The position numbers and the translations under genes are program-made. A stretch of 64,000 nt of DNA, taken from NCBI RefSeq assembly GCF_002257665.1, contig NZ_MQWB01000015.1, positions 1-64,000 of the forward strand, in the 5' to 3' direction. Of the stretch, positions 1 through 64,000 are shown piece after piece. The DNA is from Rubricoccus marinus. GTDB lineage: Bacteria; Bacteroidota; Rhodothermia; Rhodothermales; Rubricoccaceae. The notes below the pieces were generated by a model. That model worked only from the letters and a program-made list of their open reading frames with translations, made no database searches and was not told the origin of the DNA. Each line of letters begins with the position of its first letter. Within the stretch, counting starts at the first letter, position 1.

Positions 1-177
1 GGAGACCTCGCCGTCGAGCGGCGGCGTCTCGCCGAAGCCGGGGAGGTCCGGGGCGATCACGTCGCGCTCGGCGGCGAGGGCGTCGAGGACCGTCTCCCAG
101 GAGCGCCACGTGCCGCCGAGCCCGTGGACGAGGAGGAGCGGGGGGCCGGTCCCCTTACGGACGTAGTTCATGTTCAT
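1..177 (-). CDS. alpha/beta hydrolase, N-terminal fragment
   Basis: The first 59 codons read on the minus strand; the gene runs off the left edge. The peptide begins MNMNYVRKGTGPPLLLVHG and continues with a W-x-x-W stretch and DLPGFGET. This is the classic N-terminus of an alpha/beta hydrolase: the beta-strand and HG oxyanion-loop motif, then the next strand with D-x-P-G-x-G. The substrate cannot be told because the Ser-His-Asp triad lies outside the window. Starts at 177 or 171 are both ATG. It faces away from the mobilisation genes and probably belongs to the host rather than to the mobile element. Confidence 0.75.
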   Translation of the reverse strand, partial: MNMNYVRKGTGPPLLLVHGLGGTWRSWETVLDALAAERDVIAPDLPGFGETPPLDGEVS

Positions 178-288
178 GGGGGTGTCGAGCAGGACCTGAG
201 CTAGAAGTTGTGGCAACAAGCTTTCACGCAGAGGCCGTGCGGGCCGTTCCGGGAGGGCGTGAGCGTGCCCCACGCCTTGGCCGGCGTC

Positions 289-418
289 TCCGGAAAACGG
301 CCCAATACTGACGGGCTGCGCTGTGTGTGGCAAACCGTACGAGTAAGGGCGTCCTGAGTCCTGAATCACGTCCGGAAAACAGAGTCCGTCAGCCTCACTT
401 CGCTTACGCTTTCCGGAC
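289..418. repeat. TCCGGAAAAC direct and inverted repeats in the gap beside the relaxase gene
   Basis: The 243-bp gap between the hydrolase and the relaxase holds no convincing gene. TCCGGAAAAC occurs twice in direct orientation (289-298 and 371-380). The 9-bp GTCCGGAAA at 370-378 is repeated inverted at 410-418, just past the relaxase stop. The inverted pair could be a weak terminator for the relaxase transcript, although no U-tract follows on the minus strand. I found no copy at the far edge of the mobile region, so an attachment-site role is only a possibility. Confidence 0.4.
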
Positions 419-420
419 TG

Positions 421-2244
421 TCAACGCCCGAGGCCACGAACGACTGACCGGGCAGCCGCCGTCGCGACGCCGAGCCCTACGCTCCCAAGACGAACGCTGG
501 CCGAGCGCGCGACCTTCGCCGTCCGCCGAGCGCTCGCGGCCGTCCTCGACGCCGGATCGGGTTGCTGCCCGAGACGCTGGAAGGCACGTCCGATCCTGCC
601 ATCGAGCGAGTGGAGCTTGCCGCGAGAGCCCGGCCCGCTCTTCCCAGCGAAGAGCACGGCGCGCGCACGGGACTCCCGGCGTCCGGCCGCCGCCGCCAGC
701 GGGGACGGAGCCTCGCGCTGACGGCTCGCCGCGGCGTAGGCGTCGTTGGAGCGGACGTACGCCGCCCCTCTTTCCGCCGCCGCCGGAGCCGCCGCGCGTG
801 CTGGGCCGTCCGAGGCGGAGCGGAACGCACCCCCTAGTCCGGGCCGCTTCTCGGTGCGGAGGGGGCCGAACGAGTCTGGGGCCGCCGCCATCCGTTCGGC
901 CGTCGACGCGAGGCCGTCGCGCACGGCGGCGCGGGAGAAGGCGTGAGCGGCGGCGGAGGGGTCGGCATAAACCGACCCGAGAGCCTTCACGAACGACTGC
1001 CCAGACCGCTCCGCCGTGTCGCGAAGACCGGCGAGTTGGGTGGCGGCTCGTTCCCGCTCCCGAGTCCCCAGTCCGAGTACAGCCCCCCACTGGCCCTTCA
1101 GCCGGGCGAGCCGGCTGCGCTCGGCGACCATGGCCGCGAGTCGGTCGAGACGGCCGCCGGGGCGGAGGTCGCGATGCGCGGACCGTCTGGCGAGCGTGCG
1201 CTGGGTGAGGGTCCTCGCGCTCCCGACCACGACGCGCTTCGCCGCTCGCCGTCCCACGCGTCGCACGGATCGGGACGCCACGGTCTTCGGAGCCCGCGCG
1301 ATACGCTCGTCGCCACTCTGCCCGCCGTCGAGGTCGACCGACCGGACAATCCCCTTTCCGATCCGGAGGGCGGCACCGGACCGTCGGGGCGACCGACCTG
1401 ATCGCGTCCGTGACGACGCGAGGGATGGAGCCGTGCGCCGGGTGCCTGACTCTTCGACGTGCCGTGGTAGGACCTCTCGGTCCTCCTCATGCGCACGGAG
1501 CGGGCCGAACCGGGCCTCCAACTTCGGCCGACTGACGGACCGGGAGACCGACGACAGCTTGGCCTCCCGCGTCCCGTCGGTCACGACGGCCCCGCGGCCC
1601 TTCCGCTCGACGCGGAGCCCGTGCGCCGCCAGCCGGGCGTCGAGGTCGCGCCAGCTCGTCGCCGTCCGGAGGTCGGCGAGCGCCCGCGACCGGACGTCCG
1701 CGGCGAACCCGCGGTCCCGCCCCGACGGCGTCTCCGCCGTGGGGACGTCGGCCGTGCCACGCTCCACGGAGGGCGCTCGTGTGAGCTCGGCGTTTCGCCC
1801 GGTCCACCGGACGCCGAGCTCGCGCTCCTGAGTCTCGATGGATGTCCGGAGTCGTCGGTTGGAGAACGACGTGGACCACGCCTTTCCGTCGGCCCCGACT
1901 CGGCTGACCATCACGTGGACGTGGGCGTGGTCCGTGTCGGTGTGGGCGACGACGAGGGCGGGGTGGTCGCCCAGCCCGAGGTCCTGGAGCGTCCGGTCGA
2001 CGGCGCCCCGGAGCTCGTCCCGCGTCGGGGCATCGGTCGGGTCGAACGACAGGGCGAGGTGGTAGACCGGCTTCTCGACCCGGCTCCGCGACAGGGCCAC
2101 GTCCCGCTCCATCTCGGCCACGACCGCGCGGGGGTCGCGGGCCAGCGTGTTCCGCGTCTCGACCCACCCGACCCGACTCTCGTCGCCGACGAGGTAGGTC
2201 CCGAGGGCCTGGAAGCTGGCGCCCGTGCTCGCGGCTCCGATCAC
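421..2244 (-). CDS. mobA: MobP-type relaxase (mobilisation nuclease)
   Basis: 607 residues. The N-terminal ~150 residues carry a relaxase/mobilisation nuclease fold: candidate catalytic Tyr17 in LGTYLVG, the strand YHLALSF (61-67), and the metal-binding HUH signature HTDTDHAHVHV (101-111; His106, His108, His110). Relaxases of this family nick one strand at oriT, stay bound to the 5' end and lead it into the secretion channel. The C-terminal two thirds is Arg/Ala-rich, low complexity and without a recognised helicase or primase. The start overlaps the end of mobC by 4 bp, so the two are translationally coupled. It is over 30 kb from the Trb transfer genes that would export it. Confidence 0.88.
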   Translation of the reverse strand: MIGAASTGASFQALGTYLVGDESRVGWVETRNTLARDPRAVVAEMERDVALSRSRVEKPVYHLALSFDPTDAPTRDELRGAVDRTLQDLGLGDHPALVVAHTDTDHAHVHVMVSRVGADGKAWSTSFSNRRLRTSIETQERELGVRWTGRNAELTRAPSVERGTADVPTAETPSGRDRGFAADVRSRALADLRTATSWRDLDARLAAHGLRVERKGRGAVVTDGTREAKLSSVSRSVSRPKLEARFGPLRAHEEDREVLPRHVEESGTRRTAPSLASSRTRSGRSPRRSGAALRIGKGIVRSVDLDGGQSGDERIARAPKTVASRSVRRVGRRAAKRVVVGSARTLTQRTLARRSAHRDLRPGGRLDRLAAMVAERSRLARLKGQWGAVLGLGTRERERAATQLAGLRDTAERSGQSFVKALGSVYADPSAAAHAFSRAAVRDGLASTAERMAAAPDSFGPLRTEKRPGLGGAFRSASDGPARAAAPAAAERGAAYVRSNDAYAAASRQREAPSPLAAAAGRRESRARAVLFAGKSGPGSRGKLHSLDGRIGRAFQRLGQQPDPASRTAASARRTAKVARSASVRLGSVGLGVATAAARSVVRGLGR

Positions 2245-2672
2245 GGGTCCGCCAGAGGCGTACTCCCGCCTCGGAGACCCGCGATGGTCCGCCGGAGCTC
2301 GGTGACCAGCAGGTCGAGCTCGTCCCCGCGTTCGACCTGCCCGCTCGTGTTCGCGACGCGAGCGAGCTGGTTGAGGTTGACGCCGATCCGGCGCAGCTGG
2401 CGCTCGGCGTCGGCGTCCACGCGCGGGACCACTGAGCGGCCCAGCATCCGTCGCCGGGCGTACTCCGAGATCGAGAGACCGCCCGCCGACGCTTCCCGTC
2501 GGACGCGCGCCTTTTCAGCCGCCGTCAGCAGCACGTGGACTCTGGACGTCCGGCCGGTGGCCTCGGCCTTCTTCGGCCGCCCGCCTCGTCGTCGGCCGCG
2601 CTGGGCAGCAGGCTCGTGGGCCGGAGATGTCTCGTCTTCGGCGCGGCTGCTCTCGGGTTCGGATGGGGGCAT
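2241..2672 (-). CDS. mobC: MobC-like relaxosome accessory protein
   Basis: 143 residues. A basic N-terminal segment with a GRPKK-like patch is followed by a ribbon-helix-helix-like part (RVHVLLTAAEKARVRREAS, then SISEYARRRML) and the family signature RRIGVNLNQLARVAN. MobC proteins bind oriT and help the relaxase melt and nick it. I chose the ATG at 2672 over an upstream in-frame ATG at 2771. The longer version would run into the inverted repeat at 2760-2779 that I read as part of oriT, and its extra residues look non-coding. The end overlaps the relaxase start by 4 bp. Confidence 0.8.
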   Translation of the reverse strand: MPPSEPESSRAEDETSPAHEPAAQRGRRRGGRPKKAEATGRTSRVHVLLTAAEKARVRREASAGGLSISEYARRRMLGRSVVPRVDADAERQLRRIGVNLNQLARVANTSGQVERGDELDLLVTELRRTIAGLRGGSTPLADP

Positions 2673-2754
2673 GGGGAGGGGAAGAGACACGGCCTGAGCG
2701 TCGGCCACCGGCCGACCGCGAAAGCCGTTGGACGGAGAGAGCCGACGGTGGACC

Positions 2755-2800
2755 GGGACGTTTTCCTGCACAGGAAAACACTACTTGCCCGCTGCCCATA
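2755..2800. other. candidate origin of transfer (oriT)
   Basis: Immediately upstream of mobC lies a perfect inverted repeat: GTTTTCCTG at 2760-2768 and CAGGAAAAC at 2771-2779, separated by two bases. It is followed by ACTACTTGCCCGC. An inverted repeat about 8-10 bases before a G/CCC-type nick sequence is the layout of RSF1010/R1162-type oriT sites served by MobP relaxases, and these sites usually sit next to mobC. The position and structure are seen; the nick point (near 2788) is inferred. Confidence 0.5.
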
Positions 2801-2992
2801 GCCGGACCGTTGGTACACGAGAAGGCGCCGTTTCGACGGGTGGACGGACACGGGGCGAGGAAAGGGAAAGGGGCCTGTCCGCTCGCGGCCCGGTTCGGCG
2901 CTGTTGCTCTTTGGACCCGCCCTTCCCCCTTGCTTCCAGAGAGCCCCGACACCTCGCCCGACACGACCCTCACATCCGACGGTGGAGGCCGG

Positions 2993-3886
2993 GTGAATCA
3001 GGTCCGTGCGGCTCTCCACGCTGCGGCTCAGTCGCCCTGGCCGAGCTCGTTCTCCGTCCTCCGCGCAGCGGTCGGCGGGGCCTCGTCTCGTCGTAGAGGA
3101 GGGGTCGCCCGAGCCCTCCGGATCGCGGGCGCCCTGTCGCTCTCGGTCCTCGCACTTTCAGCGGCGCGGCCACATCACGGTCCCCTCGGCCAAGCCTTCG
3201 TCAGCGTCGGCAGCGCCTTCGATCGGGTCCGCTCAGCTGAGGGCGAAGACGGCACCCCACCCGGACCCGCGGAGGTCGAACTCTTGCCACCAGCGAGAGA
3301 GGCCAGTGGGGTGCCAGCGAGCACAGTGAAACGCCGGCGACCGACCGGTGCTCGGCGTCTGCGGGGTCCGGTCGGCCTCCCCGTCCGGGGTCCTGTCTCG
3401 TCGCCGTTCGGGCCGCGCGTCCACCCCGTCTCCGGCCGCTGGTCGGTCCATCGGGGCGTCGACTTGGCCGTGCCCGTCGGGACTCCGGTCCATGCGACGG
3501 GGGCTGGACGTGTTGCGGCCGCTGGAGTGCGCTCGGGCTACGGGCTCACCGTCGAGGTCGCCCACGCGGGCGCCACCCTGTCCACGCTCTACGCGCACCT
3601 CGACGCCGTACCCGCCGGAGTCGAAGTCGGTGCGGTCGTCCGGCGGGGTACCGTCGTCGGGTGGAGCGGGGGCGTCGGTCCCCGAGCCGGTGTGTCGACG
3701 GGGCCGCATGTCCACTACGAGGTCCGAGTCGGCGGGGTGGCCGTCGACGTGCTGTCTGTCACGCGCTCGCACCGGACACAGAGGCTCGCTCGAAAGCGAC
3801 CGACTGACCGGCACGAATGGGAGGCGAGACGACACAGCACCCGTGCTGGAATCCGCCCCGGTCCTCCTGACAGAGGCATTCCATGA
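2993..3886 (+). CDS. M23-family (LytM) peptidase, membrane-anchored or exported
   Basis: 297 residues from GTG 2993, which has a GGTGGAGG stretch just upstream; longer in-frame versions add non-coding-looking sequence that overlaps mobC. A hydrophobic segment (about residues 37-58, VARALRIAGALSLSVLALSA) should act as signal or anchor. The C-terminal half is a LytM zinc endopeptidase domain: SPFGPRVHP, HRGVDLAVPVGTPV (first His and Asp ligands) and GPHVHYEVR (HxH). Such enzymes cut peptidoglycan cross-links. No lytic transglycosylase (VirB1/TrbN type) is seen among the conjugation genes, so this may be the wall-opening enzyme for transfer. That is inference from context. Confidence 0.8.
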   Translation: MNQVRAALHAAAQSPWPSSFSVLRAAVGGASSRRRGGVARALRIAGALSLSVLALSAARPHHGPLGQAFVSVGSAFDRVRSAEGEDGTPPGPAEVELLPPAREASGVPASTVKRRRPTGARRLRGPVGLPVRGPVSSPFGPRVHPVSGRWSVHRGVDLAVPVGTPVHATGAGRVAAAGVRSGYGLTVEVAHAGATLSTLYAHLDAVPAGVEVGAVVRRGTVVGWSGGVGPRAGVSTGPHVHYEVRVGGVAVDVLSVTRSHRTQRLARKRPTDRHEWEARRHSTRAGIRPGPPDRGIP

Positions 3887-3919
3887 CCTGACCCAAAGAG
3901 AGCGGCGCCCCTCGTCGTC

Positions 3920-3965
3920 GTTTATAACGTTTAGAAGAGTTTAATACGTTTACGGCCAGTAAACG
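3920..3965. promoter_or_regulatory. AT-rich segment with inverted repeat before the iterons
   Basis: A short AT-rich stretch in very GC-rich surroundings, with repeated ACGTTTA/TACGTTTAC words. It ends in a perfect inverted repeat, CGTTTAC (3947-3953) and GTAAACG (3959-3965). Directly upstream of the iteron block, this is a good candidate for the DNA-unwinding element of the origin or a host-factor site. No DnaA box matching the usual 9-mer was seen. Confidence 0.5.
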
Positions 3966-3991
3966 ACTGTGCCCCAACACGATGCAGCTGC

Positions 3992-4244
3992 AAAGGTCCC
4001 CACTTACAGGACGAAAGGTCCCCGTCTACGGGATGAAAGGTCCCCACTTACAGGATGAAAGGTCCCCGTTTACAGGACGGGCGACGCCAGAGTGTGCAGG
4101 GGTGTCAGAATCGCCCATTCCGAGCCGCCAGGACCTGTTTCAGGAGTCGAACGCCCGAAAGGTCCCCACTTACAGGATGAAAGGTCCCCGTTTACAGGAT
4201 GGCCGCCGTGCCCAAGCGGCTAGGAAAGGTCCCCGTTTACAGGA
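3992..4244 (+). repeat. iteron array, plasmid replication origin (oriV)
   Basis: Seven direct 20-bp copies of AAAGGTCCCC followed by a variable RYYT core and ACAGGA. They start at 3992, 4014, 4036 and 4058 (exact 22-bp period, two helical turns), then 4158 and 4180 (22 bp), then 4225. The copy at 4014 has ACGGGA. Identical-face direct repeats upstream of a Rep_3 gene are the binding sites of the initiator. A second repeat lies in the two gaps (4129-4149 and 4268-4288). Confidence 0.92.
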
Positions 4245-4288
4245 TGGGATGTGCCGATCCGGCTCGTCAGGGCCTGTTTCAGCGGTCG
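4129..4288 (+). repeat. paired CAGGRCCTGTTTCAG repeats interleaved with iterons
   Basis: Two 21-bp copies, at 4129-4149 and 4268-4288, share CAGGRCCTGTTTCAG and a GTCG end and lie 139 bp apart. The left half is itself a small dyad (CAGG, one base, CCTG). One copy follows the first iteron cluster and one follows the last iteron. They may bind a second origin factor or be the operator by which Rep controls its own gene; neither is shown by the sequence. Confidence 0.5.
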
Positions 4289-4401
4289 GGAGAGAGAAAC
4301 GGACGGACACTGCCGCCGACCGGTCTGGTTGCGGGGGAGGAGGGGAGTCGTTAGCCTCCGGGTCCACCGCTCCACGGACCCCCGCTCGAAGCCCGCTCGG
4401 C

Positions 4402-5727
4402 ATGCTGATCGCCGGAAACAACGTCGAGGTCAAGAAGCACGTCGGGGCGATCCACGTCAAGGGCGCGCTCCTGCTGCTGCAGCGGAAGGCGGCCAACGCG
4501 CTCCTGCTCAACGCCTACGACGAGCTCCCGGACGACTCCGTCAAGGAGCACACCGTTCGGGTCTCCGACCTCGCCGCGGCGATCGGGTACGACTCGAACG
4601 ACCACGAGACGCTCAAGCGGACGCTCGAGGCGCTCGTCGACCTCAAGATCACCTGGAACCTGCTCGACCCCTCGGGGCAGCGGGAGTGGGGGGTCGGGTC
4701 GTTCCTGGCCTCGGCCCGGATCAAGGGTGGCGTGTGCCGATACGCTTATCCGGCCCCGCTCCGCGAGCTGCTCTACAACCCCCAGATCTACGCCCGGGTC
4801 AACCTCGCCGTCCAGACCCGGTTCAGCTCGGGCCCCGCGCTCGCGCTCTACGAGAACTGCCTCCGCTTCCTGAAAGTGGGGACGACGGGCTGGATCAGCC
4901 TCGACGACTGGCGGGGGCTGCTCGGGGTCGGCGACGGGCAGTACGCCGAGTACAAGAGGTTCCGGTCGAAGGTGCTCACGCCGTCGGTCAAGCAAGTCAA
5001 CGAGCAGAGCGACATCCGCATCAAGATGGAGACGCGGCGGGAGAAGCGCCGGATCGCCGCGCTCCGGTTTTCGGTCGAGCGCGGCCCCACCCTGAACGAG
5101 GACGCTCTGGTGGGGGAGAACGGGCTGGCGGTCGTGATCGACGCGGCTGCCGAGGCGCCCCAGACCGAAGCCCTGGATCTGAACGTGGCCGTCCGGAACC
5201 GGCTCGCGGAGTTCGGTTTGACGGACGCTCAGGCGTCTGACCTCACGGCCGAGTTCGCCGCCGACCGGGTCGACCGGAACCTGGGGTTCGTCGAGGACAA
5301 GCTAGCCTCGGGCGGCGACGTCAAGAACCTGGCCGCGTACACCGTTGCCGCTGTCCGCGGCGACTACGAGCGGAGCGGCCGGGCGGCGAACCGGAAGCGG
5401 ACGACCGCGCAGCAGAAGGCGGCCGAGAAGGCTGCGGCCGCGCAGCAGGCCCTCTTCCCGTCACCGGCCGTCGTCGCCGTCCGGTCCCTCGGGGACGAGG
5501 ACGACGCCGAGAACCGCCAGCTCGACGCGGCGACCGACGCGCTCTCGGACACGGACCGGGCCGCGCTCGACGCCGAGGCCGTCGACCTGCTCCGGGAGTC
5601 CGGGAGCGGGTGGTGGCGCGAGATCGAGAAGGCCGTGGCGTCGGGCGAGACCGACGGCCTCGGAATCGCCGTCCGGTCTGTGCTCCAGGTGGCTCGGCGG
5701 GATGTGATGCGGGCACGAGAGCAGTGA
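4402..5727 (+). CDS. replication initiator protein, Rep_3 family
   Basis: 441 residues from ATG 4402 (MLIAGNNVEVKKHVGAIHVKG). The in-frame sequence upstream runs through the iterons and is not coding. Two winged-helix domains are expected: one around residues 15-130 (LLLLQRKAANALLLNAYDEL, VSDLAAAIGYDSNDHETLKRTLEALVDLKI), the second around 130-240 (SGPALALYENCLRFLKVG, WISLDDWRGLLGV, FRSKVLTPSVKQVNEQSDI). These match plasmid initiators that bind iterons as monomers and dimerise for autorepression. The tail is Ala/Glu-rich with an AQQALFP stretch resembling a weak sliding-clamp motif. The gene starts 157 bp after the last iteron. Confidence 0.88.
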   Translation: MLIAGNNVEVKKHVGAIHVKGALLLLQRKAANALLLNAYDELPDDSVKEHTVRVSDLAAAIGYDSNDHETLKRTLEALVDLKITWNLLDPSGQREWGVGSFLASARIKGGVCRYAYPAPLRELLYNPQIYARVNLAVQTRFSSGPALALYENCLRFLKVGTTGWISLDDWRGLLGVGDGQYAEYKRFRSKVLTPSVKQVNEQSDIRIKMETRREKRRIAALRFSVERGPTLNEDALVGENGLAVVIDAAAEAPQTEALDLNVAVRNRLAEFGLTDAQASDLTAEFAADRVDRNLGFVEDKLASGGDVKNLAAYTVAAVRGDYERSGRAANRKRTTAQQKAAEKAAAAQQALFPSPAVVAVRSLGDEDDAENRQLDAATDALSDTDRAALDAEAVDLLRESGSGWWREIEKAVASGETDGLGIAVRSVLQVARRDVMRAREQ

Positions 5728-6221
5728 GCCTCGAGATCACGGCTTAACCTCTCGGGCAGCGTCCCAGCACCGAGAGACGGGTCGACCGTCGTGAAGGGCC
5801 ATCGCCCGCAGCGCTCCAAGGCACTTTCCGGGAGGCAGCCCCGGCGTGAGAGGGCGAGGTCGCCTGAGCGCGAAGGAGCAGGCAGCCCGTTACGCGCAGT
5901 GCGTAACGCACTTTGCGTAGTACACATCCCTAAGGGGAATCTCTCGGGATACGTGCAAAATGTCATCACAGCGCCTAGGGATCAGCCAACGCTGGGTAGG
6001 GAGGCCGGTTTGGGAGCGACGAGCTAGCCCCCTCAGCCCCGACTGTCCGAGGAGGTGCAGTCTTGCTGGGCTCCGACTCGTCTCCAATGGTTATTCCGTT
6101 ATTGTATGGTAACCCATGTAGCTTGACCTTACCGGACAGACGGCAGCCTGGGCAACAGACCCGTCAAGGAGCCGAAGCGTCGCCGGTGGCATGACTCGGG
6201 GGCTGAGCGGGCTCGACGTAT
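5728..6221. promoter_or_regulatory. gene-free region with a GTTACGC inverted repeat
   Basis: About 490 bp with no convincing gene. It contains a perfect inverted repeat, GTTACGC (5889-5895) and GCGTAAC (5901-5907), followed by two more GCGTA words (5901-5910 and about 5915-5919). This looks like a protein-binding cluster, possibly a partition or copy-control site. A short AT-rich stretch follows near 6085-6120. No terminator with a clear U-tract was found after the rep gene. Confidence 0.4.
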
Positions 6222-6470
6222 CTACCTCGCCCGCACCCAGTCGAGGAACGCCCGGCATTCTCGCTCGGTGCCTTCGACCACGGTCGCAGCGAAGCGGTCG
6301 CAGTAGCTCTCCTGGACCGTCTCCGGCGGGGCTCCGAGGTCGTCGAGGACGACGGACAGGATGTCGAGGTGGAACAGGTCTCCGCTCTCGAACAGCTGCT
6401 CGACGGCGTCGATGGCCACGCCGTTGCGGTGCTGGAGCTGGAGCAGGCGGACGAGGAGGTCATCAGACAT
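6222..6470 (-). CDS. small hypothetical protein
   Basis: 82 residues from ATG 6470 (MSDDLLVRLLQLQHRNGVAID). Predicted mostly helical and acidic, with a conserved-looking end (CRAFLDWVRAR). I do not recognise a family. An alternative upstream start at 6590 adds sequence overlapping the gap to vapC and is less likely. It lies downstream of, and on the same strand as, the vapBC pair and may be transcribed with it. Confidence 0.45.
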   Translation of the reverse strand: MSDDLLVRLLQLQHRNGVAIDAVEQLFESGDLFHLDILSVVLDDLGAPPETVQESYCDRFAATVVEGTERECRAFLDWVRAR

Positions 6471-6611
6471 GGAGCAGGGAGACGTGTTCTGGAGCGCGCG
6501 GGCCGATAGCGTTTGCCCAGTGTGCAGGGTCGGCCTCGACGGCTCCGCCCATGACCCTGCCGTCGCGGTGGGTGCCGTCGGGGGCCTCACCTCTGGGGTC
6601 GACGGTGGGAA

Positions 6612-7094
6612 TCAGGATGGCTCTTGGGCATCGAGCCCGTCGAACCGCCGGAAGTGCTTGAGGTTGAACGTCCGGACGTCCGTGAGCCCGCGCGCGAGCG
6701 CCCACGTCGCGTGGTAGGCGTCGGCGAAGTCGACGTTCTTCTCGGCGTGCCACTCGGCGGCCTGGACGATCCCGTCGGCGTCCTCGACATCGAGCCCTGG
6801 GGTGTGGCAGAGGACCAGGACGGCGTCGCGGACTTGGGGTTTGGTCCGGCCGTAGAACGACCCGAGGGTCCAGACGACCTCGGCCATGACCAGGACCGAG
6901 GTGACGAGGCGGACCTCGCCGGCCTCGGCCCGGTCGAGCAAGGCTTCGACGCGGTCGGCCTGCTCCGGCACGTCGTTCGTGAGGTAGCGGAGGAAGACGT
7001 TGGTGTCGAGGAAGAGCGGGCCGCGAACCTCGCCGGTCTCCGCGCTGGCCGACGCGCTCGTGGGCGGGCGGTCAGTCGGCATCGGTCTCGCCAT
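6612..7094 (-). CDS. vapC: PIN-domain ribonuclease toxin, VapC family
   Basis: 160 residues if started at 7094; Met5 (7082) is equally possible. PIN-domain acidic residues are visible: LDTNVFLRYL (first Asp), VLVMAEVVW (Glu), VQAAEWHAEKNVDFADAYHA (two further acidic positions). The family cleaves RNA, often initiator tRNA or rRNA, when not held by its antitoxin. The gene overlaps the end of vapB by 23 bp in a different frame, the usual coupled arrangement. It probably serves plasmid addiction. Confidence 0.85.
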   Translation of the reverse strand: MARPMPTDRPPTSASASAETGEVRGPLFLDTNVFLRYLTNDVPEQADRVEALLDRAEAGEVRLVTSVLVMAEVVWTLGSFYGRTKPQVRDAVLVLCHTPGLDVEDADGIVQAAEWHAEKNVDFADAYHATWALARGLTDVRTFNLKHFRRFDGLDAQEPS

Positions 7095-7356
7095 CGGCGT
7101 TTGCAGAACCGGCGTCCCGTGTCAGACGCTCCGAACGGACGCGTCGAGTGGCGTCGCGGACGGCGTCGAAGTCTTGAGGTCCGTCGACCGGGACCGAGCC
7201 TCGGAGGTCGCGGAGCGACTGGCGGACAGGCCGCAGGACGACCTCGCCACCGCGCTCGACGAACGCGACGCGGTCGCCGACGGCGAGGCCCATCGACTGG
7301 CGAACGGCCTTCGGGACAGTGATCTGGCCTCGGCGGCCGATTCGGGTTGAGGGCAT
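7072..7356 (-). CDS. vapB: AbrB/MazE-type antitoxin (VapB)
   Basis: 94 residues. The first ~45 form a swapped-hairpin AbrB domain: RIGRRGQITVPKAVRQSMGL then GDRVAFVERGGEVVLRPV. The C-terminal ~45 residues are hydrophilic and would wrap the toxin. It lies just upstream of vapC with a 23-bp overlap. VapB proteins usually repress their own promoter, and the promoter must lie in 7357-7500; no clear operator palindrome was found beside the start. Confidence 0.85.
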   Translation of the reverse strand: MPSTRIGRRGQITVPKAVRQSMGLAVGDRVAFVERGGEVVLRPVRQSLRDLRGSVPVDGPQDFDAVRDATRRVRSERLTRDAGSANADGETDAD

Positions 7357-7507
7357 GTCGAACGAGTGGTTGACAGTCTAGACGGAGAATGTACGTCAAG
7401 CCTCTGATTGAGCTGCAATTCCTGTCCAGGCCAACGTCCCCTCCGGACGTTCTGCGCTCGGAAGGCGAACGCGACATAACGGGCCTTACGTCACCTCACG
7501 ATCTGAC

Positions 7508-7532
7508 TTCCGATAAGGACAATTTATCGGAA
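7508..7532. other. candidate recombinase core site (9-bp arms, 7-bp spacer)
   Basis: TTCCGATAA at 7508-7516 and TTATCGGAA at 7524-7532 form a perfect inverted repeat around a 7-bp spacer (GGACAAT), 83 bp before the tyrosine recombinase gene. The ATAA/TTAT inner ends resemble XerCD dif-type arms. The spacer is 7 rather than 6, as in phage-type integrases. It could be the crossover site for the adjacent enzyme, used for multimer resolution or integration, or an operator for that gene. Confidence 0.5.
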
Positions 7533-7614
7533 ACCGACCGGCTGGTCCGACTTATTTTTGGATGGCTGCTCTGGGCAGGCGGAGTGGCCTTGTATGCAAT
7601 AACAGCTATACACC

Positions 7615-8700
7615 TTGTCCTCCGACCTTGTCCCTCTCGACGTCGCCTACCTGCCCGCCGCGCTCGCGGCTGACGCCGAGTCCGCCCGCCGGTTCGCCGA
7701 GGCGGCCCGGTCCGACGCGACCCTCCGGGCGTACCGCTCCGACTGGGCCGACTTCGCCGCGTGGTGCGGGGACCGCCAGCTCGTGGCCATGCCGGCGACG
7801 CCTGAGACCGTCGCCTTATATATAGCGTCCCGCGCCGGGGCCGGACCCGACGGCGATAACGGGCGGCCGACGGCGCCGCTCAAGGTGGCCACGCTCGAGC
7901 GCCGGATGGCGGCGATTAGCCAGGCCCACAAGCTGGCCGGCGTCGAGAGCCCGGCATTGAGGTCCCGCGAGCCGCTCCACTCCGTGTGGGCCGGCGTCGT
8001 GCGCACGCTCGGCGCGGCGCGCGAGAAGGTGGCCCCCGCGCTCGCGGCCGACGTGGTCGCGATGGCCACCGCCTGCGACGAGGCCGTCCGCCTCGGGGAG
8101 GCCGACCCCGAGGCGGCGATGGGGACTGCGCTCCGGGGCCGGCGCGACAAGGCGATGCTGCTCCTGGGCTTCGCCGCGGCGCTCCGGCGGAGCGAGCTCG
8201 CGGCCGTGCGGACCGAGCACCTCTCGTTCACGCCCGACGGGCTGAGGCTCCTCATCCCGAAGTCCAAAAGCGACCAGGAGGGCGCGGGCCAGGTCGTCGG
8301 CGTGGCCTACGGGAGCCGGGCCGAGACGTGCCCCGTGCGCGCGGTGCGGTCGTACCTCGCCGCGGCCAGCCGGGAGCTGGCGGATCAGGGACGGCCGTCC
8401 CCCCTCTCAGGACCCGTCTTCCGGTCGGTGGACCGCTGGGGCCGACTCGGACGCAAAGCGATCACAGGGCGGACGGTCGCGAACGTGGTCAAGGCCTACG
8501 CCGAGGCGGCCGGCCTCGACCCGACGCTCTACGCGGGTCACTCGCTGAGGGCGGGGTTCGCCACGACGGCCGCCCGCGCGGGTAAGCCCGACCGGGCCAT
8601 CCAGAAGCAGACCCGGCACAAGAGCGCCGCCATGCTCGCCGAGTACGTCCGCGAGGGACGGCTCTTCGACGAGAACGCCTCCGAGGGGATCGGGCTGTAG
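7615..8700 (+). CDS. tyrosine recombinase/integrase
   Basis: 361 residues from TTG 7615; stop codons close the frame upstream. An N-terminal SAM-like core-binding domain (about 30-135: SDATLRAYRSDWADFAAWC) is followed by the catalytic domain. Visible catalytic residues are Arg in ALRRSELAAVR (191/192), Lys near 216-218, His309 and Arg312 in HSLRAGF, His335 in TRHKSAAM and the nucleophile Tyr344 in AEYVREG. A TATTTTTG box at 7553-7560 fits the Bacteroidota-type -7 element. Beside the inverted repeat at 7508-7532, the enzyme may resolve plasmid multimers or mediate integration. Confidence 0.88.
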   Translation: MSSDLVPLDVAYLPAALAADAESARRFAEAARSDATLRAYRSDWADFAAWCGDRQLVAMPATPETVALYIASRAGAGPDGDNGRPTAPLKVATLERRMAAISQAHKLAGVESPALRSREPLHSVWAGVVRTLGAAREKVAPALAADVVAMATACDEAVRLGEADPEAAMGTALRGRRDKAMLLLGFAAALRRSELAAVRTEHLSFTPDGLRLLIPKSKSDQEGAGQVVGVAYGSRAETCPVRAVRSYLAAASRELADQGRPSPLSGPVFRSVDRWGRLGRKAITGRTVANVVKAYAEAAGLDPTLYAGHSLRAGFATTAARAGKPDRAIQKQTRHKSAAMLAEYVREGRLFDENASEGIGL

Positions 8701-8793
8701 CAACCGTCAGGACGATCCGAGTCGAGTAGAATATCGAGCAACACAACTGATGTAATGAGGCCGTATCATGCCGGACCTCCGCCCCGCGCCCAC

Positions 8794-9099
8794 ATGCCTG
8801 CCTCCCCCCCCAGCCGGTACGTCCGCAAGCAGTTCAGCGTCACCCCCGAACAGGACCGGGCGCTCAAGCGCTGGAGCCGAGAGCTCGGTGTGTCCGAGGC
8901 CGAGCTCGTCCGCCGGGCGCTCGACGCCGCGCTCGCCGACGGTTCAGTTACCTTACCTGCTGGTTCGCCACTCGACGAGCTTCTCGCTCATACTAGAGAA
9001 CTCGGCGACGGTCGCCGCCTGGAGGGTGGGTGGGACCGCGAGGGCCTCTATGACGACCGGGGCTACCAGCGCGATCGCGACGACGCGGCCGGGGCGTAG
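8794..9099 (+). CDS. ribbon-helix-helix antitoxin
   Basis: About 101 residues from ATG 8794 (MPASPPSRYVRKQFSVTP); an ATG at 8755 gives 13 more residues of poor quality. The core is an RHH fold: strand RKQFSVTPEQDRALKR, then LGVSEAELVRRALDAAL. The C-terminal tail is acidic (DDRGYQRDRDDA). It ends 2 bp before a PIN-domain gene and should neutralise that toxin and repress the operon. Confidence 0.78.
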   Translation: MPASPPSRYVRKQFSVTPEQDRALKRWSRELGVSEAELVRRALDAALADGSVTLPAGSPLDELLAHTRELGDGRRLEGGWDREGLYDDRGYQRDRDDAAGA

Positions 9100-9101
9100 C
9101 G

Positions 9102-9557
9102 GTGGCCCAGTACCTCCTCGACACAAACGTTCTCGTCTACGGCATCGACAGTCGCGACCCTGATAAGCAGGACCGCGCGCTCGATGTACTCGCCCGCGTT
9201 GGTCGGCCAGGACCGACCGGTCCGTCGGCTACGCTCCCAGCTCAGGCCCTCGCCGAGTTCTCGCGCGTCACCATGTTCCGGCTCAGGCCGCCGGTCCCAC
9301 CCGACCGCGTCTACCACCAGATCGGCCTCTACGAGCGGACCTTCCCGGTCGTCCCGTTGACTCCGGCCGTCGTGCTGGAGGCGGTCCGGGGCGTCCGGGA
9401 CCACCAGTTCCCGTACTACGACGCGCAGATCTGGGCGGCGGCCAAGCTGAACCAGGTGCCCGTCGTGCTCAGCGAGGACTTCGCCTCGGGCTCGACCGTC
9501 GAGGGCGTCACGTTCGTCAACCCGTTCGATCCGGCTTTCGATACCAGCGAGTTGTAA
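9102..9557 (+). CDS. PIN-domain toxin, second VapC-like protein
   Basis: 151 residues from GTG 9102, two bases after the antitoxin stop. PIN signatures: YLLDTNVLVYGID at the N-terminus, an acidic residue in PAQALAEFSRV, and HQFPYYDAQIWAAAK with the third acidic site, then LSEDFASG. It is distinct in sequence from the VapC at 6612-7094, so this is a separate addiction or stress module. The pairing with an RHH antitoxin follows a common VapBC-like pattern. Confidence 0.82.
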   Translation: MAQYLLDTNVLVYGIDSRDPDKQDRALDVLARVGRPGPTGPSATLPAQALAEFSRVTMFRLRPPVPPDRVYHQIGLYERTFPVVPLTPAVVLEAVRGVRDHQFPYYDAQIWAAAKLNQVPVVLSEDFASGSTVEGVTFVNPFDPAFDTSEL

Positions 9558-9678
9558 GTCCAGACGTTCGCGCGCCTAGTGTCTCGGTGTCTGAGCGAGT
9601 CCGACAAAGCCAGCACCGAAGAGTGATCGGATAAAGGCTCGTAGCGTCTCAGTCAACGCGTTCGAGGGCACTAAATAC

Positions 9679-10614
9679 ATGGCCTACGACCCCTCTCGTC
9701 CGAACCTCCAAGTCGCCGGGCGCACGCTGCTCGTCGGCGGCTTTCACATCGCGAGTGCGACCAGGAAACCGGGTTACGTCCTCCTCAGAGCGTCCCGCAT
9801 GGACGAGTTCGGAGTGGTGCAGGAGTATGCGTTCGCGATCTCGGAGAGGGGCCAGATGACGGCCGCCCAAGCCGACGCCGCTGCCACCGCCGCCGATCAC
9901 TACGGGGCGCACCTCGTCCTGGTCGCAGAACGGGCCGACGGCCGCCAGACCGTCGCATGGGACCGGTTCATCTCCCTGTTCGGAGGGCCGGTCTTTAGTG
10001 CGTCCCCGCTCGACCCCTCCTTCAGGGATCGCCTCGTAACGCTGGGGCGGAACGAGTTGCCAGCGGGTGTGGTCGGTCGGCCGGACGACCTTTTCGAGGC
10101 CCACGTGCGAGTCGCCCTCGAGTTCGCCCTGTGGGGGCGAGTAGTCCGGTACGGGCAGGACCGGCGGTTTGAGGCGCGGGCAGACGGGCTGGTGCTGAAG
10201 GACGACTTCGTGTCCATCTACGACGCGAAGGCCGCCGGCGGCGACGGCTACGACGTGACCAAAACCACCGCCCGGCAGTTTGCTGACTACGTCGAAGACT
10301 TCCGCGCGAGGTACAGGGCGTTCGTGCCACGGATCCACTCGTTCCTCGTAGTATCAACGTCGTTCAAACAGGGAGCGAAAGCCCTCGCCGAGAGGTCCCG
10401 CGACCTCCAAGCCGATTGTGGCGTACCGTTGACGTTCCTAACCGCTCCAGCGCTCATGGACATCATCGACATGCTGTCGGTCTACCCAGCCGCCCGGGGG
10501 GCCGTCCGGTGGAGCCGAGTCATGCTCGACGTGGTCGTTGACCCCGCTCGGGTCCGGTCTGAGCTCGACGCGATCGGCAAGGACGGAGTCGTCCGGCCCA
10601 CACTGTCCAACTGA
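9679..10614 (+). CDS. putative PD-(D/E)XK nuclease, first gene of a Qat-like operon
   Basis: 311 residues. The middle carries a restriction-endonuclease-like active site: Glu140 (DDLFEAHVRVALEFA), Asp169 in EARADGLVL, then Asp182 and Lys184 in SIYDAKAAGG. Conserved Gln/Tyr residues follow (ARQFADYVEDF). This matches the E...D...DxK order of PD-(D/E)XK enzymes. I do not recognise the exact family. Six bases separate its stop from the next start, and all four genes to 13136 run together. Probable role: the DNA-cutting effector of an anti-phage system. Confidence 0.6.
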   Translation: MAYDPSRPNLQVAGRTLLVGGFHIASATRKPGYVLLRASRMDEFGVVQEYAFAISERGQMTAAQADAAATAADHYGAHLVLVAERADGRQTVAWDRFISLFGGPVFSASPLDPSFRDRLVTLGRNELPAGVVGRPDDLFEAHVRVALEFALWGRVVRYGQDRRFEARADGLVLKDDFVSIYDAKAAGGDGYDVTKTTARQFADYVEDFRARYRAFVPRIHSFLVVSTSFKQGAKALAERSRDLQADCGVPLTFLTAPALMDIIDMLSVYPAARGAVRWSRVMLDVVVDPARVRSELDAIGKDGVVRPTLSN

Positions 10615-10620
10615 GGCCCC

Positions 10621-11187
10621 GTGGGTACATCCGTCAGCCAACGGTCACCGAAAACCACGATGTGGAAGGTGGTCGACCGTGTTTACGAGTCCGAGAGGTT
10701 TCCGGTCGAGCGCGCAGCCCAGGAGTTGTGGAGAGCGGCAACGAGCCAGCCTAGTGGAGACATTGCAGCCGGCCTCGCGTCCGACGTAGTCGCCGCCTGT
10801 CTGGACGTGGCCCTAAACGCGGGGTCACGCTCTGAGGCCTCGGCCTCTGCGGGTCTTGCGGTCGCGTTTTCCGGTGAGGCTTCGCTCGCAGCGGACATCG
10901 CCCGACGCGCGGCTGTACGGAGCGTTGGGGCGGAAGGGGACCGAGCGCTCGGGTTCGCCCGGGCTTTGTTCTCGGAGGCGAGCAACTACCTCGTCTCGCG
11001 CGACCTCCCTGGGTTCGTCGGGCCGAGTGGGAGGGCGCAGACCGTCGGTCAGGCCGTGGAGCTGAAGGCAGCCGTCCGATCGAGGGTGGAAGCGGTGGTG
11101 GAGGAGGGACCCCGGCCCCCGACCGGGGCGGGTCCGGAGTGGTCCGGTTACGTCAGGGCCATCGTTCAAAGGCTCGCAGGCAGATGA
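10621..11187 (+). CDS. QatB-like protein of unknown function
   Basis: 188 residues from GTG 10621. The N-terminus MGTSVSQRSPKTT resembles the MGTS-x-S...P opening I recall from QatB-type partners of QueC-like proteins, which is why I prefer this start over ATG 10660. The remainder is Ala-rich and helical (AAGLASDVVAACLDVAL, DRALGFARALFSEASNYLVSRDLPGFVG) with no recognised enzyme motif. Its stop overlaps the next start (ATGA, 11184-11187), so it is translationally coupled to the QueC-like gene. The family assignment rests on that N-terminus and the neighbour. Confidence 0.55.
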   Translation: MGTSVSQRSPKTTMWKVVDRVYESERFPVERAAQELWRAATSQPSGDIAAGLASDVVAACLDVALNAGSRSEASASAGLAVAFSGEASLAADIARRAAVRSVGAEGDRALGFARALFSEASNYLVSRDLPGFVGPSGRAQTVGQAVELKAAVRSRVEAVVEEGPRPPTGAGPEWSGYVRAIVQRLAGR

Positions 11188-12497
11188 GCGTGACCCACAC
11201 CGATCACGTCGCGACCGTCGTCTTCGACGAGGTGGGAGGGGACGGCCTATTGCTGAAGCCGGGGGCCAACCTCAAACACGGCCTGCCGAACTTCGAGGAG
11301 CAGTTCGGGGCGCCGACGAGCCTCGAAGAAGACCTCCTCGTCTTGGCTTCGGCCATCTTCGCGTGCGACCTCGCGTTCAAGAGGGGCGAGCGCGAGGCCA
11401 TCACCCGGCGGATCCGCCTGACAGTCCCGGTCGTGAATACGGCCGCGTTCGAGCGGGTCCGCCGAGAGCTCCAATTCGCGCTCTGGACGCTTAGCCACGA
11501 TGCGTGGGACGTTCGATTCACGGCGCGGGAGGGGACACCCGAGGCGAACGGCGCCTTCCAAGCGGGGTCACCAGGGAAAGCCCTCCTGTTCTCGGGCGGG
11601 CTGGACTCTTTCGCCGCCGCGGTCAAATTCGGTGACGCCGGGGAGACCGTGAAGCTCGTGAGTCACGTCACGGCCAACCGGGCGGTCTCGTCCTCCCAGG
11701 AGAACCTGCTCGCCCATTTGGACGACCGGTACCCCGGTCAGTTCGAACGGGCAGCGTTCCGCGTCAGCGGGTTCGACCGGAGCTCCGTCGGGCTCCCGTT
11801 CCCCTCAGACTCGGACCGTGAGGAGACCCAGCGCACGAGGTCGTTCCTCTTCCTGTCGCTCGCGGCCTTAGTTGCCCGGCGAAACCGGATACAGGACGTC
11901 GTCATGATCGCGGAGAACGGCCAGATGGCGATCCACCTCCCCCTGACCGCCGCACGGATCAGCGCGTTCTCGACTCACACGGCGCACCCCGAGTTCGTCG
12001 CGACCATGGGACCGATCATGAGCAAGCTCCTCGGGTACCCCATCGAGATCACGAACCCTTTCCTCTATCTCACGAAGGCCGAGGTAGTCTCGGACGTGGT
12101 CCGGGACCACGCGGACCAGCTCGCCCACGCCGTGAGTTGCTGGAAGGCGTCCCGCGTGCGCAAGGACTACAACCACTGCGGGTACTGTGTCCCCTGCCTC
12201 ATCAGGAGGGTCTCGATCGAGGCCCACGGTACGGCCCTCCCCGAGTACGCCAGAGACCTGCTCACAGAGGACGTCGGAGACCTCAGACCGGACGACGACG
12301 GGAAACGGAATCTGGTGGAGCTCTGCGAGTTCGTTGCGACCATCGATGGGCGCAGCCAGGCGGCGTTGGAGGACGAGTACCCCGACCTCATCAACGAGCA
12401 CATCGACCCGGTCGAGGCCATCGGGATGTACAAGCGGTTTGCCACCGAAGCCAAAGCCGTGTTCTCCTCCTACCCGAACGTCGCGAAGCTCTTCTGA
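11184..12497 (+). CDS. QueC-family (QatC-like) ATP-dependent enzyme
   Basis: 437 residues. The PP-loop ATP-pyrophosphatase motif SGGLDS lies at 137-142 and a zinc-knuckle set Cys319, Cys332, Cys335, Cys338 (NHCGYCVPC) near the C-terminus, as in 7-cyano-7-deazaguanine synthase (QueC). An extra ~130-residue N-terminal domain precedes the PP-loop, and AENGQMAIHLPL is retained. No queuosine biosynthesis genes are nearby. The setting matches the QueC-like proteins recruited by Qat and by type IV CBASS, so an immune role with nucleobase chemistry on a protein or nucleotide target is more likely than tRNA modification. Confidence 0.75.
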   Translation: MSVTHTDHVATVVFDEVGGDGLLLKPGANLKHGLPNFEEQFGAPTSLEEDLLVLASAIFACDLAFKRGEREAITRRIRLTVPVVNTAAFERVRRELQFALWTLSHDAWDVRFTAREGTPEANGAFQAGSPGKALLFSGGLDSFAAAVKFGDAGETVKLVSHVTANRAVSSSQENLLAHLDDRYPGQFERAAFRVSGFDRSSVGLPFPSDSDREETQRTRSFLFLSLAALVARRNRIQDVVMIAENGQMAIHLPLTAARISAFSTHTAHPEFVATMGPIMSKLLGYPIEITNPFLYLTKAEVVSDVVRDHADQLAHAVSCWKASRVRKDYNHCGYCVPCLIRRVSIEAHGTALPEYARDLLTEDVGDLRPDDDGKRNLVELCEFVATIDGRSQAALEDEYPDLINEHIDPVEAIGMYKRFATEAKAVFSSYPNVAKLF

Positions 12498-12500
12498 CCC

Positions 12501-13136
12501 GTGCGACTAGCTCTCTCTCAGGTGGAGGACGCCCTCCGAGACCCCGCTGCGTGGGCGCGCCGCCTCGCAGAGGACAAGGGGGATCCGAGGACCTACTCCC
12601 GGTCGAACGCTCTCCGCCACGCGATAGGGTACTATCACAGCCTAGGAGCAGACGGCCCGTACGCACGAGAGTACCTCGAGGCCCAGCTCTCAGAGAAGTT
12701 CAAGGAGGGGCGAAAGAGCGAGGAGACGAGGGACCAGCTCGATTGGTACATCGACCACTGGGAAGGCCTTGAGCGCGGCGGCTGGCTGTGCGCCGACCTG
12801 AGAGTGAACGTCACAGTCCCGAGTCCGCCCTGGGTACGCGACGACTTCCGGTGTTCGGGACAAGTCCTCCGCTTCGACATCGTCCCTGATGGCGGCTACG
12901 CCGCTTGGATCGTGACGCAGGAAGGGGCACCGGAACGCCTAGGGGGGATTGAGCCCCTCTTGCTCCAGTACGCCGTGGCCGACCACCTCTCCATCCCGCT
13001 CTCGGAGGTGGTCGTGGGGATCTACGGGTTCAGGGACCGGTTCGTCGGAACGACGAGCGGCGACGACGCAGCCGTCCTGGAAGCGCGAGACGAGTTCTTT
13101 GAGCTGCTCGCACGGCTCGATCTGAAGGAGAAGTAG
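12501..13136 (+). CDS. uncharacterised protein of the Qat-like operon
   Basis: 211 residues from GTG 12501, three bases after the previous stop. N-terminal half is helical and charged (SNALRHAIGYYHSLGADGPY, EARDQLDWYIDHWEGL-like). The C-terminal half has strands and helices (GQVLRFDIVPDGGYAAWIV, PLLLQYAVADHLSIPLSEVVVGIYGF) that recall the layout of Cas4/AddB-type PD-(D/E)XK domains. The expected D-Y-K triad is not evident, so it may be a degenerate nuclease fold or something else. I do not recognise the family. Co-transcription suggests it is required by the system. Confidence 0.5.
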   Translation: MRLALSQVEDALRDPAAWARRLAEDKGDPRTYSRSNALRHAIGYYHSLGADGPYAREYLEAQLSEKFKEGRKSEETRDQLDWYIDHWEGLERGGWLCADLRVNVTVPSPPWVRDDFRCSGQVLRFDIVPDGGYAAWIVTQEGAPERLGGIEPLLLQYAVADHLSIPLSEVVVGIYGFRDRFVGTTSGDDAAVLEARDEFFELLARLDLKEK

Positions 13137-13316
13137 TGGGCTGGGTAGGCTGAGTCACGTAGCAACGTCCGGTGACGTGCTAAATCGGACTGGGCAACCT
13201 CGACGCGCCGAGTATGTGGAGAACATCTTGTTGCCTGCTCCGGCGACGCCAGCCTGACGAGAAGAGTTGTCCGTTGATGTGGAAGTGTCCACCCAATGAA
13301 CAGCTCTCACGGACGC

Positions 13317-14540
13317 TCAGGCGAAGCGCATCACGGCGTCCGACTCGCCTCCCCGACTTCGGCTGCGGAAGAACACGGAGACGTCGCCATCGGACGAAAC
13401 CTTCAAGGCAGTCCCACCCCATCGGTAGGCGGACTCAGCGGCCGTCGTTCGGGCGCCGGGGTGGCCTCCGACGTCGGGGTGAGGCGAGACCATCGCGCCA
13501 ACTGCGAGGACGCGCTCGGCGTCGAACAGGACAGCACCGTCGAGGCTCGCCAGTTCTAGGAGGACGCGCTTCCGTCGCTCGGCGTGGTCGATCGCGCCCA
13601 TCGCGATCTCCGACGCCACGTCGGCCAGCATCGCGCGGGCCGCGTCGGGACGGGCGTCTTCTCCCCACAGGACGGCCTCCCGGTTTATGACGTGGGGGAG
13701 GACGACGTGGTCGGGGTCGTACACCAGAAGCGCCCCATGGCGCTTGTAGCTGAGGTCGAAGACGACCTCGAAGAGGTTGGCACCGACGCGGTAGTGGGCG
13801 TTCCCCCCGAGGGCGTCGACGATCGCGTTCTTGAACGTGGCGTTGTCGTAGACGTACCACGCCCCCTTACGCTGCGCCGCGAGGAGGCCGTCCGGATCCA
13901 TCAGTACGAGGTCGCCGCGAGCCGTGAGGTGAACCGAGACCTCACCGTCGCCGAGGTGCTCGTAGACGGGGTGGAGAAACTCTGGGTGGAACTTGTAATC
14001 GTCGGAGTCTTCGACCTCGGTCCAGAGAACGTCCTCACAACTCAGAAACCCGAGGGCCGGGCCAACTCGGAGGTAGACGTGCGGTGAGGTGGCGAGCGGG
14101 TCGAGGACCTTTTGGATCGCGGGGTCCGTGACGTCCTGGTCCCCTTCCTCCTGACAGACCACGAGGTTGACCGAGACCGGCGCGTTCTCGTAGCTCCGCT
14201 GGCGGAGCCGCTCGACGTACGAGAGGAGCTTGATCCAGTCGACGGGGGGGGCCATAAGGTCGAGCCATTTCAAGACGAGCGCCTCCTGAACAGCCTCGAT
14301 CTCGCGCGGGCGCGGAGGGTCCGATAGCGTGTTCAACCACTCGTCGAGGGAGGCACGGGCGGTACCCCAGAGCCGGTTGAGGTGGGGGGTCAGCCGGCGC
14401 GTGCTCTGGAACGTCCGGGTCGTGCCCCCCACCGTCAGGGATTTCTGGTGTGGACCCTGATCGGCGTCGTACCACTGCGGCACGATACCAACGACGGCGG
14501 ACAGGAGCGGCTCAGCGCGCGGGTCGGGAGCGTCCGGCAT
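13317..14540 (-). CDS. diadenylate-cyclase-like (DisA_N/DAC-type) protein
   Basis: 407 residues from ATG 14540, which overlaps the stop of the upstream restriction-methylation gene (TGATG). The C-terminal ~150 residues resemble a DAC nucleotidyltransferase: HGALLVYD, SLDGAVLFD (DGA at 334-336), GARTTAAE (362-369) in place of the usual G-x-RH-x-AA, then SSDGDVSVFF. The N-terminal ~260 residues are unassigned. DAC enzymes make cyclic di-AMP; DAC-like variants occur in predicted nucleotide-signalling conflict systems. The altered RH motif leaves activity uncertain. Tight coupling implies a shared defence role. Confidence 0.68.
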   Translation of the reverse strand: MPDAPDPRAEPLLSAVVGIVPQWYDADQGPHQKSLTVGGTTRTFQSTRRLTPHLNRLWGTARASLDEWLNTLSDPPRPREIEAVQEALVLKWLDLMAPPVDWIKLLSYVERLRQRSYENAPVSVNLVVCQEEGDQDVTDPAIQKVLDPLATSPHVYLRVGPALGFLSCEDVLWTEVEDSDDYKFHPEFLHPVYEHLGDGEVSVHLTARGDLVLMDPDGLLAAQRKGAWYVYDNATFKNAIVDALGGNAHYRVGANLFEVVFDLSYKRHGALLVYDPDHVVLPHVINREAVLWGEDARPDAARAMLADVASEIAMGAIDHAERRKRVLLELASLDGAVLFDAERVLAVGAMVSPHPDVGGHPGARTTAAESAYRWGGTALKVSSDGDVSVFFRSRSRGGESDAVMRFA

Positions 14541-17500
14541 CACGCCCCACCGTCCGCAAGGGTGACCACGTCCGGCGGAATCCAGGGGTCGGCGATGGCG
14601 TCAGCGTAGGCGGCGTCGAGCTGGTCGCGGAGCGCGACGAGGGCGGCCAGGCGGCGGACGATGCCACGGAGGTGGTCCTTCTCAGCGAGCGTGAGCGGCC
14701 CATCGCGCCGGTTCCGGTCGCGGTAGCCGAGCCACTTTTTGACGACGGGGTACCCCCCAATCTCGACATCCCAGACCGCCTCGGGGACGTCCTCGAAGTA
14801 GACCTCGTCGCTGATGTGGAGCGCACCGTCGCGGTCGCCGGGGTCGTCGTCGGCCTGGTCGGGGACCGGGCGCCAGCCGCCATTGGAGCCGCCAAAGTGG
14901 AGGATCTCGACGCGGAGGTCGCCCTCGCGGACGGGGCCGCCGCCGACACGGCGGAGCTTGGCGAGGGCTGCGAGTCGGTCGTCCCCAAGAACGGCGCGGG
15001 CGACGGGCTCGGCGTCCTGGAGCGGGTCGAGGAGCGTGGCAATCTGGCCACCGAGGGCGACGGCCCGGTCGAACACGTGCGGGTCGCGGGGGACCGGGAC
15101 GCGCGCCCAGTCCTGGGAGAGCGCGTCGCGGTGGTCGTCCTGGTAGGCGGGCGCGTGGAGGAGGGCGAGCGAGACGCGGAAGAGCCGCCGGACAAAGCCG
15201 CGGGCGTCCTCGCCGGAGAGATCCCCGTCAAGCCCGAACGTCTCGCGGGCATGGTCCCACACCTCCGAGAAGAGGTTGGCCGCACGGACGACGCGTTCGG
15301 GCTGCGCCTCGGTGAACATGTCGCCCTCGACGGCAGGGACGACGTGGTCCACGTCCGCTGGGAAGGCCGCTGGTCCTCGGTCGTGGAGGTGGTGGTCGAA
15401 GAGCGAGGTGGCGAGGAGCGGGAGGCCCTCGCTCGTCTGGCGGGCCTCAGGAACGGTGACGAGCAGCTCGTTGCCGTGGATGTTCTCGCCGAGCTCCACC
15501 CGGCGCTGCTCATTCATGAGCTTGATCGCCTTCTCGTCCGGGTGGTCGGCGTAGTACGACCGCTCATAATAAATGAACCGGGCGTCGAGGGGGAAGACGA
15601 CGTAGGGCTCGACGGCGTCGGAGTCGAAGGCGGAGTGCTCTTGGAGCGCTTCGCGAACCGCCACGTAGTCGTAGCGCGCCCAGTCCTTCGCGAGCCCCGG
15701 GTGGTCGGCCGCGAAGTCATCGTGCGACACGTCGTCGGAGAAGTAGGCCCGCATCCGTTCGGCGAGCGCGTCGCGGTTGACGTCGACGAGGCTCTTCTCC
15801 TGGAGTCCCCGGTTCGGGTTCACGCCCTGCACGCGCTGCTCGAACAGCTCATCAAGGCCGTACCAGTCCTCGTAGCCGCCGGTCGTCTCGTACGGGAGGA
15901 GCTTGTAGGTCCGCTCGCGGGTCGGGGCGGCCAGCGCATCGTAGGACCGGGGGCCTTGGGGTAGGACGGCTGCCTCGTCGGCCTCCGCCTCGGTGAGTTC
16001 GTCGAGCGAGCGGAGGAGCGCGGCGCGCTTGGCGTCGGCGCGGCCCCAGAAGTCGCGATAGTGGACGGCGGCGGGGCCGCCGGCGTCGTGGTCGGGCCGC
16101 TTGACGAGCGTGGTGATGGCCGTTCCCGGCTGGATGCCACGGGGGTCGCGGGCCGTCGTGAACACGCTCTCGTCGGCGCCGCCGGCCCCCGAGGGCGCCC
16201 AGTCCGGGATTCGCTTGCCGGTCCGGTACTTGTCGCCGTTCAGGTTGTCGACCCAGACCTCATCGAAGTGCGAGAGCAGCGACTCCCGCATGAGTGGGTG
16301 GGACCGCCCGCGGAGGAACGAGTTGTTCGAGATGAATGAGACGACACCATGGGGGGCGTGGACCCCGACGCGCTCCTCGGCGACGCGGAAGAACCGGACG
16401 TAGAGGTCCTCGAGCACCTGCTTGCGGATGCCGTACTCGGAGTAGAGCCGGGTGGACCCGACCTTCCTCCCGTTATCGTTGCGCGTGACGCCCTGGTAGG
16501 CGTCGAGGATGAACGCCTCCTCCTCCACAGGGACGCCAGCGAACCGGTTGTAGGGCGGGTTGCCGAGGACGACGATGACCTCGGCGTCAGTCTTGACCTG
16601 GAGGGCCGCGTCGCGCTCCTCCTTGAGCTCAGGGAAGTTGAGGTCGAGCTGGCTGCCCCCGGACCATCCCGTGAGCGCGTTCGTCAGGAACACGCCGGGG
16701 CGGTGATCCTTGCCCGGCTCGGCGCCGAGCGAGGCGAGAAGGAGGTGGATCTGTAGGTGGGCGACGACAAACGGCGCGGTTAGGATCTCGAACCCGAGGA
16801 CCCGTCGCTCGACAGCCCGGAGGAGTGTGTCTCCGAGCTCGTCCTCGACGCCATCGCGACGGAGAGTTTCAGCGATACACGCGAGCGTCTCGATGAGATA
16901 GGCGCCGGTCCCGCAGGCCGGGTCGAGCACGACGACGGACTCGTCGGCGAGGCCGCGGGCGAGGCCCATCTCACGGAGGAGGGCGTCGGCACGGCGGACC
17001 TGGTACCGGACGACTTCGGGCGGGGTGTACCACACGCCAAGCTCCTTGCGAAGGTCGGGGTCGAAGGTCTCGAGGAACGGCTCGTAGAAGTAGACGACGG
17101 CCGAGGCGATGGTCCGGCCGAGGTCGCCGACGCCTCCCCCCTCCCCTGCTTCTCCCCCGGCTACCCCCTCGTCGGCGCCGTCCGCCAGCGGGGCGAGGGC
17201 GGGGATGTCGAGGCGGCGGAAGAACCGGTCCTCGTCGACGCGCCCGAGTGTCTCCGTGGCGAGGTCGAGGTAAGGCCGGAGGCCGAGCTCGGCGAGGCGG
17301 CGGGGGTGCTGAATCTCGTGGAAGAGCCCGCTGAGGAACGGGAGCCGGAGGTGCTCGGCGATGTCGCGCCAGTGGAACTCGCGTTCGCCGTCGGCGTCGC
17401 GGTCGAGGTGGGAGAGCGTCCACCCCGCGAAGAGGCCGTAGTAGACGGTCTGCACAAGCGACGAGCGGAAAAACTCCTCGCCCTTGGCGTCGGCGAACGT

Positions 17501-18172
17501 GACGCCTAGGGCCTCGCCGAAGTCGTCGGCGAGCGCGCCGACGGCGTTCGTGAACTGGGCCGGAAAGTCGGCCTTGGCGCGGCGGGCCTGGCGGGCGAGG
17601 ACACGGGCGAGCGTCTCGGGCTCACCGATCGGCGCGTAGAGCGTGGCCGCCCGCTCGAGGAGCTCGGCAACCTCGGCCGCGACGCGGGCGGGGCGGCGGC
17701 CGTCGGCTAGGGCGTCCTCGGAGGCCCAGATCTCAACGACCTCGTGGAGCGTCCGGCGGTCAGGCGGGACGGGGCCGTCGCCGGACCAGTCGGCGTCGGG
17801 CGTGAGAAGCGCGAACTGGCGGACGGTCGAGAGGACGACGACGCCGGTCCGGGCGAGGTAGCGGCCGACCTGGTCGTTGGTCCCGGTCGAGAAGGCGAGG
17901 TCGCGGATGTCGGCGTCGGGCCGCTTGACCTCGAAGCAGACGGTGACGAAATCGCCTCCGCCGTCGTACAGGGCCAAGTCCGGGACGTCGCGGCCGCCCT
18001 TACGCCTCTCGCTCGTGTTGGTGCGAACGTCAGCGGGGAGTCCGAGGTGCCCGAGGAGCCGCTGGACGAGCGTCCGGAGGGCGGGGTAGTAAGTCTCCTC
18101 GCGCGTGGTGTCGGCCGCGGCGAGGGGGGCGACGTCGTCGGCGTAGGCGTCGAGCGCTTGCTTGGGCGTCAT
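14540..18172 (-). CDS. fused restriction endonuclease-N6-adenine methyltransferase (type IIG/ISP-like)
   Basis: About 1210 residues from ATG 18172; a GTG at 18205 is less likely. An N-terminal nuclease domain shows VCFEVKRPDADI near residue 80. A linker is followed by an amino-methyltransferase with SAM motif DPACGTGAYL (about 415) and catalytic NPPYNR (about 537). The long C-terminal part should include target recognition. Single-chain enzymes of this type cut and methylate DNA with one specificity domain. No separate specificity or helicase gene is present. It sits 69 bp after the DUF2235 gene and overlaps the DAC-like gene's start by one base. Confidence 0.8.
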   Translation of the reverse strand: MTPKQALDAYADDVAPLAAADTTREETYYPALRTLVQRLLGHLGLPADVRTNTSERRKGGRDVPDLALYDGGGDFVTVCFEVKRPDADIRDLAFSTGTNDQVGRYLARTGVVVLSTVRQFALLTPDADWSGDGPVPPDRRTLHEVVEIWASEDALADGRRPARVAAEVAELLERAATLYAPIGEPETLARVLARQARRAKADFPAQFTNAVGALADDFGEALGVTFADAKGEEFFRSSLVQTVYYGLFAGWTLSHLDRDADGEREFHWRDIAEHLRLPFLSGLFHEIQHPRRLAELGLRPYLDLATETLGRVDEDRFFRRLDIPALAPLADGADEGVAGGEAGEGGGVGDLGRTIASAVVYFYEPFLETFDPDLRKELGVWYTPPEVVRYQVRRADALLREMGLARGLADESVVVLDPACGTGAYLIETLACIAETLRRDGVEDELGDTLLRAVERRVLGFEILTAPFVVAHLQIHLLLASLGAEPGKDHRPGVFLTNALTGWSGGSQLDLNFPELKEERDAALQVKTDAEVIVVLGNPPYNRFAGVPVEEEAFILDAYQGVTRNDNGRKVGSTRLYSEYGIRKQVLEDLYVRFFRVAEERVGVHAPHGVVSFISNNSFLRGRSHPLMRESLLSHFDEVWVDNLNGDKYRTGKRIPDWAPSGAGGADESVFTTARDPRGIQPGTAITTLVKRPDHDAGGPAAVHYRDFWGRADAKRAALLRSLDELTEAEADEAAVLPQGPRSYDALAAPTRERTYKLLPYETTGGYEDWYGLDELFEQRVQGVNPNRGLQEKSLVDVNRDALAERMRAYFSDDVSHDDFAADHPGLAKDWARYDYVAVREALQEHSAFDSDAVEPYVVFPLDARFIYYERSYYADHPDEKAIKLMNEQRRVELGENIHGNELLVTVPEARQTSEGLPLLATSLFDHHLHDRGPAAFPADVDHVVPAVEGDMFTEAQPERVVRAANLFSEVWDHARETFGLDGDLSGEDARGFVRRLFRVSLALLHAPAYQDDHRDALSQDWARVPVPRDPHVFDRAVALGGQIATLLDPLQDAEPVARAVLGDDRLAALAKLRRVGGGPVREGDLRVEILHFGGSNGGWRPVPDQADDDPGDRDGALHISDEVYFEDVPEAVWDVEIGGYPVVKKWLGYRDRNRRDGPLTLAEKDHLRGIVRRLAALVALRDQLDAAYADAIADPWIPPDVVTLADGGA

Positions 18173-18241
18173 GGGGGGACGGTTGGCGGGGGGCCAAGTT
18201 CGCACACGTCGACAGCCGTCACCGAGACGGCAAACGAAGTG

Positions 18242-19360
18242 TCACGGCTCCGAAGACGTTCGCCCGTCGACCACGTCCGCAAAGCGGATCCAAGGGACGA
18301 CGCGGGGATTCTCAGGCACGTTCAGCGGGTCGTACTCCGAATCGTCCTCCCGCTTGTGCTGTACGGACTCGTGAACACGTTCCCTACTTCGTAGCGTGCG
18401 GGACTTCCACAGATTGAGGTGGGGCAGCCTCCTCCGCCATCGGCTCGACCACCTCATCTTTGGGAAGACCTCCGCGAGGTGCCACGGGCCCGTCAGTGAG
18501 TTGTGGACGGAGTGCGACGGGCCGACCAACGGCCGGACCGTCCCTACGGCCTCTATGGCAGCGGCCTCGTCCACGTCGAGCCCGGCCCGGTGCGCCTCGA
18601 CGAGCATCCACTCGAGAGCGATCCGGCCGAGGTGCCCCTCCTCCGCCGGGTACCCCCCGCCGACGTCGCTGTGGACGCCGGGGAACCAGACCTCGACGAG
18701 GTCCTCGGGGCCGCGTACGCGGTTCTGACGGAAGAACGCGCGCCGCTCGTCGACGGACACCGCGTGTCTGACCGTCCCGACTCCATCGAGCGACGCGGTG
18801 TAGGGGTACGTCTTCGGGTCCCACACCCAGCCGACGGAGCTCACGGTGTCCCAGAGGCCGAGGAAGTGGACGGGGCAGGGCCGGGCGAACGTCCGCTTGA
18901 ACCCGGCGAGCCCGGACGCTCCGTGACCGAGCGCGACGTCGAACTCCTTCCCCGCGTAGAGCCGGACGGCGTAGTCGATGAGGTTGTCGTTGCCGCGTGG
19001 GAGGAGCCCGCACATGTGGAGGAGACCGGCCAACACGCGGGCCGTGTACGCCCCCCGGCTGAACCCGAAGATGTAGACGCGGTCGCCGGGCTCGTACGTC
19101 GCCATGAGGAAGCGGTAGGCGTCCTTGAGGTTGGCCGTGAGCCCGAGCCCGAACGCCATCCCGAACACCTTCATCACCGAGCGCGTGGCCGCGTTCAGGA
19201 CGGGGCTCGCGCTGAAGGTCCCGATGCCAGGGTCGTAGAACGCGGCCTGTCGGTCGGGGTCGTCCTTCTCGAGAAGCTCGAAGAGCCGGACGACGTTCGT
19301 GTTCCGCTTCCCGTACTCGTTGTTCGTGCCGTCGAGGCAGAGGACGACGTTCTTGCTCAT
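18242..19360 (-). CDS. DUF2235 alpha/beta hydrolase (phospholipase-like)
   Basis: 372 residues from ATG 19360 (MSKNVVLCLDGTNNEYG); the in-frame extension upstream overlaps another gene and is not coding. Features of DUF2235: LCLDGTNN near the start, YDPGIGTF, the nucleophile elbow GFSRGAYTARVLAGL, FLGLWDTVSSVG, and VWFPGVHSDVGGGY near the acid/His region. Relatives include type VI phospholipase-like effectors. Here it is embedded in a defence operon, 41 bp downstream of the MBL-fold gene, so a membrane-damaging effector role is possible (inference). Confidence 0.82.
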   Translation of the reverse strand: MSKNVVLCLDGTNNEYGKRNTNVVRLFELLEKDDPDRQAAFYDPGIGTFSASPVLNAATRSVMKVFGMAFGLGLTANLKDAYRFLMATYEPGDRVYIFGFSRGAYTARVLAGLLHMCGLLPRGNDNLIDYAVRLYAGKEFDVALGHGASGLAGFKRTFARPCPVHFLGLWDTVSSVGWVWDPKTYPYTASLDGVGTVRHAVSVDERRAFFRQNRVRGPEDLVEVWFPGVHSDVGGGYPAEEGHLGRIALEWMLVEAHRAGLDVDEAAAIEAVGTVRPLVGPSHSVHNSLTGPWHLAEVFPKMRWSSRWRRRLPHLNLWKSRTLRSRERVHESVQHKREDDSEYDPLNVPENPRVVPWIRFADVVDGRTSSEP

Positions 19361-19401
19361 GGCGCTCCGTGTACGGGGTGGACATCGGTGGCTCTCGGGG
19401 C

Positions 19402-20454
19402 TCAGTCGCGGACGCTCCCCCGGTAGCGGACGAACACATGGCCGCCCCCCGTGATGGCGACGTCGACGTCGCCCCCGGCTCCAGCGGGCCGGGGCCAGTC
19501 GTCCCGCGCCCACTCCTTGTCCTCGGCGGGGTCCTCCGCATCTGTCCGGAGGATGCGCCAGGGGGCCACGCCGGCGGCGACGAAGCGCTCGGCCGTCGTC
19601 CGGCGGGGGTGGCCGTGGCCCTCGCCGGCCGAGAACACGACCCAAGTCGGATCGACGGCCCCGATGAACGCGGCCGAGCTCGCGTCGTCGGCGCCGTGAT
19701 GGGCCGCGACGAGGACGTCGGAGGCGAGCGGGACGACCGGGGCGAACGCGATCATGTCGCGTTCCGTAGCCGCGGCTGCCTCCATCATGCGCTCCGTGCT
19801 CTCGGCGGCCTCCGACGTCCCGCGTGCCCGGCCGAAGGCGTCGCCGGCGATGAGGACCGACCCGCCCCGGTACGAGATCCGAGCGGCGACGCTGATCGCG
19901 TTTTTCCGCTCGCTCCGGCCCGTCAGTCCCCAATCGTCGGGCGGCTCGGGCGCGCCGGCGAGGAAGGTGACGAAGGCGTCGCCGTACCGGTAGGTAGCCC
20001 CCGGGGGGAGCTCGGTCCGCTGGAGGTTGACGTCGACGAGCTCGCCCGCCTCGGCGCGCGCGGTGATCGTCGAGTCGAGGCGCCGCCAGGTCTGGCTCGC
20101 CCCCTCCAAGAACCCGGTCCGTACGACACGTCGGACCCGGCCCCGGTAGGCGTCGAGGAGGCTGAGGGCGTCGTTGAGGTGGTCGACGTCGGGGTGGCTG
20201 ATGACGAGGAGGTCGATGTCCTCGTCGTCCGGGACGACCTCGCGGACGCCGTCGAGGACCGGGTTGCCACGGACGTCGTCGCCGGCGTCGAAGACGACGT
20301 AGTGCCCACCCGGGAGGGCTGCTACGACGGACAGTGCCTGCCCCACGTCCAACACGCGTACGAGGGCAACGTCTTCTGGAAGGGCAGGTTGGGACTGGGC
20401 GGACGCGCCGACGCCTATTGCTAAAGCGACGGCGAGGAGCAGGAGATCTCGCAT
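19402..20454 (-). CDS. exported metallo-beta-lactamase-fold hydrolase, ComEC-C-like
   Basis: 350 residues with a cleavable-looking signal peptide (MRDLLLLAVALAIGVGASAQS). The MBL domain starts LVRVLDVGQALSVVAALPGG, has VFDAGDD, the zinc motif SHPDVDHL, a conserved VLIAGDA, and LVAAHHGADDAS. This resembles the MBL domain of ComEC and stand-alone relatives acting on nucleic acids or nucleotides. An exported hydrolase is unusual inside a CBASS-type transcription unit, since cyclic nucleotides are cytosolic. It might act on incoming DNA or simply be a passenger gene. Confidence 0.78.
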   Translation of the reverse strand: MRDLLLLAVALAIGVGASAQSQPALPEDVALVRVLDVGQALSVVAALPGGHYVVFDAGDDVRGNPVLDGVREVVPDDEDIDLLVISHPDVDHLNDALSLLDAYRGRVRRVVRTGFLEGASQTWRRLDSTITARAEAGELVDVNLQRTELPPGATYRYGDAFVTFLAGAPEPPDDWGLTGRSERKNAISVAARISYRGGSVLIAGDAFGRARGTSEAAESTERMMEAAAATERDMIAFAPVVPLASDVLVAAHHGADDASSAAFIGAVDPTWVVFSAGEGHGHPRRTTAERFVAAGVAPWRILRTDAEDPAEDKEWARDDWPRPAGAGGDVDVAITGGGHVFVRYRGSVRD

Positions 20455-20487
20455 CGGCAGTGAGTCGCGGTGAGGTCAGGAGTAGAG

Positions 20488-21264
20488 CTAGAACGACTCC
20501 AGCGCCTCCGAGTAGGCGAGCAGGTCAATGGCCGGGACGGTACCGAGGCGCCGGAGAGCGATCTGGAACTTCAGGAAGAAGGTGATGAGCGCCTCCTCTT
20601 GCGTGCTGCGGCTCATCGCGAACCCCTCCTCGTAAACGGCGCGGAACGACCCGACGCGAAGCGCGCATCCAATGTCGATCTGGCCGTAGTCGTCCTGCTC
20701 TTGGAGGACCGCTTCGAGGCGGTTCCCCAGAGGGTCCGCCCAGTCCTCCGTTCCGCGGTAGGTGAGGATGCCTGCGAGGATGTTGCCGGGCTCCTTCGGG
20801 GGTGCAGTCCCTTCAACGTGATGGACGTGGGTGGACGTGCGGCGGAGACGCCGGACGCTGGCGGCCTTCCGAGCAGCGGCCTGGACGTTGCCGCGGTCGA
20901 GGACCTGCTTCACCTCGAAGACGGCGTATACGCTCTCAGCTGGGACGTACGTCCGGGCCTTCTCTCGGAAGATAAACGGCGTGTACTGCTGGTCGTAGAC
21001 GACGACGTCGATCTGCTCGCTCTTGTACCCGTCGCTGTCGATGACGAACGCCTTGTCGACGCTGTAACGATTGGGGAGGTAGTCCCGGAGCCAGGGGATC
21101 CAGTGGTCCTCATGGGCGTCGCCCTTCGTGGGTCCATGGTCCTCGTCCTCGTGGTTCTCCAGCTCCGCGCACATCTTCTTCTGGAGCCGGAGGAAGCGCT
21201 CGCGGAGGTCGACCCGCTTGTTGTTCTCGACCCGGAGATCGGCCGGGGGTTCTGTTGTCGTCAT
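20488..21264 (-). CDS. DUF6602-type putative nuclease
   Basis: 258 residues. The pattern DGYKSEQIDVVVYD (Glu83, Asp86) followed by PAESVYAVFEVKQ (Glu110, Glu117, Lys119) is the signature of a PD-(D/E)XK-type domain in the DUF6602 group, with a helical C-terminal half. It lies 9 bp downstream of the CD-NTase gene, where a CBASS effector normally sits. No NucC, patatin or 2TM effector is present. I infer that it is the effector, though direct activation by a cyclic oligonucleotide is not shown. Confidence 0.65.
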   Translation of the reverse strand: MTTTEPPADLRVENNKRVDLRERFLRLQKKMCAELENHEDEDHGPTKGDAHEDHWIPWLRDYLPNRYSVDKAFVIDSDGYKSEQIDVVVYDQQYTPFIFREKARTYVPAESVYAVFEVKQVLDRGNVQAAARKAASVRRLRRTSTHVHHVEGTAPPKEPGNILAGILTYRGTEDWADPLGNRLEAVLQEQDDYGQIDIGCALRVGSFRAVYEEGFAMSRSTQEEALITFFLKFQIALRRLGTVPAIDLLAYSEALESF

Positions 21265-21273
21265 GATGTGGGG

Positions 21274-22161
21274 TTACGAGAGCGGGAAGAGCGGGCCGAA
21301 GACGTCGTTGCGCCAGATGTCGAGGGCGTCGCCGTTGCGGCCGGCGCGCTTGGCCTGGACGGCGCGGTCGACGTGTCGGCCGGCGTCGTCGAGCGCGGCC
21401 TCGGCGACGCTGCACTGGGCCGCATCCATCCGGTCGGAGACAGGGGTGCCGAGCCCGACAGGGTCGTCCCAAGTCTCGCGGATGCGGTCACGGGCGGTGG
21501 CGAAAAAGGCCTTGAGCTCGTAGACGTAGCCGCCGCTGAACGGGGGCCGGAGGAGCTCGAGGGCCATGACCTCGATGAGGAACGAGGGCTTGATGGGTTT
21601 GCCGTGGTGCTCGTTCCACTTCTTGACCATCTTGACCACCGGCTTCCACTGCTTGCCGAACGCCTTGTTGGCGTCGGTCGCCAGCGCCGCGTGCCGTTCG
21701 GGGTCGGTCTTGACCCAGGTCTCGTCCCACCCGTCGGGGATGAGGTAGTGGCCGTTCTCGGCGAAGGCCGGGACGGCGTCGAGGCTGAGCACGCGGTCGT
21801 CCTGGCCCGCCACGCCGAGCTCGACCCCCACGGAGCGCCGCCCGAGGTCGACGCAGCTCCGCCCGTACGCGTCGACGAGGCACGTTTTGACGTCGCCGAG
21901 GAGGACGCTCGGCTTCTCGGTGAGGTAGTCGCCGTGGGCGTCGCGGCTGAGCGTGAAGAAGACGTCGACGTCCTTAAGCGGCTTCGTCTTCGTGTGGCGG
22001 GCGTAAGAGCCCGTGAGGACGTCGCGGTCGACGGTGAACGCGGCCTTGACGTGGTCGCGGAGCTCGTAGTGGCGTCGGCTGGCGTCCTTCTGCTCCCGGT
22101 CGTTGAGCTCGAGCCGGGACTTGAACTTGGCGAAGGCGTCGTCGAGGGAGATCAAGGGCAT
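21274..22161 (-). CDS. cdn: CD-NTase, cyclic oligonucleotide synthase of CBASS
   Basis: 295 residues from ATG 22161 (MPLISLDDAFAKF). The pol-beta-like nucleotidyltransferase motif is clear: GSYARHTKTKPLKDVDVFF (Gly51-Ser52, acidic Asp64 and Asp66) with a third acidic residue in LSLDAVPAF (Asp127). A helical C-terminal domain includes KPSFLIEVMALELL. CD-NTases make cyclic di- or trinucleotide alarms on phage infection. The adjacent HORMA and TRIP13-like genes place it in type III CBASS, where HORMA binding activates the synthase. The exact clade and product cannot be read off here. Confidence 0.85.
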   Translation of the reverse strand: MPLISLDDAFAKFKSRLELNDREQKDASRRHYELRDHVKAAFTVDRDVLTGSYARHTKTKPLKDVDVFFTLSRDAHGDYLTEKPSVLLGDVKTCLVDAYGRSCVDLGRRSVGVELGVAGQDDRVLSLDAVPAFAENGHYLIPDGWDETWVKTDPERHAALATDANKAFGKQWKPVVKMVKKWNEHHGKPIKPSFLIEVMALELLRPPFSGGYVYELKAFFATARDRIRETWDDPVGLGTPVSDRMDAAQCSVAEAALDDAGRHVDRAVQAKRAGRNGDALDIWRNDVFGPLFPLS

Positions 22162-22184
22162 CGGGTTGGGGCGTCTGTGCCGGG

Positions 22185-22682
22185 CTAGAGTGGGCGCCAG
22201 TAGGCGAAGTCGGACCCGATGGCGTGGGTCCCGATCGTGGTGCCGACCGAGTGCCGGACGAACCCGTCGGTCGAGGTGTACGTGGTCGGCGACCACCCGG
22301 CGACGTCGGGCCGGCCGGACTTGGTGTGGAGCAGGACGCGGTAGTCGCACGTGCTGGCGACGGCGCCGGCTTTGGCGATGGCGAAGCGGAGGGCGTCGGT
22401 GTCGGCCCACATCTCGCCCTCGCCGTCGTAGCTGTAGGTGAGGGTCGCGTCCCACCGCGTGACGAGGGCGCCGGTCGTCGGGTGGAGCACCTCCAAGACG
22501 ACGCGCTCGAGGTCGCGGGTGCCGAGCCAGGTGCGGAGGGCGAGGTCGATGGACTCCCACTCGCGGCCGAGCTTGGCGGCGCTGAGCCCGCTCCGGACGA
22601 CGATCGTCTTGAGCGACCGGAGCATCTGGTCGCTCACGTACGTGACGCTGTGGGTGAAGGTGTTGACGGCGACGACGCTCAT
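22185..22682 (-). CDS. cap7: bacterial HORMA-domain protein, Cap7-like
   Basis: 165 residues. The N-terminus (NTFTHSVTYVSDQMLRSLKTIV) and the end (STDGFVRHSVGTTIG followed by DFAYWRPL) match bacterial HORMA proteins of type III CBASS, as do LVTRWDATLTYSYDG and SCDYRVLLHTKSGRPDV. These proteins switch conformation on binding a peptide and then activate the CD-NTase. Seven bases separate it from the Cap8-like gene upstream, and 23 bp from the CD-NTase downstream. Confidence 0.85.
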   Translation of the reverse strand: MSVVAVNTFTHSVTYVSDQMLRSLKTIVVRSGLSAAKLGREWESIDLALRTWLGTRDLERVVLEVLHPTTGALVTRWDATLTYSYDGEGEMWADTDALRFAIAKAGAVASTCDYRVLLHTKSGRPDVAGWSPTTYTSTDGFVRHSVGTTIGTHAIGSDFAYWRPL

Positions 22683-22688
22683 GGCTCG

Positions 22689-23162
22689 CTACAGGTCGTT
22701 GAAGAGATCGGTGTCGATCTGGAAGTCCCCGGTGTTGCCCGGCGATGTACGCGACTCGGAGGCCCCCTCGGGGAGCCCCTGCGCAGCGTCGTAGGCGGTC
22801 ACGCGGGGCGTGGCGGCGAGGGCGCTCTCGACCCACGCGAGGTCGTCGGCGTGGCACGGGAGCCAGAGGGTCCAGTCGGAGCCGTCCCCCTCGAGGTCGA
22901 CGGAGGCCTCGTTGGCGTCGTCGCCCTCGACGGCGTCGTCGCCGTAGAGGCAGTACACGCGGACGCGCGGCCCGGCCCCGGTGAGGACGAACGGGCTGGC
23001 CTCGGGCACGCGTTCGGCGATCGACGAGGCGGCAGGTCCGGCGGCGGCGGTCAGGCTGGGCGGGGCGCTCCAGCCCGAGAAGAGGAGGTCGCGGATGAGG
23101 TCCCAGGTTTGGGTCCCGGTCCGGGCGGGGCTCGCGGCGACGCGGCGGGCGATGACGCTCAT
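22689..23162 (-). CDS. cap8: second HORMA-associated CBASS protein, Cap8-like
   Basis: 157 residues between cap6 (4-bp overlap) and cap7 (6-bp gap). The start MSVIARRVAASPARTGTQTWDLI and the acidic end (GDFQIDTDLFNDL) do not match an enzyme family. Position is the main argument: type III CBASS loci with two HORMA-related genes have Cap8 next to Cap7 and Cap6. It could supply the closure peptide that the HORMA protein recognises. Assignment is mostly from context. Confidence 0.6.
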   Translation of the reverse strand: MSVIARRVAASPARTGTQTWDLIRDLLFSGWSAPPSLTAAAGPAASSIAERVPEASPFVLTGAGPRVRVYCLYGDDAVEGDDANEASVDLEGDGSDWTLWLPCHADDLAWVESALAATPRVTAYDAAQGLPEGASESRTSPGNTGDFQIDTDLFNDL

Positions 23163-24058
23163 GATGGGACCCCGGCGGAGTGGCCGTTGACGGTGGGGGC
23201 GGACCGGCGGTCGCCGCCGAAGGCCTGGCGGAGGTGCTCCAGCGAGAGCCGGCCGGGGTCGAGGGCGACCTCTTTGTCGAGCGCGAGCGCGCGGAGGACG
23301 GCCTTTCGGATCTGGCGACCGTCGAGGCCCTCGGCCAGCGCCGCCACGTCACGGAGGCCGTTGCCGTCCAGGAGACTCTCGATGGGGGGCCACTTCTCGG
23401 CCAGCGTATGGAGCGTGTCGATGAGGATCTCGCGGCACGCCTCGGGGTTTGGCCTCCCAATGTGCTCGACGAGGTCGGCGCGGGAGAGGAACGCCTCGTC
23501 GACGGCACCCTCGAAGTTGGTCGTCGCGACGAACAGGAGGTGCGGGTGGTCCTCGGCGAGGCGGTCGAGCCCGGCGAGGACCGCGTCGGTCGCGCGGTGG
23601 ACGTCGACGGGGTTGGCCTCGAGGCTCAGCTTGGTCCGGCTGGCCGCCATCGTCTCGACCTCGTCGAGCAGGACGATCGTCGGCCCCTTGAGCGCGGCCT
23701 CGGCGACGGCGCCGTGGAGGAAGTCGCGGACGGCGCGCTGGGACTTCCCGAGCGCCGAGCTCGTGAGCGCGTGGGGCTCGGCCTCGATGAACTCGACGGA
23801 CCGACCGAGGACGGCCGCGACCTTGGACGCCGCGCCCTTCGCGAACGACGTCTTCCCCGTTCCGGGGGGGCCGGTGAGGAGGATGACCCCGTGGAGCGGG
23901 ACGGCCCCCCGGTCGAGCTTGCCTCGGAGCGTGAACTCGAGGAGCATCTGGGAGACGACGCGGGACTTCTGCTCGCGGGGGAGGACGATCCGGTCGTAGA
24001 GCCGGTCGAACTCGGGGTCCGGCAACGAGCGCCGGTGGAGGACGCCTTTGGTCTCCAT
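23159..24058 (-). CDS. cap6: TRIP13/Pch2-like AAA+ ATPase, Cap6
   Basis: 299 residues from ATG 24058 (METKGVLHRR). Walker A GPPGTGKT at 63-70, Walker B LLDEVETM at about 131-138, sensor region FVATTNFEGAVDEAFLSRAD. The closest class is the TRIP13 remodeller, which in type III CBASS pulls HORMA proteins off the CD-NTase and keeps the system silent. First gene of the nine-gene minus-strand unit; its promoter is shared divergently with the XRE/ImmA gene. Confidence 0.85.
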   Translation of the reverse strand: METKGVLHRRSLPDPEFDRLYDRIVLPREQKSRVVSQMLLEFTLRGKLDRGAVPLHGVILLTGPPGTGKTSFAKGAASKVAAVLGRSVEFIEAEPHALTSSALGKSQRAVRDFLHGAVAEAALKGPTIVLLDEVETMAASRTKLSLEANPVDVHRATDAVLAGLDRLAEDHPHLLFVATTNFEGAVDEAFLSRADLVEHIGRPNPEACREILIDTLHTLAEKWPPIESLLDGNGLRDVAALAEGLDGRQIRKAVLRALALDKEVALDPGRLSLEHLRQAFGGDRRSAPTVNGHSAGVPS

Positions 24059-24207
24059 GGGTAACGGGGGGACGACGATGTGTAACAGAAGGTACGCTAT
24101 CACTCGTATCAGTCAAGTGCCAAAACGGCTGAAAGCGCTTCCGTTTGCTCTTCTGCCGCAGATGTTGTTACTTCGGCTATGCCGACACCCTTTTCTTCCC
24201 TCCCCAC
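24059..24207. promoter_or_regulatory. divergent promoter region between cap6 and the XRE/ImmA gene
   Basis: 149 bp, AT-richer than its surroundings. AACGG (24124-24128) and CCGTT (24141-24145) flank an AAGCGCTT palindrome (24133-24140). GTAACA at 24082-24087 recurs inverted as TGTTAC at 24166-24171. These are reasonable operator candidates for the XRE domain encoded next door, which could silence both directions. No single perfect operator stands out. Confidence 0.4.
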
Positions 24208-25389
24208 ATGACGCTGGGAAACCGATTGCAGAACGCGCGGGGCGAGACGAGTCAGCGCGTTGCCGCTGAGGGCGTGGGGGTCGCCCGCGAGATGATCTCG
24301 ATGTGGGAGACGGGCGCGCGCGCGCCGTCCGACGAGTACCTCCGGCGGCTCGCGAAGGTGTACGGGGTGTCGTACGAGCGCCTCGTGGGACTCGAGGAGG
24401 GCGAGTTGTGGGAGCCCGAGACCGTCGTGTTCCGGAAGGCCGGGGGCGCGTTGGCGCCGGACGAGAGGGGGGCGTTGACCGACTGGTTCGTGTTCATGGA
24501 CCGGTGGGCCGGGCGGCTCCTCGACCTCGGGGCCGGCCATACGCGGGGTCTCCGTCGACCGCCGAAGCCGATCGACGCGCTCGGGCCGGTCCGCGACACG
24601 CGTCGGGCGCCGACGCTCGCGGCCCGGGTCCGCAAGCACCTCCGGGTCGGCGACGGTCCCGTCCCCGACCTCTATGCCCTCCTCGACTCCTTCGGGGTGC
24701 TCGTGTACCGGAGCAGCTCTCTCCGTCGGGTCCGGGGGTCCGGCGTCGTCTCGGGCGCGTTCGTGAACCACCCCCAGCTCGGGTACAGCGTCTTCGTCAA
24801 CACCCAGTGCAGCGCGGGGCGCCAGGCGTTCACGCTGGCGCACGAGCTGGCCCACGCCCTCTTCCACTACCCCGAGCGGGCGACGGTGAGCGTGAGCGGG
24901 GACCGCGCGCAGGAGGAGCGGTTCGCCAACGCGTTCGCGTCCCACTTCCTCGTGCCAGGCAAGGAGCTCCGTCGGCTCACGAGCCAGTGGATCGGGGGGG
25001 ACGTCGACGAGTACGGCGCGGTCCAACTCGCGGCCCACTTCCGGGTGAGCTACGCGATGATGCTGTACCGCCTGCTCGACGAGGGGCTCGCCGCCCGGGC
25101 CGACGTGGACCGGTGGAAGACGTACAGCCCGACCGCGATCGCCGACCGGCTCGGGATCCCGGCCGACCCGTTCTGCCGGGCGCCGGACGACGGGGACGAC
25201 GAGCTCGACCGGTTCCCGCTCTCGGTCCGGAACGCCGTCCAGCACGCCCTGCGGACGGGCCGGGTGCACTTGAGCCAGGCGGCCGACGTCCTCGACGTCG
25301 ACGAACTCGTCCTCGAGGACGAACTCGCGCCGCCGGACGACCGTGACGACCAGGCCGCGGAGGAATTCGACGAGTACCCCGAATTTTGA
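24208..25389 (+). CDS. XRE-family regulator fused to ImmA/IrrE metallopeptidase
   Basis: 393 residues from ATG 24208. An N-terminal helix-turn-helix (about 5-60: GVAREMISMWETGARAPSDEYLRRLAKVYGVS) is followed by an ImmA/IrrE-type peptidase with the zinc motif HELAHALFH (His212, His216) and a downstream RFANAFASHFLVP segment. Proteins of this build sense stress and cleave repressors or partner proteins. It is divergent from the CBASS unit and followed 9 bp later by a probable partner gene, so it may control that pair, the CBASS promoter, or both. Confidence 0.82.
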   Translation: MTLGNRLQNARGETSQRVAAEGVGVAREMISMWETGARAPSDEYLRRLAKVYGVSYERLVGLEEGELWEPETVVFRKAGGALAPDERGALTDWFVFMDRWAGRLLDLGAGHTRGLRRPPKPIDALGPVRDTRRAPTLAARVRKHLRVGDGPVPDLYALLDSFGVLVYRSSSLRRVRGSGVVSGAFVNHPQLGYSVFVNTQCSAGRQAFTLAHELAHALFHYPERATVSVSGDRAQEERFANAFASHFLVPGKELRRLTSQWIGGDVDEYGAVQLAAHFRVSYAMMLYRLLDEGLAARADVDRWKTYSPTAIADRLGIPADPFCRAPDDGDDELDRFPLSVRNAVQHALRTGRVHLSQAADVLDVDELVLEDELAPPDDRDDQAAEEFDEYPEF

Positions 25390-25398
25390 GGCGCCAGC

Positions 25399-25932
25399 GT
25401 GGAGACTCGAGCAGCGTTGGTCGCGGATGGTTCCACGGTGCTCCGGTTTGTACGGGAGGGGCTGGTGGACGGCCTCCGCGACGTTTTTGACGGACCTGTC
25501 GGGCTCACCCCCGACGCGCTCGAGGCGGGCGAGGTCGGCGTGGCGCGTCCGAGGTGCCGAGTCCTCCGCGCGCTAGCGCGGGAGCGGACGTCGGGACGGC
25601 TCGGACCCGTGGGTCCGTTCGTGCACGCCGAGGGGTCGGGCTGGGTGTCCGTCCCGTACGGGGAGCGAGAGGCGGGGATGGCTGCGGCTCTCCGCAGCCC
25701 GGAGATGAACGGCCTCGAGCTCGTGACTGCAGGACGGTACCGGGAGCGGCCGCCTCAATGGCTGAGTGCGGGGTGTGCCGAGGCGCTGGCCGTCGCCCAC
25801 TTCCACCGCCTCCCTCTTCTGACATGTTGCGAACTGACGAGGCGGGTAGCCAGTCAGCTTAGCCCCGCGGTCCAACTCTTCGACGGGCACGCCATCCTCC
25901 AATGGGTCCTCCGGCGCCGAAGGGCCTCGTGA
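25399..25932 (+). CDS. partner protein of the XRE/ImmA regulator, possibly PIN-like
   Basis: 177 residues from GTG 25399. It opens METRAALVADGSTVLRFVREGLVD, has an acidic DALEAGEVGV, and ends with CAEALAVAHFHRLPLLTCCELTRRVA. The length, position and alternating pattern fit the small PIN-like proteins that pair with ImmA-XRE proteins, but the catalytic acidic set is incomplete. Function is unproven. Confidence 0.5.
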   Translation: METRAALVADGSTVLRFVREGLVDGLRDVFDGPVGLTPDALEAGEVGVARPRCRVLRALARERTSGRLGPVGPFVHAEGSGWVSVPYGEREAGMAAALRSPEMNGLELVTAGRYRERPPQWLSAGCAEALAVAHFHRLPLLTCCELTRRVASQLSPAVQLFDGHAILQWVLRRRRAS

Positions 25933-26142
25933 GCGCTGCCAAACGTGTGATGACCAGGTCGTAGACGTAAGGTGGGGAATCCGAGAGGGTCGCGGTCACG
26001 GGCTGCGCGTCGACTCCGCCCTCTCCCCAGTAGGTTGGACGCCGGCCATAAAAGTGCTCGGAGCGGTTAGCGGGGCGACGCCTGGGTACAGCACAAACAT
26101 GACGGGGTAGGGCTTCCCACCGAAGGGGGGCGCCAGTGAGGG
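25933..26142. other. intergenic region without recognised content
   Basis: About 210 bp between convergent genes. I see no gene, clear hairpin-plus-U terminator or repeat. Confidence 0.4.
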
Positions 26143-26454
26143 CTAGTACTCGGACGGGAGGAGGACCGTGGTGGCGGAGCGGTCAGCCTCGGTGATGATC
26201 CAGAGCCGCCCCCCGGCCGTCTCGTAGGCCGAGAGGACGCGGGTGCCTTCCTCGACAGCGCGGTCGTTGGCCCGTGCGTCGTGCTCGGAGACGGCGCCCC
26301 AGTCGCCAGCCCGGTGGCGGTGGAGGAGCCCCACGACGTCGAGGCTGTGGCTGCGGACGACCTCGAGGGCGCCCGGCGTGGCGACCACGTGCCCGAGCGG
26401 AAGGCGGACGGGGCGGGTTTGGCGACGTTTCGTCTTGGCAGCGGTCGTGCTCAT
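26143..26454 (-). CDS. conserved plasmid-type hypothetical protein
   Basis: 103 residues from ATG 26454 (MSTTAAKTKRRQTRPVRLPLG); an upstream ATG at 26505 is less likely. The second half, WGAVSEHDARANDRAVEEG followed by RVLSAYETAGGRLWIITEADRS, matches a small protein often found on plasmids and other mobile elements beside RadC-like JAB genes, as here. Its function is unknown. It follows the JAB gene on the same strand after about 110 bp. Confidence 0.65.
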   Translation of the reverse strand: MSTTAAKTKRRQTRPVRLPLGHVVATPGALEVVRSHSLDVVGLLHRHRAGDWGAVSEHDARANDRAVEEGTRVLSAYETAGGRLWIITEADRSATTVLLPSEY

Positions 26455-26563
26455 GGCAGCGGTGGTTGAGGCGGATGGGTCCCCCGGCGTGGAGGCGTTC
26501 GCCACTCGGCGCCTCCTCGCCGGGAGAGCCCAGCCACCACCTGCTGCGGGTAATACTCCTCAG

Positions 26564-27379
26564 CTACATCAGCCCCCGCTCGGCGAGGCTCGTGTAGGAC
26601 GGGCGACCGTCCTCTCCGTGGTCGGTCAGGATGAGGTGGTCGTGGACCGGGATGCCCATGACCTTGCCCGCCTCGACGAGCTGCCGCGTGACCGTCACGT
26701 CCTCCCGGCTCGGCTCCGGGTTGCCCGATGGGTGGTTGTGCGCGAGGAGCACCGCCGCCGCGTTCGCCAACACGGCCGCCTTGAACACCTGGCGCGGCTC
26801 GACGATCGACGCCGCCAGTCCCCCGACGGAGGCCACGTGGAGCCCGGTCAGCGTGTTGGCAGTGTCGAGGAAGGCGACCACGAACTCCTCGCGGTCGCGG
26901 TCCGAGAAGTACTCCGCCAGCACGGCCGCCGCGTCAGCGGGCGAGCGGACCTGGTCCCTCGTCGGGAACGTGAACGTCCGCTCGCGGACGAGCCGGGTCG
27001 TGTAGAGCGGGACGCCCGAGAACAGGGCGTCCCGGTAGGCCACGTGCACCTCGGGCTGGCGGAGCACGTGGGCAGGCTCTCGGACGACAGATTGAGGGCT
27101 CCCCGCCAGAGGCTCGGTCACCGAGCCGTACAGCACAGTCCGCCGCGCAAACCACGGCGCGTCGGACTCCAGCCGCCGGAGCCGCCCGCTCACGGCGAGG
27201 CGCCGGGCGTGGTACCGCTCGCGGCGGTCGAGCTTGGGCTGAGGGACGACGGGATCGCCGCCGTAGCGGTCGCCGCCCTCGGGCATCTTGGCTTCGATGT
27301 CGCGGAGCACGTGGAGGTTCAGGGCCGTCAAGCCGCTTCGCGCTGCGAGGCACACGGCCTCAGAAGTTGGGGTCGCCAT
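26564..27379 (-). CDS. RadC-like JAB-domain protein
   Basis: 271 residues from ATG 27379. The C-terminal ~120 residues hold the JAMM zinc motif: LLAHNHPSGNPEPSREDVTVT (HxH...D), then PVHDHLILTD. The N-terminal half is unassigned and Arg-rich. RadC/JAB proteins are common on conjugative plasmids and near defence loci; the original DNA-repair label is doubtful and the substrate is unknown. The leader (27380-27500) has imperfect GC-rich hairpins. Confidence 0.82.
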   Translation of the reverse strand: MATPTSEAVCLAARSGLTALNLHVLRDIEAKMPEGGDRYGGDPVVPQPKLDRRERYHARRLAVSGRLRRLESDAPWFARRTVLYGSVTEPLAGSPQSVVREPAHVLRQPEVHVAYRDALFSGVPLYTTRLVRERTFTFPTRDQVRSPADAAAVLAEYFSDRDREEFVVAFLDTANTLTGLHVASVGGLAASIVEPRQVFKAAVLANAAAVLLAHNHPSGNPEPSREDVTVTRQLVEAGKVMGIPVHDHLILTDHGEDGRPSYTSLAERGLM

Positions 27380-27491
27380 GTCAATTCTGGCATCGCTCCG
27401 CACAGACACACGTCGGCCATGGTGGGAGCGCCCCCGTCGGCCGACGCGCACTCGCGGTCGGCGGGGGTGCCTCTCCCCGCCCCCTGTTGCG

Positions 27492-27530
27492 GCAAAAAAG
27501 AAGCCCGGCGACCTCGTGGGTCGCCGGGCT
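27492..27530 (-). terminator. strong rho-independent terminator (minus strand)
   Basis: A perfect 12-bp stem, AGCCCGGCGACC (27502-27513) and GGTCGCCGGGCT (27519-27530), with a 5-base loop. On the minus strand it is followed by TTCTTTTTT (27492-27501 read in reverse). It lies just after the stop of the gene at 27550-28251 and separates it from the JAB gene. Confidence 0.88.
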
Positions 27531-27549
27531 GAGGGCCTCCGGTTCTGGG

Positions 27550-28251
27550 CTATTCGTCTCGCCAGTCGGTTTCGCTGGCGGCGCTGCCGCCGTAGGCGTC
27601 GGTGCCGTAGAGGAAGTCTCCGTAACTCGCCCCCGGTGCCACCGTGTCCCGGTAGCTCGCCCGGTAGGCGTACGGGCTCTCCTCGGCGACGGCGTGCGCC
27701 TCGGCCCAAGCCTTCCGGTCGTCGGCCCAGTCGAGCCAGGCCGCCGCGGCCTCGTGCGCCCGGCTGATCGCGACGTGGACTTGCGTCTCCTGGCCTCCGG
27801 TCACGTGGTACCGGAGGACTCGGCCCGTGCCGTAGGCGTCGGACTCCAGCCGGATCAGAGGGGCCACCCACAGGGCGTCCTCCGGCGGGAGCCGGCCCAG
27901 CAGGTGCTTGCTCGTCTGCGTGCCCGTCCGGTCGGCCACTTCGAGGAAGAGGTGGACCTCGTCGGCCGTGGAGTCGTCGGGATCGACCTGGGCGATCCGG
28001 GCTACGAGCTCCGGGTACTTGTCGCCAGCCTCGGCCCGAGCCGCGAGCCGGGCCAGCCCGGCGGCCTCGCAGTCCTGCAACCGCGACGGGAGGATGAAGC
28101 TCTTCGTGCGGAGCCCGAAGCTTGCCCTCAGGGCGTCCTCCTTCATCATGTGCGGGTGGAACTGGGGGCACGACGTGCGCCGGAGCCAGCACGCGAAGCG
28201 GTACCAGGTCCGGGCCTGAGCGTAGTGCGGACGGTTGTAAGTGCGGATCAT
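27550..28251 (-). CDS. hypothetical protein of the accessory block
   Basis: 233 residues from ATG 28251 (MIRTYNRPHYAQARTWYRF). Charged, with a Cys/His-containing N-terminal part (CWLRRTSCPQFHPHMM) and an acidic helical C-terminal half (AHEAAAAWLDWADDRKAWAEAHAVAEE). I do not recognise a family. It has its own terminator (27492-27530) and a leader with three hairpins (28293-28380), so it is an independently controlled gene. Confidence 0.6.
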   Translation of the reverse strand: MIRTYNRPHYAQARTWYRFACWLRRTSCPQFHPHMMKEDALRASFGLRTKSFILPSRLQDCEAAGLARLAARAEAGDKYPELVARIAQVDPDDSTADEVHLFLEVADRTGTQTSKHLLGRLPPEDALWVAPLIRLESDAYGTGRVLRYHVTGGQETQVHVAISRAHEAAAAWLDWADDRKAWAEAHAVAEESPYAYRASYRDTVAPGASYGDFLYGTDAYGGSAASETDWRDE

Positions 28252-28292
28252 AACAGGGCCTCTTGGAGAGCTCGTGAGAGCCACTGCACCCA

Positions 28293-28380
28293 GGGGACCC
28301 GAGTGGTCCCCGCAGCCAGCGGCTTAAAAAGCCAGCAGGCGTAAGGCCGGACTACGGGGTCAAAGGGCCGTCTTCGGCCC
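28293..28380 (-). promoter_or_regulatory. hairpin-rich 5' leader
   Basis: Three perfect stems upstream of the minus-strand gene starting at 28251: GGGGACC/GGTCCCC (28293-28299 and 28305-28311, 5-base loop), GGCTT/AAGCC (28321-28325 and 28329-28333), GGGCCG/CGGCCC (28365-28370 and 28375-28380, 4-base loop). No coding sequence is seen in 28285-28680 otherwise. The same style recurs before 30781, 31503 and 36245. Confidence 0.55.
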
Positions 28381-28686
28381 GAGGTGGAGCGCACGCGCGC
28401 GGAGGGACCGTCGGGGAAATCGGTCTGCCGATTTCGTCGTCGCAGCGCGAGCACGGGGGCGACCAACCTTGACGCTGTCCGGCCGTCGCCTAGATTGCCA
28501 GGAACCGCTGCCAACACCCCGCCCCTCCTCCTGCCGACGCCGCTGGGTCGGCGTCGGAAGGGCCACACGTCGGAGCCCCGCTCCGTCCGCTTTCGCGCCT
28601 CTCGCCAGGGGTCTCGGCATCACCGCGACGGCTGCCCAGTGACCGGCCAGGCCATCAATCTCGATAACGTGAAGGGGCTTGCTAGC

Positions 28687-28708
28687 CAACTTACCATGTG
28701 GTAAGTTG
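28687..28708. promoter_or_regulatory. palindromic operator of the TetR gene
   Basis: CAACTTACCA (28687-28696) and TGGTAAGTTG (28699-28708) form a perfect 10-bp inverted repeat with two central bases, ending 5 bp before the TetR start. This size and position are typical of TetR-family autoregulation. Confidence 0.85.
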
Positions 28709-28713
28709 CTCGT

Positions 28714-29313
28714 ATGACAGCTGATAGATCGACCCCCGACCGGCTCCTCGACCTCGCCGCCGAGCACGTCGAGCGCGGCGGCATACACGCCTTCAGCTTC
28801 CGCGACCTCGCTGGACCCCTCGGCCTTACTCACGCCGCCGTCCACTACCACTTCCGCTCCAAAGCGGACCTCGCCCAGGCCCTCGCCTCTCAGTACCGCC
28901 GGCGGCTCCTCGGAGAGCTGGCGGCCCTCGACGACCGCGAGAGCGACCCGGCCACGCGGCTCCGGGCTTTCGTCGCGGCTTACGGGGAGGGGGTCCGCGC
29001 TGGCCGGTTCTGCCTTTGTGGGATGCTCGCGTCCGACGCCAGCTCGCTCCCCGAAGGCGTCCGCGCCGAGGTTGAGGCCTTCTTCGAGTCCGTCGAGGGT
29101 TGGCTTGCCGACACGCTCTGCTTGGGCCGCCGCGCGGGCGCGCTCGCCTTCGACGGCGAACCGGCCGACGTCGCCGCGCTCGCGCTCGCCGCCGTCGAGG
29201 GCGCCATGCTCACGGCGTGGTCGGCACCCGACGCGGACCACGCCGACCTCCGCTACCGGCGGGCCACGGACGCCCTCCTCTCCTCGTTGACCCCCTGCCC
29301 CTCACTCCCTTGA
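28714..29313 (+). CDS. TetR-family transcriptional regulator
   Basis: 199 residues from ATG 28714. The N-terminal helix-turn-helix (about 8-55) reads RLLDLAAEHVERGGIHAFSFRDLAGPLGLTHAAVHYHF-type in segments and ends YHFRSKADLAQAL, characteristic of TetR. The C-terminal ligand domain has FCLCGMLASDASSLP, as in a subset of TetR proteins that sense small electrophiles or unknown ligands. A palindromic operator lies immediately upstream. It overlaps the next, frameshifted GNAT gene by 4 bp; the pair would form one operon. Confidence 0.88.
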   Translation: MTADRSTPDRLLDLAAEHVERGGIHAFSFRDLAGPLGLTHAAVHYHFRSKADLAQALASQYRRRLLGELAALDDRESDPATRLRAFVAAYGEGVRAGRFCLCGMLASDASSLPEGVRAEVEAFFESVEGWLADTLCLGRRAGALAFDGEPADVAALALAAVEGAMLTAWSAPDADHADLRYRRATDALLSSLTPCPSLP

Positions 29314-29799
29314 CGACCACTACCCGAAGGGCCTGCCCAGACGACGCTCCACCGCTGCGCCGACTCATCCGAGAGAGCGGGCTGTTCGAGCCCGACGAGG
29401 CCGACTACGTCGTCGGCACGCTCGAAGACCACTTCGAGGGGGGGCCGGAGCCCGGTCACCGGTGGGACGTCGCCGAGTCCGGGGACGCCATCGTCGGCGT
29501 CGCGTACTCGGCCGCCGAGACGCTCGCCGACCGGGTCTGGAACCTCCTCTTCCTCGCCGTCGACCCGGCCCTTCGTGGGGGCGGTCACGGGGCCGAGCTC
29601 GTCGGACACGTCGAGCGCGAGCTCACGGGCGACGGCGCGCGCGTCCTCCTGATCGAGACGTCGGGGACCGACGGCTTCGAGCGGACGCGGGATTTCTACG
29701 ACAAGCTGGGCTACACCGAGGAAGCCCCGTATCCGCGGCTACTTCGGACCCAGCGACGACAAGGTCGTCTTCTGGAAGTCCCTCACTCCCGACCCGTGA
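29310..29799 (+). pseudogene. GNAT-family acetyltransferase, interrupted by a single-base frameshift
   Basis: Begins at TTG 29310, overlapping the TetR stop, and encodes an N-acetyltransferase: RRACPDDAPPLRRLIRESGLF, YVVGTLEDHFEGG, LFLAVDPALRGGGHGAELV (acetyl-CoA loop) and FERTRDFYDKLGYTEEA. At the CCCC run 29725-29728 the frame shifts. Removing one C gives ARIRGYFGPSDDKVVFWKSL and a stop at 29797-29799, the normal end of this family. As written, translation runs on into non-coding sequence to 29915. Either a real mutation or a homopolymer sequencing error. Confidence 0.82.
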
Positions 29800-30781
29800 C
29801 CCCGCGCCCCGCCAGTGGCCTCTCGTTCTCGACCCAGACTCGGACGTCGGCTGCGCGGAGCACGCCGCCGTCCTCGGGGACTGCGGCCACGACCTCGCGC
29901 TTGAACCGGTGGTAGAGCGCGTTCGCGGTCTCCTCGTCGGTGAGCGAGAGGAGCACGCTCCGCGCGAGGTCCGCCGGGCCGGACCCGCCGTACCCCCATT
30001 CGATGCCCGTCGGTGAATGCCGGACCGCGTGGGGCACCGAGGCGTGGGCCTCCCCGTCGCACGTGCGCCAGAGGACGACGTCCTCCCGGTCGCCGGTCAG
30101 CGCCTCGTACTCGGGCAGTACGGGGATGCCGACGGGCCGAGCCTCACCGGGGACGACGAGACGGAGCGGACTCCGGCCGTCCACAGACGGTACCGTCGGA
30201 GCCCCATCGCCGCTCATGCCGTGGGCGGCGTCTGCCAGTCGGCGAAGGGCCTCCCCGACGTGGCCGAAGGCGACGTTGCACCCGAGCCGGTAGCCTCGAC
30301 GGGTTCCCTCGGTGCCCGTCACGCGGGCGAGGTACACCGTGAGACCGAACGGGACGAGCGGCCGGACCCACCCGAGGTGCTTGGACTGGACGAGCCCGAG
30401 CGGTGCCCCCTCGTGACGCACGACGAGCCCGTCTTCGACCGCGTCGAGGTCGAGCGCCGCCCACCGGGCTCCGTCGCCCGCGAGCGTGCGGAGCCTCGGC
30501 TGGTGCCGCGAGGTGCCGGTGAGCTTCGAGGGCACGGCCAGGCTCGACGCTCGGCGATGCACGCTGAACGCGCAGGCCCCGAGGGCCTTCGCCAGGAGCG
30601 TGCCGGGCTTCATCCGGGTGCGCTCGGACGCGAGCGCGAGCCAGCGCTCGGCCTCGCGCGCGATCCGGCGTGCGTGGACCTCGGCGGCGGGGATGTGTGT
30701 CCCGGCGGACGTCAACACGTCCGTGCGAGTGTGGATGCCGCCGGTGCGGCTTGGACGATGGGCGAGTGCATGAGTCGTCAT
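29783..30781 (-). CDS. DUF6166-containing plasmid protein
   Basis: 332 residues from ATG 30781. The C-terminal ~60 residues (FEWGYGGSGP-like: GIEWGYGGSGPADLARSVLL, then ALYHRFKREVVAAVPED) match DUF6166, a small domain frequent on plasmids and other mobile elements. The N-terminal 260 residues are unassigned, with repeated Arg/Leu-rich helices and PLGLVQSKHLGWVRPLVPFG. Function unknown. Its 3' end overlaps the restored GNAT end by 17 bp (convergent). The leader carries several hairpins (30788-30951). Confidence 0.68.
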   Translation of the reverse strand: MTTHALAHRPSRTGGIHTRTDVLTSAGTHIPAAEVHARRIAREAERWLALASERTRMKPGTLLAKALGACAFSVHRRASSLAVPSKLTGTSRHQPRLRTLAGDGARWAALDLDAVEDGLVVRHEGAPLGLVQSKHLGWVRPLVPFGLTVYLARVTGTEGTRRGYRLGCNVAFGHVGEALRRLADAAHGMSGDGAPTVPSVDGRSPLRLVVPGEARPVGIPVLPEYEALTGDREDVVLWRTCDGEAHASVPHAVRHSPTGIEWGYGGSGPADLARSVLLSLTDEETANALYHRFKREVVAAVPEDGGVLRAADVRVWVENERPLAGRGVTGRE

Positions 30782-30787
30782 GGTGAT

Positions 30788-30951
30788 CGGGGCCTCCCCC
30801 GGTCTTCGGTGGTGCGCCGCGCTCCCCTATGGAGCGCGGTCGCGGTGGAAAAGCGGACGGCTCCGGTCCCTGGGGGACCGCGTCCCGTCGCTCGCGGCGA
30901 GACCCGGCTGGCGGGTCTCGCCTCTGATGGCTTCGGGTCGACCCCGAAGCC
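30788..30951 (-). promoter_or_regulatory. leader with four strong hairpins
   Basis: Upstream of the minus-strand start at 30781 are consecutive perfect stems: CCGCGCTCC/GGAGCGCGG (30817-30825 and 30831-30839, loop 5), CGGTCCC/GGGACCG (30864-30870 and 30874-30880, loop 3), CGAGACCC/GGGTCTCG (30898-30905 and 30913-30920, loop 7), GGCTTCGGG/CCCGAAGCC (30929-30937 and 30943-30951, loop 5). A smaller CGGGG/CCCCG pair lies at 30788-30801. None is followed by a U-tract on either strand, so simple terminators are unlikely. Confidence 0.65.
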
Positions 30952-30981
30952 GCGCCCGCAGTAGCGGGCTAGGGACGGCAC

Positions 30982-31503
30982 CTAGAACGGCATCCAGTCG
31001 TCGGCCCCGACCGCCTCGGGCGGCGACTGGATGGGCTCGGCGTCCGGCTCCTCGTCGAGGTCAGGCACCGGCTCGTAGGCGTCGAGCGCCGTCTCGGCCC
31101 GCGCGTGGGCTCGGGCTTCATGGATGGCCGATGGCAAGCCTGCTCCCGCGTCGTCGTAGCCCGCGAGGTAGCTCTCCAGGTCGTGGCCGTACTGACGCTC
31201 GAACCACCGGCCGTAGGCCCATGCGCTCGCGTGGTGGGTCCGCCAGGTGAGCCCGGCGAAGCGGAGCGACGTCATGTGGTGACGGAGGCATTTTGCCTCG
31301 GCGTCCCACGTGACGTGGGAGCCCGTCCGGTAGACCCATTCGGTCAGCGGACGCTCGCAGTAACCGTCGGCGAGGCAGGCGTCGTAGCCCGCCTGGTACG
31401 ACTCCTCGAAGTGAGCGTCGTAGTCGGCCTCGGGAAGACACCGGCAGAGCAGTCGGTTGCACCCGTGGCAGAAGTCGCCAGGGCCAGGCATGGATCTCGA
31501 CAT
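30982..31503 (-). CDS. hypothetical protein with Cys-rich N-terminus
   Basis: 173 residues from ATG 31503, or from Met5 at 31491. The start PGPGDFCHGCNRLLCRCLPE contains CxxC and CxC, which could bind a metal. Then come aromatic-rich stretches (YDAHFEESYQAGYDACLADG, SAWAYGRWFERQYGHDLESYLAGYDDA) and an acidic tail. I do not recognise a family. A hairpin-rich leader (31508-31612) separates it from the end of the helicase gene. Confidence 0.6.
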   Translation of the reverse strand: MSRSMPGPGDFCHGCNRLLCRCLPEADYDAHFEESYQAGYDACLADGYCERPLTEWVYRTGSHVTWDAEAKCLRHHMTSLRFAGLTWRTHHASAWAYGRWFERQYGHDLESYLAGYDDAGAGLPSAIHEARAHARAETALDAYEPVPDLDEEPDAEPIQSPPEAVGADDWMPF

Positions 31504-31507
31504 GAGT

Positions 31508-31612
31508 CTCGGAGCGAAGGGTTTCCGAGCGACTTCCGGCCGAGTGCCGGGGCCGCTCTACGCCATCGCAGAGCGGCTCCGGTGCGGGCCTCTGGCGCCT
31601 CACGGGGCGCCA
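31508..31612 (-). promoter_or_regulatory. hairpin-rich gap between helicase gene and 30982-31503
   Basis: Perfect stems CTCGGA/TCCGAG (31508-31513 and 31524-31529), GCCGCTCT/AGAGCGGC (31552-31559 and 31570-31577, loop 10) and TGGCGCC/GGCGCCA (31593-31599 and 31606-31612, loop 6). The last, directly after the helicase stop at 31616, could help end that transcript, but no U-run follows. The others form the leader of the next minus-strand gene. Confidence 0.55.
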
Positions 31613-31615
31613 CTC

Positions 31616-34600
31616 TCAGGCGGCCCGCCTGTATCCGGCAGGGTCTCGGATCTCGACCACGGGCCGGTGCTCCGTCACCGCCCGCAGGACGCCTGCCGCC
31701 CGCTCGCCCGCCGGGACGAAGAACCGGGTGCGGAAGGCGTGCACCTCGGCGAAGACCCCGTCGGCCTCCAGCTCTCGCATCGCAGCGAAGTCAGGCCCCA
31801 CGAGTTCGATCCGGGGCTCGTTCGCCACGCGGCGCACGCGGAGTTGCCAGCCGTTGGCGAGGTCGGCCTCGGCGCCCGCCATGAGACGCTCCGCCAGCAT
31901 CTCAGGTGTGATGTCCACGCGGTCGCCCGCGGCTCCGAGAGCCTTGAGCGTCGCGCTCAGATGCTCAGGCATGACGGCCCGGCCGATCATGCGCTCGCCC
32001 GCATCTGTTTGGGCACGGTAGATCCTCGGGTGCCCTGCGATCCGGTCCCAGATGGGCAGGATGGTTCCGGTCACGAGGTGGATGGGCTCGGTCGTGAACT
32101 CCGGCGCGTGCTGGACCTCCGCGTCCCAATGCGCCTGAGCTTCGACGGTCTGGATGGGCTGGTAGCCCGTCCCCTCCCCTGGCTTGTTCAATTCGGTCTC
32201 GTCCATCAGCCGGTTCGACCGCACACCCACCCGGCGGAGCCTGCCGACGACGCGGCCGGTCTCGGTGGTTCGGCTCCCGGCCCGGAACAGCGCGTAGGGC
32301 TGCTCGCTCCGGCGGTTCTGCACGAATCCGACCCACTGCCCGAGCTGCTGCGCTTTCTTCGCGGCGAGCCAGATGTCGTCCCACGACGTGATCTCGGTCC
32401 GTCGGGTGAGCTCCAGCGTCACGACCTGCGTCGTCGCGCCGGACCGCTCGTGGGTATACACCAGCCGCTCGTCGGTCTTGACCACGCGCTCGGCCCGGAT
32501 GGTCTCGACGCCGAGGTCGAGCGTGCCGGCCTCCCGGGCCGCCTCGGTGGCCTCTTCGAGGTAGGCGTACCACGAGTCGAACACGGCGTCCATGGCTCCG
32601 GTCTGGAGCGAGAGCAGGCGGTTCAGGAACTTCGGCACCTCCGGAACGGCCCCCACGTTGAGCTGGCCGTCGGCGTCCAGCACCCGGATCCCCATCTGCT
32701 CCTCGACGAGCGCCGGCGTGACGCCCGAGGCGACCGCCCGGCCCGTGCCACGGTACAGGTCCACGAACCAGTTGTGGAGGCTCGCGCGCGAGAGCGGGGT
32801 CTCCAGGTTGAACTCGCTCGACAGGAGCCCCTGGCTCGCCGTCTGCCGCTGGCCCTTCGTGAGCGCCCCGAGCTGATCGAGCCGCCGCGCGATGGTCGAC
32901 AGGAAGCGGCGCTGGGCCTTCAGGTTGGTCGTGACCAAGACGAGCTCGGGCGGGCACGCCTGGTTGGCGCGGTGGACCCGGCCCATCCCCTGCACGCACC
33001 GGGCGCTCGACCAGCCGGGCTCGACGCAGTAGAGCACGCGGCGCTCTTGGTTCTCGGCCGCGAGGTCGGCGTGGTAGCTCCGGCCGGTGCCGCCGGCCTG
33101 GCTGAACACGAGGACCCGGCGCCGGCCCGCCATGAACTCGTCGGCCTCGGCGTTGCACGTCCGCCGCGTCCGGCGCTCCTCGACGACCTGCTCGACGCCA
33201 TCGACGGTCTTCGTGACGAACCGGCGACCCCGCCCCGTCACCTCGGCCACGGCGTCCGGGCCGAAGTGGGCCACGACCTGGTCGAGCACGCCGTGCGGGA
33301 CGGACACGGCCCCCACCTCCAGCATGAGCCGGTCGCGCGCCGCCACGGCCTCTGGTGACTGGACGAAGTCTCCGGCCGCGTTCTTGACGGGCCGCGATCT
33401 CACACGCCCGTCGTCGTCCTCGTACTCCTCGTAGAGCGTGGTCGGGAACGAGGCCTCGACGAACTGGAGGAGCTGGTCGCGCGGCGTCACGTCGAGGTCC
33501 CGGAGGTCGTCGCCGTTGGCGACGGCCTTGGCGTAAGCCCGCTCGGTGGCCGCCTCCATCGTGGACACGAGTTGCACCACGCAGGACTCGCCCGCCGCCA
33601 GCCGGGCCTCCATGTCCCGGATCAGGCTCGGCGCTGACATCGCCACGAGCACGTGGAGGAAGAACCGCTGGTGGGCGCCCCAGAACTGGCTGTAGGCCGC
33701 GGCCCGGGCTCTCCCGCACTTGTCGGCACGGGTGACCTCGAGCGCGTCGTGGATGTTGCGGAGCACGACCTGCCACGCTTGGGCGCAGCGGTCGTAAGTC
33801 TGGGCCTGGTGCGGCTTGAGGTCGTGGACGAGCGTGCGGTAGTCGACGCCGTCGTAGGAGACGCTTCGTGCGAGGTACAACCCCATCGACTTCAGGTCTT
33901 TCGCGACCAGTTCCATCGCCGCGATGCCACCCGCCGACACCTTCTCGACGAACGCCTCGACGGTCGGGAACGGGGTGCCCCGGCCCCAGAGCCCGAGGCG
34001 GGCGGCGTAGGCGAGGTTGGCGACCTCGGTGGCCCCGGTCGCGCTTGCGTAGACGGCGCGGGCGTTGGGGAGCCGGGCCTGGAGCTCGACACCGACGAGA
34101 GCGCGCTGGGAGGCCTTCTGGACGCCTCGGCCGCCTTGTCGGTCGAGGGCGGAGGCCATGTTGTGCGATTCGTCGAAGACGACGACGCCTTCGAACGCGG
34201 CCTCGCCCCCGGCGCCCGCCAGCCAGGCGACGACCTGCTCCAGCCGGTCGATGCCGGTTTCGACGCCGTCCCGCTCGCGCGGCTTGCCCTTGAGCGTGTC
34301 GTAGCTCGCGAAGCAGATGCCTTCGGCGTGCTGGATCGGCCCCTTGCAGGCTCCGAGGTCGAACACGAAGTCCGCCGGGCCGCCGAGGGCCGTCCAGTCG
34401 CGGACGGCGTCGCGCATGAGGTTGCGGTTCTCGGACACCCAGAGCGCTCGCCGACGGCCCTGGAGGATGTTGTCGAGTAGGATGGCTGCGCTCGTCCGCC
34501 CCTTGCCGACCCCGGTCCCGTCACCGACGAAGAACCCTTGGCGCGCGCCAGAGGCCCCCGCCTCGCCGGGGAGGTGCGCGGCGTGCGCGCCGCCCGCGCG

Positions 34601-35131
34601 GCAAACGGTTTCCAGCTGGGCGTCGGAGAGGATGCCCTGGGTCACGAGGTGTTCGGGCAGCGTCGGGCGATAGCCGCAGGGTGGCGCGCTGGCGGCGGCC
34701 ATCGCGGCCGACTCGACGAGCCGCGTCGGGTGCGGGCAGGCGCCCGGGACGTGGACGGCCGGGCGGTAGGCGTCGAACACGGACGCTGTCAGCGCGCCGG
34801 TCTGGGCTGCCACCCCGGCGGTTTCGACCGCCAGAGGCTGGACATCCGGAAAGGGCCACGCGGGCGTAGTCCTCTGTGGCGCAAGAGGCGGCTCGGGGCG
34901 TGGTGTCACGACGCCCGGGCGGGCGTCGCGGGGAGTCGCCAACGGCGGCGACGCGAAGAGGGCGAACAGGTCGAGTTGCTCGACCGGGTTGTTCGTCGCC
35001 CGAGAAGCGACGTGAGATGCAGAAGGAGCCACGGGATTTCCGGCTGGCTTAGAGTGCGGAGCCTGTGCCTGAGACAATCCCCGGGAGGCTCCGGCCCGCC
35101 GCGTTGACGGGCTCGCCCATCGGCCCGGCAT
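31616..35131 (-). CDS. Strawberry-notch-like helicase (DarB helicase half)
   Basis: 1171 residues from ATG 35131; a start within the first 35 residues is possible. Near the N-terminus EQLDLFALF contains QLDLF (52-56), matching the sliding-clamp-binding pentapeptide. Superfamily 2 motifs follow: GDGTGVGKGRTSAAILL (about 205), VVFDESHN (about 320), SATGATEVANLAY, and in the second half VFSQAGGTGRSYHADL, SSARCVQGMGRVHRANQ. Proteins of this family on phages and plasmids (P1 DarB) protect incoming DNA from restriction. The methylase half is encoded as a separate gene just upstream, so the two probably act as a complex. Confidence 0.82.
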   Translation of the reverse strand: MPGRWASPSTRRAGASRGLSQAQAPHSKPAGNPVAPSASHVASRATNNPVEQLDLFALFASPPLATPRDARPGVVTPRPEPPLAPQRTTPAWPFPDVQPLAVETAGVAAQTGALTASVFDAYRPAVHVPGACPHPTRLVESAAMAAASAPPCGYRPTLPEHLVTQGILSDAQLETVCRAGGAHAAHLPGEAGASGARQGFFVGDGTGVGKGRTSAAILLDNILQGRRRALWVSENRNLMRDAVRDWTALGGPADFVFDLGACKGPIQHAEGICFASYDTLKGKPRERDGVETGIDRLEQVVAWLAGAGGEAAFEGVVVFDESHNMASALDRQGGRGVQKASQRALVGVELQARLPNARAVYASATGATEVANLAYAARLGLWGRGTPFPTVEAFVEKVSAGGIAAMELVAKDLKSMGLYLARSVSYDGVDYRTLVHDLKPHQAQTYDRCAQAWQVVLRNIHDALEVTRADKCGRARAAAYSQFWGAHQRFFLHVLVAMSAPSLIRDMEARLAAGESCVVQLVSTMEAATERAYAKAVANGDDLRDLDVTPRDQLLQFVEASFPTTLYEEYEDDDGRVRSRPVKNAAGDFVQSPEAVAARDRLMLEVGAVSVPHGVLDQVVAHFGPDAVAEVTGRGRRFVTKTVDGVEQVVEERRTRRTCNAEADEFMAGRRRVLVFSQAGGTGRSYHADLAAENQERRVLYCVEPGWSSARCVQGMGRVHRANQACPPELVLVTTNLKAQRRFLSTIARRLDQLGALTKGQRQTASQGLLSSEFNLETPLSRASLHNWFVDLYRGTGRAVASGVTPALVEEQMGIRVLDADGQLNVGAVPEVPKFLNRLLSLQTGAMDAVFDSWYAYLEEATEAAREAGTLDLGVETIRAERVVKTDERLVYTHERSGATTQVVTLELTRRTEITSWDDIWLAAKKAQQLGQWVGFVQNRRSEQPYALFRAGSRTTETGRVVGRLRRVGVRSNRLMDETELNKPGEGTGYQPIQTVEAQAHWDAEVQHAPEFTTEPIHLVTGTILPIWDRIAGHPRIYRAQTDAGERMIGRAVMPEHLSATLKALGAAGDRVDITPEMLAERLMAGAEADLANGWQLRVRRVANEPRIELVGPDFAAMRELEADGVFAEVHAFRTRFFVPAGERAAGVLRAVTEHRPVVEIRDPAGYRRAA

Positions 35132-35190
35132 CGCGGCAGGCCGCGCTCGCCACTCCCCTTAGCGCCGCCTCGTGTCAGGCTGCGTCCCCG

Positions 35191-35220
35191 AACCTTTCGA
35201 TTAGCGGCTCGCAACCTTTC
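35191..35220 (-). repeat. iteron-like GAAAGGT pair upstream of the helicase gene
   Basis: On the minus strand GAAAGGTT occurs twice, exactly 22 bp apart (plus-strand copies 35191-35198 and 35213-35220). The GAAAGGT word and the 22-bp period equal those of the replication iterons at 3992-4244, but the rest of the unit differs. It sits in the short promoter region of the helicase gene and could be a Rep-binding site or coincidence. Confidence 0.35.
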
Positions 35221-35246
35221 AGTCAGCCGTTCCTTTCCAGTGCGGT

Positions 35247-36245
35247 CTACCGGCGCACGGGTGCGAGCACGTCCACGGCCTCTGCCACGCTCTCGACGAC
35301 GGCCTCCACGAGGCCTGTGCCGCCGCCGCTCCCGCTTTCTGTGCTCCGGTCCACGACAAGAAGCCGCGTGCGCACGGAGGTCCCGTACGGGCGGTAGACC
35401 GCTCCGCCGACTTCGACGTCGGCGCGGAGCCTGAACGGACCGGCGTCGACGGCTTGGAAGAACGGTCGGTGCGTCGGCTTGCTCCGCCTCACCCCCGCGC
35501 TGAGGACGGCCACGAGCCGCCCGCCCACGTCAAGGCGTCGAAGGGCCTGGAGCACGTGGTCGGTTCCGACCGTTGGGACGCGGCGGCTCCCGAGGCGCCC
35601 GGCCGTCTGGGAAAACGGCGGGTTCATGAGCACCACGTCCGCCCGGACGGACGCAGGCACGATGGCGTCGAGGTGGTCGGCGTTCTCGCGGGTGAGGGAT
35701 TGGGCCGGGTCCTGATCCGCCTCGGCGAGCAACACCGCCAGCAGGTCGGCCCGGCGGTCTGCGAGTTCGTTGGCGTGGACTGCGGCGCCAGCGGCGAGCG
35801 CGAACGCGCAGAGCGCGCCGGTCCCCGCCGAAGGCTCCAGGACCCGGTCGCCCTCCCCCACCCCGCTTACCCATGCGCAGAGGCCAGCGTAAGCGGCGGG
35901 CGTAGAGAACTGCTGGTAGTCGTTCTGCTCCGCCGTTCGCCGCGTCTGGCTGGGCAGGAGCGCCGAGAGCCGCTCGACCTCGGCGAGCGCGTCGCGGGCG
36001 CCAGCGGCCTCTGCCGGGAGCCGTCCGACGGTGCGGAGGAGGTGGAGGTGCAGCCCCAGCTCGGCCGCGTCGTAGGCGTCGCGGGGCGCGTAGGCGCCCT
36101 CGGCGAGCGTGCCGCCGTAGGCGCTGGACGCCAGGCTAAACAGGTCGGCGGCCGACAAGGGCCGGGAGTCCGCGACGGAGCGCTCGACCTCGCGTGCGAG
36201 GCCGAGGCTGGCTGAGGAGTCGAATGTGATCGGTCTGCGGTTCAT
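35247..36245 (-). CDS. N6-adenine DNA methyltransferase (DarB methylase half)
   Basis: 332 residues from ATG 36245. SAM-binding motif VLEPSAGTGALCAFAL at about residues 137-152, then acidic VHANELADRR, and catalytic NPPF in VVLMNPPFSQT (about 208-218). A helical N-terminal region (SAADLFSLASSAYGG; TRRTAEQNDYQQFSTP) is typical of methylases coupled to Strawberry-notch helicases on mobile elements. It lies 115 bp upstream of the helicase gene on the same strand. Likely job: methylate or mark the element's DNA against host restriction during transfer. Confidence 0.8.
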   Translation of the reverse strand: MNRRPITFDSSASLGLAREVERSVADSRPLSAADLFSLASSAYGGTLAEGAYAPRDAYDAAELGLHLHLLRTVGRLPAEAAGARDALAEVERLSALLPSQTRRTAEQNDYQQFSTPAAYAGLCAWVSGVGEGDRVLEPSAGTGALCAFALAAGAAVHANELADRRADLLAVLLAEADQDPAQSLTRENADHLDAIVPASVRADVVLMNPPFSQTAGRLGSRRVPTVGTDHVLQALRRLDVGGRLVAVLSAGVRRSKPTHRPFFQAVDAGPFRLRADVEVGGAVYRPYGTSVRTRLLVVDRSTESGSGGGTGLVEAVVESVAEAVDVLAPVRR

Positions 36246-36262
36246 GACGGGCAGAGGGATGA

Positions 36263-36313
36263 GGAGGTGTGCCGATGGTGCGTCACCGGGGGTCGCGCCG
36301 TCGGCACACCTCC
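36263..36313 (-). promoter_or_regulatory. 13-bp perfect hairpin in the methylase leader
   Basis: GGAGGTGTGCCGA (36263-36275) and TCGGCACACCTCC (36301-36313) pair perfectly around a 25-base loop that itself contains GGTG/CACC. It ends about 17 bases before the methylase ATG on the minus strand, so it would sit close to the ribosome-binding region of the mRNA. Confidence 0.65.
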
Positions 36314-36465
36314 AGGGGCCCTTTGAGCTTCAACCGCGTCTTTTTCCCTGTGCGTCCCGATGGCCCCACGCACTTGTTCGTCCTGGCTTTACAGGCCAAT
36401 GAGGCGGAGGAATCACACCCGCGCGTGCCATTCTTCTACGGAGCACGGACCCAAGTTGTCACTTA

Positions 36466-36499
36466 GAGGTGTAAACTGACAAACACTCTGTCACACCTC
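36466..36499. promoter_or_regulatory. nested inverted repeats at the LexA-like gene promoter
   Basis: GAGGTGT (36466-36472) and ACACCTC (36493-36499) flank TGACA (36477-36481) and TGTCA (36489-36493). They end 7 bp before the LexA-like start. This is a likely operator for that repressor; it is not the CGAACNNNNGTTCG or E. coli type SOS box. Confidence 0.5.
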
Positions 36500-36506
36500 C
36501 TTCACA

Positions 36507-37136
36507 ATGCTCTACCCGCGACAGACCGAGCTCCTCGCGCTCATCGACGACGCCGTCCGCCGGACGGGCTCGGTCCCGAACGGCCGTGAGCTCGCCGGGC
36601 GGATGGGGCTCGCCAACGTCTCGGCCGTCTACGCCCACCTCCGCAAACTGGAGGCCGCGGGCTTCGTCACGCTCACGTCCGGCGGGCGGGGCGTCCCGCT
36701 CCAGATCGAGCTCACGAAGAAGGGAGAGCGGCAGGGCCGGGCGCGGCCCTGGCCCCGGCTCGGGTCCATTCCCGCCGGACCCATCACCGACGTCCAGGCC
36801 CAAGCCGACGACTTCGTGACGACGCTGCCCGACCTCGTCCCTCAGATGAAGGTCGGCGACTACCTCCTGGTCGTCGAAGGCGAGTCGATGCTGGGGGCCG
36901 GCCTGCGCCCCGGGATGACGCTCATCATGCGCCCGGACGTCGTGCCGACCGAGCGGGACGTGTGCTCGGTCTACGTCGAGGGCGAGGGGAACACACTCAA
37001 ACACGTGATCGACGAGGGCGAGTTCGCCCGGCTGGTCGCGGAGAACCCCGACTTCCCAGACCGTCTGGTGCCCGCGAGCACGGTCCAGATCCAGGGCGTC
37101 GTCATCGCGGCCTTCGATGTCCAAGCCTATCGCTGA
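36507..37136 (+). CDS. lexA: LexA-like repressor with S24 self-cleavage domain
   Basis: 209 residues from ATG 36507. N-terminal winged helix (LYPRQTELLALIDDAV, ANVSAVYAHLRKLEAAGFVTL), Ala90-Gly91 cleavage site in LGSIPAGPITD, and the Ser/Lys dyad Ser127 (VEGESMLGAGL) and Lys165 (GNTLKHV). It should be cleaved when RecA filaments form, opening its target promoters. As the first gene of the plus-strand transfer region, it may link DNA damage to conjugation. It diverges from the DarB-like pair, so it could control both directions. Confidence 0.86.
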   Translation: MLYPRQTELLALIDDAVRRTGSVPNGRELAGRMGLANVSAVYAHLRKLEAAGFVTLTSGGRGVPLQIELTKKGERQGRARPWPRLGSIPAGPITDVQAQADDFVTTLPDLVPQMKVGDYLLVVEGESMLGAGLRPGMTLIMRPDVVPTERDVCSVYVEGEGNTLKHVIDEGEFARLVAENPDFPDRLVPASTVQIQGVVIAAFDVQAYR

Positions 37137-37154
37137 AGCTGCTACTCGTATCAC

Positions 37155-37174
37155 CTAGCCCCCTAGACCCCTAG
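37155..37174 (+). repeat. CTAG octad array A (before the sigma-factor gene)
   Basis: CTAG at 37155, 37163 and 37171, exactly 8 bp apart, with C-rich spacers. The array ends 5 bp before the ATG at 37180 and lies in the 43-bp gap after the LexA-like gene. One of six such arrays in the window. Confidence 0.85.
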
Positions 37175-37179
37175 GCACC

Positions 37180-37794
37180 ATGTCCAACTCCCCATCTCGT
37201 TCTCCTGAGACCTCGCCCCCTGTCGCGGACCAATCGGCCGCGGAACAGGCCGTCTATGTGGGCCTCCGACGGGCCGCCCGCTGGCTCCGGTCACGCGAGC
37301 GGCCTGACTTGACGATGAGGACCACGGGGCTGGTCCACGAAGCCTACCTCGCCCTCCAGAAAACGGGCGCGCTGGGCCAGGGTCGTGGCGCGGGCGCCTT
37401 CGCGGACGCCTCGCCGGACCTCTACGTCCGGGCGATGCGACGCGCGCTCGTCGACGCCTCACGGCGTCGCGGGCGGGCCAAGCGTGGTGGGGGCGTCCGG
37501 CCCCTCTCGCTCTCCGACCGGGACGTCCCGGCAGGCGGCTCGGGCCGCGACGTCGAGGACCGTGTCCACCTCGCGGTCGACGTCGACGCGGCGCTCGAAA
37601 GGCTCCAGCGCGTCGACGCCCGGGCCTGCCGGGTCGTCGAGCTCAAGTTCTACGGGGGGCTCGAGGACACCCAGATCTCCGAGGCTCTCGGCGTGACCAC
37701 GAGGACGGTCCGACGGGACTGGGTGAAGGCGCAAGCCCACCTCCGCGTCTTCGTCGGGGGGCGGTCCACCGCCTCCCGGCCCGTCGCCGCGTGA
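37180..37794 (+). CDS. ECF-type RNA polymerase sigma factor
   Basis: 204 residues from ATG 37180. Region 2 covers about 25-105 (AVYVGLRRAARWLRS, TMRTTGLVHEAYLALQ, YVRAMRRALVDASRRRGRAKRGG). Region 4 covers about 135-190 (LERLQRVDARACRVVELKFYGGLEDTQISEALGVTTRTVRRDW). It resembles the ECF sigma factors of Rhodothermota and planctomycetes that are paired with Ser/Thr kinases, and a kinase gene follows after 1 bp. No anti-sigma gene is seen; the kinase may regulate it. A CTAG array precedes it. Confidence 0.83.
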   Translation: MSNSPSRSPETSPPVADQSAAEQAVYVGLRRAARWLRSRERPDLTMRTTGLVHEAYLALQKTGALGQGRGAGAFADASPDLYVRAMRRALVDASRRRGRAKRGGGVRPLSLSDRDVPAGGSGRDVEDRVHLAVDVDAALERLQRVDARACRVVELKFYGGLEDTQISEALGVTTRTVRRDWVKAQAHLRVFVGGRSTASRPVAA

Positions 37795-37795
37795 G

Positions 37796-39082
37796 ATGGC
37801 CCTCCCCTCCCCCTCCGACTCGACGGGTCCTGTCAGGGACTCCGCCCCGTTGCCGTCCGACGCCGACGGGTGGCTCGTCGAGCGGCTCGTGGACCTCGAC
37901 CCGGCAGGCCGCGCCCGCTTCGCCCAGCGGCTACGTGCCGAGGGCGACCGCCTCGCCACTCGGGCCGAGCAGTACGTCCGGGCCTTCGACGGGACGCTAG
38001 CGTTCGACCTCTCGCGCGCCCTGCGGGGGCCGACGAGGGCCACCGGCCCGGACGTTCCCGCCGCGCCGCTGGCGTCGCCGCTCGCGGCCGGTGAGACCGT
38101 AGGCGCGTACCGGGTCGTGCGGGAAATTGGGCGGGGAGGGATGGGGGTCGTGTACCTCGCCGAGCGCGACGACCTCGGTCTCCAGGCGGCGCTCAAGGTC
38201 CTGGACGAGCCCACGTCGTGTGTCGTAGGTGGAGTCTCGAGCTCGGACGACGCCCTGCGATTCGACGCCGAGCGCCGGCACCTCGCGCGGCTCTCGCATC
38301 CCGGCGTCCCTCGGATCTACGACGCGGGTCAGACGGCGACCGGCCTCCCGTTCTACGCGATGGAGTTGGTCGAGGGCGTCCCGCTCGATGAGCACGTCCG
38401 AGACCGGGGCCTCGGAGAGCGGATGGCCCTCTTCGTCCAGCTCTGCGAGGTCGTCCGTCACGTCCACGCGCGGGGGCTCGCGCACGGCGACGTCAAACCG
38501 GCCAACGTCCTCGTGCAAAGGGGCGAGCCGCCGGTCGGGTCCCAGAGGCCGCAGCCCGTCGTGCGACTCGTCGACTTCGGGGTGGCCGAGGAGACGAGCG
38601 GTCCCCTCGTGCCGGGTCCCCGCCCGTTCACGCCCGCCTACGCCGCCCCGGAGATCTTTGCTGGGGCGGCCCCCTCCGCCGCGTCCGACATCTACGGGCT
38701 CGGCGCCGTCCTCGGCGACCTAGTCACGTCGTGCCCTGAGCGACCGCCCCGCCCCGAGCGGAACGGAACGCGACCGTCTGAGCCCGATACGATGCCGCTT
38801 TTCGACGTGATCATCCGTGCGACCCGCCCCGCCTCGGACGAGCGGTACGAGTCGGTCGACGCCCTTCTCGCGGACGTGCGAGAAGCTGCGGCCGCTGTCG
38901 CCTGGTCGAGGGTCCCCGTCGTCCGTGGCGACTCCCCACCGCCGCTGCGCGTGAGCACTCGCTCCAGCGACCGTCCGCAGCCTCGGCCCTCGGCGCTTGC
39001 GGTCCCGTCGTGGGCCGCGCTCGTCGGTGCGGCGGCAGGCGCCGCCGTTGGGTGGTGGAGCGCTCGGCGAGTGAGAGCCTAG
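37796..39082 (+). CDS. membrane-anchored Ser/Thr protein kinase
   Basis: 428 residues from ATG 37796, one base after the sigma-factor stop. Kinase motifs: G-loop GRGGMGVVY (112-120), Lys134, Glu in the C-helix region, the catalytic loop AHGDVKPANVL (His230-Gly-Asp232, with Gly where Arg is usual), DFG 260-262, APE near 285, and SDIYGLG. A ~95-residue N-terminal extension precedes the kinase, and a C-terminal membrane span (ALVGAAAGAAVGWW) follows it. The HGD variant suggests activation without a loop-phosphate. The stop codon is part of CTAG array B. Confidence 0.85.
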   Translation: MALPSPSDSTGPVRDSAPLPSDADGWLVERLVDLDPAGRARFAQRLRAEGDRLATRAEQYVRAFDGTLAFDLSRALRGPTRATGPDVPAAPLASPLAAGETVGAYRVVREIGRGGMGVVYLAERDDLGLQAALKVLDEPTSCVVGGVSSSDDALRFDAERRHLARLSHPGVPRIYDAGQTATGLPFYAMELVEGVPLDEHVRDRGLGERMALFVQLCEVVRHVHARGLAHGDVKPANVLVQRGEPPVGSQRPQPVVRLVDFGVAEETSGPLVPGPRPFTPAYAAPEIFAGAAPSAASDIYGLGAVLGDLVTSCPERPPRPERNGTRPSEPDTMPLFDVIIRATRPASDERYESVDALLADVREAAAAVAWSRVPVVRGDSPPPLRVSTRSSDRPQPRPSALAVPSWAALVGAAAGAAVGWWSARRVRA

Positions 39083-39098
39083 ACCCCTAGGTTTCTAG
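39079..39098 (+). repeat. CTAG octad array B1 (start of the parA leader)
   Basis: CTAG at 39079, 39087 and 39095, 8 bp apart. The first contains the kinase gene's TAG stop codon (39080-39082). It is followed after 38 bp by the symmetric array B2. Confidence 0.85.
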
Positions 39099-39136
39099 AG
39101 ACCCCCTTCTCTCATTGCAATCGTGGAGGGGGAGTG

Positions 39137-39182
39137 CTAGTCTACACGTCTAGGCTCCTAGACCTAGACTCCTAGACGTGTA
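39137..39182. repeat. CTAG array B2 with perfect dyad, parA operator/centromere candidate
   Basis: CTAG at 39137, 39150, 39158, 39164 and 39172. The last four are spaced 8, 6 and 8 bp and are symmetric about 39162.5. They lie within a 12-bp perfect inverted repeat: TACACGTCTAGG (39143-39154) and CCTAGACGTGTA (39171-39182). The segment ends 17 bp before parA. Its symmetry and position suit the main binding site of the partition/repressor protein. Confidence 0.8.
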
Positions 39183-39199
39183 CATCTACACCTGAGGCC

Positions 39200-39982
39200 A
39201 TGCGCATCGTCACGTTCTCCAACCTCAAGGGCGGCTCGGCCAAGACGACCTCGACGCTCGCCGTCGCGGCCGAGCTCGCGCGGAGGGGTCGGGCGGTCCT
39301 CGCTATCGACCTCGATCCCCAGGCGACGTTGACAACCTCGGCGGGGCTCGACCCCGGTCCGGCGGCAGCCTCCCTCCTCTCCGGCGAGGGCGCGCCCGAG
39401 GACGCCGTGGACCGCCTGGTCGACGCGTCGGGTGATGCCGAGCTGGGCGGCGGCACGCTCCACGTGCTCCCGGCCGACCGGCGGCTGCTCCGGCTCGAAC
39501 GGACGGCGCCGGTCCAGCTCTCGCGGCGGCTCCTCGCGTTCCTCGACCTAGTCGAGGGCGACTACGACGTGGTCGTCGTCGACACGCCGCCCCAGGCGTC
39601 GGCACTCGTCACGGCTGCGCTGGCGTCGACGGACCTCGTCCTGGTCCCGGTCGCCAGCGGGCGCGGTGCGCTCGACGGGTTCGGCGACGTGGTCGAGCTG
39701 ACCGAGCGGTTCGGGACGGCGCCCGTGACGGGCGCTTTCGTGACCCGCGTCAACACGTCCAGCTTGCACGACCGCGAGCTCGTCGAGTACGTGGCCTCCC
39801 AGGTCTCCGGCCCCGACGGTGGCCCCGCGCTCCGTTCGTTCGTCCGCGAGACGGTCCGGGTGCGGGAGGCCGAGATGGCCCGGGTCCCCGTCCCGTTCTA
39901 CGCCCCCGGCTCCACGGCGGCCCAGGACTACGCCACGCTCGTGGACGAGGTGGAGGTTCTTCTCGAGCGGCATGACAGCTAG
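39200..39982 (+). CDS. parA: ParA-family partition ATPase
   Basis: 260 residues from ATG 39200. Deviant Walker A KGGSAKTT near the N-terminus (FSNLKGGSAKTTSTLAVA), LDPQATLT, switch region VVVDTPPQASALVTAAL, and VNTSSLHDRELVEYV later. Small type Ib-like ParA without a DNA-binding extension. These pair with a ribbon-helix-helix centromere-binding protein, and such a gene follows 28 bp later. It should distribute plasmid copies by patterned nucleoid binding. Its TAG stop is part of CTAG array C. Confidence 0.88.
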   Translation: MRIVTFSNLKGGSAKTTSTLAVAAELARRGRAVLAIDLDPQATLTTSAGLDPGPAAASLLSGEGAPEDAVDRLVDASGDAELGGGTLHVLPADRRLLRLERTAPVQLSRRLLAFLDLVEGDYDVVVVDTPPQASALVTAALASTDLVLVPVASGRGALDGFGDVVELTERFGTAPVTGAFVTRVNTSSLHDRELVEYVASQVSGPDGGPALRSFVRETVRVREAEMARVPVPFYAPGSTAAQDYATLVDEVEVLLERHDS

Positions 39983-40006
39983 ACACCTAGCACCCTAGAC
40001 GCCTAG
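39979..40006 (+). repeat. CTAG octad array C (between parA and the RHH gene)
   Basis: CTAG at 39979, 39987, 39995 and 40003, exact 8-bp period. The first contains the parA stop codon (39980-39982); the last ends 4 bp before the ATG at 40011. The array fills the whole intergenic gap. Confidence 0.9.
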
Positions 40007-40010
40007 AACC

Positions 40011-40358
40011 ATGAGCAAGCGCAAGCCCCGCATCACACCGGCCCGCCAGGGCGGCGCCTTCGACGGCGTGTTCGACCCGCCCGCCCAAGGCGCGGACGCC
40101 CCTGCCGAGACGGAGCCCGCGAAGAGCCCCGCCGCGAAGCGGCCGGGCGTCCCCCAGCCCGGCGACCCCGCCCACGACCGGACGGTCCAGGCCAACTGGA
40201 ACGTCCCCGCGTGGCTCCGCGCCAAGGTCCGCGCCGTGAAGGACTTCGACGGCACGAGTCAGAACGAGGTGGTCGCCGCAGCGCTGGAACGGTACGTGGA
40301 AGAGTTGGAGAAGGGGAGGGGGGAGCCCTACCCCGTCCAGTCCCGACACTTCGAGTAA
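40011..40358 (+). CDS. ribbon-helix-helix protein, probable partition partner (ParG/omega-like)
   Basis: 115 residues from ATG 40011. A basic, flexible N-terminal half (MSKRKPRITPARQGGAF) leads to an RHH domain: strand VQANWNVPAWLRAKVRAV, turn, then GTSQNEVVAAALERYVEELEKG. The layout (disordered basic tail plus C-terminal RHH, next to a small ParA) is that of ParG and omega proteins, which bind short direct repeats as centromere and operator. The CTAG octads flank this gene and parA, so they are its most likely target. That pairing is inference. Confidence 0.8.
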   Translation: MSKRKPRITPARQGGAFDGVFDPPAQGADAPAETEPAKSPAAKRPGVPQPGDPAHDRTVQANWNVPAWLRAKVRAVKDFDGTSQNEVVAAALERYVEELEKGRGEPYPVQSRHFE

Positions 40359-40363
40359 GAGCC

Positions 40364-40909
40364 GTGACGCCCGAGGCGACCCGGAAGTGGCGGGTGACGG
40401 CGCGATCGGCCGTCGGCCTGGGAGCCGTGCTCGCGGCGCTGGCGGTGGCCGCCTGGGCGTTCGGCGTCCGCCTCAACTACACGTCGAGTCTGCCACGGGG
40501 GCTCTACGCCGAGTCGCCCTTCGAACCCGCGGACGCGCGGCGAGGCGACGTCGTCACGGCGTGCCCGAGCGCGGACGCCGCGGTCGCGCTCGCCCCCTAT
40601 CTCGCGAACGGTCCCTGTCCGGGGGGCGTCGTCGAGCTCGGGAAGCCGCTCGTGGGCCTCCCCGGCGACACCATCTCGGTCAACCGCGCAGGCGTTCGAG
40701 TGGGCGCGAGGCTCCTGGCGGATAGCGCCCCGCTCTTCACCGACCGGTCGGGGCGACCACTCTCCCCGAAGCTCGGCCGACACGTGCTCGGGCCGGGGGA
40801 GTACTGGCTCCACTCGGGGCGCGTGCCGACCTCGGTGGACTCGAGGTACGCGGGGCCGGTGAGCGACGTGAGGGGAACGCTCCGGCCGCTCTGGGTGGAG
40901 GGGGAGTAG
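40364..40909 (+). CDS. traF: TraF-like signal peptidase (S26 family) of the conjugation system
   Basis: 181 residues from GTG 40364, five bases after the RHH stop. An N-terminal membrane span (SAVGLGAVLAALAVAAWAFGV), then NYTSSLPRGLYAESP (active Ser in S-x-P-x-G-L-Y), GKPLVGLPGDTISVN (the Lys/GDxV box), and ADSAPLFTDRSGRPL, typical of plasmid TraF. In IncP systems TraF matures and cyclises the TrbC pilin. The C-terminal YWLHSGRVPTSVDSRYAGPV matches the last conserved box. Confidence 0.85.
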   Translation: MTPEATRKWRVTARSAVGLGAVLAALAVAAWAFGVRLNYTSSLPRGLYAESPFEPADARRGDVVTACPSADAAVALAPYLANGPCPGGVVELGKPLVGLPGDTISVNRAGVRVGARLLADSAPLFTDRSGRPLSPKLGRHVLGPGEYWLHSGRVPTSVDSRYAGPVSDVRGTLRPLWVEGE

Positions 40910-40932
40910 CGCAAGACAGGAAAGGGGGTTTA

Positions 40933-40960
40933 CTAGGCACCTAGGCATCTAGATACCTAG
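40933..40960 (+). repeat. CTAG octad array D (before the trbB leader)
   Basis: CTAG at 40933, 40941, 40949 and 40957, exact 8-bp period. The last overlaps a TAGGAGG ribosome-binding sequence (40958-40964) placed before an ATG at 40969. A further CTAG at 40975 is out of phase. Confidence 0.88.
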
Positions 40961-40968
40961 GAGGCGCA

Positions 40969-41022
40969 ATGAAGCTAGGGCAGGGTCACTTGTCCGGTGG
41001 GATCGTGGTTTCGCGCCTCTGA
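40969..41022 (+). CDS. short leader peptide overlapping the trbB start
   Basis: 17 codons (MKLGQGHLSGGIVVSRL, stop at 41020-41022) with the best ribosome-binding site in the region, TAGGAGG 5 bp upstream. It overlaps the GTG (40997) of trbB in another frame. It may be a translated leader that couples or meters trbB expression. It has not the composition of an amino-acid attenuator. Confidence 0.45.
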   Translation: MKLGQGHLSGGIVVSRL

Positions 41023-42091
41023 GGGTCGCCGGAAAGCCGTCCGGCCCGACCCGAACCCGATGGAGGCCCCTCCGACCCCCACCGTCTCTGCGACCACCGG
41101 ACGTCCCGCCCTCCCGGCTGAGACGGCCCGTCGCCCTGCGCCGAGCCCGCGTGAGGGCCGCTACCGAGAGCTCATGGAGCGCTACCTCGGCCCTCGCGTG
41201 CTCGACGCATTCGCCGACGACGACGTGACCGAGGTCTACGTCAACCCCCACGACGGGTGGCTCCGGCTCGACACGCGCTCCCAGGGCAAGGTCCGCACGG
41301 ACACACGCCTCCGGGCCTCGCGCGTCGAGCAGTTCCTGGGCGCCGTGGCCGCCTTCCACAGCGACGCCCTCGGCCCCGCGGCGCCGTCCGTCCAGGCCGA
41401 ACTCCCGAATGGCACCTTCGGGGGCGCCCGGCTCCAGGGGTTCGTCCCGCCGCTCGTCCCCCGCGCGTGCTTCGTCGTCCGCAAACCGGCCCGCGTGGTG
41501 TACGACCTCGACAGCTACGTCCGCACGGGCGTGATGACGGCCCGGCACCGGTTCGCGCTCCGCGACGCCATCGACGCCCACGAGAACGTGCTCGTCTGCG
41601 GCGGGACGGGCTCCGGCAAGACGACGCTCTGCAACGCGCTCCTGAAGGAGATGACCGAGCGGTTCCCTGAGGAGCGGATCGTGGTCCTGGAGGACACGGG
41701 CGAGCTCCAGTGCGCGGCCGACGACCACCTCCAGCTCCAGACCTCCGACGACGTGTCGCTCGCCGACCTCGTCCGGCACACGCTCCGCTGCACGCCCGAC
41801 CGGATCGTCGTCGGTGAGGTCCGCGACGCCGCAGCCCTCGACCTCCTCGACGCCTGGGCGACGGGTCATCCCGGCGGGTGTGCGACGCTCCACGCCACGA
41901 CGGCGCTCGGCGCGCTCCACCGCCTCGACCGACTCGCGCAGCGCGCCAACGTGCCGCCCCAGCACGCGCTCGTCGCCGAGGCCGTCGGCATCGCGCTCAT
42001 CGTTGAGGGCGGCAACGCGGGCCGCAAAGTCCGCGAGCTCGTCCGCGTCGTCGGCCACGACGGCGCTGACTACCGGCTAGAGCCGGTGTGA
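40997..42091 (+). CDS. trbB: TrbB/VirB11 conjugative transfer ATPase
   Basis: 364 residues from GTG 40997, or 343 from ATG 41060. The N-terminal domain (YLGPRVLDAFADDDVTEVYVN) is followed by the RecA-like ATPase: Walker A GGTGSGKTT (about 204), VLEDTGELQ, Walker B/His box RIVVGEVRDAAALDLLDAW, GHPGGCATLHATTAL. Hexameric ATPase at the base of the type IV channel, working with VirB4/TrbE. The start is uncertain because the leader peptide above overlaps it. Confidence 0.88.
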   Translation: MGSWFRASEGRRKAVRPDPNPMEAPPTPTVSATTGRPALPAETARRPAPSPREGRYRELMERYLGPRVLDAFADDDVTEVYVNPHDGWLRLDTRSQGKVRTDTRLRASRVEQFLGAVAAFHSDALGPAAPSVQAELPNGTFGGARLQGFVPPLVPRACFVVRKPARVVYDLDSYVRTGVMTARHRFALRDAIDAHENVLVCGGTGSGKTTLCNALLKEMTERFPEERIVVLEDTGELQCAADDHLQLQTSDDVSLADLVRHTLRCTPDRIVVGEVRDAAALDLLDAWATGHPGGCATLHATTALGALHRLDRLAQRANVPPQHALVAEAVGIALIVEGGNAGRKVRELVRVVGHDGADYRLEPV

Positions 42092-42197
42092 CCAAACCCC
42101 TGGGGACGCTCAGACCTACCGCCGCACGCCTGCTGGCGATCGTCTCAACCCCGCCGGGGACGCCCGGCCCACCCTTCCGGCCGCGAGGCCCCCCACC

Positions 42198-42566
42198 ATG
42201 ACCCGCCACCCGCTCCACATCGTCCGCAAGCCGACTGGCCCGCCCCGGCCGCGACGCCTCCCCACGCTCGCCCTGCGCGCCGCTGGGCTCTGCGCCCTCG
42301 CGCTCGTCCTGGCCGACCCGGCGGCGGCGTCCGGTGGCGCGGCGATGCCCTGGGACGGCCCGCTCCAGACCATCGCCGACGCGCTGACCGGCAACACCAT
42401 CCGGCTGGTCGCCGTGATCGCGCTCGCCGCTGGCGGCATCATCTGGGCGTTCACGCGCAACGAGGAGGGCGTCAAGCGGATCGCGCAGGCCGTGATGGGC
42501 CTGGGCGTCGCCATCGGCGCCGCCTCGTTCGCGGCCACGCTCGGAATCTCCGGAGCCACGCTGTGA
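42198..42566 (+). CDS. trbC: TrbC/VirB2 conjugative pilin precursor
   Basis: 122 residues from ATG 42198. A long signal region (LALRAAGLCALALVLADPAAAS) is followed by two hydrophobic helices (IRLVAVIALAAGGIIWAF and RIAQAVMGLGVAIGAASFAATLG) joined by TRNEEGVK, the VirB2/TrbC pattern. TraF would process it. The last codons overlap the trbD start (GTGA). Confidence 0.85.
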   Translation: MTRHPLHIVRKPTGPPRPRRLPTLALRAAGLCALALVLADPAAASGGAAMPWDGPLQTIADALTGNTIRLVAVIALAAGGIIWAFTRNEEGVKRIAQAVMGLGVAIGAASFAATLGISGATL

Positions 42567-42928
42567 GCGCGCGCCAGAGGAACGGGGGAGGGGAGAGGCC
42601 GCCCACCGCCGGGCGGCTCCCCGAGCGGCCCGTTCACCAGTCCCTCGTCCGCGTCCCCCGCTACGCCGGCGTCGACCGGAGCTTCCTCGTCCTCGAGGTC
42701 ACGCTCGTCGTGTGCCTCGGCTACCTCATGGGGCTCTCGTGGGCGACGGCCGCCGTCGTGGTGGTCGTCGTCGGTGTGGTCCACCCGCTCATGGTCCGGC
42801 TCTCGGACGCCGACGATCTCCTGCCCCAGCTCCTCGCCCGGACGCTCATGCAGGCCGACGCCTACGGTCCACTCCCGCCCGCGAGCGCGTCTCCCCGCCG
42901 GCCGTCGCGATCTGTCCCGACAGCTTAG
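42563..42928 (+). CDS. trbD: TrbD/VirB3 inner-membrane protein
   Basis: 121 residues from GTG 42563. After a hydrophilic start, VHQSLVRVPRYAGVDRSFLVLEVTLVV leads into two closely spaced hydrophobic helices, then VVHPLMVRLSDADDLLPQLLARTLMQ, typical of VirB3/TrbD. It helps place VirB4 at the membrane. Its stop codon belongs to the first, degenerate repeat (TTAG) of CTAG array E. Confidence 0.82.
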   Translation: MSARQRNGGGERPPTAGRLPERPVHQSLVRVPRYAGVDRSFLVLEVTLVVCLGYLMGLSWATAAVVVVVVGVVHPLMVRLSDADDLLPQLLARTLMQADAYGPLPPASASPRRPSRSVPTA

Positions 42929-42952
42929 ACATCTAGGCACCTAGACCCCTAG
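42925..42952 (+). repeat. CTAG octad array E (before trbE)
   Basis: TTAG at 42925 (includes the trbD stop), then CTAG at 42933, 42941 and 42949, all on one 8-bp register. The last ends 6 bp before the trbE ATG at 42959. Confidence 0.87.
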
Positions 42953-42958
42953 CAGACG

Positions 42959-45610
42959 ATGAGTTTTCTAGCCGCTGCAGCGGGCACGGCCGTCGGCGCG
43001 CTCGGCGCCGCTGGTCTCAACCGACTCCGCGAACACCGCAACGCGGAGGGCCTCGGGTCCCGCGCGCTCTCCGACCTCCTGGGCTGGGGCTTCCTGGTAG
43101 GGGAGGGGGTCGTGCTGATGAAGGACGGCTCGTTCCTGGCCGCTTGGCGGTTCCGGGGCCGCGACCTCGCCTCCTCGACAGCGGGCGAGGTCGCGGCCTT
43201 GGCCGAGCACGTCAACGCCGCCGTCGCGTCCTACGGCGACGGGTGGATGGTCCATGTCGACGCCGTCCGACGCGAGGCCGTCGGGTACGCCGACCGCGAG
43301 CGGTGCCACTTCCCGGACCCCGTGAGCGCGCTCGTCGACGAGGTGCGAAGGGCGCGGTACACCGCGACCGAAGAGCACTACGAGACCGACGCCGTGCTCA
43401 CGCTCACGTACACGCCGCCCGGCGCGCTCACGAAGCGGATGGAACGGGCCGTCGTCCAGGGCCGAGGCAACGACGGCCCGGACTGGGACCGGCTCCTGGG
43501 CCGGTTCGAGCGCGAGGCGCGAGACCTCGAGGGGCGCCTCGCCTCGGCGCTCCGTTTGGAGCGGTTCGGGAGCGAAGACCTCCTTCGCCACCTCCACGAG
43601 TGCCTGACCGGGCTGGGCCACGCCGTCGGCGTCCCCGGCCACGGGGCGTACCTCGACTACGCGCTCGCCGACCAGTCCTTCGTGGGCGGGTTCGAGCCGC
43701 GGATCGGCGCCAAGCACGTCCGGATCATCGCCGTCCAGGGCTACCCGAACACGACACGGCCGGGCCTGGCCGACCCGCTCACGCGGCTCCCGTTCCCGTA
43801 CCGCTGGTCCGTCCGGTTCCTGCCGTTCTCGCCCGCGACGGCCTCGAAAGTGATCGGCAAGAGCCAGCTTGGATGGTTCCAAAAACGGCGCGGGGCTGGC
43901 GACTGGGCCAAGGACATGGCGTCGAAGAAGAAGCGGGAGACGACGGAGCTCGACCTCGCCTTCCAGGATGGAAACGCGACGGCGATGGTCCACGACGCCG
44001 GCGCCGCTCGGTCGGCCAACTCGGGCGGCGAGGTCCGCTTCGGGTACCTCACCGTCTGCGCCGTCGTGATGGCGGACGACGCACGAGAGGCCGACGACCG
44101 CGCGCAGGCGGTGCTGAAAGCGATTCGCGACCTCGGGTTCACCGGCCGCGTCGAGGACGTGAACGCCGTCGACGCTTTCGTCGGGAGCCTCCCCGGCCAC
44201 GGGCACGCCAACCTCCGCCGTCCCGTCTTGTCGACCGAGAACGTCGTCGACGTGCTCCCGCTGACGGCCCCCTGGGGCGGGCACCGCGAGGTCCCGAGCG
44301 GACTGTTCCCCGAGGGCTCGCCGCCGCTGCTGTGGGCCAAAACCGACGGGAGCACGCCGTTTCGGCTGTGCCTCCACGAGGGCGACGTGGGACACACGCT
44401 CGTCGTCGGCGCGACGGGCGCGGGCAAGTCGGTCCTGGTGGGCCTGATCCTCGCGCAGTGGCGGCGCTACGCCGGGTCGCGGACGGTGACGTTCGACGTC
44501 GGGTACAGCCACTACGTCTCCGGCCGCGCGATGGGCGCGGCGCACTACGACCTCGCAGGCACCGTCGCCCACGACGCCGGAGACACGGAGCCCGTGGCGA
44601 TGCAGCCGCTCCGAGGCGTCGACCGGCCCGACGTGCGGCTCTGGGCGGTCGACTGGCTGGAGGGGCTGGTCGAGGTTCAGGGCGAGCGGCTCTCACCCGA
44701 TGAACGCGGCCGACTCGCACACGCCGTCGGCCTGCTGGCGGAGAGCCCGCCCGAGGACCGGACGCTGACGGCGCTCCTGGTCGGCCTCGGTGACGAGCGG
44801 CTCCGGGCGCTCGTGCGTCCGTACACGCTCGAAGGACCGTACGGCCAGCTCTTCGACGCCGACCGCGACTCATTCGGGTCGGGCACCCGACCCGCACGTG
44901 CGGACGTGCAAGCGGCCACCGACGGCCGCGGTGGGGGAGAGGACGCCGTCCGGCATCAGGTGGTCGAGCTCTCGCACTTGGTCGGGATGTCCGACCGCGT
45001 GCTCGTGCCTGCACTGACGTACCTGTTCCGCCGCGTCGAGGAGTCGCTCGACGGCTCGCCCACGCTCATCGTGATCGAGGAGGCGTGGGCCGCGCTCATG
45101 CACGGACGCTTCGCCGACCGGCTCCGCCAGTGGCTCTTGACGCTCCGCAAACGGAACGCGGCCGTCGTCGTCGTGGCCCATAGCCCGGCCCAGTTCCGCG
45201 ACGGCGTCAAGGGCGCTCAGCTCCTCGTCGAGAGCTGCCCGACGCGGATCTTCCTGCCCAACCCCGACGCCGCCGAGCCCGACACGGCCGCGCTCTACCG
45301 CTGGCTCGGCCTCAACGACGCCGAGGTCGCCCGGCTGGCGCGGGCGCGCAAGAAGCGGGACTACTACGTCCGCTCGCCGTCGGGAGCGCGGACGTTCGAC
45401 CTGGCGCTGGGACCGGTCGAGATGGCGTTCCTGGGCACGCTCCCCGGCCGCTCGGCCGACGAGACGGTCCGGGAGGCCGCCCGACTGGCGGAGACCGAGG
45501 GCGAGCGGTGGCCCGCCGAGTGGCTCCGGCTCTGTGGCCTCGACGCCGAGGCGGAAGCCGTGAGCCTGCCCTCCCCCGAGACCAGGGCTACCCCGCCTCC
45601 ACCCGCGTGA
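42959..45610 (+). CDS. trbE: TrbE/VirB4 conjugative transfer ATPase
   Basis: 883 residues from ATG 42959. A short hydrophobic N-terminus, a long CagE/TrbE-type N-terminal domain (VVLMKDGSFLAAWRFRGRDL), then the ATPase domain: Walker A VVGATGAGKSVL (about 482), Walker B LIVIEEAWAALMHGRF, AVVVVAHSPAQFRD and SCPTRIFLPNPDA. The largest motor of the channel, needed for pilus assembly and substrate transport. Next in the usual trb order should be trbJ, but an opposite-strand gene intervenes. Confidence 0.9.
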   Translation: MSFLAAAAGTAVGALGAAGLNRLREHRNAEGLGSRALSDLLGWGFLVGEGVVLMKDGSFLAAWRFRGRDLASSTAGEVAALAEHVNAAVASYGDGWMVHVDAVRREAVGYADRERCHFPDPVSALVDEVRRARYTATEEHYETDAVLTLTYTPPGALTKRMERAVVQGRGNDGPDWDRLLGRFEREARDLEGRLASALRLERFGSEDLLRHLHECLTGLGHAVGVPGHGAYLDYALADQSFVGGFEPRIGAKHVRIIAVQGYPNTTRPGLADPLTRLPFPYRWSVRFLPFSPATASKVIGKSQLGWFQKRRGAGDWAKDMASKKKRETTELDLAFQDGNATAMVHDAGAARSANSGGEVRFGYLTVCAVVMADDAREADDRAQAVLKAIRDLGFTGRVEDVNAVDAFVGSLPGHGHANLRRPVLSTENVVDVLPLTAPWGGHREVPSGLFPEGSPPLLWAKTDGSTPFRLCLHEGDVGHTLVVGATGAGKSVLVGLILAQWRRYAGSRTVTFDVGYSHYVSGRAMGAAHYDLAGTVAHDAGDTEPVAMQPLRGVDRPDVRLWAVDWLEGLVEVQGERLSPDERGRLAHAVGLLAESPPEDRTLTALLVGLGDERLRALVRPYTLEGPYGQLFDADRDSFGSGTRPARADVQAATDGRGGGEDAVRHQVVELSHLVGMSDRVLVPALTYLFRRVEESLDGSPTLIVIEEAWAALMHGRFADRLRQWLLTLRKRNAAVVVVAHSPAQFRDGVKGAQLLVESCPTRIFLPNPDAAEPDTAALYRWLGLNDAEVARLARARKKRDYYVRSPSGARTFDLALGPVEMAFLGTLPGRSADETVREAARLAETEGERWPAEWLRLCGLDAEAEAVSLPSPETRATPPPPA

Positions 45611-45647
45611 CCCGTTCCCAGAGACCGTGTTCTAGCGCACGGCGGCT

Positions 45648-47081
45648 CTATCCAGCGACGAGGTCGTCGGCTGAGAAGAACAGGATCCGGCCCGCGTCGG
45701 CCTCTGCCCGGACCGCCCGGTCCGCCTCGCCGCGCCCCGTGAACAGCGCGAGGTGGACCCCGCTCGCCCCACCCAGGTCCGCCTCGACGAGCGTGGCCCT
45801 ACGACGGAGCGTCGAGAGGTGACGCTCCGTGACGGGTCCCCACTTGGCCTCGCCGACGAGCAGTTGCCCGGCGCCGCCGAGCGCGACCACGTCGACCTCC
45901 TCTCGGTGTCCGGCGTCCCACCAGGACCCGACGCGGAGCGGGCGGAAGGGGAGCGCCCCCGGATCGCGACGGGCCTGCCGCCCGACGAAGTCCCGGCACA
46001 CGGCCTCGAACACGCTGCCCATGTGGTCGTCCAGGCGAGGCTCGACGGCCTCCTCCCACAGGTGCTCAGCGTCGACCAGACCCAGGCTCCCGGTGTGGAC
46101 GAGCGGGGCGATCACGCGGTGCCAGAACGCGAGGTACGGGTCCGAGACGCGGTAGACCGCTCGCTTCGAGCGGTCCGGCCTCTTCTCGGTGATGGGCACG
46201 GCCCGCTCGACCAACCCCATCCCCTCTAGCCAGCCCAGTGGGCGTGAGAGCGAGCCGCCGGAGCGGCCGACGCGGTTCGTGATCCCGCTCCACGTCGTCT
46301 CGCCGCCCGCGATGGCTTCCAGGATCGAGTAGTGGACGGCCGCCTCGGCGGTGAAGGCGTCGAGCACGTGCTGGGCGTCGTCCACCAACCGTCCGGAGGC
46401 GCTGAGCAGGTGCGCCGCCGCGTTCTCGGCCAGCGTCTGGTCGGGGTCGAGGAGGGCGAGGTGACCGGGGAGGTGCCCGAACAAGCCGTAGGCCACGAGT
46501 TGGTCGCGGGACGTCCATGACGGGACGAACTGCGACGCCTCGGGGACGCCGAACGGGGCGAACGTGAGCCGAGCCGTGCGGCGCCCGTAGAGGGGCTGGT
46601 CGGCGGCTTCGAGCCGCTCCATCGCCGTGACGTACGACCCGCTCAGGACGAGCTTCATCTTGCTCCCTGCCCAGTCGTGGTCCCAGAGCTTCTGGATCAC
46701 CGACGGGAGGGCCGGGGCCGCGTCGGCGAGGTAGGGGAACTCGTCGAGGACCAAGAGGAACGGGTCGTCCCCGGCGCGCTCGGCCACGAACTCGAACAGG
46801 TCCTCCCAGGTGGCGAACCCGCTCCCGCGCCGGAGGGCGGCGTCGCCCAGGTGCGCGCCGACGACGCGGCTGAGCCCAGCGAGCTGCTCGGCCTCGGTGC
46901 GCCGTGTGGCCTGGTAATACACGCCGCCGACGGCCCGGGCGAACCGGGAGAGCACGTGGCTCTTCCCTACGCGGCGGCGACCGACGGCGAAGGCGAGGTC
47001 GGGACGCGGGCGCGCCCACAGGTCCTGGAGGTCCGTCCACTCGGCCTCTCGGTCGATGACGTCGGAGGGCTTCTCGATCAT
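45648..47081 (-). CDS. AAA+ ATPase with C-terminal DUF234-type nuclease-like domain
   Basis: 477 residues from ATG 47081 (MIEKPSDVIDRE). Walker A GRRRVGKSHV (34-43), Walker B FLLVLDEFPYLAD, a STAND/archaeal-ATPase body, a winged-helix (TTWSGITNRVGRSGGSLSRPLGWLEGMGLV), and a C-terminal PD-(D/E)XK-like part (EEVDVVALGG, LLVGEAKWGP). This family is widespread in archaea and on mobile elements, with unknown role; some may be conflict or defence proteins. It is the only minus-strand gene between 36.5 and 54.7 kb and splits trbE from trbJ, so it looks like a later insertion. Confidence 0.78.
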   Translation of the reverse strand: MIEKPSDVIDREAEWTDLQDLWARPRPDLAFAVGRRRVGKSHVLSRFARAVGGVYYQATRRTEAEQLAGLSRVVGAHLGDAALRRGSGFATWEDLFEFVAERAGDDPFLLVLDEFPYLADAAPALPSVIQKLWDHDWAGSKMKLVLSGSYVTAMERLEAADQPLYGRRTARLTFAPFGVPEASQFVPSWTSRDQLVAYGLFGHLPGHLALLDPDQTLAENAAAHLLSASGRLVDDAQHVLDAFTAEAAVHYSILEAIAGGETTWSGITNRVGRSGGSLSRPLGWLEGMGLVERAVPITEKRPDRSKRAVYRVSDPYLAFWHRVIAPLVHTGSLGLVDAEHLWEEAVEPRLDDHMGSVFEAVCRDFVGRQARRDPGALPFRPLRVGSWWDAGHREEVDVVALGGAGQLLVGEAKWGPVTERHLSTLRRRATLVEADLGGASGVHLALFTGRGEADRAVRAEADAGRILFFSADDLVAG

Positions 47082-47093
47082 GAATGAAGATAC

Positions 47094-47124
47094 GTTCCAC
47101 CGGAGGAACTTCCACCAGTGGAAC
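47094..47124. promoter_or_regulatory. inverted and direct TTCCACC repeats before the ATPase gene
   Basis: GTTCCAC (47094-47100) and GTGGAAC (47118-47124) are perfect inverted repeats, and TTCCACC recurs directly at 47095 and 47110. They lie 13 bp upstream of the minus-strand ATPase start and about 160 bp before trbJ. A likely operator for the ATPase gene, or a divergent promoter for both. Confidence 0.5.
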
Positions 47125-47280
47125 AGAAGTGTTGGCGTTTGCCCTTCCGTCCAGATCCCCTCGCGCAGGGCGCGGGCCAGGATCGAGGGACGGCGAGCAC
47201 GTCGGCGAACCGACCGGTGTCCGGTGGCGGGGCGAGATCGCGCCTCTGCACGGTGTCCCCCCGTGCACACCCCTACCGCC

Positions 47281-48003
47281 ATGCCCACATCCCTTCGCCG
47301 GGCCGCTTGCGCCCTCGCCATCTTCCTCGTCGCCCTCGCGCCCGCCCAGGAGGCGAAGGCGCAGTGGGCCGTCATCGACCCCGCCCACATCGCCAAGAGC
47401 GTCTGGAACGGCCGGAAGATCGTCGACCAGTTGACCGCGCAGCGCGACCAGCTCCGCGCCTTCCGCGACAACGTCCAGAAGCTCCGGTCCTACAACCTCC
47501 GCGACGTGACGGGCTTCATGGCCGCCGTCGACGCCACGCTCGTCTCGGGCGCCGAGGTGGCCTACGCCTCGGCCTCGCTCCCGTCCGACTTCTACCGGGT
47601 CTACACCGGCGTCGACGTGTCCGACACGCGCGGCACGACCGACACCTGGTTGTCCAACCAACTCGACGGCTCGCTCGGGACCCTGCGGTCGCTCCGTGAG
47701 CACGCCGTCCAGCTCCAGGCCGCTCGACGTGACCTGACGGGCTTCCAGTCCCAGATCCGGTCGGCGACCACGGCCCAGCAGATCGCCGAGGTCCAGGGGA
47801 CCGTCCAGGCCTACGGCGTCCAGGAGTCCCAGCTCCTCCGCCAGGTGACGATGCTCCAGGTCGACCAGCAAGCGCGGGCCGAGGCGTCGCAGGCGGCCCA
47901 ACGGGCCTACGCGACGGCCGTCGCCCGCGACGTGGCCGCTCGGAGCCGGGCTTCGGCCCGCCTCATCGGCGGCCGGGACTACGGATCGCGTCCGATCCTC
48001 TAA
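47281..48003 (+). CDS. trbJ: TrbJ/VirB5 minor pilus or channel protein
   Basis: 240 residues from ATG 47281 with a clear signal peptide (LRRAACALAIFLVALAPAQEAKA). The mature part is helical and Gln/Arg-rich (KIVDQLTAQRDQLRAFRDNVQKL, QVTMLQVDQQARAEASQAAQRAYA), as expected for TrbJ/VirB5. Periplasmic or pilus-tip component. It opens the second half of the transfer genes and has no CTAG array in front. Confidence 0.82.
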   Translation: MPTSLRRAACALAIFLVALAPAQEAKAQWAVIDPAHIAKSVWNGRKIVDQLTAQRDQLRAFRDNVQKLRSYNLRDVTGFMAAVDATLVSGAEVAYASASLPSDFYRVYTGVDVSDTRGTTDTWLSNQLDGSLGTLRSLREHAVQLQAARRDLTGFQSQIRSATTAQQIAEVQGTVQAYGVQESQLLRQVTMLQVDQQARAEASQAAQRAYATAVARDVAARSRASARLIGGRDYGSRPIL

Positions 48004-48058
48004 CCCGGAAGTCGCACCTCACACCTCACACTTGTGACGACGCTCGACGCGCCGCTCT

Positions 48059-49045
48059 ATGACCCCGCTGTGTACCTCCAGGTCCTTGGGCACCCGCGTC
48101 CGCCGTTGCCTCCCGTCCTCCGACGCGCCCACACGGGCCGTCGGAGGCTCGGGTGTTTGGGTCCGGGCGGCCGGTGTCGCGGCCCTCGTTGCGTTTGCCC
48201 TCAGCACGGAGGCGTCGGCCCAGGCGCCGCCCGTCCTCGACACGATCGTCGACGACTTCCGCGCGGCGGTCGACGCGGCCCGTCCCGGACTCCTCGCGAT
48301 TGCGCGGGGGACGTTCGGGACGCTGGCGATCATCGAGATCGCGCTGTCGGCGATCCTGTGGACGCTCCGCGAGGACGGCCCCTACCGCGTCCTCACGGGG
48401 CTCGTCGTCAAGCTGGCATGGCTGGCCTTCGCGTTCAGCCTCATCGTCTCGTTCGACGTGTGGTTCCCGCCCGTCCTCAACGGGTTCGTCGCGGCAGGGG
48501 GGACGGTGACGGCCGGGACGGTAAGCCCGAGCGACGTATTGGGGCTCGGGACCGAGCTCTCGGTCGAGATGGTGGCCGCGTTCTTCGACGGCGTCGGCCT
48601 GCTCGACGTGTCCGTGAGCGTGCTGGTCACGGCCGTTCTGGTTGCCGTGGCGGCGCTCCTGGTCCTGCTGATGTTCGCGCTCATCGCAGCCGTGGTCGTG
48701 GTGGTCCTGGTCGAGTCGTTCATCGCGCTCGCCGTTGGCGCGCTCGTGCTTGGGTTCTCAGCCTTCCGGGGGACGGCCAACCTCGCCGACCGCTTCGTGG
48801 CCTACGTCTTCAACCTCGGGATCCGGCTGTTCTGCCTGTTCCTGCTCGTCGCCATCGGAACGGACGTGGCCCAGGGGTGGCTCCCCATCATCCAGGCCAA
48901 CCCCGACGACCTCGGGGCCATGATGGCCGTGCTCGGCGGAGCGGTGACGTTCACCGTGCTCGTGACCTACGTCCCGTTCAAGGTCTCGACGTCGCTCACG
49001 CGCGACCTGTCGGTCGGCTTCGAGAAGGCGTTGAACTCGGTCTAG
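48059..49045 (+). CDS. trbL: TrbL/VirB6 polytopic membrane protein
   Basis: 328 residues from ATG 48059. An N-terminal signal-like segment (VAALVAFALSTEASAQ) is followed by about six hydrophobic helices, including LVVKLAWLAFAFSLIVSF, LLVLLMFALIAAVVVVVLV and LFCLFLLVAIGTDVA. This is the TrbL/VirB6 profile; the protein forms the inner-membrane part of the channel. Its TAG stop is a CTAG at 49042-49045, the beginning of array F. Confidence 0.83.
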   Translation: MTPLCTSRSLGTRVRRCLPSSDAPTRAVGGSGVWVRAAGVAALVAFALSTEASAQAPPVLDTIVDDFRAAVDAARPGLLAIARGTFGTLAIIEIALSAILWTLREDGPYRVLTGLVVKLAWLAFAFSLIVSFDVWFPPVLNGFVAAGGTVTAGTVSPSDVLGLGTELSVEMVAAFFDGVGLLDVSVSVLVTAVLVAVAALLVLLMFALIAAVVVVVLVESFIALAVGALVLGFSAFRGTANLADRFVAYVFNLGIRLFCLFLLVAIGTDVAQGWLPIIQANPDDLGAMMAVLGGAVTFTVLVTYVPFKVSTSLTRDLSVGFEKALNSV

Positions 49046-49080
49046 CGCCCGCCTACCTGCCTAGCCCCCTAGACCTCTAC
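49042..49080 (+). repeat. CTAG octad array F (before trbF)
   Basis: CTAG at 49042 (trbL stop), then CTAC 49053, CTAG 49061, CTAG 49069 and CTAC 49077. The last four share one 8-bp register with two single-base degenerate copies. The array ends 2 bp before the ATG at 49083. Confidence 0.78.
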
Positions 49081-49082
49081 CC

Positions 49083-49964
49083 ATGCCCCACCTTTTTCGA
49101 TCTGCTCCACCTTGTAACGGCTCTGGCGACGGGGCGCCCGCCGGATGGTCGCACGAGCGGCCGACGCCGCCGGAAGTCCTCCGGGGCCGGTACGAGTTCA
49201 CCCGCCAGTTCTCCGACCTCGCCCGTGGCAAGCGAAACTGGCAGTGGGTGGCCGCGCTCTCGCTCGTGCTGCTGGGGCTGGCGGTCGCCGGGCTCGTCAC
49301 GCTCGCCTCCCAGAGCCGCGTCGTCCCCTACGTCGTCGAGGTCGACCGGGTGGGGCGGGCCGAGGCCATCGTGCCCGCCGAGGCCGCGTCGGTCGCCGAG
49401 GACCGCGTCGTCGTGGCCGCGCTCTCGTCGTTCGTGTCCAACATCCGCACGGTCTACGCCGACCCTGTCGCGCAGCGCGACGCCGTGTACCGGGCCTACG
49501 CCCACGTCGCCGGCGACGCCCGCGACTTCCTGGAAGGCTACTTCTCGGACCCACAGAACGACCCGCGCCAGCTCGGCAAGGACTTCCGCCGGGCCGTCGA
49601 GGTCACGGCCGTGCTCCCGGTCCCCGGCACGGACCAGGGCACAGGCCGGACGTACCGGGTCCAGTGGAACGAGACCGACGCCTCGACGCAGGGCGGCGAG
49701 CGGGAGCGGGCGTGGGAGGGCTACGCCTCGGTCACGCTCGCCCCGCCCACGACGACGGAGGGCGTCGAGCGGAACCCGCTCGGCGTGTTCGTGACCGACC
49801 TCTCGTGGAGCCCGCTCGCCGGTCAGACCACGCGTACCGAACGCGACACCGACGAGCCAGAGGCGGAGCCCGAGCCGCCCGCCGAACGCCCCGCCCGCCG
49901 TCCGCGCCAGACCGTCCGGGCGCCGGACGACACCACGCCTCCACCCAACTCAGACCTCCGATGA
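49083..49964 (+). CDS. trbF: TrbF/VirB8 inner-membrane assembly protein
   Basis: 293 residues from ATG 49083. A single N-terminal membrane span (WVAALSLVLLGLAVAGLVTLA) is followed by a periplasmic NTF2-like domain (VVPYVVEVDRVGRAEAIV, FVSNIRTVYADPVAQRDAVYRAYAHV, YRVQWNETDAS) and a Pro/Glu-rich tail. Nucleates the type IV channel. The stop overlaps the trbG start (ATGA). Confidence 0.85.
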   Translation: MPHLFRSAPPCNGSGDGAPAGWSHERPTPPEVLRGRYEFTRQFSDLARGKRNWQWVAALSLVLLGLAVAGLVTLASQSRVVPYVVEVDRVGRAEAIVPAEAASVAEDRVVVAALSSFVSNIRTVYADPVAQRDAVYRAYAHVAGDARDFLEGYFSDPQNDPRQLGKDFRRAVEVTAVLPVPGTDQGTGRTYRVQWNETDASTQGGERERAWEGYASVTLAPPTTTEGVERNPLGVFVTDLSWSPLAGQTTRTERDTDEPEAEPEPPAERPARRPRQTVRAPDDTTPPPNSDLR

Positions 49965-51037
49965 CCGCCTCTCACACCGTCCCACACCGCCGCTGGCGGC
50001 TCCTCGCCGCGCTCGCCGTCGGCCTCTTCTGCTCCCACGCGGCCTCCGCGCAGGAGGCCCCAGACGCGCTCCCCGAGGCGGCGTCCGTCGTCGACTTCTC
50101 GGAGACCGACTCGGACGCTTCCACGGCCCCGAGCGGCCAGCCGGTCGGGGACGGGTTTACCGAGGGGGCCGTCATCGTCACGCCGGGCCAGATGGCGGAG
50201 GCGCTCGGCGAGCTCGTCCGCGAGTACCACCGGACGGGGCGCGCGGGCGTGCTCCGCCAGTCGACGGTGATGGTGGTCCCGTTCGGGCACAGCCAACCGG
50301 TCCTGGCCTGCGCCCCGCTCCGGGCGTCCGTCGTCGAGCTCGAACCGGGCGAGGTGGTGATGGGCGTCGTCGCGGGCGACACCGAGCGGTTCGCCGTCGA
50401 GCAGACGTACACCGGACCGGGCGGTCGGACGCCGCTCGTGGTCGTCAAGCCGCTGGCGTACGACGTGACGACGAACCTCGTGGTCTCGACCGACCGCCGG
50501 GTCTACCACGTCACGCTGGACTCGGCCCCGCGCCCGTCGCGGACCCGGAGCAGGGGAGGGGACGGCGAGGTCAACCCGCAGCCCCGCTACGCCCGGCACA
50601 TCCGGTTCTACTACCCCGACGACGTCGCGGCCGACGTCCAGCCCGGCGCTGCGCGTCTCGCCCCCGCCCCGAGCTCGGCGGGCGTCCTCAACGCCAATGC
50701 GCCCGCCTCGCTCGACGACCTCCACTTCGACTACCAGGTCACGGGCGACCCCGACTTGGTGGCCGCCGTCGAGCGCGTGTTCGACGACGGCGTCCACGCC
50801 TACGTCAAGCTCAGTCGCCAGGCCGTGCGCGGCGGCGAGGTGCCGGTCCTCTACGCCATCGGACCGGGCGGCGACCGCGAGGTGCTCAACTACGCCTACC
50901 GCGGCGGCTACTACGTGACCGACCGGGCCGTCCGCGAGGCCGAGCTCGTGCTCGGGGCGACGGTCCGCACCGGGTTCCTCGGGCTCGGCGGGCGCCGCCA
51001 GATCGAGCGGACCGCCCGCCTCCTCCGCCTCGACTGA
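49961..51037 (+). CDS. trbG: TrbG/VirB9 outer-membrane-complex protein
   Basis: 358 residues from ATG 49961. Signal peptide (LLAALAVGLFCSHAASAQ), N-terminal VirB9 domain (VMGVVAGDTERFAVEQTYTGPG, VVVKPLAYDVTTNLVVSTDRRVYHVTL), a Pro-rich linker, and the C-terminal domain (DLHFDYQVTGD, VYVKLSRQAVRG-like, PVLYAIGPGGDREVLNYAYRGGYYVTDR). Together with TrbI it forms the outer core. Confidence 0.86.
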   Translation: MTASHTVPHRRWRLLAALAVGLFCSHAASAQEAPDALPEAASVVDFSETDSDASTAPSGQPVGDGFTEGAVIVTPGQMAEALGELVREYHRTGRAGVLRQSTVMVVPFGHSQPVLACAPLRASVVELEPGEVVMGVVAGDTERFAVEQTYTGPGGRTPLVVVKPLAYDVTTNLVVSTDRRVYHVTLDSAPRPSRTRSRGGDGEVNPQPRYARHIRFYYPDDVAADVQPGAARLAPAPSSAGVLNANAPASLDDLHFDYQVTGDPDLVAAVERVFDDGVHAYVKLSRQAVRGGEVPVLYAIGPGGDREVLNYAYRGGYYVTDRAVREAELVLGATVRTGFLGLGGRRQIERTARLLRLD

Positions 51038-51065
51038 CCCCCGTTCCACCCTCGCCCCCGATCCG

Positions 51066-52652
51066 ATGTCGCACGACGACTCCCTCCCGACTGGCGCCGA
51101 CGACGACGCCCCGTTCGACGACCGCGTCTCGTTCGCCGTTGATCCGCCTGGCGCTCCCGGTGCGGCGGACGACCCCTTAAATACGCCCACCGAGACCGAG
51201 TTCGTCGGCCTGGTACTCCCGCCGAACGAGCGGCCAGCGGACGACGGCCTCGCTGAGGAGCCGCTGGACGACGGGCGGTACGCCCCCGTCCGCGTGGACC
51301 GACGTGTCGTGCTGGCGGGGCTTTTGATCGCTGGCGCCTCGGTGCTGCTCTTGCTCGTCCTGTTCTCGGGCAGCGACGACGCGGGTCCGGGTGCTGACGT
51401 GCCCCGCCCGACGACGGCCGCGCCCGAGTTCATCGAGCGGCAGACCGACGACGGGCTCGGCTCGCCAGAGGCCCAGCCGCCTGTCTACGGCGACGCCCTC
51501 GTGGGCGGGGACTACGCGATGGTTGATCCGTACGCGGACCCGTATGCCGGGTCGCCCTCGACCGACTACGGGGCTACACGGCCTACCCCTGCGCCTGTCA
51601 GCGCGAGCGGAGGGGCTGGCCGGAATCCGGCGCTGTCTCGGCGCTCGGGCCGCGACGTAGACCCCCAGGAGGCTTCGTTCGAGCGCGCCATCGGCTCGCC
51701 GCTGCTCGTCGGCACGGGTGCGCCGGTCCGCCCGCAGGGAGACGGTCGGCCGGAGCTTCCCGAGGGCCTGAGCCCGGAGGCCGAGCAGGAGATCTACGAG
51801 CTCCAAGCGATCGCGGCGGCGCTGGCCCCGCCGTCGATGAGCACAGGGGCGCCTCCGACCGGCAGTCCGACCCCGTACGCCGCCAGCGGGCCGGTCACTG
51901 TGGGCATCCCAGCGCCGCAGCAGCCCACAAACGCCTCAGGCCGTCCGGGGGCGGGCTCGCGCGAGGCGTTCCGCGAACGGACCTCAGCGCTTGGCTCGAC
52001 GGCCTACGCCGTCCGTGCCGAGCGGCCCCAGCACGACTTGGTGCTGAGTGCGGGGACCGTGGTCCCGGCCGCGCTCGTGACCGGGATCAGCTCCGAGCTT
52101 CCCGGTGCCGTCGTGGCCCAAGTGACCCGGAACGTCTACGACAGCCGAAACCAGCGCGACGTGCTGATCCCGGCGGGCTCCCGCCTGGTCGGCGAGTACG
52201 ACGACCAGGTGGCCTACGGTCAGAACCGGGCGCTCGTGGCGTGGACCCGGCTCCTCTTCCCGGACGGGCGGAGCGTGTCGCTGCCGGGCCTCCCCACACA
52301 GGACCTTCGGGGGCAGGCTGGGCTGCGCGACCGCGTAGACCGGCACACGGGCCGACTCTTCGGCTCGGCCGTGATGCTGGCCGCCGTCGGCGCGGGCGTC
52401 GAGCTCGCGGCCCCGTCGGACGGGGGTGCCTTCGGGAGCGAGAGCCCACAGGAGACGGTGGCCCGCCAGATCGCCATCGAGCTGTCCCGCGTGGCGACCG
52501 AGGTCGTCCGCCGCGACCTCGACGTGCAACCGACGGTCACGATCCGTCCGGGCTTCCGGTTCTACGTGTTTCTTGCCCGCGACCTCGCCTTCGCGGCCCC
52601 GTACCGCGATCGGGCCGACGTCGGGCGGTTCTCCCGCGCGGCGTCCCGCTGA
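51066..52652 (+). CDS. trbI: TrbI/VirB10 channel-spanning protein
   Basis: 528 residues from ATG 51066. A cytoplasmic acidic N-terminus, one membrane span (RVVLAGLLIAGASVLLLLVLF at about 79-99), a long Pro/Gly-rich periplasmic segment, and the C-terminal VirB10 barrel (LVLSAGTVVPAALVTGISSELPG, VYDSRNQRDVLIPAGSRLVGEYD, TVTIRPGFRFYVFLARDL). Links inner and outer membrane parts and relays ATPase signals. Confidence 0.87.
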   Translation: MSHDDSLPTGADDDAPFDDRVSFAVDPPGAPGAADDPLNTPTETEFVGLVLPPNERPADDGLAEEPLDDGRYAPVRVDRRVVLAGLLIAGASVLLLLVLFSGSDDAGPGADVPRPTTAAPEFIERQTDDGLGSPEAQPPVYGDALVGGDYAMVDPYADPYAGSPSTDYGATRPTPAPVSASGGAGRNPALSRRSGRDVDPQEASFERAIGSPLLVGTGAPVRPQGDGRPELPEGLSPEAEQEIYELQAIAAALAPPSMSTGAPPTGSPTPYAASGPVTVGIPAPQQPTNASGRPGAGSREAFRERTSALGSTAYAVRAERPQHDLVLSAGTVVPAALVTGISSELPGAVVAQVTRNVYDSRNQRDVLIPAGSRLVGEYDDQVAYGQNRALVAWTRLLFPDGRSVSLPGLPTQDLRGQAGLRDRVDRHTGRLFGSAVMLAAVGAGVELAAPSDGGAFGSESPQETVARQIAIELSRVATEVVRRDLDVQPTVTIRPGFRFYVFLARDLAFAAPYRDRADVGRFSRAASR

Positions 52653-52654
52653 CC

Positions 52655-54538
52655 GTGGGGCCGGTCGGCGCGGGGAGCGCACCAGGGGTGCCTACGGGGT
52701 CCACGCGGTCTCCGCTGGCGCTCGTCGTGCTCCTGACGGTCCCGGCCGCCGTGGCGGCGCTCTACGCCGCCACGGCACTCGCCTGGAAGGCCGGGTATCA
52801 CTCGGCACTCGGACCGCCCCTGTGGGCAGCTGAGGACCTGCCACTCGTAGTCGTCCGGTCTGGCCTCGCTGTCGCCGGGCTGGCGGCGCTTTGGCTCCTG
52901 GTTCGAGGGAGAAGGGCCGGGGCCGCCGCGCTCGCACTCGGCGTGGTCGCTGCCGCACCTCTCAGCACCGGGTTCGTCTACGGACCGGGCGCCGGTGTTC
53001 GCTGGACGCTCCAGGCCGCCCGGAACGCTGGGGCCGACTCGCCAGAGGTCCAGGTCGCGCTCCTCGCGGCCTCACTGGGCGGTCTCGTCGCGCTCGGTCT
53101 CGTGGCGGCGCTCACGGCGCCCGGCCCCCTCCAGGCCTCGGGAAGCCACGGGACGGCAGAGTGGGACGACGGGGCGTCGCTCCGGATGGAGGACGGTCTC
53201 GTCTTGGGGCGGCAGAGGAGGGGAGGGCGGAAGCCCGGTCCACTCCTCCGCTACGACGGGCCAGGCCACGTCCTGACCGTCGCCCCGACCCGGGCCGGGA
53301 AGGGCGTCGGCGCCGTCGTCCCCAACCTCCTCGACCACCCCGGACCCGTCCTGGTGACGGACCCGAAGGGCGAGAACCTCGCGATCACTGCCCGCTGGCG
53401 GGCTGAGACGCTCGGCCACCAAGTCGTGGCCCTCGACCCGTTCGGCCTCGCTCCGGCTGGGCTCCTGGACCACGTGGCCGGGCCGGGGAGCGTCGAGTCC
53501 GGCGGGCTCAACCCGCTCGACCTGATCGGCGCGGACTCGCCGGACGCCCCGGACGACGCGTCGCTCATCGCCGAGATGCTCGTCGTCGACGGCGACTCGG
53601 GCAACCCGTTCTGGGCCGATGAAGCCAAGGCGCTCCTGTCGGGACTCGTGCTCCACGTCGCGCGAACGGAGACGGGCGACCGCCGCTCGCTGCTCACCGT
53701 CCGCGAGCACCTCACGGCGGCGCCCGACGAGTTCGAGGCGCTCCTGGGCGCGATGGCGGGGTCGGGCAGCGCGACCGTCCAGCGGACGGCGAACCGGCTC
53801 CGCCAGAAGGCCGACCGCGAACGGTCCGGCGTCGTGTCGTCGGCCCAAAGCCACACGCACTTCCTCGACTCACCCCGGATGGCGGGCGTCCTGGGCCGCT
53901 CGACGTTCGACCCGGCGGCGCTCCGCGGTGGTCGGCTCTCGGTGTACCTCCTGCTCCCGCCCGACCGCCTCGACGCCTTCTCGCGGTGGCTCCGGCTCAC
54001 GGTCGCGACGGCGCTCGCGGCCGTCGCCCGGCTCGGCCCGCTCGCCGGCGGCGCCCCACCCGCGTCTGGCCGCGCGCTTTTCCTGTTGGACGAGTTCGCT
54101 CAGCTCGGCCCGATGCCGCCCGTCCGCCGGGCCGTCTCGCTCATGGCTGGGTACGGCGTCCAGGTGTGGCCCTTCTTGCAGGACCTCGGCCAGCTCCGGC
54201 GGCTCTACCCGAAGGACTGGGAGACGTTCGTCGCCAACTCGGACGTGGTCCAGGCCTTCGGGACGACGGACCAGTTCACGGCCGAGTACCTCTCGAAGAT
54301 GGCCGGGACGGCGACCGTCTTCGACCGCTCAACGGGGTCCGGGCGGAGCCGGGGCAAGCGGACATCGCGGTCGTCCAACGTCGGGTCGCGCGAGACGGGC
54401 CGCCCGCTCGCGACGCCCGACGAGCTGCGGCGGCTGGATTCGGGCGACCAGTTGCTCCTGGTCCGAGGCCAGCAGCCGGTACTCGCGCGCCGGGTCGCGT
54501 TCTACGCCGACCGCGTGTTCCGCCAGCGGGCCGGGTGA
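52655..54538 (+). CDS. traG: TraG/VirD4 type IV coupling protein
   Basis: 627 residues from GTG 52655, two bases after the trbI stop; GTG 52688 is an alternative. Several N-terminal membrane spans, then Walker A VAPTRAGKGVGAVVPNLL, DPKGENLAIT, Walker B LFLLDEFAQLGPM, and YGVQVWPFLQDLGQLRRLYP. It brings the relaxase-bound strand to the channel. Here it closes the transfer operon, whereas in IncP plasmids traG lies with the relaxase genes; in this window the relaxase is about 50 kb away. Confidence 0.88.
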   Translation: MGPVGAGSAPGVPTGSTRSPLALVVLLTVPAAVAALYAATALAWKAGYHSALGPPLWAAEDLPLVVVRSGLAVAGLAALWLLVRGRRAGAAALALGVVAAAPLSTGFVYGPGAGVRWTLQAARNAGADSPEVQVALLAASLGGLVALGLVAALTAPGPLQASGSHGTAEWDDGASLRMEDGLVLGRQRRGGRKPGPLLRYDGPGHVLTVAPTRAGKGVGAVVPNLLDHPGPVLVTDPKGENLAITARWRAETLGHQVVALDPFGLAPAGLLDHVAGPGSVESGGLNPLDLIGADSPDAPDDASLIAEMLVVDGDSGNPFWADEAKALLSGLVLHVARTETGDRRSLLTVREHLTAAPDEFEALLGAMAGSGSATVQRTANRLRQKADRERSGVVSSAQSHTHFLDSPRMAGVLGRSTFDPAALRGGRLSVYLLLPPDRLDAFSRWLRLTVATALAAVARLGPLAGGAPPASGRALFLLDEFAQLGPMPPVRRAVSLMAGYGVQVWPFLQDLGQLRRLYPKDWETFVANSDVVQAFGTTDQFTAEYLSKMAGTATVFDRSTGSGRSRGKRTSRSSNVGSRETGRPLATPDELRRLDSGDQLLLVRGQQPVLARRVAFYADRVFRQRAG

Positions 54539-54592
54539 CGTACCCCTGGCGGCGGGGCCATCTACGCTGTCCGTCTACGCCCCGCCCCGCCC

Positions 54593-54688
54593 ATGCGCCG
54601 ACGCTGGTACCGCTACGCCCCTCGCCCCTTCAGCCTCGGCATCTTGGTGCTCGCGTTGATCGGACTCGTCGACCAGTGCGCACGGTGA
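54593..54688 (+). CDS. 31-residue putative membrane peptide
   Basis: Short reading frame MRRRWYRYAPRPFSLGILVL continuing ALIGLVDQCAR, starting 55 bp after traG. A strongly basic start and one hydrophobic helix with a terminal Cys suggest a tiny inner-membrane protein. Position at the end of the transfer operon would suit an entry-exclusion or accessory peptide, but nothing proves expression. Confidence 0.35.
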   Translation: MRRRWYRYAPRPFSLGILVLALIGLVDQCAR

Positions 54689-54768
54689 GGGAAGAGCGTT
54701 GACCGGCACTCCCGATAACGGCGCGTATCATCCCCCCCTTCAGTGCTCACTGCGCGCCTAGAGGCCCC

Positions 54769-55887
54769 TCACGCCCACGCGAGGACGGCGGCGAGCGAGG
54801 CGCCCGCGACCGCCGCCCACAACAGCACGCCCTGCGCGAGCGGCCGGACCCCGACGGCCCGGAGCGTCGCCCGGCTCAGCCCGGCCCCGATGAGGAACAG
54901 CGTGAGCACGAGCCCCTGCTTCGCGAGCGCCACGAGCGCCGTGTAGACGGGCGCCCCGGCCGGGAACAGCGCCACGACGGCCGACGCCAGCGCGAAGAGC
55001 CCGATGAACCACGGGACCGTCACCCGGACCTCGCCGCCCGCTGTCCGCCGCCGCCAGAGCGCCGCCCCGAGCGCGAGCGGGACGATCCAGAGCGCCCGCG
55101 TGAGCTTGAGGACGGTCGCCTCTCGGAGCGCCTCGGACCCGTACGACGCCGCCGCCCCGACGACCGACGACGTGTCGTGGATGGCGACGGCGGCCCACAC
55201 GGCGAACTGGTGCTGGCTGAGGTCGAGCGCGTGCCCGACGGCCGGGAAGACGTAGAGGGCCACGCCGTTCAGGAGGAATACGGTCGCGAGCGAGACGCCC
55301 ATCGCCTCGGCCCCGGCCCCGAGCGCCGGGCCGAGTGCGGCGATGGCCGAGCCGCCGCAGATGGCCGTCCCGCCCGAGACGAGCGCGCCCGTCACGGGCT
55401 CGACCCGCAAGAGCCGCCCCAGGAGGAGCCCGAGCCCAAGCGCGAACGCGATCCCCGCCGCCGTCACGACCACGCCCGCGCGCCCGACGGCCAAGACGGC
55501 CGGGAGCGACATCCCGAACCCGAGCCCGACCACGCACGCCTTCAGGAGCCCCTTCGAGGCGCGCGCGCTCCGGGCCTCGTACGGGTTCCCGAGCGTCAGC
55601 CCGAGCGCGGCGCCGACGCCGAGCGCGACGGCCGGCGACACGGCCGGGACGAGCGCGAGCGCGGCGAGCGCGAGGAACAGCGCCCGGTGCCACGCCGGGT
55701 GCGGCGACGGCGGACCGGGCGGGAGGACGGCGTCGAACGGGGCGTCGGCCGCGTCGTCGGGCGGGGCGGGGGCGCTGAGACGCACGGCGGTGGACGTCGG
55801 GGCAGCGGTCAAGGCGGGGGCACGGGCGGGTGAGGAGGGCAACGTCGCCCGGTCCTCACGTCCTGTCCAGCGCGACGTTTGGCACAC
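54769..55887 (-). CDS. YeiH/UPF0324-family membrane protein
   Basis: Up to 372 residues (GTG 55887); the first ~45 residues are low complexity and the true start may be downstream. About ten hydrophobic helices with LGLTLGNPYEARSARASKGLLKACVVGLGFGMSL, GTAICGGSAIAALGPALGA and HDTSSVVGAAASYG are typical of YeiH proteins, putative sulfate/sulfite-related or cysteine-linked transporters. A LysR gene follows upstream on the same strand, the usual YeiH-YeiE neighbourhood. Likely host genes, not element genes. Confidence 0.82.
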   Translation of the reverse strand: MCQTSRWTGREDRATLPSSPARAPALTAAPTSTAVRLSAPAPPDDAADAPFDAVLPPGPPSPHPAWHRALFLALAALALVPAVSPAVALGVGAALGLTLGNPYEARSARASKGLLKACVVGLGFGMSLPAVLAVGRAGVVVTAAGIAFALGLGLLLGRLLRVEPVTGALVSGGTAICGGSAIAALGPALGAGAEAMGVSLATVFLLNGVALYVFPAVGHALDLSQHQFAVWAAVAIHDTSSVVGAAASYGSEALREATVLKLTRALWIVPLALGAALWRRRTAGGEVRVTVPWFIGLFALASAVVALFPAGAPVYTALVALAKQGLVLTLFLIGAGLSRATLRAVGVRPLAQGVLLWAAVAGASLAAVLAWA

Positions 55888-55909
55888 AGCGTCCGACTGG
55901 CCAGGACGT

Positions 55910-56800
55910 TCAGGTCGCCCCCTCCCCCGAGGCGTCCGCGTCGAGGTGCTCCACGAACGCCTCGACGAGCCGACCCGCCGAGGCGTGGCGGTGCGTGAGC
56001 CGCCACAGCGTCCGGCTCAGGTCCCACGGCGACGCCAGCTCGACGAGCCGCCCGGCGTCGAGGTCGCGCGCGACGGCCAGCCGCGAGAGGACCCCGAGCC
56101 CGCCGCCCGCCTCGACCGCCCGCGCGACGGCCTCGCTGCTCCCGACCTCGAGCACGCACTGGAGCCGGTCCACGTCGTCGCCGAGCGCCCGGACGAACAC
56201 CTCGCGCGTGCCAGACCCCTCCTCGCGGAGCACCCATTGGTGATCAAGGGCGTCGGCCCCGAGCCGCCCCGCCCCGGCGAGCGGGTGGTCGGGCGCGGCG
56301 AACACGACGAGCCGGTCCTCCCGCCACGGCGTCGCCACGAGCTCGGGGTGGGACGTCGGCCCCTCGACGTAGGCGAGGTCGAGGGCCACGTCGAGGAGCC
56401 GGTCGCGGATCTCGCGCGTGTTCCCGACGACCAATCGGAGGTCGGCCGCGAGGCGGTCCGCGGCGAACGAGGCCAGCGCCGACGCGAGGACGTGGTTGGC
56501 GATCGTCGTCGAGGCCCCGACGATGAGCCGCCCGCCCCGGTCGGTACCGAGGAGCGTCTCGGCCTCGCGCGCCGCGTCGAGCGCGGCGCGGGCCGGGCCG
56601 CGGAGGCGGCGGCCGTCGGCGTTGAGGCGGAGCCCGCGCCCGGCCCGGTCGAAGAGGGCGTGGCCGAGGGCGTCCTCGAGCGCCGCCAGCGCCGAGCTCG
56701 TCGCCGACGGCGAGAGCGCGACGGCCTCGGCCGCGCGGCCGACGTGCTCGTGCTCGGCGAGGGCGAGGAAGACCTCGAGCTGGCGGAGGGTGAGGGTCAT
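55910..56800 (-). CDS. LysR-family transcriptional regulator
   Basis: 296 residues from ATG 56800 (MTLTLRQLEVFLALAEHEHVGRAAEAVAL). N-terminal winged helix (about 1-60, SPSATSSALAALEDALGHALFDR) and a periplasmic-binding-like effector domain (LIVGASTTIANHVL, LREEGSGTREVF). Resembles the CysB/YeiE branch that controls the adjacent yeiH-type gene. It is 22 bp upstream of that gene, so it may be autoregulated together with it. Confidence 0.85.
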   Translation of the reverse strand: MTLTLRQLEVFLALAEHEHVGRAAEAVALSPSATSSALAALEDALGHALFDRAGRGLRLNADGRRLRGPARAALDAAREAETLLGTDRGGRLIVGASTTIANHVLASALASFAADRLAADLRLVVGNTREIRDRLLDVALDLAYVEGPTSHPELVATPWREDRLVVFAAPDHPLAGAGRLGADALDHQWVLREEGSGTREVFVRALGDDVDRLQCVLEVGSSEAVARAVEAGGGLGVLSRLAVARDLDAGRLVELASPWDLSRTLWRLTHRHASAGRLVEAFVEHLDADASGEGAT

Positions 56801-56929
56801 GGGTGTTCGACGACGTCGGACGGGTCGGCCGAAAATATCGGAGAAACCCGAACACGCGCACCGCGTCTCACTCTTCCCCCCCTCGCCGGGCACGCTGGCG
56901 TCCGGGGTCCCCTCTCATCCGCTCCTCCC

Positions 56930-57415
56930 ATGCGCACCCGCTCTCTCGTCCTCGCCGCCGCGTCCGGGCTCGCGCTGCTCCCCGGCTGCGCCAGCGACCC
57001 CGACCCGGCGACCGACCCGGCGGTCGTCGAGCCCGCCCCCGCCGTCCAGGACGCCCCGCCCGCCACCGTCAGCACGCCGGTCCTCTCCGTGCAGGACCAG
57101 GCCGTCGCCGGGGACGCCGTCGTGATCGCCGAGGCCGACGTGCCCGCCGACGGGTGGGTCGTGGTCCACCGCGAGGCGGCGGGCGGCGGCCCCCAGGTCC
57201 CCGCCATCATCGGCAAGGCGTTCCTGACGGCCGGTCCCCACGCCGACGTCTCGGTCCCGCTCGACGAGCCCGTGGACTCTGGGGAGACCCTCTTCGCCAT
57301 GCTCCACGCCGACACCGGCGAGGCCGGGGCCTACGAGTTCGACGGCGCCGACACGCCCGACCAGCCCCTGACCGAGGGCGGCGGCCCCGTCGTCCAGCCT
57401 TTCGTGGTGCAGTAG
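56930..57415 (+). CDS. DUF7282-like lipoprotein
   Basis: 161 residues from ATG 56930. Lipoprotein signal ending LLPGCASDP (lipobox LPGC). The mature part contains VSVQDQAVAGDAVVIAEAD-like and GWVVVHREAAGGGPQVPAIIGKAFL, then LFAMLHADTGEAGAYEFDG, a beta-rich domain of the DUF7282 type of unknown role. The same domain begins the protein at 59411-60610. Confidence 0.65.
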   Translation: MRTRSLVLAAASGLALLPGCASDPDPATDPAVVEPAPAVQDAPPATVSTPVLSVQDQAVAGDAVVIAEADVPADGWVVVHREAAGGGPQVPAIIGKAFLTAGPHADVSVPLDEPVDSGETLFAMLHADTGEAGAYEFDGADTPDQPLTEGGGPVVQPFVVQ

Positions 57416-57465
57416 CCGTTCCGGCCGCGCCGCTCGTTTTTCTTCATCTCTCACCCCCTCTACTC

Positions 57466-58098
57466 ATGCCCTTCCGACTCCCGCTCCTTCTCGCCCTGCT
57501 CGCCGTCGCCGCCGCCCCGCTCTCGGGGTGCGACTCCGACGGCACTGACGAGGCCGAGACCTTCACCGTCCAGCTCCGGCCGCTCAACGACAGCGGCGTG
57601 AGCGGGACGGCCACCGTCCGCGTCGGGGACGACGGCGCGTTCACCGTCGCCCTCGACGCGACCGGCCTCGACGCGACCGGCCACCCCCAGCACATCCACG
57701 GATCGGCCATGGCCGTCGCCTCGTGCCCGTCGGCCGCGGCCGACGCCAACGGCGACGGGTTCGTCGACGTCATGGAGGGCGCGCCGAGCTACGGCGGCAT
57801 CCTCCTCCCGCTCGACGACGACATCAGCAATCAGACGCCCAACGCCCCCGGGTTCCCCCAGGGCACGTCCATCTCGTACAGCGCCTCGACCACGTTCGCC
57901 CAGGTCCGCCAGCTCCTCGAGCGCGACGACCCCAACGCGGACGACCCCATCATGACGCTCGGCGCGGGGGCCTCGGTGGATTTGGGCGACTACGCCATCG
58001 TCGTCCACGGCACCACGCGGACCCTGCCCGGGACGGTCGGCACGATCCCGGGCCTCCCGAACACGGCGACGCTCCCGGTCGCCTGCGGCACGCTCTAG
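57466..58098 (+). CDS. CHRD-domain-like lipoprotein
   Basis: 210 residues from ATG 57466 with a lipobox (LSGCDSD). FTVQLRPLNDSGVSGTATV, the repeated ALDATGLDATGHPQHIHG and DYAIVVHGT suggest a CHRD-like beta domain with conserved His residues. Probably periplasmic or outer-leaflet. Function unknown; CHRD domains occur in diverse secreted proteins. Confidence 0.65.
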   Translation: MPFRLPLLLALLAVAAAPLSGCDSDGTDEAETFTVQLRPLNDSGVSGTATVRVGDDGAFTVALDATGLDATGHPQHIHGSAMAVASCPSAAADANGDGFVDVMEGAPSYGGILLPLDDDISNQTPNAPGFPQGTSISYSASTTFAQVRQLLERDDPNADDPIMTLGAGASVDLGDYAIVVHGTTRTLPGTVGTIPGLPNTATLPVACGTL

Positions 58099-58141
58099 CG
58101 ACGCCTACGGTCTCTCAGCCGAACCCCTCCGGTGCCGCGAA

Positions 58142-58166
58142 GCCCCTCCGCTCGGAGCGGGGGGGC
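58142..58166 (+). terminator. hairpin after the CHRD gene
   Basis: GCCCC(T)CCGC and GCGG(G)GGGGC pair with one mismatch around a 5-base loop, 44 bp after the gene's stop. No U-tract follows, so termination strength is doubtful. A second small stem, TCCGGT/ACCGGA, lies at 58196-58210. The remaining gap to 58429 holds nothing recognised. Confidence 0.4.
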
Positions 58167-58428
58167 CTCTGTCGTGCCGCACGTCGCGAGCAACATCCGG
58201 TTCTACCGGACATCTCATGCCGCACAATGAGGCAAACCAGGACAGACGCCCGCCGTTGACTCGGCACCACCGGGCGCTCGACCTGAACCCCGACCCTCCT
58301 CCCTCTCTTCCCATGACCGACGCCCCGCCCGGAGTGAGCCGCGTCCGGGCGCGGGCAGGTCGCCCGCTTCCCCGCCACGCTCCCGTCCGAGTCCGTCCAT
58401 CCCGTTTCACTCTCCACCTCCCGTCCCG

Positions 58429-59352
58429 ATGATCTCCCCCCTCGACTTCGCTCGCGTCGCCCTCCTCCCCCTCACGCTCCTCGTCGCGGCCTGCTCCAGC
58501 ATGGGGGCCGAGACGGCCCCGCCGCCGACGGCCGCCGGGGTCGGATACGCCGAGAGTGCCCGGTCCGTGGCGGCCACGGTCGGCGCCGTCGAGACCGAGG
58601 TCGAGGGCCTCCCGCCGGTCAGCGTCGTCGCCCGGCTCGACCACGCCGCCAACGCCGCGGGCGTCGGGCTCGACCTCCCCCCGACGCGCATCGTCTTCTT
58701 CGGGAACCCCCAGCTGGGCACCCCGCTCATGCAGCGGAGCCAGACGGCCGGGATCGACCTCCCGCAGCACGTCCTCGCGTACGAGGATGGGGGCACGGTG
58801 TACGCCCTCTACAACACGGCCGATTACCTCGCGGCCCGGCACGGACTCTCCGGCGTCGCGACGCTGGGCGGCATTGCGGACGCTCTCGAGTCCATCGTCG
58901 GGAGCGCCACGGGCGGGGCCGTCGAGCGGACCGGGGCCGGGAGCGTGGAGGAGGGCGAGGGGCTCGTGGTCGTGCCCAGCGCGTTCTCCGTCGACGAGAC
59001 GTTCGGGCGGCTCCGGAGCGCGGTCGAGGCCCGGCCCCCGCTCTCGGTCGTGTTCGCGCTCGACCACGCGGCGAACGCGGCGAGCGTCGGGCTCGAGCTC
59101 CGGCCCACGCGGCTGCTCGCGTTCGGGAACCCCCGCCTCGGGACCCCGCTGATGCAGGCCGAGCGGTCCATCGGGCTGGACCTCCCGCAGAAGGTGCTCG
59201 TGTGGGAGGACGCCGCGGGCGACGTGTTCCTGGCCTACAACGACCCGGTCTACCTCGCGGCCCGGCACGGGATCGAGGGGCAGGCCGAGACGCTCCAGAC
59301 GATCTCCGACGCCCTCGCCGGGCTGGCCGCCGAGGCCACCCGCGACGGCTGA
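58429..59352 (+). CDS. lipoprotein with two DUF302 domains
   Basis: 307 residues from ATG 58429. Lipobox LLVAACSS. Two tandem DUF302 copies share the pattern RLDHAANAAGVGLDLPPTRI then FGNPQLGTPLMQ (about 75-115) and ALDHAANAASVGLELRPTRL then FGNPRLGTPLMQ (about 205-245), each followed by GIDLPQ/GLDLPQ and YN-x-x-x-YLAARHG. Tandem DUF302 proteins are periplasmic, of unknown activity. The internal duplication is plain at the protein level. Confidence 0.82.
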   Translation: MISPLDFARVALLPLTLLVAACSSMGAETAPPPTAAGVGYAESARSVAATVGAVETEVEGLPPVSVVARLDHAANAAGVGLDLPPTRIVFFGNPQLGTPLMQRSQTAGIDLPQHVLAYEDGGTVYALYNTADYLAARHGLSGVATLGGIADALESIVGSATGGAVERTGAGSVEEGEGLVVVPSAFSVDETFGRLRSAVEARPPLSVVFALDHAANAASVGLELRPTRLLAFGNPRLGTPLMQAERSIGLDLPQKVLVWEDAAGDVFLAYNDPVYLAARHGIEGQAETLQTISDALAGLAAEATRDG

Positions 59353-59410
59353 GCCTGCCCCATCGCCCCTCGTTTCACCTCCCTTCAACCTCTCCTTTCA
59401 ACCCTTCCCC

Positions 59411-60610
59411 ATGACCCGCCTCTCCGTCCTCCCCGCGCTTTTCTTCCTCGTCGCCGCGTCGGCCTGCGCCGCCGGCGCCCCGCCCGCCGCTCCGCCCGCG
59501 CTCCACAACCGGATCGAGGTCTCCGACCAGCCCGTACGCGACGGGGCCGTCGTGATCGCCGAGGTCAACGCCAACCAGGCCGGGTTCGTCGTGGTCCACG
59601 CGGCGGCCGAGGGCGGCGGCCCGGCCGTGCCCCAGTCCATCGGTCACGCCTACGTCCCGGAGGGGACGACCCAGAGCGTCCGGGTCCCGCTGAGTGAGAG
59701 CGTCGCGCCCGGCGCGCGCCTGTTCGCCATGCTCCACGCCGACACCGACGGCGACCGCGCCTACGCGTTCGGGCCGGGCTCGACGGACGTCGACACGCCG
59801 GTGAAGGAGGGCGGGGCGGTCGTCGTGGTCCCGTTCGCCGTGACCGACCCGTACCCCGTCACGCCGCACGCGACGGCCATCACGCTGCTCGACCCCTCGA
59901 TCCGCTACGCCCCGCGCGACGGGACGGTCCGGGTCTACGGCGCGGGCGGGCCGCAGAACGCGTTCCAGGAGGCGGCCGACCTGTTCGAGGCCGAGACGGG
60001 CACGCCGGTCGAGATCACGTTCGGCCCCGAGAGCTCGTGGTCGGCCGACGCCCAGCGCGACGCCGACGTGCTCTGGGGGACGGCCGAGCAGGCCATGACG
60101 GCGTTCCTCCAGACCTACACCGAGTTCCCGAGCGAGGCCGTCGAGCCGCTCTACCTCCGCGAGGCCGTGATCGCCGTCCAGCCCGGCAACCCCAAGGATA
60201 TCCAGGGCTTCGACGACCTCTTGCGCGACGGCGTGTCGATCGTGGTCGTCGAGGGGGCCGGGATCTACAACACGTCGGGGACGGGCGTGTGGGAGGACGT
60301 GGCCGCGCGGCTCGGCTCGCTGGGCGACGTCCGCCGCTTCCGCGAGAACATCGTGGCCTACGCCCAGGGCAGCGGGGCCGGGTTCCAGGCGTTCAAGGAC
60401 GGGGCCGACGCCTGGATCACGTGGTCGTACTGGCCCATCGACCACCCCGGCGAGGCCGACCTCGTCCGGTTCGAGGACGACCGGGTGATCTGGCGCGACG
60501 TGAGCGTGGTGGTCTCGCCCGAGGCCGACTCGGCGGCGGCGGCTTACGTCGAGTTCCTCAAGACGCCGCGCGCGGTCGCCATCTTCGAGCGGCACGGCAT
60601 GACGCGCTAG
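59411..60610 (+). CDS. fusion of a DUF7282-like domain with a periplasmic binding protein
   Basis: 399 residues from ATG 59411 with a lipobox (LVAASACAAG). Residues about 35-145 repeat the DUF7282-like domain of 56930-57415 (VVIAEVNANQAGFVVVHAAAEGGGP, LFAMLHADTDGDRAYAFG). From about 170 on there is a type 2 solute-binding fold: VRVYGAGGPQNAFQEAADLFEAETGTPVEI, SADAQRDADVLWGTAEQAM, YLREAVIAVQPGNPKDIQGFDDLL, VYVEFLKTPRAVAIFERHGM-like end. It may bind an oxyanion or metal chelate. No ABC transporter genes are adjacent. Confidence 0.7.
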   Translation: MTRLSVLPALFFLVAASACAAGAPPAAPPALHNRIEVSDQPVRDGAVVIAEVNANQAGFVVVHAAAEGGGPAVPQSIGHAYVPEGTTQSVRVPLSESVAPGARLFAMLHADTDGDRAYAFGPGSTDVDTPVKEGGAVVVVPFAVTDPYPVTPHATAITLLDPSIRYAPRDGTVRVYGAGGPQNAFQEAADLFEAETGTPVEITFGPESSWSADAQRDADVLWGTAEQAMTAFLQTYTEFPSEAVEPLYLREAVIAVQPGNPKDIQGFDDLLRDGVSIVVVEGAGIYNTSGTGVWEDVAARLGSLGDVRRFRENIVAYAQGSGAGFQAFKDGADAWITWSYWPIDHPGEADLVRFEDDRVIWRDVSVVVSPEADSAAAAYVEFLKTPRAVAIFERHGMTR

Positions 60611-60686
60611 ATGCGAGCCCGAGCCGCGACGGACGGGGCGACCGCCTACGCCGCCCTCCTCCTCGTCATCTAGCTCTTCCCCCATC

Positions 60687-61538
60687 ATGGCCGCCGCCCT
60701 CTCCATCCACGCCGAGCGCCGGCTCACGTCCGGCCCCGCCGTCGACCTCCGCCCGAACTGGGACGCCGACGGCCGCTCCGTCGTCTTCGAGCGGCAGGAG
60801 GGCGGACGCTCTCGCCTCTACCGGGTCGCGGCCGGCGGCGGCGCGCCCGTCGCGCTCGGCGCCTGTAACCAGGGGGCCGAGACCGTCCAGGGCCGCCCGG
60901 CCTTTTTCGGACTGGACGACTTCGTGTTCGTGAGCGGTCGGGGCGGTCGGCTCGCGCTCTGGCGGCACCGGGCGGGCGCGGTCGCGCCGGTCACCGCTCC
61001 GGACGGCGAGGGCCGCGACTACGGCCCCGCCGCGTTCCCCGGCTCCGCCCGGCTCCTCTTCTTCAGCGACCGGGCCGGGACCGGCGGGGTCCAGCTTTTC
61101 GAAACGGACCCGGAGGGCAACGTCCGCGCTCTCACCGACGCCCCCGGCTCAAGCGACCAGCCGTGGCCCGTGCCGGGCACCGACACCGTCGTGTTTCACT
61201 CCGACCGCGACGGGGCCGACGCCGTCTGGCGGCTCGACCGGGCGACGGGGGAGGCCTCGCGCCTGACGCCGGGGGGCGAGAGCGAGGGGACGGCCTACGT
61301 CACGCCGTTCCCGTCGCCGGACGGGGCCTACGTTGCGTTCGGCCGCGAGGTGGACGGGGACCTCCAAATCTGGACCATGCGCCTCGACGGCACGGGCCGC
61401 CAGCCGCTCGTGACCGGAGACGCGAGCTTCCCGGCGTGGAGCCCGGACGGCCGGAGCCTCGCGTTCGTCCGGGGCCGCCCGACGGCCGACGCCGGACCGA
61501 GCGGGGACGTGTGGACGGCGTCGGTCGTGGTTCCGTGA
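60687..61538 (+). CDS. PD40/TolB-like beta-propeller protein
   Basis: 283 residues from ATG 60687. Repeated WD40-like beta-propeller units: RPNWDADGRSVVFERQEGGRSRLYRV, AAFPGSARLLFFSDRAGTGG, WPVPGTDTVVFHSDRDGADAVWRLD, PFPSPDGAYVAFGREVDGD, PAWSPDGRSLAFVRG. No signal peptide is seen, so probably cytoplasmic. A shorter relative lies on the other strand at 61910-62323. Confidence 0.75.
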   Translation: MAAALSIHAERRLTSGPAVDLRPNWDADGRSVVFERQEGGRSRLYRVAAGGGAPVALGACNQGAETVQGRPAFFGLDDFVFVSGRGGRLALWRHRAGAVAPVTAPDGEGRDYGPAAFPGSARLLFFSDRAGTGGVQLFETDPEGNVRALTDAPGSSDQPWPVPGTDTVVFHSDRDGADAVWRLDRATGEASRLTPGGESEGTAYVTPFPSPDGAYVAFGREVDGDLQIWTMRLDGTGRQPLVTGDASFPAWSPDGRSLAFVRGRPTADAGPSGDVWTASVVVP

Positions 61539-61909
61539 CCGGCGCGGCCGATCGCACCCGCGTCGTCATCGCCTGGACGCTGCCACACGGAAAAGGGGTC
61601 GGGGTTCTTGTAGCGCCGGACCCGATCTGGGCGCTTTGGACGACGGACCGCGCTGTGAGCGGCGTAGAGGCCGATCCGACACGGACGGGACATCAGGAAG
61701 GACTTCCTTCTCGACAGGGCCAGCGACCTCGCCCCTCGTCTCCGAATCGCCCTCTACGAGGGACCTGAGCGCCTACCCTTCTTGACAAGGCCCCCGGTCG
61801 GCGGTCAGCGCCCAAATCTGTTCCAGTGCTACGCATTCCCCGGGTCCGACAATCAATGGAACGGTGCTGTACGGTACGCGGGGCGTGGGGCCTCATTAGG
61901 GAAGGCAGC
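61539..61909. other. gap between two PD40 genes without recognised content
   Basis: About 370 bp. I see no gene, strong hairpin or repeat array; the base composition becomes less GC-rich around 61770-61870, perhaps the remains of a promoter. Confidence 0.35.
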
Positions 61910-62323
61910 TCACCACTCGTCTGCGGGCACCGACGGGTCCCGGAGCGGCCGGAGCTCCCCACGCGCGACCGGGCCGTCGAGCTCGAAGTGGTACCGGCCC
62001 AGCACGTTCACGTGCTCCGTCCCCCCGCCCGGCGTGACGCGGACCGCCCCGCCGCCGTCGGCGTCGAGGCGCCAGACGGCGTCCGTCCCGCCGCGGTCGG
62101 AGTGGAAGACGAGCCCGCCGCCGGGCAGGGGCCACGGCTGGTCGCCGTGCTCGCCGAGCGCGCGGAGCCCGCCGCCGGCGCCGACGCGGAGCAGGCGCGA
62201 GCGCCCGCCCTCCCGCCGCTCGAAAACGACGGAGGCGCCGTCCGGGCTCCACGCCGCCCGGAGGTCGGCGCCCGGCGCGTCGGTGAGCCGGCGCTCGGAC
62301 GCGACGGTGACGCGGTCGGGCAC
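61910..62323 (-). CDS. short PD40 propeller protein, shortened relative of 60687-61538
   Basis: 137 residues from GTG 62323, two bases after the SDR gene's stop. VASERRLTDAPGADLRAAWSPDG and SVVFERREGGRSRLLRVGAGGG align with the start of the 60687-61538 protein. DQPWPLPGGGLVFHSDRGGTDAVWRLDADGGGAVRVTPGG then aligns with its middle. About 90 residues between these parts are missing. It ends with a different tail (RYHFELDGPVARGELRPLRD). Confidence 0.65.
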   Translation of the reverse strand: MPDRVTVASERRLTDAPGADLRAAWSPDGASVVFERREGGRSRLLRVGAGGGLRALGEHGDQPWPLPGGGLVFHSDRGGTDAVWRLDADGGGAVRVTPGGGTEHVNVLGRYHFELDGPVARGELRPLRDPSVPADEW

Positions 62324-62325
62324 GG

Positions 62326-63320
62326 CTAGCGCGCGCGGGCGGCGAGCGCGACGCCGGCCCCGGCGAGCGCCGCCAGCCCCAGCGCGCGCCACGGGTGGAG
62401 CGCCGTCGCCGTGTACAGGCTCGACTCCATGACGTGGCCGCCGTACGGCCCGCGCTCCCGGAGCCCGCCGGCGGCGCCGTCCAGGCTGTTCTCGCCGAGG
62501 GGTCGCGGCGACCCGTCGTTCTTGGAGAGCGGCGCGAAGACGGTCTCCATCAGCGTGTCCATCAGACCCGGCGCGTAGTACCCGAGCTGGGACATCTGCT
62601 TGCCGCCGCCGCCCACGATCACGTCACGGCGCGGGTGCTCGGCGCAGGGAGGATCGCGCGGGCGACGACATCGGGGGCGTAGACGGGCGGGGGGATCGAG
62701 GCCCGCTCGTCCATGTAGTTTTTGGCGTGGGTGGGGTACGACGTGTCGATCGCGCTCGGCTTGACGAGCGTGACCGAGACCGGCGCGCCCTCGTCCTCGA
62801 GCTCCATGCGGAGGGCGTCGGTGAACCCCTTGACGGCGTGCTTCGAGGCCGAGTAGATGCCCTGGAGGACGATGGCCCGGTCGCTCAGCACGCTGCCGAC
62901 GTTGGTGAGCGCGCCGCCCCGCCCCTTGAGGTGGGCGACCGCTTCGAGCGAGCCGTAGACGAGCCCCCAGAGGTTGACCTCGAAGAGCTGGCGCATGTCC
63001 TCGATGGGGACCTCTTCGAGCCGGCCGTAGACGAACGCCCCGGCGTCGTTGACCCAGGTGTCGAACCCGCCGAACGTGTCTTGGGCCGCCTGGGCGATCC
63101 GGCGCACGTCGTCGCGGTCCGTCACGTCGGCCTCGACGGCGAGGGCCCGGTCGGTCCCGATCTCGCCCGCGAGCTGGCGGAGGTCGTCGCCGCTGCGGGC
63201 GGCGAGGACGACGCGGGCGCCGCGCTCGGCGGCCTTCCGGGCGGTCGTGGGGCCGATCCCCGACGAGGCGCCGGTGACGACGAGGGTCTGCTGGTCGAGC
63301 GGTTTGAGGGAGACGGACAT
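62326..63320 (-). pseudogene. short-chain dehydrogenase/reductase gene split by a frameshift
   Basis: The first part (63320 to about 62650) is a complete Rossmann SDR: TGASSGIGPTTA, NDAG, active-site YSASK (SxnYxxxK) and VKPSAIDTSY. It then runs into an early stop after AILPAPSTRAVT. The missing C-terminus is read in another frame: CAEHPRRDVIVGGGGKQMSQ, YAPGLMDTLMETVFA, RERGPYGGHV, SSLYTATALHP, ending at 62326. This is the normal end of this long SDR group. One base is missing near CTCCCTGC (62645-62652 on the plus strand). Total length 995 bp, one short of a multiple of three. Confidence 0.82.
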
Positions 63321-63387
63321 GGGATCGGTAGGCCCGCCGCCGCCGGCCGCCGCCGGCGGTCGTGGCAGGCGGGTCCGCCCGTCGGAG

Positions 63388-63804
63388 TCAGGCGTCGAGG
63401 AGGCCGAGCTGCTCCAGGATCTTGGACTGGTCGGTCACGCCCCAGCGGTCCGTACACCGGCCGTCGCGCCACTTGCCGAGCTGCATCGCCGGGGCCTCGA
63501 TCGAGCGGCCGGTCGGGGCGTGGCCCATGAACTCGCCCGTGTGCGTGCCCCGCGCGGTGTAGCGGAACGCCACGTAGTCGTCCGTGGCGACCATCTCCTC
63601 GACCTCCAGCGCCAGGTCGGGGAAGGCCGTGCGGAAGTCGCGGAAGAAGTCCTTCAGCCCCTCTCTCGTGGGGGCGTAGTCGCCCGAGTCGTGGTCCACG
63701 AAGTCGTCGGCGAGGATCTCGTCGAGCACGTCGAGGCGGCCTTGACCGGCGACCTCGTCGCCCCAGCGCTTCTGCGCGTCGATGTTCTTCTGTCGGGTAT
63801 CCAT
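63388..63804 (-). CDS. SnoaL-like ester cyclase/polyketide-cyclase-family protein
   Basis: 138 residues from ATG 63804. MDTRQKNIDAQKRWGDEVAGQGRLD then ILADDFVDHDSGDYAPTREGLKDFF, VAFRYTARGTHTGEFMG, and a C-terminal IDQSKILEQLGLL-like end are the pattern of the SnoaL-like ester cyclase group (NTF2-like fold). Substrate unknown; many are orphan small-molecule binding proteins. It follows a GlcG-like gene on the same strand and precedes the SDR. Confidence 0.82.
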   Translation of the reverse strand: MDTRQKNIDAQKRWGDEVAGQGRLDVLDEILADDFVDHDSGDYAPTREGLKDFFRDFRTAFPDLALEVEEMVATDDYVAFRYTARGTHTGEFMGHAPTGRSIEAPAMQLGKWRDGRCTDRWGVTDQSKILEQLGLLDA

Positions 63805-63817
63805 TGGAGGAGTCGGG

Positions 63818-64000
63818 TTAGGAGGAGAGGGCGTCGGCGCCGGCCTGGGCGACGGCGTGGTCGTCGTCGACGGTGCTGCCGGAGACGCCGACGGCGCCGA
63901 TCACGGCGTCGCCGTCCATGAGCGGGAGGCCGCCGGGGAACGAGATCAGGCCTCCGTTCGAGTGCTCGATGGCGTAGAGCGAGCCGCCCGGCTGGCTCAT
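63818..64000 (-). CDS. GlcG/HbpS-like heme-degrading-family protein, C-terminal fragment
   Basis: At least 60 codons, open at the right edge; the first visible Met is probably internal. [25 protein letters not shown] then [26 protein letters not shown] matches the end of GlcG/HbpS (DUF336) proteins, which bind heme or small ligands. The N-terminus lies beyond 64000. It ends 13 bp before the SnoaL-like start, so the two are probably one operon with the SDR gene. Confidence 0.82.

Follow-up and report, generated by a model that had tools for sequence, protein, structure and literature searches.

A 65,283-bp plasmid of Rubricoccus marinus carries, in the short gaps around its partition and conjugation genes, tandem arrays of an 8-bp unit (octad) composed of the tetramer CTAG followed by four other bases (CTAG-n4). 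The stretch of DNA that we analysed, called the window hereafter, is 64,000 nucleotides long and represents nearly the whole of this plasmid contig (C15 of assembly G000). The existence of the arrays, their confinement to this replicon, their linkage to a ParA-RHH gene pair and a joint difference between an 8- and a 7-bp register at par and transfer genes are all directly supported by the comparisons reported below. From these, it is likely (probability ~0.82) that the octads are the operator and centromere arrays of the small RHH protein encoded at 40011-40358, the partner of the ParA encoded at 39200, with copies at transfer-gene junctions; binding, stoichiometry, repression and segregation are inferred.

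The window contains 15 CTAG-n4-CTAG pairs versus 0.08 expected, the maximum reached in 100 shuffles being a single pair; across our tests, the expected count at distance 8 ranged from 0.08 to 0.25. The whole contig (65,283 bp) likewise displays 15 pairs at distance 8 and none at distance 7, compared to ~0.2 of each in shuffled sequences. Among short CTAG-CTAG distances, strong enrichment occurs only at 8 and at its multiple 16, and distance 7 is never found. CTAG itself is depleted overall, with 62 occurrences for 99 expected. The original prediction, that CTAG is rare and yet recurs on an exact 8-bp register in six gaps, with a spacing more ordered than in shuffled DNA, thus held on each count, all of the quoted positions being present. 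Triple octads number seven in the 4.43-Mb assembly, every one on the plasmid contig. The 23 octad units between 36.46 and 52.65 kb fall without exception between genes (two include the stop codon of the preceding gene), in a region where intergenic DNA amounts to 12.5%. The spacers vary (CCCC, ACCC, GCTC, ACAC, GCAT and so on) with CTAG remaining invariant, and 12 of 15 are A/C-rich on the plus strand. Complementary flanks are not in excess in the window, indicating that, beyond their CTAG core, the units have a direction.

The par/tra block lies on the plus strand. A three-unit array (37155..37178) is located 5 bp before an ECF sigma factor gene (37180..37794; Pfam Sigma70_ECF, 3.8e-27), followed by a Ser/Thr kinase-like gene (37796..39082; Pfam Pkinase, 1.3e-26), the stop codon of which falls within the first CTAG of a second three-unit array (39079..39102). 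The latter lies upstream of the parA promoter region and has a counterpart of the same kind, at 2341/2349, in locus L016 (the same place as G050:C2, and counted once). It precedes a compound parA operator array (39137..39179) with CTAGs within 39137-39175 at spacings of 13, 8, 6 and 8, a layout conserved in L016. A -10-like TAGTCT, preceded at 17 bp by TTGCAA, can be seen by eye to overlap the first operator CTAG; it was not recovered by the strict promoter scan. The parA gene (39200..39982) is separated from the RHH gene (40011..40358) by four exact units (39979..40010), which include the parA stop and end 4 bp before the RHH start. Downstream of an S26 peptidase (TraF-like) gene (40364..40909; Pfam, 2.9e-11), four further exact units (40933..40964) lie upstream of trbB, 8 bp before a 17-codon leader ORF. 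This leader ORF (40969-41022; MKLGQGHLSGGIVVSRL) sits between the octad array and trbB.

The TrbB/VirB11 ATPase gene (40997..42091; TIGR02782, 6.6e-100, 334 bits for a cut-off of 305) is followed by the TrbC pilin and TrbD/VirB3 genes (42198..42928; Pfam, TrbC at 42198 and VirB3/TrbD at 42563), by a four-unit array with TTAG as its first unit (42925..42956), 6 bp before the trbE start, and by the TrbE/VirB4 ATPase gene (42959..45610), the TrbE match being below its curated cut-off. Then come VirB5 (from 47056) and TrbL (from 48059), both on the basis of Pfam, a four-unit array whose outer two units read CTAC (49053..49084), a TrbF-like/VirB9 fusion ORF (49145..51037; Pfam CagX, 4.4e-36) and TrbI (from 51066; below its curated cut-off). 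The ordered set from TrbB to TrbI expected of P-type (IncP-like) conjugation is thus present. Four-unit arrays number four in the window, two of them with one or two degenerate end units. In relatives, the TrbF-like and VirB9 parts, fused in a single ORF in the window, have a heptad array between them.

Three statements on the placement of the arrays needed revision. They had been described as ending 2-8 bp before a start codon; this failed for trbF, where the conserved ORF (49145-51037) is in a different frame from ATG 49083, so that the 49053 array stands ~65 bp from the likely start instead of abutting the trbF start first assigned. The array said to lead into the parA operator was under-described, the operator being itself a compound CTAG array. 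Lastly, the absence of arrays before minus-strand genes only reflects the plus-strand orientation of the par/tra block here; relatives with parA-RHH on the minus strand still have arrays. A strict scan of 37.0-43.1 kb detected neither sigma-70-type promoters nor terminators. Given this negative result, a repressed target at trbB, trbE and virB9 is not evident, and other promoter types may be used in this host.

The RHH protein of the window, 115 aa long, has a basic N-terminal tail and a C-terminal RHH domain with the beta-strand VQANWNVP. It gave no Pfam match above cut-off and no ParB or KorB domain match. The omega family profile (PF07764) did not match it either, so that membership in this family is not met; two small RHH relatives score 21.4 and 18.3 bits on that profile, below the cut-off of 33.3. 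Direct comparison with the PDB, with omega and within a plasmid collection returned no useful match. The relationship was obtained through profiles: that of the window protein (A1) matches, with a probability of 96.8% (E 3e-10), a set of shorter RHH proteins from the same class (A2), whose genes follow parA, and reaches one member of this set, in G053, directly (5.7e-4); the A2 set in turn matches omega of pSM19035 (1.2e-5) and ParG (0.078) among PDB structures. By analogy, and without binding data, the window protein may work like omega though it is not classed in the omega family. The AlphaFold model is poor (pLDDT 55), with helices at 67-80 and 84-101 at low confidence and the beta-strand not shown. 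In VQANWNVP, Gln, Asn and Asn occupy positions -6, -4 and -2 relative to the proline. The Arc repressor, which reads TAGA half-sites, has Gln9, Asn11 and Arg13 at those positions.

A type Ib partition module is expected to combine a Walker-type ParA, a small RHH DNA-binding protein encoded just downstream and tandem short repeats beside parA. The first is met at 39200-39979 (Pfam AAA_31, 4.8e-28), with a deviant Walker motif, KGGSAKT, lacking the usual second-last glycine; the second is met via the profile chain to omega and ParG; the third is met by the repeats at 39079-39179 and 39979-40010, with the same pattern at related loci. The module is thus likely to be a type Ib, omega/ParG-like partition system, in which repeat binding by the RHH protein, ParA stimulation and plasmid stabilisation are inferred. 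For a usual motif of KGGxGKT, ParA reads KGGSAKT in the octad group, KGGSSKT in the heptad group and KGGAAKT on Salinibacter pSR84.

We then asked where such arrays occur in other genomes. A protein search covering 112 genomes of the order found seven intact close RHH homologues, including that of the window, plus one truncated copy. All seven intact homologues are accompanied by ParA and CTAG arrays; the expected co-occurrence therefore held, and arrays in relatives lacking the RHH gene, which would have refuted it, did not come to light. The truncated copy (L028; G000:C14:37050-37298) belongs to the window's assembly, on a 90-kb plasmid contig; it lacks both ParA and array and is likely a recombination remnant. 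At G050:C2, which lies at one end of a 553-kb contig, and at G050:C13, the ParA-RHH pair and the arrays are kept while the transfer genes have decayed to remnants or are gone, which designates ParA-RHH as the common factor. When 245 genomes of the class were scanned for triple octads without using the protein, seven contained them, four at ParA-RHH (G000, G050, G066 and G067), those at G066:C2 and G067:C10 lying at a distantly related, smaller ParA-RHH pair. The triple octads of G024, G074 and G101 have no ParA within their 3-kb loci, and we take them to be chance or microsatellite. Among 394 genomes of the phylum, a scan for four octads matched only this plasmid, which points to the rarity of long perfect arrays. 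Viral contigs yielded 75 stretches with four octads; many of them are microsatellites, and three lie directly at ParA and small RHH-like genes in unrelated genomes (L094, L096 and L109); the spacers of L096 are identical, and its array could by itself be a microsatellite. At L094 (6297-6860), ~500 bp before the ParA-RHH pair are packed with CTAG, CTAT and CTTG on a 4-bp register.

The second plasmid of the window's assembly (C14), G048:C7 and G033:C26 have the gene order of the window (kinase, par pair, here inverted, S26, TrbB to TrbI) and the same CTAG core, with a period of 7 instead of 8: they contain 11, 12 and 8 pairs at distance 7 versus 2, 1 and 1 at distance 8, respectively. These heptad plasmids share 90-96% identity in TrbE and 89-97% in ParA with one another, versus 84-85% and 63-65%, respectively, with the octad group. 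In all three, period-7 arrays are found before parA, in the parA/RHH gap and before S26, trbE and virB9; an array before trbB is present in two of the three (G048:C7 and G033:C26), and none of the heptad plasmids has an equivalent of the array before the ECF sigma gene. In 4/4 plasmids, window included, the trbE array adjoins the start codon. Heptad spacers occur in both orientations, unlike the directional spacers of the window. The heptad arrays before virB9 at G000:C14:66860 and G033:C26:16382 share a single initial step of 8 bp (CTAGCCACCTAGGGTCTAGACCCTAG). As the period shifts at par and trb sites alike, one protein is expected to read all arrays, which ties the transfer-gene arrays to the reader of the par sites.

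Between the two groups, the RHH proteins do not differ at the predicted contact residues (Q60, N62 and N64), the strand reading VQGNWNVP in the heptad and VQANWNVP in the octad group. Fixed differences from octad to heptad include A61 to G, L69 to M and E86 to D, and the end of helix A (region of residues 76-82) changes from VKDFD to AAEEG in most. It may be inferred that dimer packing changed and base reading did not. Since octads are the common state among the surveyed relatives, the heptad register is probably derived.

The repeated word differs at loci encoding more distant proteins. Related ParA-RHH pairs with a different beta-strand have, directly before parA, period-8 arrays of GATAnnnn (G065) or CTACTCAC (G067:C9), and G055, with the same strand as G067:C10, displays a one-base variant octad, CTATTTTC, at parA. 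On Salinibacter ruber pSR84 the octads at parA read CCTCACGT/CCTCATGA, and in the RedRock parS record the 8-bp units read TCGAGTAG, i.e. a palindromic tetramer plus four bases. Clear octads were missing at some surveyed relatives, e.g. L154, L157 and L161. These other words at related parA loci indicate that tandem octads are a common trait of such partition systems, CTAG being one word among several.

In the mechanism that we propose, one RHH dimer would probably occupy each CTAG-n4 unit and neighbouring dimers would stack cooperatively, in the manner of omega (7-bp boxes) and MetJ (8-bp boxes), both of which are apt parallels. Arrays around parA and the RHH gene would serve as autoregulatory operators and centromere, and the four-unit arrays would be the likely sites of ParA engagement; omega activates ParA only with at least four contiguous repeats (PMC9499535). 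The copies before the ECF sigma gene, trbB, trbE and trbF/virB9 would put the transfer operon under the same RHH protein, the most likely effect being that, for as long as the plasmid is stably maintained, transcription is repressed or meets a roadblock, as with KorB on IncP plasmids. The original proposal that the RHH protein binds the octads and ties partition to transfer control is thus supported, with binding, repression and the effect on transfer remaining inferred. This reading is weakened by the lack of binding and expression data, the poor RHH model, the absence of a direct Pfam or PDB match, the negative promoter scan and the non-conservation of the ECF-sigma array.

The alternative that best survives is that the transfer-gene arrays are extra centromere copies, i.e. 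parS sites spread along the plasmid, that adjoin start codons for want of intergenic room and do not regulate transfer. This remains possible: every octad unit is intergenic in a tightly packed operon, and actinophage ParB has parS loci flanking parAB and, in some phages, a third by repA (PMC7157519). Against it, the trbE array keeps its exact position before the start codon in four plasmids, which fits regulation, and R388 StbA sites outside the main repeats are insufficient for stability (PMC3098194), so that scattered sites need not be centromeres. It is very unlikely that the RHH protein is incidental and that a different transfer-operon regulator reads the arrays, for instance through the ECF sigma or some unlinked protein. 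The sigma gene does adjoin an array, and the sigma, kinase, par and trb genes keep their synteny. However, arrays stand at ParA-RHH in G050:C13, G050:C2, G067:C10, G066:C2 and the three viral loci, the sigma-gene array is absent from heptad plasmids, and tblastn found no sigma factor homologue on G050:C13, G050:C2, G067:C10 or G066:C2. The ECF sigma factor was rejected as array reader, as arrays persist without it; to our knowledge, no ECF promoters are built as tandem 7/8-bp repeats. Finally, functionless tandem-repeat DNA produced by slippage, which does account for some CTAG period-7/8 arrays with identical spacers among our other scan matches, is all but excluded and was rejected for the window, where spacers vary around a fixed CTAG and slippage does not explain recurrence at matching sites with an altered period.

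Returning to the reading of the arrays as RHH-bound sites, a bolder version, which we hold to be less likely than not, is that sister plasmids sharing a genome avoid interfering with each other's segregation and transfer control through a difference in repeat register: their RHH proteins would read the same CTAG core and stack at 8 or 7 bp, cooperatively only on their own par and trb arrays. The compatibility role is inferred. G000 (C14 at 7, C15 at 8) and G050 (C13 at 7, C2 at 8) each combine an octad with a heptad system. Two heptad contigs (C26 and C44) in the single assembly G033 argue against a strict or simple compatibility rule, with the reservation that this assembly has ~130 contigs and that these two may come from different cells. 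In mycobacteriophages, ParB has been suggested to diversify so as to escape incompatibility (PMC7157519), and in Clostridium perfringens plasmids incompatibility is reported to be determined by the binding specificity of ParR (PMC9426499).

The partition module is of a known kind, and ParG and actinophage ParB are closer published parallels than omega and MetJ. The omega/delta (ParB/ParA) system of pSM19035 also pairs ParA with a small RHH ParB, with one dimer per short repeat, arrays overlapping promoters of several plasmid genes and mixed repeat orientation as in our heptad relatives (PMC9499535); unlike the window, where the palindrome CTAG recurs at 8 bp (7 bp in sisters), its repeats are WATCACW at 7 bp, and it controls copy-number and par genes but no transfer operon. 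ParF-ParG-parH of TP228 combines ParA with an autoregulating RHH protein with a flexible N-terminal tail, binding degenerate tetramer boxes with short spacers; it differs by its single operator and single centromere, and transfer-gene arrays were not reported (PMC7308502). In RedRock parABS, two ParB-bound par loci of tandem 8-bp units (TCGA + 4 bp) flank parAB, and ParB diversity is linked to compatibility (PMC7157519); the differences are its role in prophage maintenance, its TCGA core, and its limitation to the surroundings of parAB/repA, without conjugation genes.

Joint control of partition and transfer already exists with other proteins, KorB and StbA. KorB of IncP-1 is a single ParB-type protein for partition and transcriptional repression (PMC5577506), and its targets include trb. 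KorB-like placement of sites at both the transfer operon and par genes is met, from sequence alone, by the arrays before trbB, trbE and trbF/virB9. The HTH ParB fold is not: KorB is an HTH, CTP-binding sliding-clamp ParB acting on single operators, whereas the window has a 115-aa RHH-type protein and tandem octads. StbA of R388 is a stability protein that binds repeats, which recur in other promoters, and in its absence transfer rises 50-fold (PMC3098194); it differs by its 9-bp repeats with 2-bp gaps and by a stability function independent of a ParA-like partner.

In the open-access literature that we searched, we found no CTAG arrays for RHH partition proteins, no RHH partition protein whose arrays extend over a conjugation operon and no 7/8-bp register switch between sister plasmids. 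The present case, from outside the hosts usually studied, extends RHH partition proteins from plasmid sorting to the probable control of a whole conjugation operon. The coexistence of 7- and 8-bp periods offers a natural experiment, in which homologous proteins with the same predicted contact residues and the same core word differ in spacing. The respective contributions of spacing and base sequence to specificity in the RHH superfamily thus become testable, as does the possibility that spacing alone may make centromeres compatible.
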